From: Marivivens sp.
GTDB lineage: Bacteria > Pseudomonadota > Alphaproteobacteria > Rhodobacterales > Rhodobacteraceae
NCBI GenBank assembly: GCA_023254495.1
Contig: JALRLK010000147.1
Location: 1 to 47,389 of the forward strand
Reading direction: 5' to 3'
Length of the DNA: 47,389 nucleotides
Part shown: positions 1 through 47,389 of the stretch, one piece after another
Numbering within the stretch: position 1 is the stretch's first letter
How the letters are laid out: the number at the start of each line of letters is the position of its first letter
Program-made: the position numbers and the translations under genes
Notes under the pieces: model-generated
The model's input: the letters and a program-made list of their open reading frames with translations, nothing else
What the model was told of the DNA's origin: nothing
The model's database searches: none

Positions 1-312
1 ATTGGCGACGAAGAGGATTCACAGCTTGGCGATTTCATCGAAGACAAGAACGCGATCCTGCCGCTGGATTCCGCCATTCAGGAGAACCTGAAGGAAACCA
101 CGACCCGCGTTCTCGCCTCGCTCACCCCCCGCGAAGAGCGCGTGTTGCGGATGCGTTTCGGCATCGGCATGAACACCGACCACACCCTTGAAGAGGTCGG
201 CCAACAGTTCAGCGTGACCCGCGAACGGATCCGCCAGATCGAGGCCAAGGCCTTGAGAAAGCTGAAACACCCGAGCCGCAGCAGGAAGCTGCGGAGTTTC
301 TTGGATCAGTAA
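1..312 (+). CDS. rpoD: RNA polymerase sigma factor RpoD, C-terminal part (5' truncated by window edge)
   Basis: Frame 1 reads [16 protein letters not shown]...[62 protein letters not shown], sigma70 regions 3-4. Confidence 0.97.
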
Positions 313-316
313 GTAT

Positions 317-340
317 AAGGCGCCCTTTGGGGCGCCTTTT
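317..340 (+). terminator. Rho-independent terminator of rpoD
   Basis: AAGGCGCCC-TTTG-GGGCGCCTT perfect 9-bp stem followed by T run. Confidence 0.85.
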
Positions 341-813
341 CATTTGGCGAAAAGCTGGTCGCCAAAGCTGACCAGAACGGCGCCAGCCAAGACCAATACT
401 GTCCCTGAAAACTTGACGGTCGAGATCGATTGCTCTGGAACGCCCAATAGGCCGTAGTGGTTGATAACCGCCCCGATGATGATTTGGCCGGTGACCAGAA
501 GCACAAAGAGCGCCCCTGTCCCGATACGCGGCACCAGATAGGATGATCCGAAAATCATCAGGGCGCTCACAACCCCGGCAATGAAAAGTCAAGCCGGAAC
601 CTCGGCAAGTTTGGCCATTGTCGGAAGTTTGTGACCGGTCACAAAAACCAGAACAACAGACGACAGAAAGGCAATCGCAAAGAACGGAACGTTGCCAAGA
701 ACGGGTGCACCCAGAATGCGTGCCGATTGAGAGATCATGGGAAGATAGATCGAAATCGCGGCGCCCATTCCCAGGGCGAGAAGAAAGTTGAAGATTGTCA
801 TTTTGGCCCCCAC
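340..813 (-). pseudogene. YdcZ/DUF606-type DMT family transporter interrupted by an in-frame TGA (589-591)
   Basis: ORFs 813-589 and 570-340 are in the same frame; MGAKMTIFNFLLALGMGAAISIYLP...KLAEVPA*LFIAGVVSALMIFGSSYLVPRIGTGALFVLLVTGQIIIGAVINHYGLLGVPEQSIS is continuous apart from one stop codon. Confidence 0.75.
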
Positions 814-869
814 CAGAAAGAACTGTAACGACTCTTGATTGACCGCATGGTTCTGGCAAGAAGTTTGCG

Positions 870-1295
870 ATGTACACCACCTTCACCATTCCCACCTCCG
901 GCCCCGGCCTTTACGAGTTCACCCAAAACGTAGCGCGATGGGTTTCGGGCGACGGCGTGCTGACGCTTTTCGTCCGGCACACCTCTTGTTCGCTCCTCAT
1001 CCAAGAGAATGCCGATCCCGAGGTTCAGAGCGATCTAACTGAGTTTTTCCACAGGCTCGTGCCGCCCTCGACCGACCCCAAGATGGCCTATCTGACCCAT
1101 TCCTACGAGGGCCCCGACGATATCCCGGCCCATATCAAGGCCGCGCTCTTGCCGGTTAGCTTGTCGATTCCTGTTGTTGGCGGGAAGATGGTGCTGGGAA
1201 ATTGGCAAAGAATTTACTTTTTCGAACATCGGACCCGTCCGCACCAGCGCGAGGTTGTGGCGCAAATGATTCACTCGAGCGCCCCCTCCATCTAG
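870..1295 (+). CDS. YjbQ/UPF0047 family protein
   Basis: VRHTSCSLLIQENADPEV, LPVSLSIPVVGGKMVLGNWQRIYFFEHR...R motifs of UPF0047. Confidence 0.9.
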   Translation: MYTTFTIPTSGPGLYEFTQNVARWVSGDGVLTLFVRHTSCSLLIQENADPEVQSDLTEFFHRLVPPSTDPKMAYLTHSYEGPDDIPAHIKAALLPVSLSIPVVGGKMVLGNWQRIYFFEHRTRPHQREVVAQMIHSSAPSI

Positions 1296-1344
1296 GGGTC
1301 GGGAAATCGGGCTACCCAAACTGTGCCGGCCCTCCTATAGTGCC

Positions 1345-1353
1345 TGTGGATAA
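1345..1353 (-). promoter_or_regulatory. Perfect DnaA-box consensus (TTATCCACA on minus strand)
   Basis: TGTGGATAA 40 bp upstream of nrdR start. Confidence 0.4.
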
Positions 1354-1392
1354 CTGGGGACCAACACCCAACAGGCAAAAAGAGGACAGACC

Positions 1393-1860
1393 ATGCGTTG
1401 CCCGTTCTGTGGAAACGTCGATACCCAAGTAAAAGATTCACGCCCCGCCGAGGATCATGTTGCGATCCGGCGCCGACGCTTTTGCCCAGCTTGCGGCGGC
1501 CGCTTCACCACCTACGAGCGGGTGCAGCTGCGCGATCTCGTGGTAATTAAATCGAACGGGCGGCGCGAGGATTTCGATCGGGACAAGCTTGAACGGTCGG
1601 TGCGGATCGCTTTGCAGAAGCGCCCAGTCGAACCCGAGCGCATAGACCAGATGATCTCAGGCATAGTTCGCCGACTCGAAAGCCTTGGTGAGACAGACAT
1701 TCCGTCAAAGACCATAGGCGAGATCGTGATGGAGACTTTGGCTCGGATCGACACTGTCGCCTATGTCCGTTTTGCCAGCGTTTACAAGAACTTCCAGGCT
1801 GCGGGCGACTTCGACAAATTCGTCAATGAGCTGCGCCCGAACCAAAAATCCGACACGTGA
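1393..1860 (+). CDS. nrdR: Transcriptional repressor NrdR
   Basis: [43 protein letters not shown] zinc ribbon and ATP-cone. Confidence 0.97.
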
Positions 1861-2954
1861 GCGCCGGGGCCGACCGCCGTTTCATGGCGCTGGCCCTAAG
1901 CCTTGGCCGGCGCGGGATGGGGCGTGTGTGGCCCAATCCCGCGGTCGGCTGTGTGATCGTCAAAGAGGGCCGGATTGTCGGCCGTGGCTGGACGGCCGAT
2001 GGTGGACGCCCCCATGCCGAGCCGCAGGCGCTGGCTGAGGCGGGCACGGCGGCGCGTGGCGCCACAGCTTATGTCACGCTCGAACCTTGCGCCCATCATG
2101 GACAAACGCCGCCTTGCGCCGAGGCACTGGTGGCCGCTGGGGTGGCGCGGGTTGTGATTGCCGCGTGCGATCCCGATCCGCGTGTGGCGGGGCGGGGCGT
2201 TGAAATTCTGCGCAAGGCGGGGATCGAGGTCGAGACAGGCTTGATGCAGGCCGAAGCCGAGGCGGATTACACCGGGTTCCTCAGGCGTATTACCAAGGGC
2301 CACCCATTTGTCACCCTCAAGATCGCCTCGAGCCTCGACGGCCGCATTGCCACGGCCACCGGCGAGAGCCGCTGGATCACTGGCCCCGAGGCGCGGCGGG
2401 CGGTCCATGCCCTCAGGGCGCGCCACGATGCGGTGATGATCGGCGGCGGCACGGCGCGGGCCGACGATCCGATGCTCGATATCCGCGACCTTGGGATTAC
2501 GCGCCAGCCAGTGCGCGTCGTTGTCAGTCGCCGGCTTGATCTGCCGATCACCGGGAGGCTGGCGCAGACAGCGAAAAGCCAACCGCTCTGGCTTTGTCAC
2601 GGCCCCGAGGCCAAAGCGCGGCGTGCGGAATGGCAGGGGCTCGGGGCAGTATGTCTTCTTTGCGAGGTCTCGGGTGGTCAAGTCTCGCCGGCGTCGGCCG
2701 TAGCTGCGCTGGCCAACAAGGGCCTGACCCGCATTCTGTGCGAGGGCGGTGGGGCGCTGGCGGCGAGCCTTCTTCGCGAGGGGTTGGTGGACGAGCTGAT
2801 CGTCCATTCCGCGGGCCTTGCAATTGGCGCCGAAGGCACCCCTTCGCTTGGGGCGATGGGCATCGACCGGCTTGCGAATGCACCACGGTTTGACCTTGTC
2901 GAGGCAAAACCGCTTGGTGCCGACGTGCAAAGTATCTGGCGGCGCAAGGCCTAG
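1857..2954 (+). CDS. ribD: Bifunctional riboflavin biosynthesis deaminase/reductase RibD
   Basis: [11 protein letters not shown]...[20 protein letters not shown] deaminase motif plus reductase domain; GTGA overlap with nrdR stop. Confidence 0.96.
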
Positions 2955-2992
2955 CGGCGCAGCCTGAGAATCGCTATAAGATCCTGAATTTC

Positions 2993-4170
2993 CTAGGCTA
3001 TCCGTGTTCTAAGCGGCATCTCCGGCATCTCTCCGCTCTCGAGCCGCTCGAGCGCGACCTCGACCGGACAGGCCATTCCCGTCACGGGGTCGAAATAGCG
3101 CGGATAGGCGATCAGGGCGGCATGGGCGAGCGCCACGATATCAGGCCGTACCTGACGGCGCGGGATCGGGCGGGCGCGATCGTCGGTCAGGCCCCAGCCT
3201 GCATAGAAGGGCTGGCCGAGACAGGTGACGCGCCTGCCGCGCAGGAGCGCCTCGAAGCCGAGGGTCGAGGTGATGGTCCTGACATCGTCGGCCAGATCAA
3301 TGGCGTCGGCGGCGGAGACATCGTCGAGCACGGCATCGGCAAAGGCGAGGGGATCAGAAACAGCCCCCTTGCGTAGCCCCGCCACTACATCGGGATGCGG
3401 TTTGTAGAGGATAACAGCGGCGGGATTTGCGGCCCGAGCCTTGGCGAGAAGGGCTGCGTTGGTGCGAACCTCACCCGCGCCGAGCAGGACCGAGGCATCG
3501 TCCTCGACCTGACCCACCACGAGGATGCGCCGCCCCGCAGGCAGGCCTTGGGGGAGCGCCCCTGCGCCGGTGTTGTATTTGCTGATCCGTTGGCGGGTGA
3601 GCCGCGCGATTAGACGCTCTGCCCTTGTCCGATCGGCCTCGGGCAGGATCTCGCTGGCATTGATGAGGTCTTCAAGATCACTCGGGGCGGTCGGGTCGTA
3701 GTAGATTCCCTTCCGGTCCAGAACGAGGCTCAGGGGCGGGACGAGCCGCGCGCCAAGGCCGCGTGAGCGCAGGAACCCGTCCTCGACCCGCACCGCGCCC
3801 GCCGCCTTCGCCGCCTCATCCATCCGTCCGGCCCAAGCCAGGAGCGGCGGGCCATCGGTTGGCGGGTTATTGCGAAAGGTGATCCCTTTGGCGCCACCGA
3901 ACATCGCCCGCAGGTGCGGGTGCTTCCAGCGGCTCATGCCGATCGCGGTCCAGCCCTGATGATCGTCACGCCAGGCGCGGGCCAACTTTCCTGCGTACCA
4001 GTGAAGGCGATAAAACTTTGATCCTTGGGCCAAAAGGCCCGGTCTCCTGCGTTGAAGCCGACCCGCCAAACCTTTGCTCCCGCCGCGATCAGCATCCGGC
4101 CCAGCTGCCGGAAAAACGGCCCGTGTGGGCCTTGCAGGAACAGGACGTGGCGGGTGACTGTGCTGCTCAT
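2993..4170 (-). pseudogene. Capsule export remnant: KpsS-like N-terminus (4170 to about 3990) joined out of frame to KpsC-like second module (about 3990 to 2993)
   Basis: Frame A: MSSTVTRHVLFLQGPHGPFFRQLGRMLIAAGAKVWRVGFNAGDRAFWPKDQSFIAFTGTQESWP (KpsS-like). Frame B: AWRDDHQGWTAIGMSRWKHPHLRAMF...VEDGFLRSRGLGARLVPPLSLVLDRKGIYYDPT...FYAGWGLTDD (KpsC second module). Confidence 0.65.
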
Positions 4171-4282
4171 GGCGCTCTTGGTGGTTCAGCGCAGCATATC
4201 AGGGGCTTTGCCCGGAATGCGAGGCTTGTCTTGCTTGCCTGCGGGCGAGGCGCTAGGCAAAGGCAAGGCAGAAGGAGCGAAG

Positions 4283-4879
4283 ATGTTTACCGGCATTGTA
4301 ACCGACATGGGCGAGATCCTCGAGCTTGAGCAGCGGGGCGACCTTCGGGCGCGGATCGGCACGAGCTATGATGTCTCCGGCATCGACATCGGCGCCTCGA
4401 TTGCCTGCAGCGGCGTTTGCCTGACGGTAGTGGCCCTTGGATCAACTCCGAAGAACTGGTTCGACGTCGAGATCAGCGCCGAGACGGTCAATCTGACCAA
4501 TGTGGGCGGCTGGAAGGTCGGACAGCGCATCAACCTCGAGCGGGCGCTCAAGGTGGGCGACGAGCTCGGGGGGCATATCGTTTCCGGCCATGTCGATGGC
4601 GTGGCGGATCTGATCGAAATGCATGACGAAGGCGACAGCACGCGCATGACCTTCCGCGCGCCCGAGCATCTGGCGAAGTTCATCGCGCCCAAGGGGTCGG
4701 TCGCCTTGAACGGTACTTCCCTCACCGTCAACGAGGTGAACGGCGCGACCTTCGGCATCAATGTGATCCCGCACACCAAGGACGTGACCACGTGGGGCGC
4801 GGCCAAGGTGGGTGACAAGATCAACCTCGAGGTCGATACCATGGCGCGCTATGTGGCGCGGCTGCAGGAATGGGCCTAG
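4283..4879 (+). CDS. ribE: Riboflavin synthase alpha chain
   Basis: MFTGIVTDMGEILELEQRGD... duplicated lumazine-binding repeats (SGHVDGVADL, LNGTSLTVNEV). Confidence 0.96.
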   Translation: MFTGIVTDMGEILELEQRGDLRARIGTSYDVSGIDIGASIACSGVCLTVVALGSTPKNWFDVEISAETVNLTNVGGWKVGQRINLERALKVGDELGGHIVSGHVDGVADLIEMHDEGDSTRMTFRAPEHLAKFIAPKGSVALNGTSLTVNEVNGATFGINVIPHTKDVTTWGAAKVGDKINLEVDTMARYVARLQEWA

Positions 4880-5433
4880 GGGCGGGCATCGGCCATAACG
4901 GCGGGCCGACGCTGGAAAGCGGCGGCGCGTGGCGGCGCATCGCTTGGAAGAAGGCGCGTGAAGAGCTGCTCCCGACCCTGCCGATCGAGGTCGTCCGCCT
5001 GAGGGTCAACCGTGCCAAAGAGCTTGGCCTTCCTTACAAGACCTATGCCAGTTTTCGCGCGGCGACGGGCCATGACCTTGTTGGATTTCTATTTTCGTCC
5101 AATGCCTTGTGGCTGGAGCGCGGCGCAGAGGGTGCGGCGCGACTTGGCCGGATCGAGGCGATCTCGGCGACCCGTTTGGCGGTCGTCCTGCCGCCCTTGC
5201 GCCCCGAAGCGGTGGCCCGTCTGACCGGCATCGACGCGGCGCACAGAGCGCCCACCCTGTCGATGACATGGCGCGAGACCCGTGAGGCGATCAAGGCCAT
5301 GGCCCGTGCCCAAGGGCATAAGTCAGCCCAGTTCGTTCTGGTGGGCGAGACTGCGCTCGAAGAAGACTGGGCCTATACCGGCCAGACGGCGGGCTTCTTG
5401 GCCGGTGACAGGTTCTTCGAAGCGCGGCCATAG
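4870..5433 (+). CDS. Conserved protein of unknown function with N-terminal IGHNGGPTLE motif
   Basis: MGLGAGIGHNGGPTLESGGAWRRIAWKKAREELLPTL...YKTYASFRAATGHDLVGFLFSSNALWL; overlaps ribE end by 10 nt. Confidence 0.8.
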   Translation: MGLGAGIGHNGGPTLESGGAWRRIAWKKAREELLPTLPIEVVRLRVNRAKELGLPYKTYASFRAATGHDLVGFLFSSNALWLERGAEGAARLGRIEAISATRLAVVLPPLRPEAVARLTGIDAAHRAPTLSMTWRETREAIKAMARAQGHKSAQFVLVGETALEEDWAYTGQTAGFLAGDRFFEARP

Positions 5434-5571
5434 CCCACGGCGAAAACCGCCGAAACCTGTCGTTTCAGCCCGCGCTCGTTCCACCGCAATGACCCAATGT
5501 CACGGGGCTTTTCCCCTTTAAACGGGGGCCAACTAGGGCTATTTGCCGGACGAAGACTGAAGGGGAATACC

Positions 5572-6699
5572 ATGTCGCTGCCTTTTGAAGAGCCGGGCCC
5601 TGTCGAGAAAGACTGGTCCGATGCGATCAGCCCGATCGAAGAGATCATCAACGATGCCCGCAACGGCCGGATGTTTATCCTTGTCGATCACGAGGATCGC
5701 GAGAACGAAGGCGATCTGGTGATCCCCGCCCAGATGGCAACTCCGGACGCAATCAACTTCATGGCAACCCACGGGCGCGGCCTGATCTGCCTGTCGCTCA
5801 CCAGCACCCGGATTGATCAGCTTGGCCTGCCGCTCATGGCCTCGCAGAACTCCTCGCGTCACGAGACCGCCTTCACCGTTTCCATCGAGGCCCGCGAAGG
5901 CGTCAGCACAGGCATTTCCGCCCATGACCGCGCCCGCACCGTTTCCGTGGCGATCGACGCCTCCAAAAGCGCGACCGATATCGCCACCCCCGGCCACGTC
6001 TTTCCGCTGCGCGCCCGCGATGGCGGCGTGCTCGTCCGCGCGGGCCATACCGAGGCCGCGGTGGATATCAGCCGCCTTGCCGGCCTCAACCCCTCGGGCG
6101 TGATCTGCGAGATCATGAAGGAAGACGGGACAATGGCCCGCCTGCCCGATCTCATCGCCTTCGCCCAGCGGCACAACCTCAAGATCGGCACCATCTCCGA
6201 CTTGATCGCCTATCGCCGCCGCTACGACAATCTCGTGCGGATGACCGAAGCCGACACGATACAAAGCGAATTTGGCGGCGACTGGTCGATGCGGATCTTC
6301 ACCGACGAAATTCAGGGCGCCGAGCATATCGCGCTGACCAAGGGCGATCTGTCGGGCGACGAGCCGGTTCTGGTGCGGATGCACGCGCTTGATCCGATGC
6401 TCGACGTGATCGGCACCGGCCCCGCAGGCCGCACCCGCGAATTTGGCGATGCGATGACCATGATTGCCAAGGAAGGCCGCGGCGCGGTGATCCTGCTGCG
6501 CGATCTGCACATGAAGCTGCACGCCCATGATTTCGCCTCGCCCCAGACCCTCCGCCAATATGGCGTGGGGGCGCAGATCCTGTCGTCGTTGGGCCTGTCG
6601 CGGATTGTGCTTCTGACCAATTCGCCCAAGCCCAAGGTGATCGGCCTTGATGCCTATGGCATTGAAATCGTTGATACCCGCAAGGTTGAGGGGGCATAG
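5572..6699 (+). CDS. ribB: 3,4-dihydroxy-2-butanone 4-phosphate synthase with degenerate GTP cyclohydrolase II-like C-terminal domain (RibBX type)
   Basis: ILVDHEDRENEGDLVIPAQ, SRHETAFTVSIEA DHBPS motifs; C-terminal domain lacks the GCH II cysteine cluster. Confidence 0.93.
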   Translation: MSLPFEEPGPVEKDWSDAISPIEEIINDARNGRMFILVDHEDRENEGDLVIPAQMATPDAINFMATHGRGLICLSLTSTRIDQLGLPLMASQNSSRHETAFTVSIEAREGVSTGISAHDRARTVSVAIDASKSATDIATPGHVFPLRARDGGVLVRAGHTEAAVDISRLAGLNPSGVICEIMKEDGTMARLPDLIAFAQRHNLKIGTISDLIAYRRRYDNLVRMTEADTIQSEFGGDWSMRIFTDEIQGAEHIALTKGDLSGDEPVLVRMHALDPMLDVIGTGPAGRTREFGDAMTMIAKEGRGAVILLRDLHMKLHAHDFASPQTLRQYGVGAQILSSLGLSRIVLLTNSPKPKVIGLDAYGIEIVDTRKVEGA

Positions 6700-6702
6700 A
6701 AG

Positions 6703-7236
6703 ATGGCTGGAGCTTCGCACTACACCCTGCCGCGCCCCGAGTTTGACAAGCCGGTCAAGCTCCTCATCGTCGTCGCGCCCTATTACAAGGATATCGCCGA
6801 CGAGCTGATCGCCGGCGCCAAGGCCGAGATCGAGGCCGCGGGCGGGACTTGGGATTTGGTCGAGGTTCCGGGGGCGCTTGAAGTGCCCACCGCCATCGGC
6901 ATCGCTGCGCGGATGTCCAACTTTGATGGCTATGTCGCCCTCGGCTGCGTGATCCGCGGCGAGACCACGCATTACGACACCGTTTGTAACGACTCGAGCC
7001 GCGCTTTGACGATGCTCGGCCTGCAGGGCCTGTGCATCGGCAACGGCATTCTGACCGTGGAAAACCACGAACAAGCCGCCGTGCGTGCCGAGCCCAAGGG
7101 GCAAAACAAAGGCGGCGGGGCTGCGGCTGCGGCCTTGCACCTGATCGCGCTCAGCCGTAAGTGGGGCCGCGCCAGCAAAGGTGTTGGCTTTACCGGAGAG
7201 ATCCTCCTCGCACGCGAGGGGCAGACGAACGCATGA
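6703..7236 (+). CDS. ribH: 6,7-dimethyl-8-ribityllumazine synthase
   Basis: VEVPGALEVPTAIGIAAR..YVALGCVIRGETTHYDTVCNDSSRAL..GNGILTVENHEQA. Confidence 0.97.
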   Translation: MAGASHYTLPRPEFDKPVKLLIVVAPYYKDIADELIAGAKAEIEAAGGTWDLVEVPGALEVPTAIGIAARMSNFDGYVALGCVIRGETTHYDTVCNDSSRALTMLGLQGLCIGNGILTVENHEQAAVRAEPKGQNKGGGAAAAALHLIALSRKWGRASKGVGFTGEILLAREGQTNA

Positions 7237-7700
7237 CCAAATCCAAGACCGAACATCGCAAGATGAAATCCGCCTCGCGGCTCTACGCCGTTCAGGCGCT
7301 TTTTCAGATGGAGGCCTCGGGCCAGACCGTCGATTCCGTCATGCGCGAGTTCGAGACCTTCCGCTTTGGCGCTGTCTATGAGGGCGACGAGATGCAGGAA
7401 GGCGATGTGGATACTTTCCGCGGGTTGATGGAAGGCGCTGTGAACGAGCAGGCCAAGATCGACCAGATGACCGACCGCGCACTTGTCGCCAAATGGCCGA
7501 TAGCGCGGATCGACCCGACCCTGCGGGCGCTGTTCCGCGCGGCTGGGGCCGAGCTTATCGCCAAGGATACGCCGCCCAAGGTGGTGATTACCGAGTTCGT
7601 GCAGGTGGCCGAGGCCTTTTTCGATGGCGGCAAAGAGCCCAAATTCGTCAACGCCGTCCTCGATCACATGGCCCGCGAGGCGCAGCCCGAGGCCTTCTAG
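7233..7700 (+). CDS. nusB: Transcription antitermination factor NusB
   Basis: SASRLYAVQALFQME...ARIDPTLRALFRAAGAELIAKDTPPKVVITEFVQVAEAFFDGGKEPKFVNAVLD; ATGA overlap with ribH. Confidence 0.95.
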   Translation: MTKSKTEHRKMKSASRLYAVQALFQMEASGQTVDSVMREFETFRFGAVYEGDEMQEGDVDTFRGLMEGAVNEQAKIDQMTDRALVAKWPIARIDPTLRALFRAAGAELIAKDTPPKVVITEFVQVAEAFFDGGKEPKFVNAVLDHMAREAQPEAF

Positions 7701-7768
7701 CCTGCGGCATTTCGGGCATTGAAGCGCGGCCCGCGCGATCCTAGCTTTGAGGCGAAAGCGAGGATCAA

Positions 7769-8053
7769 ATGCCCAAGCTCATCCGCCTTTACATCGTTAA
7801 CGTCATCACCGGTTTCGACCTTGCCGCGCTGCTTGTTGGGGCAATCCTCTGGCTTGACGTGGCGCATCTTCGGCACCTTGTGACGACAAGCGATCAAGGC
7901 GCTATGGCACTGTTCCTCTTGTGGTTTTTCAACGGGATCGTGTTTGCCGGCGTGCAATTTGCCATCGCCATCATGAACATGGCAGAAGACGACGAGCCGC
8001 GCGGCGGGCTGCGCCTGCCGGTGCTGAAACGGGTTGCCGTTCGGAAAGACTAG
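7769..8053 (+). CDS. Small membrane protein of unknown function
   Basis: Two hydrophobic helices: FDLAALLVGAILWL, GAMALFLLWFFNGIVFAGVQFAIAI. Confidence 0.7.
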   Translation: MPKLIRLYIVNVITGFDLAALLVGAILWLDVAHLRHLVTTSDQGAMALFLLWFFNGIVFAGVQFAIAIMNMAEDDEPRGGLRLPVLKRVAVRKD

Positions 8054-8502
8054 GCCAGCGCCGCTTCTTCCTCGGCCGTCAGCCCGCGTGAGGGCACCCA
8101 AGCATAGCCGTTTTCGCAAAGGATCACCGCCTCGCGCAGCCCGTGCGGCTTGTTTGCTGCCGCCTGAAGGATCGTCGTCTCATGGGCGTGGGCCTCGGCA
8201 GCCGCCGCCGCTGTATCTGGGTCGGTTTCGTAGAGCCGAAGCTCGATCCCCGCGCCGCGTGGCCCTGCTTCGGGCAGGAGCGCGGCGAGGGGGTGATTGG
8301 CGAAGGTCGGGTCGGAATGCAGCTGAAAGACCTGCCCGCCATAGCGCAGGATCGCGAAATCGCGGCTGGCCTGATGGGCGGTCATTCCAAAGATGTCGTT
8401 CAGGAAGGCCACCATCCGCGGCACATCCCGCACCAGAAGATTGAGGCCAAGGCCGGAAAGCGAACGCCCGAAATCGGGGGCGGAAATCGTGTCGTAATCC
8501 AT
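8050..8502 (-). CDS. VOC family (glyoxalase-like) protein
   Basis: LGLNLLVRDVPRMVAFLNDIFGMTAHQASRDFAILRYGG...GIELRLYETDPD. Confidence 0.85.
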   Translation of the reverse strand: MDYDTISAPDFGRSLSGLGLNLLVRDVPRMVAFLNDIFGMTAHQASRDFAILRYGGQVFQLHSDPTFANHPLAALLPEAGPRGAGIELRLYETDPDTAAAAAEAHAHETTILQAAANKPHGLREAVILCENGYAWVPSRGLTAEEEAALA

Positions 8503-8811
8503 TTTCCCTCTCGCCGCGGGGGATGAGGTGGCGGGAACCGCGGCAACCGTGGACGTTTTATTCCCGAGGACCTGTGTTTACAGGTGGGCGCCAGATAATC
8601 AGGCCAGGGCCAGAACAGAGCCAGCTCCCTCGGATTTGCTTAAGGCCACTGGAATGCAACGCTTGGCACGAGAGGGGCAGAAACCCGCCATCGCCATAGG
8701 TAGGGCCGCGCTATCTCTGCTGCAAGATGGATTTCTGTCTCAATGGCACGAAAATAATAGAGCATGTGCTCCATAATGGATCAATATTGGCGGCCACCAA
8801 AAATAGAGCTT

Positions 8812-8839
8812 TAGTTCTAGAATAGGAACAATAGAACTA
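8812..8839. repeat. Inverted repeat TAGTTCTA-N12-TAGAACTA in AT-richer intergenic region
   Basis: 8-bp perfect inverted repeat read directly. Confidence 0.6.
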
Positions 8840-8945
8840 TGCGGCCACATCTGCGGCGCCTCTGTTTCCCCTATCGCTCCAGTCTTTGGCAAAACCGCGG
8901 CCGATTGTGGGGGCTTTGGCGGTACTTTGATCGAGCTTGACCGAT

Positions 8946-8960
8946 GTTCACGAAATGTTC
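8946..8960 (+). promoter_or_regulatory. LexA SOS box, alphaproteobacterial type GTTC-N7-GTTC
   Basis: GTTC ACGAAAT GTTC, 12 bp before the mmcB ATG. Confidence 0.85.
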
Positions 8961-8971
8961 ATATCTGGGCC

Positions 8972-9436
8972 ATGTCCGATGTGCCCGATACCGAAGCCCT
9001 GCGCCCCGGCCAGCTCTTGGCGCGTGGGGTGTGCCGGCATCTTCTGAGCCATGATTTCGTGACGGTGGAAGAATTGGTGCCGACCACTGGCCTGCGTGTC
9101 GACGTGATGGGCCTTGGCCCAAAAGGCGAGATCTGGGTGATCGAGTGCAAATCAAGCCGCGCCGATTTCCAGTCGGACAACAAGTGGCAGGGCTATCTCG
9201 AATGGTGCGACCGCTTCTTCTGGGCGGTGGATGCAGATTTCCCGACCGACCTCCTCCCCGATGCCACGGGCCTAATCATGGCCGATGGCTATGGGGCCGA
9301 AATCCTGCGTATGGGGCCGGAAACGCCACTCGCCGGGGCGCGGCGCAAGGTGATGTTGCAGAAATTCGCCCGCCACGCGGCCCTGCGCCAGCACGCCGCC
9401 CGCGATCCGGCCTTCCGCTTTACTTCCGCTTGGTAA
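8972..9436 (+). CDS. mmcB: MmcB family DNA repair protein
   Basis: LRVDVMGLGPKGEIWVIECKSSRADFQSDNKWQGYLEWCDRFFWAV nuclease-like core. Confidence 0.88.
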   Translation: MSDVPDTEALRPGQLLARGVCRHLLSHDFVTVEELVPTTGLRVDVMGLGPKGEIWVIECKSSRADFQSDNKWQGYLEWCDRFFWAVDADFPTDLLPDATGLIMADGYGAEILRMGPETPLAGARRKVMLQKFARHAALRQHAARDPAFRFTSAW

Positions 9437-9614
9437 GGCTGCGCGCGGCCTGAGCGGCGGCGCGGATTTCCTCGGCGATTTCCTCGGCTTCCTCGGGGTC
9501 AAAGTCCATCGGGACTTCCAGCCCGCCCGCCTCGATGAAAAGCCGGACCATGCCGCTATCGGTCGGGCCGATCTGAAGATTGGCTTCGATGTCGCGTTCG
9601 GTGTTGATCCCCAT
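9420..9614 (-). CDS. Small conserved protein (possibly DUF6324)
   Basis: MGINTERDIEANLQIGPTDSGMVRLFIEAGGLEVPMDFDPEEAEEIAEEIRAAAQAARSLTKRK. Confidence 0.75.
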   Translation of the reverse strand: MGINTERDIEANLQIGPTDSGMVRLFIEAGGLEVPMDFDPEEAEEIAEEIRAAAQAARSLTKRK

Positions 9615-9716
9615 GACGGGCCTCCAAGGATTGTGCCTTGCGCCCCTATAGCGCCGGATCGCGGGCAGGGGAACCTTCCTCTTGCGATAGGCGGGCCCGC
9701 ATCGTCAGATAGGTCC

Positions 9717-10202
9717 ATGACCGACAACATCATTCTCCGCGATCTGGAAAGCGGCGATGCCGGCTGGATCATCCAGCAACACGCCGAGCTTTATGCCCGC
9801 GACGAGGGCTTCGACATGAGTTTCGAGGCACTCGTGGCCGAGATCATGGCCGATTTCATCCGCCGCCGCGATCCCGCCCGCGACCGCGCCTTTATCGCGG
9901 CAAAGGGCGACGAACGGCTTGGCTGTATCTTCTGCGTGGGCAAGGACGAACGGACAGCCAAGCTGCGCCTGTTTCTCGTCGTGCCGGAGGCTCGCGGTCA
10001 TGGCCTCGGCCACCGTCTGATCGCCGCTTGCATGGATTGGGCCAAGGCGCAGGGCTATGGCCGGATGGAGCTTTGGACCCATGAAAGCCATGAAGCGGCC
10101 TGTGCGCTTTATGCGGCGCATGGCTGGCATATCGTGCGGTCGGAAGCCGTAAAAAGTTTCGGCGTCCAACTTGTCGAACAAAGCTGGGAAATTGAGTTCT
10201 GA
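9717..10202 (+). CDS. GNAT family N-acetyltransferase
   Basis: LFLVVPEARGHGLGHRLIAACMDWAKAQGYGRMELWTHESHEAACALYAAHGW. Confidence 0.92.
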   Translation: MTDNIILRDLESGDAGWIIQQHAELYARDEGFDMSFEALVAEIMADFIRRRDPARDRAFIAAKGDERLGCIFCVGKDERTAKLRLFLVVPEARGHGLGHRLIAACMDWAKAQGYGRMELWTHESHEAACALYAAHGWHIVRSEAVKSFGVQLVEQSWEIEF

Positions 10203-10207
10203 CGCTC

Positions 10208-10236
10208 TTGCAATAGGGGGGCGATGGCGCTACATC
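10208..10236 (+). promoter_or_regulatory. Predicted sigma70 promoter for tRNA-His
   Basis: TTGCAA - 17 bp - TACATC, 10 bp before tRNA 5' end. Confidence 0.5.
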
Positions 10237-10246
10237 GCCTGCCAGT

Positions 10247-10323
10247 GCCGCCTTAGCTCAGTTGGTTAGAGCGCTGGATTGTGGATCCAGAGGTCCCCTG
10301 TTCAAGCCAGGGAGGCGGTACCA
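10247..10323 (+). tRNA. tRNA-His (anticodon GTG), CCA encoded
   Basis: Cloverleaf: acceptor GCCGCCT/AGGCGGT, anticodon stem CTGGA-TTGTGGA-TCCAG, T arm CCCTG-TTCAAGC-CAGGG, discriminator A, CCA. Confidence 0.97.
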
Positions 10324-10330
10324 TCTCCCC

Positions 10331-10633
10331 CTAGTTGATCTCGATCTCCGCAAGAAGCGGCGCCCATCCCGCGCCGTGCATATCCCTGTCATGCGCTGTG
10401 CCTTGGATTGCTGGGCGGGGCAGGCTGAATTTGACCACGTTCAGATCGGCGATGTCGAAGCGTTTGAGCGTGGCTTCCTCGACCTTGAAAAGCCGCGCCA
10501 CGCGGTCGGTCGAAAGCCCGTTCACGACCCGCGCATAGGCCTCGGGCGAGCCGCAGAAGATATCAACGGTGAGCCAGAAGGGGCCCGCGTTCTTGGAGCG
10601 GACCTTTTCGACGATGGAGCCAAGCTCAGGCAT
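10331..10633 (-). CDS. DUF4387 domain protein
   Basis: VRSKNAGPFWLTVDIFCGSPEAYARV...LPRPAIQGTAHDRDMHGAGWAPLL. Confidence 0.85.
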   Translation of the reverse strand: MPELGSIVEKVRSKNAGPFWLTVDIFCGSPEAYARVVNGLSTDRVARLFKVEEATLKRFDIADLNVVKFSLPRPAIQGTAHDRDMHGAGWAPLLAEIEIN

Positions 10634-11978
10634 CGCGCACCTCGAGGCTGAAGGCGTCCATCGGATTGTCCAACTCTATCACATGGTTGAGGCAGAATTC
10701 ATAGATCGCGCCACGGTCGATCTCGGCGGGCGAGAAGGGGAAGGCGAAGGTCGGCTGCTCTTCCTCGCGGGTCAGCGGGTGATGCAGCAGGAAGGGATTG
10801 AGAAGTTTGCCGATTTCGTTGGCGCGTTGCTGCGTGGCCGCGGTGATGATGCCCATGACACCCGCCTCGGCAGGGGCTTCGCGCCGCGTCTCGAGCGTCC
10901 CGAGGGTGGCTTCGACGCCGATGATCCTTAGCTCGCAGGAATACTCCTCGGGCCCAAGCCCCATGCGATTGGCCACGCGCTGGGCATGGCGGCGAGCGAT
11001 ATCGTCGACCCAAGCGCGGATGTTCTCGACATAGCGGCGGTCGCGCACGGTGGCGAGAAGGAGCGTCTGATAACCCGCCACCCGCGCGCCTTCGAGTTTG
11101 ACGGTATAGCGATCAGACGGAACCCAGACAGAGCCGGTGACGCGCACGCTCGTGTCGTCTAACGCGGTGTATTTGGCGGCGGTCACGTCGAGGTGCCCAC
11201 CCGGTTCATAGAGCATGAACGGGTCGGAATTCTCGTAAAGCATATGCGCCGAAACGGTGTGGGGCGAGCAATGCGCCCCGTCTGCAAGCGGCGTGACGGT
11301 GAAGCCTTCCGCGTCGATATCAATCTGGATCACGCCCGATTGCGGGTTGGTCGCGCAAAGCGCCCCGCATTCTCCGATCTTGGCCGCGTGCCAAGCCGCG
11401 CCCGCGTGATCGCCCCGCATGAGGGGCAGGGCCGCGATGATCGCGGTGTCGGTCGTTCGCCCCGCGATGACGATATCGGCGCCTGTCCTGAGCGCTTCGG
11501 CGATCTGTTCGGCCCCAGCGAGGGCGACGATATGGGTGGTAGATCCGATCAGGTCGGCGCTGATCTCGGGCGCGTGGGGCAGGGGCGTCACCCGGCCTTC
11601 CGTCAGCGCGTCTGTGACCCGCTCCTTCGGCTGTTCAGACTTCAAAACAGCGATCTTGGCCGAAAGCCCAAGCTCGGCCAGCACTTCGACGGTGATCTCA
11701 TAGAGCCACTCAACCGTGCTATCGGCGCCGCAGGTGCCTGCCGTGCCGATCACCAGCGGGCAACCCGCCTCGACCCGCGCGGCGATGAGGCCCTTCCATT
11801 CGGCCTTGGTCCCGGCGCGGGAATATTTCGAGACACCCCGCCCAAGATAAGAGGGCCCACTGTCGGTGGACCCTCCGTCAATCGCGATCAGATCGGGTTT
11901 TGCGGCAACCCCCCGGGCCAAGGCGTCGGCATCATAGCCGAGGCCCAAGGCGCCCGAGGGGATGAGGATGCGGGTCAT
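10626..11978 (-). CDS. Acyclic terpene utilization AtuA-type (DUF1446) protein
   Basis: LIPSGALGLGYDADALARGVAAKPDLIAIDGGSTDSGPSYLG...VIAGRTTDTAIIAALPLMRGDHAGAAWHAAKIGECGALC. Confidence 0.9.
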   Translation of the reverse strand: MTRILIPSGALGLGYDADALARGVAAKPDLIAIDGGSTDSGPSYLGRGVSKYSRAGTKAEWKGLIAARVEAGCPLVIGTAGTCGADSTVEWLYEITVEVLAELGLSAKIAVLKSEQPKERVTDALTEGRVTPLPHAPEISADLIGSTTHIVALAGAEQIAEALRTGADIVIAGRTTDTAIIAALPLMRGDHAGAAWHAAKIGECGALCATNPQSGVIQIDIDAEGFTVTPLADGAHCSPHTVSAHMLYENSDPFMLYEPGGHLDVTAAKYTALDDTSVRVTGSVWVPSDRYTVKLEGARVAGYQTLLLATVRDRRYVENIRAWVDDIARRHAQRVANRMGLGPEEYSCELRIIGVEATLGTLETRREAPAEAGVMGIITAATQQRANEIGKLLNPFLLHHPLTREEEQPTFAFPFSPAEIDRGAIYEFCLNHVIELDNPMDAFSLEVRDA

Positions 11979-11979
11979 C

Positions 11980-13485
11980 TCATTCGGTTACCATCTGCGG
12001 CTTGCGCAGATAGCGGCGCAAGAACATCGGCGCGATGAACCCAAGAGCCGCGGCGACCCATAGGCCGATCGAGATCGGGGACGACAGGAGATAGGTCCAT
12101 TCACCGCCCGAAAGGGTCATCGCGTGGCGCAGGTTGTTTTCCATCTGATAGCCCAGAAGGATGCCGAGAATGACCGGCACGGTCGGGATATCCATCTTGC
12201 GGAAGACATAGCCCATGACGCCAAAGCCCACCATCAGGAGAAGATCGAAGTAGCTGCCCGAGAGGGAATAGATGCCGACGAAAGAGATCATCGTCACCCC
12301 CGGCAGCAGGATCGCGGGCGGCACCTGAAGGATGCGCACGAAAACCTTCACCATCGGCACGTTCATTGCCAGCAGGACGAAGTTGGCGATGAGAAGCGCC
12401 GCGATCAGGCCCCAGACGACTTCGGGCCGGTCGGCAAAAAGGGTCGGGCCGGGGGTGATGTTCAGCGTCATCAGAACCGCCAGAAGAACCGCCGTGGTGC
12501 CCGAGCCGGGAACGCCCAGCGTCAGCATCGGCACCAGCGCCCCGCCTGCGGCGGCGTTGTTGCCAGCCTCGGGCGCGGCCACGCCCTTGGCGACACCGGT
12601 CCCGAAACCGCCCTTTTTGCCGGCGAGGGATTTCTCCATCATGTAGGTCATGAATGATCCCAACGAGGCCCCCGCGCCGGGCAGAACGCCCGCGACAAAG
12701 CCCACAGCAGACGAGCGCAGCATGGTCCAGCGGGTCGACCAGATCTCGCGCCACGGCACCGTGACCTTGCCAAGGACGACACCCACGGCGCTGCCTTTGC
12801 CGTGGCTATCGATGAAGAAGAACACCTCCGACACCGCAAAAAGGCCGACAATGGCGACGAGGAAATCAATCCCGTCCGCGAGGTGCAGATTGCCGCCGGT
12901 AAAGCGGGTAAAGCCCGAGTTGTTGTCGATGCCAATGAGCGCGATGCCAAGGCCAATGAACGACGCGAGCGCCGATTTCGCCTGATTGTTCGAGGCCATG
13001 CCGCCAAGGGTTGCGAAGGCGAGGGCGTAGAGGGCGAAGTATTCGGCGGGCCCGAATTTATAAGCGATGCGCGCAAGAAACGGGGCGACGAGGGCAAGGG
13101 CGATGGTCGCAAGGAGCGCGCCCACGAAGGAGGCCACCCCCGAGATCACAAGCGCGTCGCCTGCGCGGCCGTTCTTGGCCATCGGATAGCCGTCGAGCGT
13201 GGTCATCATCGCCGGCTCGTCGCCGGGGATGTTGAGAAGGATCGACGAGATCCGCCCGCCATACATCGCCCCGTAATAGACCGAAGTCAGCAGGACGAGC
13301 GCGGCGGTGGCATCAAGCCCCATGGTGAAGGTGATCGGGATAAGGATCGCCACGCCATTCGAGGGCCCGAGGCCCGGAAGCGCGCCGATGATAGTCCCGA
13401 GAAAGCAGCCGATAACAGCCAGAAAGAGCGTCATGGGCGAAAGCGCGACCTCGAAGCCGAGGGCGAGGTTGGAAAGTATGTCCAT
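11980..13485 (-). CDS. tctA: Tripartite tricarboxylate transporter large membrane subunit TctA
   Basis: GTIIGALPGLGPSNGVAILIPITF..MYGGRISSILLNIPGDEPAMMTTLDGYPMAKNGRAGDAL. Confidence 0.96.
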   Translation of the reverse strand: MDILSNLALGFEVALSPMTLFLAVIGCFLGTIIGALPGLGPSNGVAILIPITFTMGLDATAALVLLTSVYYGAMYGGRISSILLNIPGDEPAMMTTLDGYPMAKNGRAGDALVISGVASFVGALLATIALALVAPFLARIAYKFGPAEYFALYALAFATLGGMASNNQAKSALASFIGLGIALIGIDNNSGFTRFTGGNLHLADGIDFLVAIVGLFAVSEVFFFIDSHGKGSAVGVVLGKVTVPWREIWSTRWTMLRSSAVGFVAGVLPGAGASLGSFMTYMMEKSLAGKKGGFGTGVAKGVAAPEAGNNAAAGGALVPMLTLGVPGSGTTAVLLAVLMTLNITPGPTLFADRPEVVWGLIAALLIANFVLLAMNVPMVKVFVRILQVPPAILLPGVTMISFVGIYSLSGSYFDLLLMVGFGVMGYVFRKMDIPTVPVILGILLGYQMENNLRHAMTLSGGEWTYLLSSPISIGLWVAAALGFIAPMFLRRYLRKPQMVTE

Positions 13486-13495
13486 GGTCAGATCC

Positions 13496-13939
13496 CTAGC
13501 CCATGAGGCTGCGCGGCAGGGCGAAGAGGCCAAGCCCCAGCGCGTATTTGAAAATCACGAATAGGCCCACCGAAAGCCCGATGCCGGTCAGAACCGCGGG
13601 CACAGGGCGCGGCGAAATCTGGTAGCTCAGGATTGCCGCGGCGATTGCGGTCGGGGCGAGAAAGCCAAACGGCTTGAGAGAATAGGCATAGCCGATCAAG
13701 ACGAGTGTGGCGAAGCCGATGGACAGAAGGCTCGGCATTTCGGGCCAATCGGCCTCGGGATCGGGGCGCAGGATCAATCCGGCCGCGCTGACGATCATGC
13801 CGATGGCGACGATGATCGGGAAGGCCTTGGGGCCGAGTTTGTCGAAGAGGTTGCCAGCGGGCAGATTGTAGGCGCTCGTGATGAACACGAGCGCCACAAT
13901 GACCACAACCACACCGAGGATGCGGTCGGACCGGATCAT
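13496..13939 (-). CDS. tctB: Tripartite tricarboxylate transporter small membrane subunit TctB
   Basis: Four-helix protein, GPKAFPIIVAIGMIVSAAGLIL, located between tctA and tctC. Confidence 0.9.
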   Translation of the reverse strand: MIRSDRILGVVVVIVALVFITSAYNLPAGNLFDKLGPKAFPIIVAIGMIVSAAGLILRPDPEADWPEMPSLLSIGFATLVLIGYAYSLKPFGFLAPTAIAAAILSYQISPRPVPAVLTGIGLSVGLFVIFKYALGLGLFALPRSLMG

Positions 13940-14898
13940 TGGATGACGCCGATCTCTTTGCTGAGCTCAACCGTGCTGGCCACAACGCCATCGATCCAGC
14001 TCTGGAAATCGCCACCCACCTTGGTGAAGGGCGCAAGGCCGTTGGCGGCCATAGCTTCCTGCCACTCGGCCGAAGCGGCCACGGCGGCAAGCTTTTCGCC
14101 CCAGGCGTTGAAGGCGTCGTCCGAGATGCCCTTGGGCACATAGAGGCCGCGCCAGTTCACGGCGACCACGTCATAGCCCTGCTCGCGGGCGGTCGGTATG
14201 GCGTCAAAGCCCGGCACCCGCTCTTCGGTCAGGACCGCAAGGGCACGCACTTCGCCCGAGTTGATGAAGCCCACGATTTCCGACATGTCGCCGGTCATCG
14301 CCTGGGTGAAGCCACCGATGGTCTGGGTGATCGCATCCGCGCCACCGTCAACGCCGATGTACTTGACGCTGGTGATGTCGGTAAAGCCTGCGGCCTTGAG
14401 AACCTGCAGCGGCTTCATGTGGTCAAAGCCACCGGCAGCCGAACCACCGGCGAAAGCCACCGAACCCGGATCGGCTTTGATCGCCTCGACAAGGTCGGTC
14501 AGCGACTGGAACGGGCTGTCGGCAGCCACGACGATCACGCCCGGATCAGCGCCAATGGCACCGACAAAGCGCACCTGATCGGCGGTCATGCCGCCAAAGG
14601 CGTTCTGGGCAAGGCGTGTGGTCGTGGCCGAGGAGGCGGCAACGATAAGGTCTTCGTCGGTGTTGCGCTCGGTGACGACATAGGAATAGGCGAGGCCGCC
14701 GCCGGCTCCAGCCATGTTGGTGACCTGAACCGGATCGGCGACGAGGCCGAGGTCGAACAGGATCTTGCCGATCTGGCGGCAGGTGAAGTCCCAGCCGCCG
14801 CCGGGATTGGCGGGGGCGATACACTCGGTGGCGAAGGCTGTGCCGGCCGAGAAGGTGAGGGCGGCGCTGGTCAAAAGCACCTTGAGGGTCTTGTTCAT
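13936..14898 (-). CDS. tctC: Tripartite tricarboxylate transporter substrate-binding protein TctC
   Basis: Signal peptide MNKTLKVLLTSAALTFSAGTAFA then CIAPANPGGGWDFTCRQIGKIL...VTNMAGAGGGLAY. Confidence 0.95.
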   Translation of the reverse strand: MNKTLKVLLTSAALTFSAGTAFATECIAPANPGGGWDFTCRQIGKILFDLGLVADPVQVTNMAGAGGGLAYSYVVTERNTDEDLIVAASSATTTRLAQNAFGGMTADQVRFVGAIGADPGVIVVAADSPFQSLTDLVEAIKADPGSVAFAGGSAAGGFDHMKPLQVLKAAGFTDITSVKYIGVDGGADAITQTIGGFTQAMTGDMSEIVGFINSGEVRALAVLTEERVPGFDAIPTAREQGYDVVAVNWRGLYVPKGISDDAFNAWGEKLAAVAASAEWQEAMAANGLAPFTKVGGDFQSWIDGVVASTVELSKEIGVIQ

Positions 14899-14979
14899 GA
14901 AAATCTCCCTGTTTGTCGAATGCGGAGGCGCGCCGACCCGTGGCCGACCCGCCTCTTGCAAGCGCGAGTGTTCGCGGAC

Positions 14980-15001
14980 AACCTGACACGAACCTGTCAC
15001 G
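14980..15001 (+). repeat. Tandem 11-bp direct repeat AACCTGACACG/AACCTGTCACG; candidate TctD operator
   Basis: Two abutting copies, one mismatch, in the tctC/tctD divergent intergenic region. Confidence 0.55.
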
Positions 15002-15027
15002 ATGCGAAAAATCGAAAAGGGGGGAGC

Positions 15028-15693
15028 GTGCGGTTTCTGCTGGTCGAGGATAATCCCGATCTGGCCCGATCGGTTCAGACGCGCCTGTCGCTCGACGGGC
15101 ATGGCGTCGATTGGGCGGCCTGTCTGGCCGATGCCGAGGATCATCTGGCCACCGCGAGCTATGATCTCATCCTTCTCGACATCATGCTGCCCGATGGCGA
15201 CGGGCGCGACTTTCTGGCCGCCCACCGCCGCGCAAAACGAGACACTCCGGTGATCGTGATGACCGCCCGGTCGGCCGTGTCGGACAGGGTTGCGCTACTG
15301 GATACCGGGGCCGACGACTACATCACAAAACCCTTTGATTTCGCAGAGTTGGAGGCACGGGTGCGGGCCGTTCTGCGACGCAGGATGGGCGCCGCCCAAT
15401 CACTTCGCACCTATGCCGATCTGACCTTCGATCCACTGGCCGCAACGATTACGATCGCCGGAGAGGCGCGTGAATTGCGCAACCGCGAACTGCGGCTTTT
15501 CGAGATCCTCCTCGCCGGACCTGATCGCATCTTTTCCAAAGGCCAGCTTTGCGACCGGCTGTTCTCGGCCGCCGAGGCCGTCAGCGACAACGCAATCGAG
15601 GTCTATGTCGGACGTCTGAGGAAAAAACTCGAGGGGAGCACGGTGCGGATCGAGACCGTTCGTGGTGTCGGCTACAGGCTGACGACGCCATGA
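15028..15693 (+). CDS. tctD: OmpR-family response regulator, TctD-like
   Basis: VRFLLVEDNPDLARSVQTRLSLDGH..LILLDIMLPDGDGRDFL..DTGADDYITKPFDFAELEARVRAVLRR and winged-helix C-terminus; GTG start. Confidence 0.92.
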   Translation: MRFLLVEDNPDLARSVQTRLSLDGHGVDWAACLADAEDHLATASYDLILLDIMLPDGDGRDFLAAHRRAKRDTPVIVMTARSAVSDRVALLDTGADDYITKPFDFAELEARVRAVLRRRMGAAQSLRTYADLTFDPLAATITIAGEARELRNRELRLFEILLAGPDRIFSKGQLCDRLFSAAEAVSDNAIEVYVGRLRKKLEGSTVRIETVRGVGYRLTTP

Positions 15694-17078
15694 TGCGGCC
15701 CCGATTTTCCTCGCCCGGTTCGATTCGCCAGCGGCTGATCCTGCAGCTTCTTGTATTGGTCGCGGTCCTGTCTTGGTTGCTGTATCTTTCGGTTCGCACA
15801 GTTGCTGGCGCTGCGGTCGAAACGACTCAGGACGCCATCCTCGGCTCTGCCACCATTGCCATCGCAGAAGAGTTGCGTGGCGGCGTCGATGGTGTGGCAA
15901 TCGATATTCCCTACACCGCATTTTCAATGCTTGGTGCGACCGGCGAGGACCGGGTCTTTTATCGGATCCTCGTCGATGGTGCGACAGTGACCGGCTATGA
16001 GGATTTGCCTTTGGCGGATCAGCCGCTCGGAGGCCTTTCGCCCTTTTTCTACACGCGCGAATATCAGTCCGACACCGTTCGCATCGCCGCTGTGGAACGT
16101 TCGGTCATTGTCGGCAGCAGGCCCGTCAGGGTCGAGGTGATCGTGGCACAGACCCGCTCGGCACAGGATGCAATCGTGGCCCAAATGGCAAACCGTGCGG
16201 CGGCACTTGGCCTTGGGTTCTTTGCCATTGCTGCTCTCTTGTCGCTTCTGACGGCGCGCTCGGTTCTCCAGCCGGTCAATAACCTTGCCGAAGCGGTGGG
16301 GCGGAGGGGACCGCAGGATCTTCGCCCTGTCGAGCGGCCGGTGCCGTCCGAACTTGCACCTCTGGTGGCGGCCCTCAATCAATTCATCGCCCGTCTTTCG
16401 GGAGCGCTGATCCGTACCGAAACCTTCATCACGGAGGCGGCGCATCACATTCGAACACCCCTTGCGACGCTGAGGGCACAAGCCGAGATCGCGCTGCGCC
16501 AGTCGCAGGACGAGGCGGCACGGGCCGCGATCCGCGGGATGATCCGGTCGGTCGACGATTCCGCCCGCTCTGTAGGGCAGCTTCTCGACCATGCGGCGGT
16601 GGTCTATCGCACCGACCAGCGCACCGACGAAGAGATCGATCTTGCCGCGCTGACGCGCGATATGGTTGCTGTTTTCGGCCCAGCCGCCGAGCTGCGCGAC
16701 ATCGGGTTTGAACTAGAGATTCCAGATAAACCGGTCAAGATGACGGCAGACCGCCTGCTGCTTGAGAGTGCAATCCGCAACCTGCTCGACAATGCTGTCA
16801 AATACTCGGCGCTCGAAGGTCTGATTTCTGTGTCGCTCGCGGTTGAGGGCGATCAGGCCCGTCTCGCCGTTTGCGACTGGGGTCGCGGCCTTTCGGGCGC
16901 CAAGAGTGCGACGCTGACCGGCAGATTCAGGCGGGGCGAGAATGTTGCCGATGTGATTGGGTCCGGTCTTGGTCTGACCATTGTACGCGAGGTCGCCGCC
17001 GCCCACGGTGGGGATTTCAGATTGACGGAACGCGAAGGAGGCGGCGCTTGCGCAAACTTATCCTTGCCCTTGGGTTGA
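15690..17078 (+). CDS. tctE: Sensor histidine kinase, TctE-like
   Basis: FITEAAHHIRTPLATLRAQAEIALRQ (H box), LLESAIRNLLDNAVKYS (N box), GSGLGLTIVREVAAAHGG (G box). Confidence 0.93.
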   Translation: MMRPRFSSPGSIRQRLILQLLVLVAVLSWLLYLSVRTVAGAAVETTQDAILGSATIAIAEELRGGVDGVAIDIPYTAFSMLGATGEDRVFYRILVDGATVTGYEDLPLADQPLGGLSPFFYTREYQSDTVRIAAVERSVIVGSRPVRVEVIVAQTRSAQDAIVAQMANRAAALGLGFFAIAALLSLLTARSVLQPVNNLAEAVGRRGPQDLRPVERPVPSELAPLVAALNQFIARLSGALIRTETFITEAAHHIRTPLATLRAQAEIALRQSQDEAARAAIRGMIRSVDDSARSVGQLLDHAAVVYRTDQRTDEEIDLAALTRDMVAVFGPAAELRDIGFELEIPDKPVKMTADRLLLESAIRNLLDNAVKYSALEGLISVSLAVEGDQARLAVCDWGRGLSGAKSATLTGRFRRGENVADVIGSGLGLTIVREVAAAHGGDFRLTEREGGGACANLSLPLG

Positions 17079-18076
17079 TCCTTTCGGCCGCGGGCGCCAA
17101 GGCTTTTGACATCGAAGAAGAACGTTTTTTCGGATCTGGACAGGAAATATCGGTCGTCAGCATCCTTTCGACGACGGATATCGATATCTTCGAGCCTCTG
17201 GTTGTGGCTTTTCAGGCAGCCAATCCGGGGATTGCCGTTCAGTACACCGTCGCAAGCACAACCGAAGTCTATCGTGCGGTTTCGGGCCGAGAGCGGGGTT
17301 CTGATCTGGTCATTTCCTCTGCCATGGACCTTCAGATGAAGCTCGCCAACGATGGCTATGCCCGCGAGCACCGGTCGATCGAGACGGATGCTCTGCCAGC
17401 ATGGGCGCGGTGGCGGGATCAGCTCTTTGCCTTCGCGCAGGAGCCGGTGGTTTTGATCCTCTCTCGCCCGGCCTTTGATGGCCTTCGTCTGCCACAGACC
17501 AGGGCGGATCTGATCGACCTCTTGCGGGCCAACCCGGAGCGCTTCGAAGGGCGCATAGGCACCTACGATCCCAACCGGTCGGGCGCGGGCTATCTCTTCG
17601 CCACTCAGGATGCACGGCAGTCGGACACGTTTTGGCGGCTTTCGGAAGTGATGGGCGGCCTGTCGCCGCGCCTCTACGACGGATCGGGCGCGATGATCGC
17701 GGATGTTCAGGCGGGGCGCCTTGTCTTGGCCTATAATGTCCTTGGCTCCTATGCTGCGGCACAGCTGGCCGGTGATCCGAATGCCGCGTTGATCGAGCTT
17801 GAGGATTTCACCAATGTGCTGTTGCGTACCGCGCTGATCCCGCGCGACGCGGAGCGCCCTGAATTGGGCGCGGCCTTTCTCGATTTTCTTTTGTCTGCCG
17901 AAGGGCAGACCTTGATCGACGAAAAGGCCGGCCTGCCGCGGATCGATGCGGCCACCTTGGCATCGGCGGGGCATCGGCGGCCGATCAGGCTTGATCCGGG
18001 GCTATTGGTGTTTGTCGATCCGTTGAAACGGCAGCGATTCCTGAGCGAATGGACTGCTGCCGTGGTGCGCCGCTAG
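17048..18076 (+). CDS. Extracellular solute-binding protein without adjacent permease
   Basis: LRKLILALGLILSAAGAKA signal peptide (TTG start), FEPLVVAFQAANPGIAVQYTVASTTEVYRAV, LVLAYNVLGSYAA; overlaps tctE by 31 nt. Confidence 0.85.
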   Translation: MRKLILALGLILSAAGAKAFDIEEERFFGSGQEISVVSILSTTDIDIFEPLVVAFQAANPGIAVQYTVASTTEVYRAVSGRERGSDLVISSAMDLQMKLANDGYAREHRSIETDALPAWARWRDQLFAFAQEPVVLILSRPAFDGLRLPQTRADLIDLLRANPERFEGRIGTYDPNRSGAGYLFATQDARQSDTFWRLSEVMGGLSPRLYDGSGAMIADVQAGRLVLAYNVLGSYAAAQLAGDPNAALIELEDFTNVLLRTALIPRDAERPELGAAFLDFLLSAEGQTLIDEKAGLPRIDAATLASAGHRRPIRLDPGLLVFVDPLKRQRFLSEWTAAVVRR

Positions 18077-18077
18077 G

Positions 18078-18374
18078 CTACTCGATCGCCACTTCCTGCC
18101 GCAGAGCGCTTGTCGTGCGGTCGTAGATCAGGATGCGGTTATCGGAGGTGACGACCGCGAACCAGTCGGTGCCTTGGGTAAAGGCGGTGGCCGTGACGCC
18201 CTCGGGCAGGGAGATCCGATCGGGAAGCGGCAGGGGATCGGCATTGAGGCGGATGACAAGGGCGGCGATAAGCACTAGGAAACCCGCAATCATCACAACC
18301 CCGAGCGCCGTGACGAGGCGCTTGAGAAAGATCAGTTGCGGCGGCAGGCTGCCGTTGTCGGAAGAGGTTTCCAT
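18078..18374 (-). CDS. Single-pass membrane protein, probable DUF6476
   Basis: LPPQLIFLKRLVTALGVVMIAGFLVLIAALVIRL...DWFAVVTSDNRILIYDR. Confidence 0.75.
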   Translation of the reverse strand: METSSDNGSLPPQLIFLKRLVTALGVVMIAGFLVLIAALVIRLNADPLPLPDRISLPEGVTATAFTQGTDWFAVVTSDNRILIYDRTTSALRQEVAIE

Positions 18375-19415
18375 ATGGCCGTGTCCGTTGTCTCGTTCCG
18401 GATCGAAGAGGATCCGCCTGCCCGCCTTGATAAGGCGCTTTCGCGCGATGTGCCAGACGAGGCGGCGCTGTCGCGGTCTCGCTTAGGCAAGCTGATCGAG
18501 GAGGGGGCGGTTGCGGTCAATGGTGCGACGATTACCAACCCGCGGTTTCGGACCAGTGAGGGCGACGAGATCGAGATCCGCGTTGAAGAGGCGGACGAGA
18601 GCCATATCGGCGCCGAAGAGATCCCTCTCGAGGTGCTTTACGAGGATGACGATCTGATCGTCGTCAACAAGCCTGCGGGCATGGTTGTCCATCCCGCGCC
18701 CGGATCGTCGGGGGGGACACTCGTGAATGCGATGATCCACCATTGCGGCGAGACGCTTTCGGGCGTGGGCGGCGAGAAGCGGCCGGGGATTGTGCACCGG
18801 ATCGACAAGGAGACGAGCGGGCTTCTCGTGGCCGCCAAGAGCGATCGGGCGCATCACGGGCTTGCTGCTCAATTCGAGAAGCACACCGTCGAGCGGCATT
18901 ATCTGGCGATCTGCTATGGCGTGCCGGATCAAAACGACCCGCGTCTGCACGGCGTGAAGGGGACGAGTTTCGAGCCGGGCAATATCCTGAAGATCCAGAC
19001 CCATCTGGGGCGTCACAAGACCGACAGGCAGAAACAGGCGGTGAGCTTTCACGGCGGGCGGCACGCGGTGACGCGGGCGCGGATCGTGCAGGCGCTGGGC
19101 GAACCGCCGGTGGCGGCGCTGATCGAATGTTGGCTGGAGACAGGGCGCACGCACCAGATCCGCGTGCATATGGCCCATGTCGGCCACGCGCTGATCGGCG
19201 ACCCGGTTTATGGCGGGCGGCGCAAGCTGAATGCCAAGGCTGTAGGGGAGGTCGCGCAGGAAGCCGCGCTCGCGTTTTCGCGGCAGGCGCTGCATGCTGC
19301 GACCTTGGGGTTTGTACATCCGGTCACGGCCGAGGAACTGCGCTTTGCAGCACCTTTGCCGCAGGACATGGCCGATCTTCTGGTGGCGCTGGGGGGTGAG
19401 GTTCCGGAGGTTTAG
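18375..19415 (+). CDS. rluD: RluA/RluD family 23S rRNA pseudouridine synthase
   Basis: S4 domain then GIVHRIDKETSGLLVAAKSDRAH; TGRTHQIRVHMAHVGHALIGDPVYGG. Confidence 0.95.
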   Translation: MAVSVVSFRIEEDPPARLDKALSRDVPDEAALSRSRLGKLIEEGAVAVNGATITNPRFRTSEGDEIEIRVEEADESHIGAEEIPLEVLYEDDDLIVVNKPAGMVVHPAPGSSGGTLVNAMIHHCGETLSGVGGEKRPGIVHRIDKETSGLLVAAKSDRAHHGLAAQFEKHTVERHYLAICYGVPDQNDPRLHGVKGTSFEPGNILKIQTHLGRHKTDRQKQAVSFHGGRHAVTRARIVQALGEPPVAALIECWLETGRTHQIRVHMAHVGHALIGDPVYGGRRKLNAKAVGEVAQEAALAFSRQALHAATLGFVHPVTAEELRFAAPLPQDMADLLVALGGEVPEV

Positions 19416-19473
19416 GGGCTCTGCCCTTCTGGTCTGCGGCCATTCACCCCGGAGTATTTTCGGCCAAAAGAAG
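19415..19473 (+). repeat. Copy A of dispersed intergenic repeat (GGGGCTCTGCCC...CCCGGAGTATTTTCGGCCAAAAGAAG)
   Basis: Shares both ends with copy at 28902-28958. Confidence 0.75.
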
Positions 19474-19633
19474 CCTGAAACAATTTTCGCAATTTTGCGA
19501 GGCCGGGGGTTCGGCCCTCGCTTTTGGGGCCGACCGGGTTCATATTTTAGCAAGGATTTTGCAATAGCGCCCTTTGAATCGGATCACAGTGCGCCTAGAT
19601 CGATGTTAAGAGTATAAACATTGGGAGTGTTCG

Positions 19634-20536
19634 ATGAGTTCCTATGCCAATCTTCCGGCCCCGTCGCCGGAACAAGGGCTGAACCGGTATCTGCAGGAGA
19701 TTCGCAAGTTTCCGATGCTGGAGCCGGAAGAGGAATACATGCTGGCCAAGCGCTGGGTCGACCATGAGGACAGTGGGGCCGCGCATCGTCTGGTGACGAG
19801 CCATCTGCGGCTCGCGGCGAAGATCGCCATGGGCTATCGCGGCTATGGTTTGCCGCAGGCCGAGGTGATTTCCGAGGCGAATGTGGGCCTGATGCAGGCG
19901 GTGAAGCGGTTTGATCCCGAGAAGGGCTTTCGGCTTGCGACCTACGCCATGTGGTGGATCCGCGCCTCGATCCAGGAGTATATCCTGCGGTCGTGGAGCC
20001 TTGTGAAGCTGGGCACCACCAGCGCGCAGAAGAAGCTGTTCTTCAATCTGCGGAAAGCCAAGGCGCGGATTGGGGCGCTGGAGGAGGGTGATCTTCTGCC
20101 CGAGAACGTGGCGCAGATCGCCCATGATCTTGGCGTGACCGAGGATGAGGTTGTTTCGATGAACCGGCGCCTTTCCGGGGGCGACGCTTCGCTCAACGCG
20201 ATGGTGGGCGGCGGTGGCGACAGCGATAGTGTCACCCAGTGGCAGGACTGGCTCGAGGATGAGGATGCCGATCAGGCGGGCGCTTATGAGGCACGCAACG
20301 AGCTTGAATCGCGGCGCGAGCTTTTGGTCGAGGCGATGAAGGTGCTCAACGAGCGGGAACGTGATATCCTGATCCAGCGCCGCCTTCAGGACGAGACCAT
20401 CACGCTCGAGGACTTGTCGTCCCAATATGACGTGAGCCGTGAGCGGATCCGCCAGATCGAGGTGCGGGCTTTTGATAAGCTGCAGCAGCGTATGCAGGAG
20501 CTTGCCAAGGAAAAGGGAATGCTGGCGACCGTCTAA
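19634..20536 (+). CDS. rpoH: RNA polymerase sigma factor RpoH (sigma32)
   Basis: ANLPAPSPEQGLNRYLQEIRKFPMLEPEEEYMLAKRW..; QKKLFFNLRKAK RpoH box. Confidence 0.96.
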   Translation: MSSYANLPAPSPEQGLNRYLQEIRKFPMLEPEEEYMLAKRWVDHEDSGAAHRLVTSHLRLAAKIAMGYRGYGLPQAEVISEANVGLMQAVKRFDPEKGFRLATYAMWWIRASIQEYILRSWSLVKLGTTSAQKKLFFNLRKAKARIGALEEGDLLPENVAQIAHDLGVTEDEVVSMNRRLSGGDASLNAMVGGGGDSDSVTQWQDWLEDEDADQAGAYEARNELESRRELLVEAMKVLNERERDILIQRRLQDETITLEDLSSQYDVSRERIRQIEVRAFDKLQQRMQELAKEKGMLATV

Positions 20537-20608
20537 GCGCCGCCAGCGGACGCCTATTTGAATTTTGAGTGTCTGTTCCGTCAGGCCTATTGAAAATTGA
20601 GGGACAAA

Positions 20609-20917
20609 ATGCCGATACCTGATCCGAACGGAACCGAACCGGTTACCATTGATGAGAGCGGGCTGCCGGTTGTGGAGAAGAATATACTGTCGCGGCTTGT
20701 CTCGATGATCCTGATCGGGATCTTGCTGGGCCTGTCGGATACGGTGTTTGCTCTGCTCGTGGTCGTGCAATTCGTCATCATGCTGTTCAACAGTGGGCGG
20801 CCCAATCCGCGGCTGGCCGAATTTGGCACGGCGCTGGCGCTGTGGATTGCCAAGGCGGTGCGCTATCAGACTGGCGCGAGCCAGACCCGCCCCTGGCCCT
20901 GGACGGATCTCGACTGA
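20609..20917 (+). CDS. DUF4389 domain membrane protein
   Basis: RLVSMILIGILLGLSDTVFALLVVVQFVIMLFNSGRPNPRLAEFGTALALWIAKAVRYQT. Confidence 0.85.
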   Translation: MPIPDPNGTEPVTIDESGLPVVEKNILSRLVSMILIGILLGLSDTVFALLVVVQFVIMLFNSGRPNPRLAEFGTALALWIAKAVRYQTGASQTRPWPWTDLD

Positions 20918-20920
20918 TCC

Positions 20921-21190
20921 ATGGCGGGCGGTTGGGCGCAGGACGGGGCGGTGAACGAGCAAATCGAAGCCTCGATCGCCGATGAGCTTGCTCGCATGAA
21001 GGCCCGCAAAGGTCCGACCGGCGAGAGCCTGAGCCACTGCGCCGAATGCGAGGAAGAGATCCCTCAGGCGCGGCGCGAGGCGATCCCGGGTGTCAAGCTG
21101 TGCATTGATTGCCAGAAAGAGCGCGATGGCCGCCCTCAAAGCCGCGGCGGGATCAACCGGCGCGGCTCAAAGGACAGCCAGCTGAAATAG
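20921..21190 (+). CDS. DksA/TraR family C4-type zinc finger protein
   Basis: HCAECEEEIPQARREAIPGVKLCIDCQKERD. Confidence 0.92.
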   Translation: MAGGWAQDGAVNEQIEASIADELARMKARKGPTGESLSHCAECEEEIPQARREAIPGVKLCIDCQKERDGRPQSRGGINRRGSKDSQLK

Positions 21191-21194
21191 CCGC

Positions 21195-23012
21195 TCAGGC
21201 TTCGAGCGCCTCAAGCTCGTCGATCAGACCCTCGATCATCGACAGGCCCTTGTCCCAGAAGGCGGGGTCCGAGGCATCGAGGCCGAAGGGCGCGAGCAGG
21301 TCTTTGTGGTGCTTCGATCCACCCGCGCGGAGCATCTCGAAGTATTTCTCCTGGAACGAGGCATCGCCCTCTTCATAGACGGCATAGAGCGCGTTCACGA
21401 GGCCATCGCCGAAGGCATAGGCATAGACGTAGAAGGGCGAATGCACGAAGTGGGGGATATAGGCCCAATAGGTCTTGTAGCCCTCGAAGAACTCAAAGGC
21501 ATCGCCCAGAGACTCGGCCTGAACCGACATCCAGAGCGCGTTGATATCGTCGGGCGTCAGCTCGCCCTCGCGGCGGGCGGCGTGGAGCTTGCATTCGAAA
21601 TCATAGAAGGCGATCTGGCGGACGACCGTGTTGATCATGTCCTCGACCTTGCCGGCGAGGAGAACCCTGCGCTCCATCTTGTCTTTCGCGCCTGCAAGGA
21701 GCTTGCGGAAGGTCAGCATCTCGCCAAAGACCGAAGCGGTTTCGGCCAGCGTTAGCGGCGTCGAGGACAAAAGCTCGCCCTGACCGGCCGCCAAGACCTG
21801 ATGCACGCCGTGGCCCAATTCGTGCGCCAGCGTCATCACATCGCGCGGTTTGCCGAGGTAGTTGAGCATCACATAGGGATGGACTGTGGTGACAGTCGGG
21901 TGGGCAAAGGCGCCGGGGGCCTTGCCGGGCTTCACGCCCGCGTCGATCCAGCCCTTGTCGAAGAAGGGCTCGGTAAGTTTGGCAAGCTCGGGATCGAAGG
22001 CGGCATAGGCGTCGGTCACGATCTGGCGCGCCTCGTCCCAGGCAACGATCCGGTCGTTCTCCATCGGCAGGGGCGCGTTGCGGTCCCAGACCTGAAGTTT
22101 GTCGAGGCCGAGCCATTTGGCCTTGAGCCGATAATAGCGCTGCGACAGGCGCGGATAGGCGGCTACGACCGCGTTGCGCAGCGCCTCGACCACCTCGGGT
22201 TCGACATGGTTCGACAGGTGCCGCGCGGTCTGGGCGGTGGGGAAGCCGCGCCAGCGATCTTCGATTTCCTTTTCCTTGGCGAGCGTGTTGTGGACGCGGG
22301 CGAAGATCTTTAGGTTTTCCTTGAAGATGCGGGCAAGCTCGTGCGCGGCGGCCTCGCGCTTGTCGCGTTTCTGCTCGGTCAGCTGGTTCAGGAGCGTCTC
22401 GATCCCGACCTTCTCGCCCTCGAGATCAAATTCGAGGCCGGCGAGGGTCTCGTCGAAGAGCTTGTTCCAGGCCGAGGCGCCGACGGTCGATTGATCGTGC
22501 AGGAATTTCTCAAGCTCGTCAGAGAGTTGATAGGGCTTCATGGCCCGCATCCTGTCCATCACGGGGCGATAGCGGGCGAGATCGGCATTGGCGGCATAGA
22601 GCGCTTCGAGGTGGGCATCGTCGAGCCGGTTGAACTCGAGGCTCCAGAATACCAGCGGCGTCGTGAAGGTCGTGATCTTGTCCTGACAGTCGGACATGAA
22701 CTTGGCCCGCGAGGCGTTGGTGGTTTCCTGATAGTAGCGCAGGCCCGCGAAGGACATGACGCGCCCGACGGCCACGTCGATCGCCTCATAGCGCTTGACC
22801 GCTTCCAAAAGGCCAGCGGCATCTAGCCCCGCCATCTTGCCCTCATAGGACGCGGCGAAGTCGGCGCAGGCGGTCTCGAGCCAATCCATATCCTTTTGCA
22901 GCTCGGCCGCTTTCTCGCCGGTGTAAAGGTCGTCGAGGTTCCATTCGGGCAGCGGCCCGAGCGAATTTCCACCGGCTGCGTTGGCGTCGAAAACCGGGCT
23001 GCGATCTTTCAT
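21195..23012 (-). CDS. pepF: M3 family oligoendopeptidase (PepF)
   Basis: TLAHELGHGVHQVLA zinc protease motif; LPEWNLDDLYTG N-terminus. Confidence 0.94.
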   Translation of the reverse strand: MKDRSPVFDANAAGGNSLGPLPEWNLDDLYTGEKAAELQKDMDWLETACADFAASYEGKMAGLDAAGLLEAVKRYEAIDVAVGRVMSFAGLRYYQETTNASRAKFMSDCQDKITTFTTPLVFWSLEFNRLDDAHLEALYAANADLARYRPVMDRMRAMKPYQLSDELEKFLHDQSTVGASAWNKLFDETLAGLEFDLEGEKVGIETLLNQLTEQKRDKREAAAHELARIFKENLKIFARVHNTLAKEKEIEDRWRGFPTAQTARHLSNHVEPEVVEALRNAVVAAYPRLSQRYYRLKAKWLGLDKLQVWDRNAPLPMENDRIVAWDEARQIVTDAYAAFDPELAKLTEPFFDKGWIDAGVKPGKAPGAFAHPTVTTVHPYVMLNYLGKPRDVMTLAHELGHGVHQVLAAGQGELLSSTPLTLAETASVFGEMLTFRKLLAGAKDKMERRVLLAGKVEDMINTVVRQIAFYDFECKLHAARREGELTPDDINALWMSVQAESLGDAFEFFEGYKTYWAYIPHFVHSPFYVYAYAFGDGLVNALYAVYEEGDASFQEKYFEMLRAGGSKHHKDLLAPFGLDASDPAFWDKGLSMIEGLIDELEALEA

Positions 23013-23086
23013 TGGGGGGGAACCTTTCAACAATGTTTGCAGGAACATAATCGTGCCTTGCAATGAGGAAAAGGCCGGAAGGCGCT

Positions 23087-24028
23087 TTAGACGTTGGCAG
23101 AAAAGAGTGCAAGCGACCTTTGCAGCACCATCTCGCGGATATGGGGCTGCTCGATCAGCAATTCGTGGCGGCCTTTCGGCACAAGAACCAGCTCGCCATT
23201 GGGCCAGCTGGACATTCGAGATTTAATCCGCTCTGGATCAACGATGCGCTCGTCGCTGCCCAGAAAGGCAATTGCTGGGAGATCGGGCGAAGGGAGGTGA
23301 TCTATCGCTTCGTTTTCGCGATCAGCCTCAAGAAACCAGCCAATGCTTGGCCCGCCGAGGGTCAATTCGGGGTGCGCGTCGTGCTGTAGGCGCATATAGG
23401 CAAACATTTCGCGGTCGCTCGTAAGGTCGTTGCCGGAGAAATGGCTGCGAGCGACAAAAGTTACCCGTGACTGGGTCGGGGCAATGGATTCGTGACGGCC
23501 CAGCAGGGTCGAAATCTTGGCCGCGAAGGGTGCCATGATCGCCGAAGATCGCGACATCTGGATGCGCCACATCGGCGCCGAGAAGGCGACGGCGTTAAAG
23601 GGTGCGGCGACGATGACCGTCCGAAGGCCGATACAGCCCCCCATAGAATGCGAGAGCAAAAACCACGGCTTTGGCAGGTTTCGGCTGCGTGCATAGGCGA
23701 TCAACGCCACGACATCGAGCTGATAGTCGGAGAAGTGGCGAATATGCCCGACCGCCTGGTCTTTGCAGACGCGCTGGGCAAGGCCCTGGCCCCGCCAGTC
23801 GACCACCAAAGCGGAAAATCCAGCTTTGCGCAGTTCGTAGACCGTTCGCCCGTATTTCTCGATATATTCGGTTCGCCCCGGAAAGACGAAGATCGTGCCA
23901 CGATCTCCGCCAGTGGCCCAATGGGCCGCCCGGATCTTGACGCCGTCGGCGGCAACGCACCAGTTGGCTTTGCCGCCCTCGGGCGCTTCGGCGACGTCCT
24001 CAAAGAGTGGCGCCGCCTCATAGGTCAT
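23087..24028 (-). CDS. Alpha/beta hydrolase (lysophospholipase-like)
   Basis: LVVDWRGQGLAQR, FLLSHSMGGCIGLRT nucleophile elbow. Confidence 0.9.
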   Translation of the reverse strand: MTYEAAPLFEDVAEAPEGGKANWCVAADGVKIRAAHWATGGDRGTIFVFPGRTEYIEKYGRTVYELRKAGFSALVVDWRGQGLAQRVCKDQAVGHIRHFSDYQLDVVALIAYARSRNLPKPWFLLSHSMGGCIGLRTVIVAAPFNAVAFSAPMWRIQMSRSSAIMAPFAAKISTLLGRHESIAPTQSRVTFVARSHFSGNDLTSDREMFAYMRLQHDAHPELTLGGPSIGWFLEADRENEAIDHLPSPDLPAIAFLGSDERIVDPERIKSRMSSWPNGELVLVPKGRHELLIEQPHIREMVLQRSLALFSANV

Positions 24029-24315
24029 GCAAGGACGCCTGCCAGCTTCATCGCCATGCCCATATCACCCTCGACGCGCAATTTGCCCATCATAAAGGCC
24101 GCGGTGGCGTTTTGCTCGCCCTCAAGAATCGCCCGGAAGGTATCGACCGAGGCGCTGAGGGTCACGTCGGTATCATCATCACTGATATGGGCGCCCGAAC
24201 CGTCGATCACGATCGCGCCTTCACCTTCGATATCGAATTTTGCCGAGCCGTCGAAGCCTGCGCCTCCAAGGCGTTCGTTCAGGGCTTTTACGGCTTCGTC
24301 TAGGGTCGCGCTCAT
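24025..24315 (-). CDS. SCP2 sterol-binding domain protein
   Basis: GSAKFDIEGEGAIVIDGSGAHISDDDTDVTLSASVDTFRAILEGEQNATAAFMMGKLRVEGDMGMAMKLAGVL. Confidence 0.9.
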   Translation of the reverse strand: MSATLDEAVKALNERLGGAGFDGSAKFDIEGEGAIVIDGSGAHISDDDTDVTLSASVDTFRAILEGEQNATAAFMMGKLRVEGDMGMAMKLAGVLA

Positions 24316-24568
24316 TGGGTATCCTTTCAATGGGAAACGGGGCCGGCACCCGGCGCCACGAGGTTGCACCCCAAATATGGCTAAACCGTATCATCGATTC
24401 AAATTTGCCGTGGCGGAAACTGTGCGGATTATTGGAAATTTCCGACATTCTTCGGCGTTTGAAGGCATTTCCCCGGAAAAGAGGTCGCGGTCCTTGACCT
24501 TTCCGCCTCGTCCCTAAATGACTTCCAGAGGCCAATGCGCCGCTGCCACCTTCAACCTTGGGCCACAA

Positions 24569-27304
24569 ATGCTCACGCCTTCCCGGATAATTGCCGTTCT
24601 GGGGCCGACCAATACCGGCAAGACCCATTACGCCATCGAGCGGATGCTCGCGCACCGGACCGGGATCATCGGCCTGCCGCTGCGGCTTTTGGCGCGCGAG
24701 GTCTATGACCGGATCGTAGCGCTGCGCGGGCCGTCTGTTGTCGCGCTGGTGACGGGCGAAGAGCGGATCGTGCCGGATCGGGTCCAGTATTGGGTCTGCA
24801 CGGTCGAGGCGATGGCGCAGGGGATGGGCTGTGATTTTCTTGCGGTCGACGAGATCCAGCTTTGCGCCGATCCCGAGCGCGGCCATGTTTTCACTGATCG
24901 CCTTTTGCACGCCCGTGGCCTGCACGAGACCCTTTTCATGGGCTCGGAAACCATGCGCAGCGCGATTTCGGCGCTGGTGCCGGGGGTGCAATTCCTGCAT
25001 CGCGAGCGATTTTCGACTTTGACCTACTCAGGTTCGAAAAAGATAAGCCGGATGCCCGGAAGAACCGCAATTGTCGGATTTTCTGTTGAAAATGTCTATG
25101 CGATCGCCGAACTGCTACGCCGCACCAAGGGCGGCGCTGCGGTGGTTATGGGCGCCCTAAGCCCCCGAACGCGCAACGCGCAGGTCGCCATGTATCAAAA
25201 CGGCGATGTGGATTTCCTCGTCGCCACAGATGCCATCGGTATGGGCCTCAATCTCGACGTCACGCACGTGGCCTTTTCCTCCCTGACCAAGTTCGACGGC
25301 CACCGGATGCGCCCGCTTGCACCTGACGAGCTGGCCCAGATTGCCGGCCGCGCAGGGCGGCACATGAGCCACGGCACCTTTGGCGTAACCGGCGAGGCGC
25401 CCGAGCTTGATGCGGACGTGATCGAAGCCATCGAGAACCACCGATTCACCCCCGTCAAAAAGCTCCAGTGGCGCAATTCGGCGCTGCAATTCGGCTCGAT
25501 CGGGCGGCTCTTGCAAAGCCTCGAGGCCAAAACCGACAACGGCTGGCTCACCCGCGTGCGCGAATCCGACGATCTTGCCGCGCTTCGCACGCTGGCCGCC
25601 GATGCCGAGGTCGCCGCCCGCGCCAGCGATGGAAAATCGGTCGAACTTCTATGGGATGTCTGCCGGATTCCCGATTTCCGCGGCATCAGCCGGGGCGAAC
25701 ACGCGGCGCTTCTGCGGGAAATCTACAATTTCCTGCATCAATATGGCCACGTTCCGCAGGATTGGTTTGCCAGACAGGTCCGCAGGATTGACAGGACAGA
25801 TGGCGACATTGACACCCTCTCCAAGCGTCTGGCCTGTGTGCGGACGTGGACCTATGTGGCCCAGCGGCGTGGCTGGCTGGCCGACGAAAGCCATTGGCGC
25901 GAGGAAACCCGCGCTGTAGAAGACCGACTGTCAGACGCGCTTCATGCCGCGCTGACCCAAAGATTTGTGGACCGGCGGACGAGTGTTCTCCTTCGCCGGC
26001 TCAAGCAGAAGGAGGGCCTTGTGGCCGACGTGAACGACAAGGGTGAAGTGACGGTTGACGGCGAGTTCGTCGGTCGTCTTGAAGGGTTCCGCTTCCGGAT
26101 GGACAAGGCCGGAAGCCCCGACGAGGCCAAAACCCTCCGGCAGGCAAGCGCTCAGGCCCTTGCGCCCCATTTCCATCTGCGCGCCGACCGCTTCTATAAC
26201 GCGCCCGATACCGAGATCGATTTCACCGAACAGGGCGGCCTGATGTGGGGCACCGAGGCGGTGGGCAAGTTGACCGCCGGTGCGGACGCGCTCAAGCCCG
26301 TTGCCGTCGCTTTCGTTGATGACGAGGCAGGCGAGGATGTGGCGCAGAAGGTCCAGCGCCGCTTGCAGCATTTCATTGACCGCAAGGTCGCGGCCCTATT
26401 CGAGCCGATGATCGCCATGCAGCGCGACGAGGCGCTGAGCGGCATGGCCAAGGGCTTTGCCTTCCGTCTGGGCGAAGGCTTTGGCATCGTCCCGCGCGGC
26501 GAGGTGGCCGAGGATGTGAAGGCGCTCGATCAGGAGGCCCGCGGTGCGCTGCGCAAGCATGGCATCCGCTTTGGTCAGTTCACCATTTTCATGCCGCTTC
26601 TCCTCAAGCCAGCGCCGACCCGTCTACGCCTAGTTTTGTGGAGCCTTGCCAAAGGCTTGGCCGAATTTCCCGAGGCGCCGCCGCCGGGCCTTGTGACCGT
26701 GCCGACCGTCGAGGGCCTCGTGCCGGGCACCTATGCGATGGCGGGCTATCGCGCCGCCGGCGCGCGGTCGATCCGTATTGATATGCTCGAGCGCCTCGCC
26801 GATATGCTGCGCGACAAAGACAGCAAGGGCGGCTTTGAAGCCAATCCCGATATGCTCTCGATCACCGGCATGACACTCGACCAGTTCGCCGACCTGATGC
26901 AGGGCCTTGGCTACAAGGCCGAGCGTGGCGAGCGGCCCAAGGCCAAGCCGGTTGTCGAGGCGCCTGCTGAAGGCGCTGAACCCGTGGAAGCCGCACCCGA
27001 GGCCGCGCCCGAGGCGGACGCCGCGCCCGAGGTCGAGGTGTTCTACACCTTCACTTGGGGTGGCCGTGCCGCACGGCCCGAACGCCCCGCCCGTCCGCCG
27101 CGTGAGAAGCGCCGCGAGGGTGGCAAGCCTGCCGAGGGTGGCGAGCGCGCGCGCGGCAAAGGCGGCAAGAAGGATCGCCACAAGGGCAAGAAGCCCGAAG
27201 GCGGACAAAAGCCCAAGGCCTTTGAGGCGCGGCCGCAGCGCGAGAAGAAGATCGACCCCGACAATCCCTTCGCCGCCGCGCTGGCCGGCTTCAAGACGAA
27301 GTGA
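24569..27304 (+). CDS. SUV3-like DExH RNA helicase with basic disordered C-terminal tail
   Basis: VLGPTNTGKTHYAIERML, AVDEIQLCADPERGHVFTDRLL, ATDAIGMGLNLDVTHVAFSSLTKFDG, QIAGRAGR. Confidence 0.92.
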   Translation: MLTPSRIIAVLGPTNTGKTHYAIERMLAHRTGIIGLPLRLLAREVYDRIVALRGPSVVALVTGEERIVPDRVQYWVCTVEAMAQGMGCDFLAVDEIQLCADPERGHVFTDRLLHARGLHETLFMGSETMRSAISALVPGVQFLHRERFSTLTYSGSKKISRMPGRTAIVGFSVENVYAIAELLRRTKGGAAVVMGALSPRTRNAQVAMYQNGDVDFLVATDAIGMGLNLDVTHVAFSSLTKFDGHRMRPLAPDELAQIAGRAGRHMSHGTFGVTGEAPELDADVIEAIENHRFTPVKKLQWRNSALQFGSIGRLLQSLEAKTDNGWLTRVRESDDLAALRTLAADAEVAARASDGKSVELLWDVCRIPDFRGISRGEHAALLREIYNFLHQYGHVPQDWFARQVRRIDRTDGDIDTLSKRLACVRTWTYVAQRRGWLADESHWREETRAVEDRLSDALHAALTQRFVDRRTSVLLRRLKQKEGLVADVNDKGEVTVDGEFVGRLEGFRFRMDKAGSPDEAKTLRQASAQALAPHFHLRADRFYNAPDTEIDFTEQGGLMWGTEAVGKLTAGADALKPVAVAFVDDEAGEDVAQKVQRRLQHFIDRKVAALFEPMIAMQRDEALSGMAKGFAFRLGEGFGIVPRGEVAEDVKALDQEARGALRKHGIRFGQFTIFMPLLLKPAPTRLRLVLWSLAKGLAEFPEAPPPGLVTVPTVEGLVPGTYAMAGYRAAGARSIRIDMLERLADMLRDKDSKGGFEANPDMLSITGMTLDQFADLMQGLGYKAERGERPKAKPVVEAPAEGAEPVEAAPEAAPEADAAPEVEVFYTFTWGGRAARPERPARPPREKRREGGKPAEGGERARGKGGKKDRHKGKKPEGGQKPKAFEARPQREKKIDPDNPFAAALAGFKTK

Positions 27305-27693
27305 CCGACGCGGCCCGGCCAAGCATCCGCATTGACAAATGGCTCTGGCATGCGCGTTTCTTCAAAACGCGCACGCTGGCGGCCTCGGTCGTCGCGGCGG
27401 GCAAGGTTCGGGTTGACGGCACACCCGTCAGCAAGACCTCGCGGGCGGTGAGCCCCGACATGGTCCTGACCTTCGTCAAAGAGGGCGAAGCGAAAGTGGT
27501 CAGGATCCTCGCTTGTGGAGAGAGGCGCGGGCCTGCGCCCGAGGCGCAAAGCCTCTATGAGGATCTCTCGCCCGAGCCAGAGCCGCGGCCTATGACAAAT
27601 CCCGGATACGAGGGGAAGGGGCGGCCAAACCGCAAGGATCGGGAAAACGCCGCGGCATTTGATCCCGCCCGGCACCCTTTCGATCTTGAATGA
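27301..27693 (+). CDS. S4 domain RNA-binding protein (HslR-like)
   Basis: IRIDKWLWHARFFKTRTLAASVVAAGKVRVDGTPVSKTSRAV. Confidence 0.92.
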   Translation: MTDAARPSIRIDKWLWHARFFKTRTLAASVVAAGKVRVDGTPVSKTSRAVSPDMVLTFVKEGEAKVVRILACGERRGPAPEAQSLYEDLSPEPEPRPMTNPGYEGKGRPNRKDRENAAAFDPARHPFDLE

Positions 27694-27745
27694 GGGCCGC
27701 TCTTGGCCTAGCTAGTCGCGCGACAGCCGAATTGGACCCGATCCC

Positions 27746-28081
27746 ATGACCTATATCGTCAACGACGCCTGCATCGCCTGCAAATACACCGACTGTGTCG
27801 AGGTATGCCCGGTGGATTGTTTCTACGAAGGCGAGAACATGCTGGTGATCCATCCCGACGAATGCATCGATTGCGGCGTTTGCGAGCCCGAGTGCCCCGC
27901 CGACGCGATCCGCCCCGATACCGAGCCGGACATGGAGAAATGGGTCGAGTTCAACCGCAAATACGCGGAAATGTGGCCTGTGATCATCACCCGCAAAGAT
28001 CCGCTTCCCAATGCCGAAGAGATGGACGGCAAGCCGGGCAAGATTGATCTCTTCTCGGAAAAGCCCGGGCAGGGCGGCTGA
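27746..28081 (+). CDS. fdxA: 7Fe ferredoxin FdxA
   Basis: [55 protein letters not shown]. Confidence 0.96.
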
Positions 28082-28315
28082 GATCGCTCTGGTTGCCATC
28101 GGTGATTCGGGCTTCCTCGGGGCTCGTGACTATCGAAGAAGCCCAATGTTCACAGAGGTTTTCGCGCTTGCAGCGAAGCCGAGGCTGGCGCTTTCAAGAT
28201 ATTGAATTTTGTGGTATACTCCTCGTGATGTTGCCGAAAAACTGACCTGAATTTCCTGACGTCCAGACCCGACGGAGACAAGCGATCGTCCCCGCCGGTC
28301 CTTTTGTCGGGTGGC

Positions 28316-28330
28316 TTCAGGCGCCCTGAA
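28316..28330 (+). promoter_or_regulatory. Hairpin abutting the carD ribosome-binding site
   Basis: TTCAGG-CGC-CCTGAA directly before AAGGAATGAAATG. Confidence 0.35.
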
Positions 28331-28339
28331 AGGAATGAA

Positions 28340-28846
28340 ATGACCAAGAAGAGAGCCGAGTTCAGCCCTAACGAGTTTGTCGTCTATCCCGCGCATGGGG
28401 TCGGCAAGATCGTGTCGATCGAGAAGCAGGAAGTTGCGGGCTTTGAGCTGGAGTTGTTTGTGATCTCATTCGAGAAAGACAAGATGACCCTCCGCGTGCC
28501 GACCAACAAGGCGCTCGAGATCGGGATGCGTGGTCTTTCCTCGCCCGATGTTGTGGCCCATGCGATGAAGACTCTGAAAGGCAAGGCCAAGGTCAAAAAG
28601 GCCATGTGGTCGCGTCGGGCGCAGGAATATGAGCAGAAGATCAACTCTGGCGATCTGATTGCGATTGCCGAGGTGGTGCGCGATCTTCACCGCGCCGACG
28701 ATCAGCGCGAGCAGAGCTATTCGGAGCGTCAGCTCTATGAAGCCGCGCTCGAGCGCCTGACCCGCGAGATCGCGGCTGTGGCTGGCAATGACGAGATGGC
28801 GGCGGCGAAAGAGATCGACTCGGTCCTCATGGGCCGCGCGGCCTGA
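28340..28846 (+). CDS. carD: CarD family transcriptional regulator
   Basis: EFSPNEFVVYPAHGVGKIVSIEKQEVAGFELELFVISFEKDKMTLRVP. Confidence 0.95.
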   Translation: MTKKRAEFSPNEFVVYPAHGVGKIVSIEKQEVAGFELELFVISFEKDKMTLRVPTNKALEIGMRGLSSPDVVAHAMKTLKGKAKVKKAMWSRRAQEYEQKINSGDLIAIAEVVRDLHRADDQREQSYSERQLYEAALERLTREIAAVAGNDEMAAAKEIDSVLMGRAA

Positions 28847-28863
28847 TCAGGTTGTTTAACGTT

Positions 28864-28901
28864 AAACGAAAAGCCGCGCCTTCGGGCGCGGCTTTTCGTT
28901 T
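28864..28901. terminator. Strong, potentially bidirectional terminator after carD
   Basis: AAACGAAAAGCCGCGCC-TTCG-GGCGCGGCTTTTCGTTT, 17-bp perfect stem with TTCG loop. Confidence 0.9.
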
Positions 28902-28958
28902 GGGGCTCTGCCCCCGCGCCCGATGGGCGCTCCCCCGGAGTATTTCAGGCCAAAAGAA
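28902..28958 (+). repeat. Copy B of dispersed intergenic repeat
   Basis: GGGGCTCTGCCCCCGCGCCCGATGGGCGCTCCCCCGGAGTATTTCAGGCCAAAAGAA. Confidence 0.75.
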
Positions 28959-30221
28959 TTAGAGGGCGCGCCAGCCGATGTCGCGGCGGCAGAAGCCTAC
29001 AGGCCAGTCGATCTGATCGACGAGGGCGTAGGCGCGGTCGCGGGCCTCTTTCAGGGTCTTGCCGCGGGCGGTGACGTTGAGGACACGGCCACCGGTGGCG
29101 AGGATTGCGCCATTCTGGGCGCTGGTGCCGGCGTGGAAGACGATCTGGGATGAGGTTTCTTCGATTCCGTCCAGGCCCTTGATTTCGCTGCCTTTCCGAT
29201 AGGCGCCGGGATAGCCATTGGCGGCCATGACGACGGTGATGGCGTGGTCGTCGGCCCAGTGGGGCGCGGTTTCGGCGAGGCGGCCTTCGGCGCAGGCTTG
29301 CATGAGGTCGAGCGCCTGGGCGCCGAGGCGCATCATGAGGACCTGGCATTCGGGATCGCCGAAGCGGACGTTGTATTCGACGAGGCGCGGGGCGCCGTCT
29401 TTGATCATCAGGCCAACATAGAGAACGCCCTGATAGGGCATTCCACGGCGGGCCATCTCGGCCATGGTGGGGCGGACGATTTCATCTAGGGCGCGCTTCT
29501 CGACGTCGGCGTTGAGCACGGGGGCGGGGGAATAGGCGCCCATGCCGCCGGTGTTGGGGCCGGTGTCGCCATCGCCGACACGCTTGTGATCCTGCGCGGT
29601 GCCGATCGGGACAACTGTTTCGCCATCGACGAGGACGAAGAGCGAGCCCTCTTCGCCCTCCATGAATTCTTCGATCACCACCTCGGCGCCCGCGGCGCCG
29701 AATTCGCCGCCGAACATATCGTCGATGGCGTCGAGGGCTTCGTCTTCGGTGATGGCGACGATGACGCCTTTGCCCGCGGCGAGGCCATCGGCCTTGACGA
29801 CGATGGGCGCGCCTTGGGCTTTGATATAGGCTTTGGCGCCTTCGGCCTCGGTGAAGCGGGCATAGGCGGCGGTTGGGGCTTTGGCGGCGTCGCAGATCGC
29901 TTTTGTGAAAGATTTCGAGGCTTCGAGGCGCGCGGCGGCGGCGGAAGGTCCGAAAACTGAAAGTCCGGCATCGCGCAAACGGTCGGCTACGCCGGCCGCG
30001 AGGGGCGCTTCGGGGCCGACGATGACGAAATCGACCGCGTTTTCCTCGGCGAAAACCGCCACCGCATCGCCGTCGAGAATGTCGATATCCGCGCATTCGG
30101 CGATGGCGGCAATCCCGGCGTTGCCGGGGGCGACGATCAGCCTGTCGCATTTGGGATTTTGCTTCACGGCCCAGGCGATGGCGTGTTCCCGCCCGCCGCT
30201 TCCCAGGATTAGGATATTCAT
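28959..30221 (-). CDS. purD: Phosphoribosylamine--glycine ligase
   Basis: MNILILGSGGREHAIAWAVKQNP...YNVRFGDPECQVLMMRL. Confidence 0.97.
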   Translation of the reverse strand: MNILILGSGGREHAIAWAVKQNPKCDRLIVAPGNAGIAAIAECADIDILDGDAVAVFAEENAVDFVIVGPEAPLAAGVADRLRDAGLSVFGPSAAAARLEASKSFTKAICDAAKAPTAAYARFTEAEGAKAYIKAQGAPIVVKADGLAAGKGVIVAITEDEALDAIDDMFGGEFGAAGAEVVIEEFMEGEEGSLFVLVDGETVVPIGTAQDHKRVGDGDTGPNTGGMGAYSPAPVLNADVEKRALDEIVRPTMAEMARRGMPYQGVLYVGLMIKDGAPRLVEYNVRFGDPECQVLMMRLGAQALDLMQACAEGRLAETAPHWADDHAITVVMAANGYPGAYRKGSEIKGLDGIEETSSQIVFHAGTSAQNGAILATGGRVLNVTARGKTLKEARDRAYALVDQIDWPVGFCRRDIGWRAL

Positions 30222-30290
30222 CGCGTCCCCCGCTTGGCCTCTGCTTGGCGGCGTTCTAAGGTCAGGGGGCAAGGATAACAAGGGTGCGAA

Positions 30291-31721
30291 ATGGACCTCT
30301 TCGACGAGCGGCCGGAACCGGCGGGCAATGCGCCCGAACTTTCGGTCTCCGAGATCAGCGGCGCGATCAAGAAGGCGCTGGAGGGCGAGTTTGGTCATGT
30401 GCGGGTGCGCGGCGAAGTGGGCCGGGTGGTTCTGGCGCGGACGGGGCACCTTTATTTCGATCTGAAGGATGATCGCAGCGTTCTGGCGGCGGTGAGCTGG
30501 AAGGGGCAGGCCTCGCGGCTGAGCTATATGCCCGAAGAGGGGATGGAGGTGATCGCCACGGGCAAGATCACCACCTATGGGCCGCAATCGAAGTATCAGC
30601 TGAACGTCGAGGATGTGGCGCCGGCGGGTGCGGGTGCACTCATGGCGATGCTGGAAAAGCGCAAGGCGGCCTTGGCGGCCGAGGGGCTTTTTGCGCCGGA
30701 GCGGAAGAAACCGATCCCCTATCTTCCTGAAATCATTGGGGTTGTGACATCGCCCTCTGGCGCAGTGATCCGCGATATCCTGCACCGGTTGCGGGATCGG
30801 TTTCCGCGCAAGGTTTTGGTTTGGCCGGTGGCGGTACAGGGGCAGGCCTGTGCGCCCGAGGTGGCGCGGGCCATCGAAGGGTTCAACCGGCTGACACCGG
30901 GCGGGGCTTTGCCGCGGCCCGATCTCATCATCGTCGCCCGTGGCGGCGGCTCGATCGAAGACCTCTGGGGCTTTAACGAAGAGGTCGTGGTTCGGGCGGC
31001 GGCGGCCTCGCAGATCCCGCTTATCTCGGCTGTGGGGCACGAGACCGATAGGACGCTGATCGACTATGCCTCGGACTATCGCGCACCCACGCCGACGGCG
31101 GCGGCCGAGCGGGCGGTGCCTGTCAGGGCGGAACTCTTGGCTCAGATCGAGGGGCAGGGGGCACGGCTCACGCATGGGGCGGCCCAGACTGTGGCGCTGC
31201 GCCGTCAGCGCCTGAACGATCTGGCGCGGGCCTTGCCGCGGCAGGAAGACCTGCTCGCCACGCCGCGCCAGCAGCTTGATCATCTGGCCGAACGGCTGCC
31301 TGCCGCTCTTCGGGCGGCGACTGGCTCCAAACGTCTCAAGCTCAGCGAAGTTTCCGGAAGCCTGCGCCCCGGCCTTCTGCGGCGGATGATCGACAGCGAA
31401 CGTCGCCATCTGGCCGAGCGTGCGGCGCGGCTTCGGCCGCGAGAGCTGAAGATGCTGGTCGCACGAGGGCAGGAGCGGCTTGACCACGGCTTGCGCCGTC
31501 TGTCCGATCTGGCGACCCGCCGGGAAAGCGAACGGGCGGCGCGCCTGCGGTCGCTTGATCAGCTTTTGCAGACACTTGGATATGAGGCGACCCTGAAGCG
31601 CGGCTATGCTGTGGTCTGGGGCGATGGCCGTGTCGTGACGACAAAGGACGAGGCCGCAGCTGCGAAAGCGCTTGAAATCCAGTTTGCCGATGGGCGGATC
31701 GGCGCAAAATCAACGGGTTAG
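30291..31721 (+). CDS. xseA: Exodeoxyribonuclease VII large subunit
   Basis: VRVRGEVGRVVLARTGHLYFDLKDD, IGVVTSPSGAVIRDILHRLRDRFP, ISAVGHETDRTLIDYASDYRAPTPTAAAE. Confidence 0.96.
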   Translation: MDLFDERPEPAGNAPELSVSEISGAIKKALEGEFGHVRVRGEVGRVVLARTGHLYFDLKDDRSVLAAVSWKGQASRLSYMPEEGMEVIATGKITTYGPQSKYQLNVEDVAPAGAGALMAMLEKRKAALAAEGLFAPERKKPIPYLPEIIGVVTSPSGAVIRDILHRLRDRFPRKVLVWPVAVQGQACAPEVARAIEGFNRLTPGGALPRPDLIIVARGGGSIEDLWGFNEEVVVRAAAASQIPLISAVGHETDRTLIDYASDYRAPTPTAAAERAVPVRAELLAQIEGQGARLTHGAAQTVALRRQRLNDLARALPRQEDLLATPRQQLDHLAERLPAALRAATGSKRLKLSEVSGSLRPGLLRRMIDSERRHLAERAARLRPRELKMLVARGQERLDHGLRRLSDLATRRESERAARLRSLDQLLQTLGYEATLKRGYAVVWGDGRVVTTKDEAAAAKALEIQFADGRIGAKSTG

Positions 31722-32717
31722 GGCGGCAAGGCGCGGATCCATCACGCGCCGCCACAGGCGCGGCATCAGGGCCAGCGTGGCCATGACCGGCAGGGAATAG
31801 GGCAGGCGCGGGGCGCTGGTCAGCTCAAGTGTCGGATAGGGCTTTTGCGGGTTCAGGTGGTGGTCGGAATGGCGCGGCGCGTTGAGCATCAGGCCCGAGG
31901 TGAACCATTGCGGGCTGTGCCAGCTGTGCTGTGGCCCCACAGGTTCGGGCTTGCCATCCTCCTCTATGCCACGGGCGAGGCCATAGTGCTGGACATAGTC
32001 CGACATCAAGAGCTGCACCGTCGCATAGGCCGACAGGGCGAAAAAGGCGGCAAGGGCGGCAGGTCCGCCATAGGCCAGCGCACCAAGAACAAGCGCCAAT
32101 GTTGCGACCAGATCGCCAAAATAGGGGTGCCGCCAAAACCCGACGCCCCGGCGGGCGCGACGTTCGCTTTCGGCGCGAAAGCCCTTGCGGAAGGAACCGA
32201 TCCAAGCTCGAGGGGCGAAACGATAGAAGCTCTCACCTGCCCGCGCCGTGTTGGGATCGGCAGGCGTTGCCACGGCCACATGATGAAACAGAAGATGCGC
32301 CGAGCCGTGGTGGCCGAAAAGGTGGCTGTGATAGACAAGCCGGCCAAGCCGCCGCAGGCTTCGGTTCGAGCGGTGCACAAGCTCGTGGGCATTGGAATTG
32401 CCAACCTGCCCCAGAAACATCCCCGCCGAGAGAAACAGAGCGGCCTTCTCTGCCCATCCCAATGCGCTGCTTGAAAGCCCTGCAACGGCCGAGGCCAAGA
32501 CGATGAAATGCCCGATCGCGAGCACAACAGAAAGCGCATCGGCGGCTGGAAACTCCTCGCCGATCGCAGAGGGCGAAACACGGGCGACGAGCGCATCAAG
32601 GCCGGCGGCAAGGGCGGTCATGTAGGCGAGGGCCGCAAACGCCCATATTCCGCCCGTGACGGATGCCATCAGGAGGAGGGGTAGGGGCGCGAGTGTGGCG
32701 AAGGTGAAGAGAAACAT
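31710..32717 (-). CDS. Alkane 1-monooxygenase (AlkB-like membrane diiron hydroxylase)
   Basis: NAHELVHR, HLFGHHGSAHLLFHHVAVATPADPNTA, NAPRHSDHHLNPQKPYPTLEL. Confidence 0.9.
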   Translation of the reverse strand: MFLFTFATLAPLPLLLMASVTGGIWAFAALAYMTALAAGLDALVARVSPSAIGEEFPAADALSVVLAIGHFIVLASAVAGLSSSALGWAEKAALFLSAGMFLGQVGNSNAHELVHRSNRSLRRLGRLVYHSHLFGHHGSAHLLFHHVAVATPADPNTARAGESFYRFAPRAWIGSFRKGFRAESERRARRGVGFWRHPYFGDLVATLALVLGALAYGGPAALAAFFALSAYATVQLLMSDYVQHYGLARGIEEDGKPEPVGPQHSWHSPQWFTSGLMLNAPRHSDHHLNPQKPYPTLELTSAPRLPYSLPVMATLALMPRLWRRVMDPRLAALTR

Positions 32718-32780
32718 ACGCTCTTGCCTGTCTTGGTCTTGGCTGTCTTGTTATCCCTGAAACGTAGTGAGGGGAAAGAT

Positions 32781-33419
32781 ATGTCTCAAATCGTGCCGCT
32801 CCTCGCTTCGGCCACGCTTGCCTTGGTTTATCTTCTGTTTCTTACCGATGCGGCGCCGTCTACGCTTCGCTCTGTGGTCAAGACCGGCGCTGTGGCCCTT
32901 CTTGCGATTTCGGCGCTGCCGGTCCCGCTTCTCGCTCTCGCGCTCGGTCTCAGTGTGCTGGGGGATTTGGCGCTGTCTCGGGATGGAGATCGCGCGTTTC
33001 TGGCGGGAGTTGCTGCTTTTGCGCTGGCACATCTTGTCTATGTGGCGGTGTTTCTGGGCCTTGGGGGCGCTCCTGCCTTGGCTGTGAAATGGCAGATCGG
33101 CGCAGGTTTCGGAGTCGCCACGGTCTCTTTAGTTATGGCCCGCCTTCTCTGGCCCAGAAGCGGGCCGCTCCGTTGGCCGGTCCTTGGCTAAGTGGGCATC
33201 ATCGCCGCGATGGCGATCAGTTCCCTTTTTGTGCCCGAGCCCTATGCCCGCCCAGTTATCGCCGCTGCCTTCCTTTTCGCGTTGTCCGACAGCCTGATCG
33301 CGACCGAGCGCTTCTTGATCAAAGCAACCCCGGCGCCGCGCTGGCTACCGCCTGCGATCTGGCTGACCTACTGGCTGGCCCAGTTCTTCTTTTGCATCGG
33401 AATTGCCCGAATCCTCTAG
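32781..33419 (+). pseudogene. YhhN family (lysoplasmalogenase-like) membrane protein interrupted by in-frame TAA (33189-33191)
   Basis: MSQIVPLLASATLALVYLLFL...LGLSVLGDLALSRDGDRAFLAGVAAFALAHLVYV...RWPVLG*VGIIAAMAISSLFVP...PAIWLTYWLAQFFFCIGIARIL in one frame. Confidence 0.75.
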
Positions 33420-33491
33420 GCGATGTCGGTCTTTCAAATTCCGGCTGATGGCATTAGGTGGGAGGTAACAACGCCTGAGAGGCCTTTCAGA

Positions 33492-34691
33492 ATGTCGTTC
33501 TTCAAGAAGCTCAAAGATCGGATGTTCAAGTCGTCGTCCAAGATCGACGAGGGGCTTGAGGCGATTGTCGGGGAGGGGAAAGACGAGGAGTCGGTGGTCG
33601 AGCTTCCCGAGCCTAATCCCGAATCCTTGCCCGAGATTGCTCCCGAGCCGATCCCGGAGATTGCGCCGGATATCGAACCAGAGGCTGAACCGGAATCGCA
33701 GCCGGAAATTCCCGCCGAGCCAGAGCTTGTGCCAGAGCCCGCGCCGCAGGAGATACCGGTTATGGTCGCTGCGGCGGCACCGGCAGCCGAACCCGCGCCT
33801 GCGAAGGCCAAACCGGGGTTCTTCGGCCGCCTAGTTGGCCGCACCGCCCCCGCCGCGCCGCGCCGGACGCTCGACGACGAGATGCTAGAGCAGCTCGAGG
33901 AGCTGTTGATCACCGCCGATATGGGCGTTGATACGGCCCTGCGCGTCACGGCCAATATGGCCGAGGGGCGGCTGGGCAAGAAGCTCTCGGTCGACGAAAT
34001 CAAGGGCCTTCTGGCTTCCGAGGTCACGCGGATCATGGAGCCGGTCGCGCGGCCCCTGCCGCTTTACCCCTCGAAGCCTCAGGTCGTGCTTGTGGTCGGC
34101 GTCAACGGCTCCGGCAAGACGACGACGATTGGCAAGCTCGCCAGCCAGTTCCGCGCCTCGGGCAAGAAGGTTGTGATCGCCGCGGGCGATACCTTCCGCG
34201 CCGCGGCGGTCGAGCAGCTTCAGGTCTGGGGTGATCGCGCGGGCGTTCCCGTCCTCACGGCGCCGGAGGGCTCAGATCCCGCCAGCCTTGCTTTTGATGC
34301 GATGGAGCGCGCCGCCAAGGATGGGGCCGATCTTCTGATGATCGACACCGCGGGCCGGTTGCAGAACCGGCAGGATCTGATGGAAGAGCTTTCAAAGATC
34401 GTCCGCGTGATCCGCAAGAAAGATCCCTCGGCCCCGCACAACACGCTTCTGGTGCTCGATGCGACCACCGGCCAGAACGCGCTGAGCCAAGTCGAGACCT
34501 TCCAGAAGCTGGCCGATGTCTCGGGCCTCGTGATGACCAAACTCGACGGCACTGCTAAGGGCGGTGTGCTTGTCGCTCTGGCCGACAAGTTCGGCCTGCC
34601 GATCCATGCGATCGGCGTCGGCGAGCAGATCGACGATCTTGCCCCCTTCGACCCCGAAGATTTCGCCCGCGCCCTCGTCGGCCTTGCCTAG
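33492..34691 (+). CDS. ftsY: Signal recognition particle receptor FtsY
   Basis: VVGVNGSGKTTTIGKLASQFRASGKKVVIAAGDTFRAAAVEQL; acidic/proline-rich N-terminal region. Confidence 0.97.
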   Translation: MSFFKKLKDRMFKSSSKIDEGLEAIVGEGKDEESVVELPEPNPESLPEIAPEPIPEIAPDIEPEAEPESQPEIPAEPELVPEPAPQEIPVMVAAAAPAAEPAPAKAKPGFFGRLVGRTAPAAPRRTLDDEMLEQLEELLITADMGVDTALRVTANMAEGRLGKKLSVDEIKGLLASEVTRIMEPVARPLPLYPSKPQVVLVVGVNGSGKTTTIGKLASQFRASGKKVVIAAGDTFRAAAVEQLQVWGDRAGVPVLTAPEGSDPASLAFDAMERAAKDGADLLMIDTAGRLQNRQDLMEELSKIVRVIRKKDPSAPHNTLLVLDATTGQNALSQVETFQKLADVSGLVMTKLDGTAKGGVLVALADKFGLPIHAIGVGEQIDDLAPFDPEDFARALVGLA

Positions 34692-34703
34692 GGTTGGCTG
34701 CGG

Positions 34704-35606
34704 GTGGGGGAATGGCTTGTCTCCATCGCCGGAACGCCCGAGGGCGCGCGGCTAGCGACGCTTCTCGCGCTTCTTTCGGCCGTCTGCCACGCGGCCTTTG
34801 GCGCGTTGCAGAAGGGGCGGCATGATCCCTTCCTGATCCGTGGCGCCATCGACGCTTGGCTCGTGGTGATCACGCTTCCGGTCGCCCTATTCCTCGTCCC
34901 GTGGCCCACGCCGCAGACCTTTCTGATCCTCGCGGGCGCAGTTGTGATCCATTTCACCTACAAGTCGACCGTGGCCTTCGCCTATCAGCGGGCGGCCTAT
35001 ACGGTCGTCTATCCGGTGATCCGTGGCACCGGCCCTTTGGTGACGGTTTTTGGCGCGGCTTTGATCTTTCAGGAGCATTTCACGGCGACCCAATGGGTGG
35101 GCGTCGCTTGTCTTTCTGGCGCTATGCTCTTGCTGGCGCTGAGAAATCTCGGCGAGGAAACGATTGATCGGCGGGGCTTGGCGATGGGCCTCGTCTGGGC
35201 GCTTCTAGGTGGCCTCCTTGTTGCGGTCTATACGGTCTACGACGCCTACGGCATCCGCCAGTCGGCCAATCCCTTCACCTTTCTCGCGTGGTTCTTCGTG
35301 ATCACCGCCCTCGATTTCCCGATCCTCGCCGCCTATCGCTATCACCGCTATGGCAGCGACGGGCCAGTGCGCGATCTTGTCTGGAAGGGCCTTGCCGGTG
35401 CGCTCATCGCTTGGGTCAGCTTCGGCGGCGTGATGATGGCGACGCGGCTCGACAAAGTGGGCGAGGCCGCGGTCCTGCGCGAGACATCGCCCGTTTTCGC
35501 CGCGCTCATCGGCTGGTTCATCATGGGCGAGCGTGTGGGGCCGAGAAGGCTTGTCTTGATGGCGCTGATCGCCTTAGGTGCGATCATCGTCGAAACCGGA
35601 GGTTAG
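34704..35606 (+). CDS. EamA/DMT family transporter
   Basis: Ten-helix hydrophobic protein, RAAYTVVYPVIRGTGPLVTVFGAALIF..; GTG start. Confidence 0.88.
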   Translation: MGEWLVSIAGTPEGARLATLLALLSAVCHAAFGALQKGRHDPFLIRGAIDAWLVVITLPVALFLVPWPTPQTFLILAGAVVIHFTYKSTVAFAYQRAAYTVVYPVIRGTGPLVTVFGAALIFQEHFTATQWVGVACLSGAMLLLALRNLGEETIDRRGLAMGLVWALLGGLLVAVYTVYDAYGIRQSANPFTFLAWFFVITALDFPILAAYRYHRYGSDGPVRDLVWKGLAGALIAWVSFGGVMMATRLDKVGEAAVLRETSPVFAALIGWFIMGERVGPRRLVLMALIALGAIIVETGG

Positions 35607-35607
35607 T

Positions 35608-36237
35608 ATGAGCGAGAAGAAGATCAGCCCGGGCCTGAAATCGGCCCTCGATCTTGGCCCAGTGGTCCTGTTCTTTCTGGCCTTCTTCTTCCTGAAGGCC
35701 GACAGCTACACCATTAGCGGGCGCGAATACGGCAAGTTCATCGTCGTCACCGCGATGTTCATCCCCGTCCTTTTCGCCTCGATCGGCGCGCTCTGGTATC
35801 TGACGGGCAAGCTCAGCCGGATGCAGATCCTGACGATGGTTCTGGTTCTCGTTTTTGGCGGTCTTTCGGTTTGGCTCAACGACGAGCGGTTCTTCAAGAT
35901 GAAGCCTACGGTGATCTATCTGTTCTTTGCCGTGATGCTGGTGATCGGGCTCATGCGCGGCCAGTCCTATCTGGCCTATGTGATGGAAGACCTGATGCCG
36001 CTCGAGGAAAAGGGCTGGATGATCCTCACCCGCCGTTTTGCCATGTTCTTCGCCTTCCTCGCCCTTGCCAACGAATACGTCTGGCGTAATTTCGAAACGG
36101 GTTCGTGGGTGACGTTCAAGACCTTCGGCCTGCCGATCCTGCTGTTCGTTTTCCTGATCGGGCAGTCGGGGCTTCTCGTTAATTACGACCCGCGCCATCG
36201 CAAGGACGAGGAAGACGAGAAGAAGGGTGATAGCTAG
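35608..36237 (+). CDS. Inner membrane-spanning septation protein (YciB/IspZ-like)
   Basis: KSALDLGPVVLFFLAFFF...LTLVFGGLSVWLNDERFFKMKPT-type motif; ALANEYVWRNF. Confidence 0.92.
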   Translation: MSEKKISPGLKSALDLGPVVLFFLAFFFLKADSYTISGREYGKFIVVTAMFIPVLFASIGALWYLTGKLSRMQILTMVLVLVFGGLSVWLNDERFFKMKPTVIYLFFAVMLVIGLMRGQSYLAYVMEDLMPLEEKGWMILTRRFAMFFAFLALANEYVWRNFETGSWVTFKTFGLPILLFVFLIGQSGLLVNYDPRHRKDEEDEKKGDS

Positions 36238-36956
36238 GGAACCTTGTGGGTCCCGCTCACGCCCATCAACTCTTCACGATGCGCGATCTCGTCGGGATCC
36301 TCGCCGCGCCGATGCGCCTCGATAAGCCGCCCCTTGCGGACGGCGGGGCGGTGGCCGACCTCGACCAGCCAGCGGCGCATATTGGGCTTGTCGTGCATTG
36401 TCTGCCCCTGCCGCATCCACTGTGAGGCCCAGGGCCAGATGCACATATCCGCGATGGAATAGAAATCGCCCGCGACATAGCGGGTGCGAGCCAGTTGCTC
36501 GTCGAGCACCTTGTAGAGGCGTGAGACTTCTTTGGTGAACCGCTCGTTTGGGTATTCGTGGACAACGGGCGGGTTCTTACGGCCAAGCGCCCGCAGGAAA
36601 TGATGGGTCTGTCCGGCGATCGGGCCAAGCCCGCTCATCTGCCACATCACCCACATATCGACCGCGACACGATCGCGCTCGGTCGGTCCATAGAATTGGC
36701 CCGTTTTGCGGGCGAGGTATTGCAGGATCGCGCCGCTTTCAAAGACGGCAATGGGCGCGCCATCCGGCCCGTCGGGGTCAACGATCATCGGGATCTTGGC
36801 ATTGGGGGCCAGTGCCAGAAACTCGGGGTTGTTCTGTTCGCCGTTGTCGATATCAACCAGCTTGATGGTGTAGGGCAGACCCATTTCCTCGAGTGCGATC
36901 GAGACCTTCCAGCCGTTTGGCGTGGCCCAGTAATAGAGATCAATCGGCGCGGGCAT
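36234..36956 (-). CDS. Glutathione S-transferase family protein
   Basis: IDLYYWATPNGWKVSIALEEMGLPYTIKLVDIDNGEQNNPEFLALAPNAKIPMIVD; FESGAILQYLARKTG. Confidence 0.93.
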   Translation of the reverse strand: MPAPIDLYYWATPNGWKVSIALEEMGLPYTIKLVDIDNGEQNNPEFLALAPNAKIPMIVDPDGPDGAPIAVFESGAILQYLARKTGQFYGPTERDRVAVDMWVMWQMSGLGPIAGQTHHFLRALGRKNPPVVHEYPNERFTKEVSRLYKVLDEQLARTRYVAGDFYSIADMCIWPWASQWMRQGQTMHDKPNMRRWLVEVGHRPAVRKGRLIEAHRRGEDPDEIAHREELMGVSGTHKVP

Positions 36957-37077
36957 CTTCTGGTCTCCTCGATCGGCTTTTTGCAGCATGGCGCATCGTC
37001 CGCAAATCGCAAGAGCGGCCGCCCCACGATCCGGTGATCTTCTTGACCTTGGGCCAGTGCAGGAGTATGCCCCAAGC

Positions 37078-37130
37078 CGTGGCGATTTGAACCGGATTGC
37101 GGGCCACGTTAAACATTCCGCTAAATAGGA
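37078..37130 (+). ncRNA. SAM-II riboswitch aptamer (metA motif) in metZ leader
   Basis: CGTGGC GATTTGAACCGGATTGCGG GCCACG TTAAACATTCC GCTAAATAGG: 6-bp P1 plus conserved GATTT, ACCG, TTGC, TAAA, GCTAAA-AGG. Confidence 0.9.
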
Positions 37131-37142
37131 AACGGGCTTTGG

Positions 37143-37174
37143 CCCCGATACCTTGTCCGGTGTCGGGGTTTTTT
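37143..37174 (+). terminator. Intrinsic terminator between SAM-II aptamer and metZ
   Basis: CCCCGATACC-TTGTCC-GGTGTCGGGG-TTTTTT, 10-pair stem including one T-G wobble. Confidence 0.88.
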
Positions 37175-37193
37175 GTTGGCCGGAGGGGTCGAA

Positions 37194-38372
37194 ATGGACA
37201 AGTGGAAGAAGCGCACCCGCGCCGTGCACGCGGGCATCCGCCGGAGCCAGTATAATGAGGTAAGCGAAGCGATCTTCCTGACCCAAGGCTTTGTCTATGA
37301 CAGCGCCGAACAGGCCGAGGCCCGCTTTGTCAAAGCTGGCGAGGACGAGTTCATCTATGCCCGCTACGGCAACCCGACCGTGGCTATGTTTGAAGACCGG
37401 ATCGCGAGCCTCGAGGGGGTCGAGGCCGGTTTCGCCACCGCCTCGGGCATGGCCGCCGTCAACGGTGCGCTGATGGCGCTTTTGAAGGCGGGCGATCACA
37501 TCGTCTCGTCGCGGGCTCTTTTCGGTTCCTGCCTCTACATCCTCGAGGATGTGCTGGGCCGCTTTGGCGTGGAAATCACCCTTGTCGATGGCCGCGATCT
37601 GGAGGCTTGGAAAGCCGCCATTCGCCCCGATACCAAGCTCGTCTTTTGCGAATCCGTGTCGAACCCGACGCTTGAAGTGATCGACCTCAAGGCCGTGGCC
37701 GATATCGCCCATGCGAACGGCGCGCTTCTGGTGGTCGACAACGTTTTTGCGACCCCGATCTTTTCCTATGCCGCAGAGGCGGGGGCCGATCTCATCGTCT
37801 ATTCCTCGACCAAGCATATCGACGGACAGGGGCGCTGTCTGGGTGGTGTGATCCTCGGCAAACGCGAGATCGTGCGCGGGCCGGTCGAGACCTATCTCAA
37901 GCACACCGGCGGCGCGATGAGCCCGTTCAACGCTTGGGTCATGCTCAAGTCGCTCGACACGATGGACCTTCGAGTTCGCGCCCAGTCGGCCACCGCGCAG
38001 ACCCTTGCCGAAGGGATCGAAGGCCATGCGGCGGTCGGCCGCGTGCTCTATCCGGGGCTGAAGAGCCACCCCCAGCACAAGCTGGCAATGGATCAGGCCG
38101 GCAACGGCGGCACGGTCATGGCGATCGACCTCAAGGGCGGCAAGGAAGCGGCGTTCCGCTTCCTCAACGCATTGGAAATCTTCACCATTTCCAACAACTT
38201 CGCCGACAGCAAATCTATTGTAACCCATCCGGCGACCACAACCCATCAACGCCTGCCCCAGCCCCAGAAAGACCTTCTCGGTATCACGCCGGGCCTCATC
38301 CGTCTGTCCTGCGGCCTCGAAGATCCGGCTGATCTTCTGGCCGATGTTCTGCAGGCTTTGGCGCAGGTTTGA
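37194..38372 (+). CDS. metZ: O-succinylhomoserine sulfhydrylase
   Basis: YARYGNPTVAMFEDRIASLEGVEAGFATASGMAAV; YSSTKHIDGQGRCLGG PLP lysine region. Confidence 0.95.
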   Translation: MDKWKKRTRAVHAGIRRSQYNEVSEAIFLTQGFVYDSAEQAEARFVKAGEDEFIYARYGNPTVAMFEDRIASLEGVEAGFATASGMAAVNGALMALLKAGDHIVSSRALFGSCLYILEDVLGRFGVEITLVDGRDLEAWKAAIRPDTKLVFCESVSNPTLEVIDLKAVADIAHANGALLVVDNVFATPIFSYAAEAGADLIVYSSTKHIDGQGRCLGGVILGKREIVRGPVETYLKHTGGAMSPFNAWVMLKSLDTMDLRVRAQSATAQTLAEGIEGHAAVGRVLYPGLKSHPQHKLAMDQAGNGGTVMAIDLKGGKEAAFRFLNALEIFTISNNFADSKSIVTHPATTTHQRLPQPQKDLLGITPGLIRLSCGLEDPADLLADVLQALAQV

Positions 38373-38472
38373 TCCAATCGTCGGTTTTGGGCGTATTAAT
38401 CTCTGAAATTTGGTAAACTGGCCGAACGCGACCATATACCAAGCCTGACAGGACTTGCCCGTGGGGGGATCC

Positions 38473-39573
<1,101 letters not shown>

Positions 39574-39621
39574 CCGCCCTCGGGCTTGACACTCTGACCC
39601 GCGCAAGCCAACCCTCCGGTC

Positions 39622-41070
39622 ATGCTGGATTTGCGCCCTGTCGGATATGTTATCGGCCTTCTGGTCGCCGTCATTGGCGTTGCCATGGTCGGGCCATTGC
39701 TGTTCGACCTTTATGAAGGCGATCCCGAGTGGAAGACCTTCCTGCAATCGAGCGTGATTACCACAACGATTGGCGCCATCGTCGCCTTGGCCTGCGCCAA
39801 CGGGGTGAGCGCGGGCCTCAATGTCCGCCTGTCGTTTCTGCTGACCACGCTCGTCTGGATCGCGCTGCCCGCTTTCGGGGCGCTCCCCTTCATTTTCGGC
39901 GAAACCGATCTCTCGATCGTCGATGCGATGTTCGAGGCCGTGTCGGGCATGACCACCACGGGCGCGACAGCGATCGCGGGGCTCGAGACCCATTCCTATG
40001 GCATCCTGCTGTGGCGGGGCATCCTGCAATGGCTGGGCGGCCTCGGGATCGTGATCGTGGCGATGATCTTCCTGCCGGTGATGAAGGTGGGCGGGATGCA
40101 GTTCTTTCAGTCGGAAGGTTTCGATACTTTCGGCAAGGCGCTGCCAAGGGCGATGGATATCGCCAAGGGGCTTTTGAGCATCTACATCACGCTTACGGTG
40201 ATTTGTGCCTTGGCCTATGTGCTTTCCGGCATGAACCTTCAGGATTCGATCGTTCATGCCTTCACGACGATCGCCACGGGCGGATATTCGACGACCGATG
40301 CCTCATTCGCCGCGTTCCCCGGCGCGCCGCAATATGTCGCCGTTGCTTTCATGATCTTTGCCGGCATTCCGTTCGTCCGCTTTATTCAGCTGGTCCGCGG
40401 CGATGCCCGGCCCATCTTCCGCGATATGCAGGTGCGGGCCTATGTTGTCTGGTCGAGCTATGCGGTCATGTTGGTCGTTCTCTACCGCATCATAGAAGAA
40501 GGGACGTTTTCGGAAGAGCTGTTCCGCTCGAGCCTCTTCAACGTTGTCTCGGTCTTTTCCGGGACCGGCTACGGCGATGGGGATGTGCAATCTTGGGGGC
40601 CATTCCCTTTCGCGGTGCTGTTCTGTGTCGGCACGATCGGGGCCTGTTCGGGATCGACCGGCTGCGCGATCAAGGTCTTCCGGTTCCAGATCATGCTTCG
40701 GGCGCTCTTTGGCCAGATCAAACGGATGTATAGCCCGAGCCGGGTCGTGTCGGTCAAATTCGAGGGGCGCACCGTGACGGATGAGGTCATGGCGTCGATC
40801 ATGCTTCTCTTCACCGGCTTTATCCTCAGCTTCGGGATCATCGCCGTTCTTATGGGCATGACCGGGATCAGCTTTATGGCGGCAATCACCGGCGCCTGGA
40901 CCGCGGTATTCAATATCGGCCCTGTCTTTGGCTCGGAAGTTGGCCTTTCCGGAGCCGTCAATACATTCCCCGATTCCGCCAAGTGGCTGATGATCTTCGG
41001 GATGCTTCTGGGGCGTCTCGAGATCGTGGCGGTATTCGTTCTCTTCCTTCCTCGTTTCTGGAGATCCTAG
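39622..41070 (+). CDS. trkH: TrkH family potassium uptake protein
   Basis: MFEAVSGMTTTGATAIAGLE, AFTTIATGGYSTTDASFAAF, GTGYGDGDVQSWG, TGAWTAVFNIGPVFG pore loops. Confidence 0.95.
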   Translation: MLDLRPVGYVIGLLVAVIGVAMVGPLLFDLYEGDPEWKTFLQSSVITTTIGAIVALACANGVSAGLNVRLSFLLTTLVWIALPAFGALPFIFGETDLSIVDAMFEAVSGMTTTGATAIAGLETHSYGILLWRGILQWLGGLGIVIVAMIFLPVMKVGGMQFFQSEGFDTFGKALPRAMDIAKGLLSIYITLTVICALAYVLSGMNLQDSIVHAFTTIATGGYSTTDASFAAFPGAPQYVAVAFMIFAGIPFVRFIQLVRGDARPIFRDMQVRAYVVWSSYAVMLVVLYRIIEEGTFSEELFRSSLFNVVSVFSGTGYGDGDVQSWGPFPFAVLFCVGTIGACSGSTGCAIKVFRFQIMLRALFGQIKRMYSPSRVVSVKFEGRTVTDEVMASIMLLFTGFILSFGIIAVLMGMTGISFMAAITGAWTAVFNIGPVFGSEVGLSGAVNTFPDSAKWLMIFGMLLGRLEIVAVFVLFLPRFWRS

Positions 41071-42684
41071 ATGTCTGAACCGACTTCCGGCCGCCCGTTG
41101 GGCGCGCAGCTGTCTCATATGCTCAGGGCGCGCGGGGTTGATGTGATCTTTGGTATTCCAGGGGTGCATAACCAAGAGATGTATCGCGGCATTGAAGAGG
41201 CCGGGATCACCCATGTCCTGACGCGGCACGAACAGGGTGCGGGCTTCATGGCCGATGGCTATGCGAGGGCCACGGGGCGGCCTGGCATCTGCTACATCAT
41301 CACCGGTCCGGGCCTATGCAACATCATGACCCCGCTCGGTCAGGCCTATTCGGATAGCATCTCGGTTCTGGCGATCTCGTCTTGCCTGCCGCAAGGCGGG
41401 ACAGACGACGGGCGCCTGCACGAGATGCTCGATCAACGTGGGGCAGGAGCGGCGGTTTGCGATTGGTCGCACGAGGCGGAAAGCCCCGAGGATGCCTATG
41501 CCCGCATCGATCAGGCTCTGGCGGAGTTTCGCGACCGCAGGCCGCGCCCCAAGCATTTGCAAGTGCCGATTCCGATGCTGGAAGGCGCGGCGCCCGAATT
41601 TCCGGCCGAGCCGGTCCAGCAGCCCGCGCCGCCGCTTGCGCCCTATGCGGGCCAGATAGACGAGGCGGCGAAACTGCTCGCCGCGGCCCGGCGTCCGTTG
41701 GTGATCGTTGGTGGAGGCGCGCGCTCGGCAGCGCCGGCGGCACGCGCATTGGCCGCCGACCTAAAAGCCGCAAGCCTCGCCAGCTATGCTGGCAGAGGTG
41801 TCATCGATCCAGACGATCCGCTCCATCTTGGTTCGGTCCTGGCCCGCCCCGACAGCGCCGAGATGATCGCATCGTCCGACTGCGTTCTGGTTGTCGGCTC
41901 GGTTCTGGCTGAGGTTGATATCTGGCGCGATAACCCCGGCTTTTGTGAGGGGGCCAAGGTGATACGGATTGACATCGATCCTTCGGTCCTTGCCCGCGAT
42001 CCGCGTGTCGATCTGGCGATCCGCGCCGATGCTGGGCTCGCGCTCGAGGCTCTGAGCGCCGCCCTCTCAGGCGCCGCGATCCAATCGACATGGACGGCCC
42101 TCGAGGCCGAAGCCGCCCGCCGCCGCTGGCGCGCGCAGGTCGAGGCCGAGCGCCCCGGCATCCTGCCCGTGGCCGACGTGATGCGCGAGGTATTGCCCGA
42201 GGACGCGCTGATCTATTCCGACATGACCCAATTCGCCTATGCCACGAAAGAGATCTATCCGCTCAAACACCCCGGTCTCTGGCATCATCCCTACGGCTTT
42301 GGCACCCTCGGCTATGCCCTTCCCGCCGCCATCGGCGGCAAGATCGGCGTGGGGGATCGGGCGGTGATCGCCATCGCCGGTGACTATGGATTTCAATACA
42401 CGATTCAGGAGCTAGGCGTCGCGGTCGAGCTGGGCCTCAGCCTGCCGATCCTTCTGTGGGACAACGGCAAGCTGGGCGAGATCGAAGCCAGCATGGTCCG
42501 CGCCCAAATCGCGCCGAATGCGGTGATCCAGCGCAACCCCGATTTCATCAAGCTGGCCGAGGCCTATGGCGCGGCCTCGGCCCAGCCCTCGAGCCTTGCC
42601 GAATTCAGACGCGATCTGGCCGCCGCCCTCAAGGAAGAAGGCCCGACCATCATCCGTGTGACCTCGGACGTGGCCCTTAGCTAG
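41071..42684 (+). CDS. Thiamine-diphosphate-dependent decarboxylase (5-guanidino-2-oxopentanoate decarboxylase-like)
   Basis: GIPGVHNQEMYRGIEEAGITHVLTRHEQGAGFMADGYARATGRPGICYIITGPG; GDYGFQYTIQELGVAVELGLSLPILLWDNGKLGEI. Confidence 0.85.
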   Translation: MSEPTSGRPLGAQLSHMLRARGVDVIFGIPGVHNQEMYRGIEEAGITHVLTRHEQGAGFMADGYARATGRPGICYIITGPGLCNIMTPLGQAYSDSISVLAISSCLPQGGTDDGRLHEMLDQRGAGAAVCDWSHEAESPEDAYARIDQALAEFRDRRPRPKHLQVPIPMLEGAAPEFPAEPVQQPAPPLAPYAGQIDEAAKLLAAARRPLVIVGGGARSAAPAARALAADLKAASLASYAGRGVIDPDDPLHLGSVLARPDSAEMIASSDCVLVVGSVLAEVDIWRDNPGFCEGAKVIRIDIDPSVLARDPRVDLAIRADAGLALEALSAALSGAAIQSTWTALEAEAARRRWRAQVEAERPGILPVADVMREVLPEDALIYSDMTQFAYATKEIYPLKHPGLWHHPYGFGTLGYALPAAIGGKIGVGDRAVIAIAGDYGFQYTIQELGVAVELGLSLPILLWDNGKLGEIEASMVRAQIAPNAVIQRNPDFIKLAEAYGAASAQPSSLAEFRRDLAAALKEEGPTIIRVTSDVALS

Positions 42685-44375
42685 TTCCAGCAGCCGACGA
42701 GAACGGTGATATCCGCCGCCGCGCGGGTCAGCTCTTCGGCGCTTAAGTTGCCGCTCAGAGCCGTTGTTCCTGCGCGTATTCCGGCGGCGGAAAGGGCCGG
42801 CAAGAGGGCATCGGTATCAAGCGCGAAGTTGACGCCTTCGGGAAACTGCGGGCCGCCGCTTTGCCGAGGCAAAAGCATCCCTAGCACCGCGCCGCCCGCG
42901 TCAAGAACCGGCCCGCCCGCGTCGCCCGCCTGAACGGCGATCTCGAGGCGCTTGACCGTCTCCTCGCCATTCAGCCCGCGCAGATCGGACAGGGCGCCGA
43001 GGCTCAACGTCGGCATCGACAGAACACCGCCATAGGAATAGCCGGCAACGGCAATCTCGGATCCGAGCTTGGGAACGGCCGTCTGGAAGCGGGCCGAGGC
43101 AATCGGTGCCTGCGGCACGGTGGGCGTCAGGATTGCGAAACCGAGCCCCCCATCGCTATGGGCAAGCCGCACCGGCACCTCGCCCTCAATCGTCAACGCA
43201 CCGCAATTTTCGGCCACGGTCGAAGTGGTCAGCACCGCGCCGGAGGTGTCGATGTAGAATCCGGAGGCCGTGGATTTCGGGCGGCGGATCTCGATGCCCG
43301 AAACCAGATCGGGCGACTGGCTCTCGTCAAGCGCCACCATCTCGGGATCAAGCACGCCGGGGGTCGGGGTGAACGAGGCACGCATCTCGGTCCAAAGGCG
43401 GCTGCGGCGCTCTTCGTCGCCCGACGGCCACACAAGGGCGATGCCTTTGATGGCGTCGCCCTCTAGCCGTGCATAGACAGAGGTATGGACCACATCGCTC
43501 CGTCCCTCGATTTCAAAAGAGCCGCCCCGGATACGGCGCGAACCGTCACGAGGAATGATCGTCAGCGTCTGGAGAACGTCATAAAGGCTCTGGAGGCGCC
43601 ATTCATCGCCCGGCTGGCTGATCAAAAGCACCTGAGCGGCAAAATCACCTGCGGTACCGTATTTCGCAAAAGGCGGCTCGTAGCCGTCAAAAGCAACGAG
43701 ACCCATGGGGATCTTGACCGAAATGCCAGCGGAGGCATTGGCGACCGTCTCGAGCCCCAGTCCCTCAAAAACCGCATTGTATTCCGCCAAAAGCGCTGCT
43801 CGTTGGTCCGTTGTCAAAACACCGGTCGCCTCATGGCCCCGTGCGATCTGCCAGGCCTCCATCGCGGCCCGCGATCCACGGCCAAAAGCCCCGTCGATAC
43901 CCGAGTTATAGAAACCGGCCCAGCGTAGAGCGATCTGCAGCGCTTCCTTTTCGCGTTGGTTCAAAAGGGCCTCGGAGGCAATCGCCTGCTGAACGGTCTC
44001 GTCGGCCGGGCCGGCCGCCTCTGCCAGTGCGGTGGGCGCCGCGGCCACAACAGGCGCGGCGGCGGGCCAGATACGAGCCTGATAGTTGCCGCCGTCCGAG
44101 ACAAAGGCATCGCCCGGCACCGCGCCGCTGTTGAGAAGCCGGGAAAGCACTGTCTCGGCCTCGCCCCGTCCATAGGGGCCCAAGGCGATGGCAAACCAGC
44201 CGGAGGCAAGAGCATACCCTTCAACATTGGCAAGGCTACCGGAATAGGCCGCAGCGAGCTCGACGGCTTCGGAAGAGGTGGGTCGGGCGGCAATCTGGAC
44301 CCACGCCTGATCCTGTGCGGCAACGGACAAAGGGACAAAAAAAAGGGCTAGAACAAAAAGAAATCGTCTCATCAT
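42681..44375 (-). CDS. Secreted SPOR-like/peptidoglycan-binding protein with degenerate trypsin-like domain
   Basis: Signal peptide MMRRFLFVLALFFVPLSVAAQ; PG_binding_1-like EALQIALRWAGFYNSGIDGAFGRGSRAAMEAWQ; trypsin-fold GFYIDTSGAVLTTSTVAENC and AGDAGGPVLDAGGAVLGML. Confidence 0.85.
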   Translation of the reverse strand: MMRRFLFVLALFFVPLSVAAQDQAWVQIAARPTSSEAVELAAAYSGSLANVEGYALASGWFAIALGPYGRGEAETVLSRLLNSGAVPGDAFVSDGGNYQARIWPAAAPVVAAAPTALAEAAGPADETVQQAIASEALLNQREKEALQIALRWAGFYNSGIDGAFGRGSRAAMEAWQIARGHEATGVLTTDQRAALLAEYNAVFEGLGLETVANASAGISVKIPMGLVAFDGYEPPFAKYGTAGDFAAQVLLISQPGDEWRLQSLYDVLQTLTIIPRDGSRRIRGGSFEIEGRSDVVHTSVYARLEGDAIKGIALVWPSGDEERRSRLWTEMRASFTPTPGVLDPEMVALDESQSPDLVSGIEIRRPKSTASGFYIDTSGAVLTTSTVAENCGALTIEGEVPVRLAHSDGGLGFAILTPTVPQAPIASARFQTAVPKLGSEIAVAGYSYGGVLSMPTLSLGALSDLRGLNGEETVKRLEIAVQAGDAGGPVLDAGGAVLGMLLPRQSGGPQFPEGVNFALDTDALLPALSAAGIRAGTTALSGNLSAEELTRAAADITVLVGCWN

Positions 44376-44555
44376 GGGTATTTGGCTCGGGTCACTGATT
44401 TTGGCCCTTTCGGGCATTGGCGGGCAACCTAGCAGGAAGAACGCGCTCTGCAGCATGAAAATATGCCAATTGCGGCGAATTCTGATGGCTTTGGGCTGAT
44501 TGACCCTCACGGTCGCTCAGCCTATTGAGGCAGCCAAACCAGAGCGAGCGCGATC

Positions 44556-45473
44556 ATGGCCGAAAAACCCCGTTCCTTTCAGGAAATCATCCTGCGGCTT
44601 CAGGCCTATTGGGCCTCGAAGGGCTGCGCGGTCCTCCAGCCCTACGACATGGAAGTCGGCGCCGGGACGTTCCATCCGGCCACGACCCTGCGCAGCCTTG
44701 GCAACAAGTCCTGGGCCGCGGCCTATGTCCAGCCCTCGCGCCGCCCGACCGATGGGCGCTATGGCGAAAACCCCAACCGCCTTCAGCACTATTACCAGTA
44801 TCAGGTGCTGATCAAACCGAGCCCGCCTGATCTTCAGGATCTCTATCTCGGCTCGCTCGCCGCGATCGGCATTGACGCCAGCCTGCACGATATCCGCTTT
44901 GTCGAGGACGACTGGGAAAGCCCGACGCTGGGCGCCTGGGGCCTTGGCTGGGAGGTCTGGTGCGATGGTATGGAGGTCTCGCAGTTTACCTATTTCCAGC
45001 AGGTCGGCGGGCATGACTGCAAGCCGGTCTCGGGCGAATTGACCTATGGGCTCGAGCGCCTTGCCATGTATGTCCTTGGCATCGACCACGTCATGGATAT
45101 GCCCTTCAACGATCCGCAATCGCCTATACCGTTGAAATACAGGGATATCTTCCGCCAGACCGAGGAAGAATACAGCCGGCACAACTTCGACGGCGCCACG
45201 ACCGAGATGCTCCTGCGCCATTTCGAGGATGCCGAGGCCGAATGCGGCCGCCTTCTCGAGATGCCCGCCGACGATCCCAAAACCGGCAAGCGGATCATCC
45301 TCGCGCATCCCGCCTATGACCAGTGCATCAAGGCCTCGCACCTCTTCAATCTGCTCGACGCGCGCGGCGTGATCTCTGTCACCGAACGCCAAGCCTATAT
45401 CGGCCGCGTTCGCACGCTCGCCAAGAAATGCGCCGATGCCTTCGTGATGACGGACGCGGGGGCCTCGGTATGA
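44556..45473 (+). CDS. glyQ: Glycine--tRNA ligase alpha subunit
   Basis: [43 protein letters not shown]. Confidence 0.97.
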
Positions 45474-46000
45474 CCGGCAAGATCCTCGCCCTGTTCCTAG
45501 TCCTCGTTGCCGCGATAGCTGGCGGTTCGCTCTATTATCTTCAGGTCTATGCCTATTACGACGAGGTGACCGAGGAACAAGCGGGCGGTGTGATGCTTGT
45601 CGCCAATGCAATCGGCAAACCGGTCAAGATCGTCTACGACGATTTTCAGGCAATCGATTCCGACAGCTCGCCCCTGCGTTTCCGCGCCTGTTTTTCTGTG
45701 AAGAACAGCATCGGAATGCTGACCGAGAATTTCCGCGTCTATGGCAACCCCGTCCCGAACATGGCGCCGGGCTGGTTCGACTGTTTCGATGCCAAGGCGG
45801 TGGGCGCGGCCCTCGAAGAGGGCACCGCTGTTGCCTTCTTGGGCGAGGAGAACGTCCGCTACGGCTTTGACCGCGTCGTGGCTGTTTTGCCCGATGGTCG
45901 CGGCTTTGCATGGCACCAGATCAACCACTGCGGCGAGGTCGTCTTTGACGGCAACCCCGCGCCCGAAGGCTGCCCGCCTGTCCCGGAAGGACTGCAATAA
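45470..46000 (+). CDS. DUF6446-like single-pass membrane protein between glyQ and glyS
   Basis: [30 protein letters not shown]...ACFSVKNSI...WFDCFDAK; 4-nt overlap with glyQ, 1-nt overlap with glyS. Confidence 0.8.
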
Positions 46001-47389
46001 TGCCCAATCTTCTGATTGAACTTTTCTCCGAAGAAATCCCCGCCCGGATGCAGGCGCGGGCGGCGGAGGATCTCAAGGCCCTCGTGACCAACGGGCTTGT
46101 CGAGGCCGGGCTGACCTATTCGGGTGCGGCCGCCTTTGCCACGCCGCGCCGTCTGTCGCTGTCGGTCGAGGGGCTCTCGGGTGCGAGCAAGGCTGTGCGC
46201 GAAGAGCGCAGAGGGCCGGCGACCACCGCGCCGGATCAGGCGGTCGAGGGCTTTCTGCGTTCGACGGGCCTCACCCGCGACCAGCTTGAAGTGCGCGAGG
46301 CAGGCAAGGGCCAAGCCTATTTCGCGGTGATCGAGAAACCGGGCCGTGCGGCGGCCGAGATCATATCCGAAGTGCTCGAACAGACGATCCGCAATTTCCC
46401 ATGGCCCAAATCCATGCGCTGGGGCGCGGGCAGCTTGCGCTGGGTGCGCCCCTTGCATTCGATCATCTGCCTTCTTACCGACGAAGCGGGGGCCACAGTC
46501 GTTCCGCTCGAGATCGACGGGATTACGGCGGGCAACACGACCCGTGGGCATCGGTTCCTTTCCAAAGGGGATATCAAGGTCTCGGGGTTCGAGGACTATG
46601 AGGCCAAGCTCAAGAAGGCTCATGTGATCCTCCGCGCCGATGAGCGCGCCGAGACGATCTGGCATGACGCCACAAATCAGGCTTTTGCCTCTGGCCTCGA
46701 AGTCGTTGAGGACAAAGGGCTTTTGGCCGAGGTCGCGGGCCTTGTCGAATGGCCGGTGGTGCTTTCGGGCAAGATCGGCGAGGCTTTCCTCGGCCTGCCG
46801 CCCGAGGTACTCCAGACCTCGATGAAGGAACACCAGAAGTTCTTCTCCGTCCGCAATCCCCGCTCGGGCCGGATCGAGGGCTTTGTCACCGTCGCCAATA
46901 CCGAAACCGCCGATCACGGCGCGACGATCCTGAAGGGCAACCAGAAGGTCCTTTCGGCGCGCCTGTCGGATGCGCGGTTCTTCTATGAGAACGATCTGCG
47001 CGTGGCCAAGGCGGGCATGGGCGAGTGGCTCGACGGCCTAGCCAATGTGACCTTCCATAACAAGCTCGGCTCGCAGCGCGACCGGATCAACCGTATCGCA
47101 GCCCTCGCCCGCGAGATTGCGCCCAAGGTTGGCGCCGATGCGGCACAGGCGAAAGAGGCGGCGCGGATTGCCAAGGCCGATCTGCGCTCGGCCATGGTCG
47201 GCGAATTCCCTGAGCTTCAGGGCGTCATGGGCCGCTACTATGCGCTGACCGCGGGCCGCGCGCCCGAGGTGGCCGACGCCGCCCGCGATCACTATTCGCC
47301 CTTGGGCCCGTCCGACGACGTGCCGACCGCGCCCGTCTCGGTCGCCGTGGCGCTCGCGGACAAGCTGGATACGCTCACCGGCTTCTGGG
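46000..47389 (+). CDS. glyS: Glycine--tRNA ligase beta subunit (3' truncated by window edge)
   Basis: [25 protein letters not shown]...PWPKSMRWG...RWVRPLHSI; open to the window end. Confidence 0.96.
   Translation, partial: MPNLLIELFSEEIPARMQARAAEDLKALVTNGLVEAGLTYSGAAAFATPRRLSLSVEGLSGASKAVREERRGPATTAPDQAVEGFLRSTGLTRDQLEVREAGKGQAYFAVIEKPGRAAAEIISEVLEQTIRNFPWPKSMRWGAGSLRWVRPLHSIICLLTDEAGATVVPLEIDGITAGNTTRGHRFLSKGDIKVSGFEDYEAKLKKAHVILRADERAETIWHDATNQAFASGLEVVEDKGLLAEVAGLVEWPVVLSGKIGEAFLGLPPEVLQTSMKEHQKFFSVRNPRSGRIEGFVTVANTETADHGATILKGNQKVLSARLSDARFFYENDLRVAKAGMGEWLDGLANVTFHNKLGSQRDRINRIAALAREIAPKVGADAAQAKEAARIAKADLRSAMVGEFPELQGVMGRYYALTAGRAPEVADAARDHYSPLGPSDDVPTAPVSVAVALADKLDTLTGFW

Follow-up and report, generated by a model that had tools for sequence, protein, structure and literature searches.

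Introduction

The closest described relative of the gene pair considered here is CmlAB, the citramalate lyase of PDB entries 9erq and 9evf, in which CmlA is entered as 'Acyclic terpene utilization AtuA family protein' and CmlB as 'DUF4387 domain-containing protein'. Its activity and mechanism are known here from the deposition titles alone, that of 9evf being 'Citramalate lyase - ADP - pyruvate complex'; the bound pyruvate fits the product expected of such a lyase, and the bound ADP points to the involvement of a nucleotide in some way. The CmlA sequence, as read off its search alignment, shares 95% identity with the AtuA protein of an enterobacterial locus (L124) and 94% with that of a Salmonella plasmid (L107); for ECs_0760, the E. 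coli Sakai protein (L105), the value is 92%. These three loci have the gene order glutamate mutase, methylaspartase, AtuA, DUF4387, transporter and FumD-type mesaconase, and the same glutamate mutase/methylaspartase/AtuA/DUF4387/mesaconase operon is found in Prevotella. The pathway formed by glutamate mutase, methylaspartase and mesaconase has been described as far as (S)-citramalate, its further fate being left unclear, and the DUF1446 gene of the enterobacterial methylaspartate operon was recorded as of unknown function (PMC4682846). Since this pathway ends at (S)-citramalate and CmlA is nearly identical to the AtuA protein of the operon, a citramalate lyase appears as its natural last step. 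In E. coli Sakai (positions 4934-6618 of L105) the pair, which is the same in L107 and L124, is labelled as a second '3-methylaspartate ammonia-lyase' (ECs_0760) and an 'acyl-CoA synthetase' (ECs_0759), annotations that look wrong in view of the identity with CmlA of 9erq. Moreover, pairs of the CmlA clade from Prevotella, Klebsiella and Neorhizobium adjoin class I fumarase (fumarate hydratase) genes, and a further pair (L126) adjoins two HpcH/CitE-type lyases and a protein nearest to the mesaconyl-CoA isomerase model (549 bits, against a cut-off of 725).

A second described member of the family is the terpene-type AtuA, a fused protein of 595-600 aa with a C-terminal AtuA_ferredoxin domain (PF23544), which is encoded beside acyl-CoA carboxylase genes (L163, 4713-6500; L164, 3557-5362) and acts on a CoA thioester. 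It is tentatively regarded as an acetate-releasing lyase, and one review credits this step to LiuE and not to AtuA (PMC4097962). Both reactions assigned in the family, those of CmlAB and of terpene AtuA, take an acetate unit off a tertiary 3-hydroxy acid, which would then be the common chemistry of AtuA proteins. The same outcome, an acetate unit and a 2-oxo acid, is achieved by unrelated families, namely the ACP- or CoA-type citramalate and citrate lyases (CitDEF) and the CitE-type citramalyl-CoA lyases.

As regards uptake, the best comparison is the tripartite tricarboxylate transporter TctCBA with its two-component system TctD-TctE. The TctC-type binding proteins form a family that takes many ligands, and in Pseudomonas TctD/TctE responds to tricarboxylates (PMC6403454). 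The present analysis deals with a locus where a transporter of this kind and an AtuA/DUF4387 pair occur in one operon.

Organization of the locus

The window, that is, the whole stretch of 47,389 nucleotides of Marivivens sp. (Rhodobacteraceae, an alphaproteobacterium of marine type) that was analysed, carries on its minus strand, from 14898 to 10331, the five-gene run tctC-tctB-tctA-atuA-DUF4387. All the open reading frames were found with the families and order that the original prediction had given them, and its spacings proved exact: a 4-nt overlap of tctC and tctB, gaps of 10 nt between tctB and tctA and of 1 nt between tctA and atuA, and an 8-nt overlap of atuA and the DUF4387 gene. The periplasmic substrate-binding protein is encoded by tctC (14898-13936; PF03401, 8e-24), the small membrane subunit by tctB (13939-13496; PF07331, 1e-16) and the large one by tctA (13485-11980; PF01970, 6e-145), for which an in-frame TTG upstream would lengthen the reading frame to 13533. 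The three subunits, encoded together and all above the Pfam cut-offs, make up a complete tripartite transporter gene set. The nearest solved chains to TctC are 25hk (the best match) and 4x9t, and it is the only TctC found in the source genome, which is 84% complete. The transporter genes are followed by the atuA-like gene (11978-10626; AtuA PF07287, 1e-23, a partial match over residues 90-400) and the DUF4387 gene (10633-10331; PF14330, 1e-23), the predicted large and small subunits, respectively, of a CmlAB-type C-C lyase.

The operon is flanked by a GNAT acetyltransferase gene, a tRNA-His gene and riboflavin/nusB genes on one side and by a regulator operon on the other; the remaining neighbours in the window (riboflavin genes, nusB, GNAT acetyltransferase, tRNA-His, a sigma factor and an M3 peptidase) are unrelated to it. 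Inspection of these flanks bore out the earlier remark that the pair has no carboxylase, CoA ligase or dehydrogenase as a neighbour, which does not always hold in relatives. The tRNA-His gene (10247-10323, plus strand) and the convergent DUF4387 gene have their 3' ends about 7 nt apart, which leaves hardly any space for a terminator. Elsewhere in the window, a SAM_alpha riboswitch (37069-37145) lies immediately upstream of a gene for a PLP enzyme of Cys/Met metabolism (37173-38372).

Kinship of the AtuA/DUF4387 pair

The original prediction considered the biochemical role of the pair poorly defined, a view that is now out of date, the two homologues being named as citramalate lyase subunits in 9erq and 9evf. 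In a phmmer search of the PDB, the window AtuA matched CmlA (9erq_A) with E=5.9e-79 and 36% identity and the DUF4387 protein matched CmlB (9erq_B) with E=1e-10; chains A and B of 9erq and 9evf were the sole matches at E<=1e-3 for AtuA and DUF4387, respectively. Modelled with AlphaFold2 from 42 sequences of its clade (pLDDT 90), the window AtuA superimposes over its full length on 9evf_A (E=2.6e-48, TM 0.91/0.90), the next match in the PDB standing at E=0.03, so that no second fold was found there with a better value. Furthermore, the window protein retains every one of the 50 residues that are nearly invariant among 142 AtuA-family sequences, including D34, D39, R174, D177, K200, E203, C204, H245, E249, K294, E296, E371 and H432, which would be expected if the window pair and the family share their chemistry. 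Thus, with both subunits homologous, the genes adjacent and fold and invariant residues in common, the pair is assigned on these comparisons to the CmlAB superfamily, and the AtuA-like and DUF4387 proteins probably form one enzyme.

Further evidence comes from terpene AtuA. The DUF4387 profile aligned along its length with an AtuA_ferredoxin profile of 14 sequences (hhalign probability 93.5%, E=2.4e-7, score 44.4), the best of 40 column-shuffled controls scoring 19.7; a first comparison, based on two sequences, had been weak (12%). This likeness suggests that the pair corresponds to the same two-domain enzyme, divided between two genes. Two open reading frames, of 132 and 141 aa (L167, L168), suggest that AtuA_ferredoxin also exists as a stand-alone domain. 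In addition to this domain, terpene AtuA shares with the window pair the Pfam family and a comparable assigned cleavage with release of acetate. It differs in being one fused chain with a CoA thioester substrate and in its neighbours, geranyl-CoA carboxylase and acyl-CoA genes, whereas the window has split genes and no carboxylase. The two AtuA proteins are 30% identical over 291 residues. A terpene role for the window pair was ruled out by the other architecture, neighbours and clade, and the terpenoid acids once proposed as candidate ligands are consequently disfavoured.

The CmlAB fold might also serve another reaction on the imported acid, such as a hydratase, an isomerase or an ATP-dependent activation, with no C-C cleavage. 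The sole fold relative binds ADP, which is unusual in a simple lyase, and the wider family adjoins varied genes, for example those of hydantoinase/oxoprolinase, PrpD, RraA and Iso_dh. Such a role is nevertheless improbable, as the two reactions assigned in the family are both acetate-releasing C-C cleavages and the window operon holds no second enzyme to complete a pathway.

Linkage with the transporter

The tie between the pair and the tripartite transporter, claimed in the original prediction for one locus, proved to be real in the window clade. The same locus is present in culturable Rhodobacteraceae, for example Loktanella sp. IMCC34160 (L021) and Gemmobacter caeni (L033). Among 80 related loci, a window-type TctCBA lies upstream of the pair in 65, a non-orthologous one downstream in 9 and none in 2 with complete flanks, 4 loci being incomplete; pair and transporter are therefore joined in 74 of the 76 informative cases. 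By comparison, about 1% of genes would be expected within 3.5 kb of a tctA gene, given some 3.9 such genes per genome in Rhodobacteraceae. The second TctCBA set is 40% (TctA) and 30% (TctC) identical to that of the window, and a third (L147) has a TctA 38% identical to that of the window and 36% to that of the second set.

It could be argued that transporter and pair are adjacent by chance or co-transfer only: the 65 upstream loci go back to a single ancestral arrangement and cannot be counted as independent, and two loci (L027 and L071) have the pair with no TctCBA. This explanation is very improbable in view of the translationally coupled spacing, the low expectation per gene and the existence of three non-orthologous sets, one of them downstream of the pair, since three mutually unrelated pairings speak for function and not for descent alone. 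At L071 a phage-type integrase gene (3869-5119) lies upstream of the pair, hinting at mobility or decay of that locus.

The linkage does not extend to the whole family. The CmlA clade and the majority of the other AtuA/DUF4387 clades lack the tripartite transporter or have a different one, which makes the link a property of the window clade. Lone TctC-type binding proteins are often encoded beside Burkholderiales pairs, but they are very abundant in that order. The neighbourhood survey proposed at the outset gave, in consequence, a divided answer to the objection that the pair might rarely accompany TctABC: within the window clade they are almost always together, and in the wider family the objection holds. 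The clade-wide tie, including the independent pairings with non-orthologous TctCBA, lends support to the initial idea of a carboxylate uptake and catabolism module.

The divergent regulator operon

Divergently from tctC, an operon of response regulator, histidine kinase and binding protein extends over 15028-18076 on the plus strand. The original prediction had overlooked this operon and the repeat that separates it from tctC. It encodes a TctD-like response regulator of the OmpR/PhoB class (15028-15693, with a GTG start inferred at 15028; PF00072 and PF00486), a TctE-like histidine kinase with a 2CSK_N sensor domain (15690-17078, overlapping the regulator by 4 nt; PF08521, HAMP, HisKA and HATPase_c) and a periplasmic solute-binding protein (17045-18076, with an approximate start; PF13531/PF01547). 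The best NCBIfam match of the regulator is TctD (E=1e-55), with 188 bits against an equivalog cut-off of 337. In many relatives, as in the window, a solute-binding protein stands next to the TctDE-type kinase; it is probably a co-sensor, suggesting a three-part sensor. The locus has in common with the classical TctCBA/TctD-TctE systems the three transporter subunits, the OmpR-class regulator, the 2CSK_N kinase and the divergent arrangement, and differs from them in a regulator under the TctD cut-off, the extra binding protein with the kinase and the lyase genes in the operon.

The intergenic region between tctC and the regulator gene contains, at 14980-14999 (plus strand), a 20-bp tandem direct repeat with an 11-bp period, AACCTGACACG-AACCTGTCA (= AACCTGACACGAACCTGTCA), for which the window gave a single match and 100 shuffles gave none. 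Tandem repeats of 11-bp period are typical of PhoB/OmpR-class sites. The core pattern is present at all 52 loci with a kinase gene and at none of 21 with a window-type TctC and no kinase (Fisher p 9e-19, for loci that share ancestry), and it was not found elsewhere on either strand of 4.8 Mb of related-locus DNA. Whole genomes nearly always have one matching site, beside this operon, with few extra sites in G142, G235, G442 and G002; the search for a wider regulon through the repeat consequently brought no further genes pointing to the substrate. The repeat, judged by its form and distribution, is likely to be the operator of the TctD-like regulator, and its association with the kinase, together with its usual single occurrence, indicates a regulator dedicated to this module.

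Substrate of the window clade

In a tree of 82 AtuA proteins, the window clade (32 rows, mostly TctCBA loci, SH-aLRT 99) stands well apart from the CmlA clade (10 rows, 99). The window protein and CmlA are hence not members of one clade for which the same substrate pocket could be assumed, and the pair is not named citramalate lyase. Between the two clades 42 positions are fixed differently, among them swaps beside invariant residues (window/CmlA: T176/Y179 and T178/P181, by R174 and D177, and S40/P43), in conserved loops. The partners are also different: those of the window pair are a tripartite transporter and a two-component system, while those of CmlAB are glutamate mutase, methylaspartase and mesaconase, and neither mesaconase nor methylaspartase was found beside the pair at any window-clade locus examined. 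Citramalate was thus rejected as a substrate to be taken over outright; in view of clade separation and residue swaps, confidence is moderate in carrying over the type of reaction and low in carrying over the exact substrate.

The main reading, which is judged probable, is a self-contained uptake-and-cleave module for a citramalate-like 2-hydroxydicarboxylate. A narrower form of it would take the pair as CmlAB citramalate lyase, converting (S)- or (R)-citramalate to pyruvate and acetate after import of citramalate by the transporter. The direct homology and fold match to CmlAB favour this form, as do the neighbours of the pair throughout the CmlA clade, which are class I fumarase genes or genes of mesaconate metabolism; with the separate clade, its fixed residue differences and its lack of mesaconate-pathway neighbours on the other side, it is a tentative proposal, and citramalate itself as the substrate of the window module is somewhat doubtful.

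Other neighbours keep the hints among citrate- and citramalate-like acids. At L027, a window-clade locus without TctCBA, the genes at 4374-6325, beside the pair, encode a family III CoA-transferase and a citryl-CoA lyase (424 bits, cut-off 261 for the latter), possibly as a CoA-dependent parallel route; the pair of L060 adjoins a protein of the isocitrate/isopropylmalate-dehydrogenase family, and at the sister-clade locus L136 the neighbours are LeuC/LeuD-like proteins, a protein resembling citrate synthase and a CitMHS transporter. Citrate or a bulkier relative (2-alkylmalate, methylcitrate-type) could accordingly be considered as the substrate, the pair being a CoA-independent citrate-lyase-like enzyme with a classical TctABC/TctDE citrate system. 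The resemblance of the window regulator and kinase to TctD/TctE, tricarboxylate-responsive in Pseudomonas (PMC6403454), argues for such a substrate, together with the genes of L027 and of the sister clade. The score of the regulator, well below the TctD cut-off, argues against it. An aerobe with a TCA cycle, moreover, has no need of a dedicated lyase for citrate, and this substrate is considered unlikely.

According to the main reading of a citramalate-like acid, TctC would take up a compound of the type R-C(OH)(COO-)-CH2-COO-, which TctAB would bring into the cell, and the enzyme formed by the AtuA-like and DUF4387 proteins would split its C-C bond to yield an acetate unit and a 2-oxo acid, which in the case of citramalate would be pyruvate. 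A nucleotide probably takes part in the cleavage, as the CmlAB structure holds ADP together with pyruvate. Both products would enter central metabolism, so that no further dedicated enzyme would be needed, and lyase chemistry would likewise require no CoA ligase or dehydrogenase beside the pair. Unlike CitDEF and CitE lyases, the window pair has no acyl-carrier subunit, CoA-transferase or CitE alongside. The TctD/TctE-like regulator and kinase, with the extra binding protein, may sense the same acid and turn on the operon by way of the 20-bp repeat.

Significance

No paper on the combination of TctCBA, AtuA, DUF4387 and a TctDE-like system was found in the literature searched; the part families are known, and it is their conserved combination that would be new, with a substrate class that is probably citramalate-like. 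It is conceivable, as a more tentative proposal, that the window clade represents a subfamily of nucleotide-dependent CmlAB-type lyases with a new substrate, an acid other than citramalate; with its transporter, three-part sensor and dedicated operator it would constitute an undescribed one-step catabolic module of marine Rhodobacteraceae and Rhizobiaceae.

The whole module is compact, consisting of five genes and a sensor. The kinship with CmlAB offers a simple answer to the question of how citramalate is disposed of in enterobacteria with a methylaspartate operon (PMC4682846). DUF1446/AtuA and DUF4387, two widespread 'unknown' families, gain a testable chemistry, and the module suggests what many Rhodobacteraceae may use one of their transporters for.
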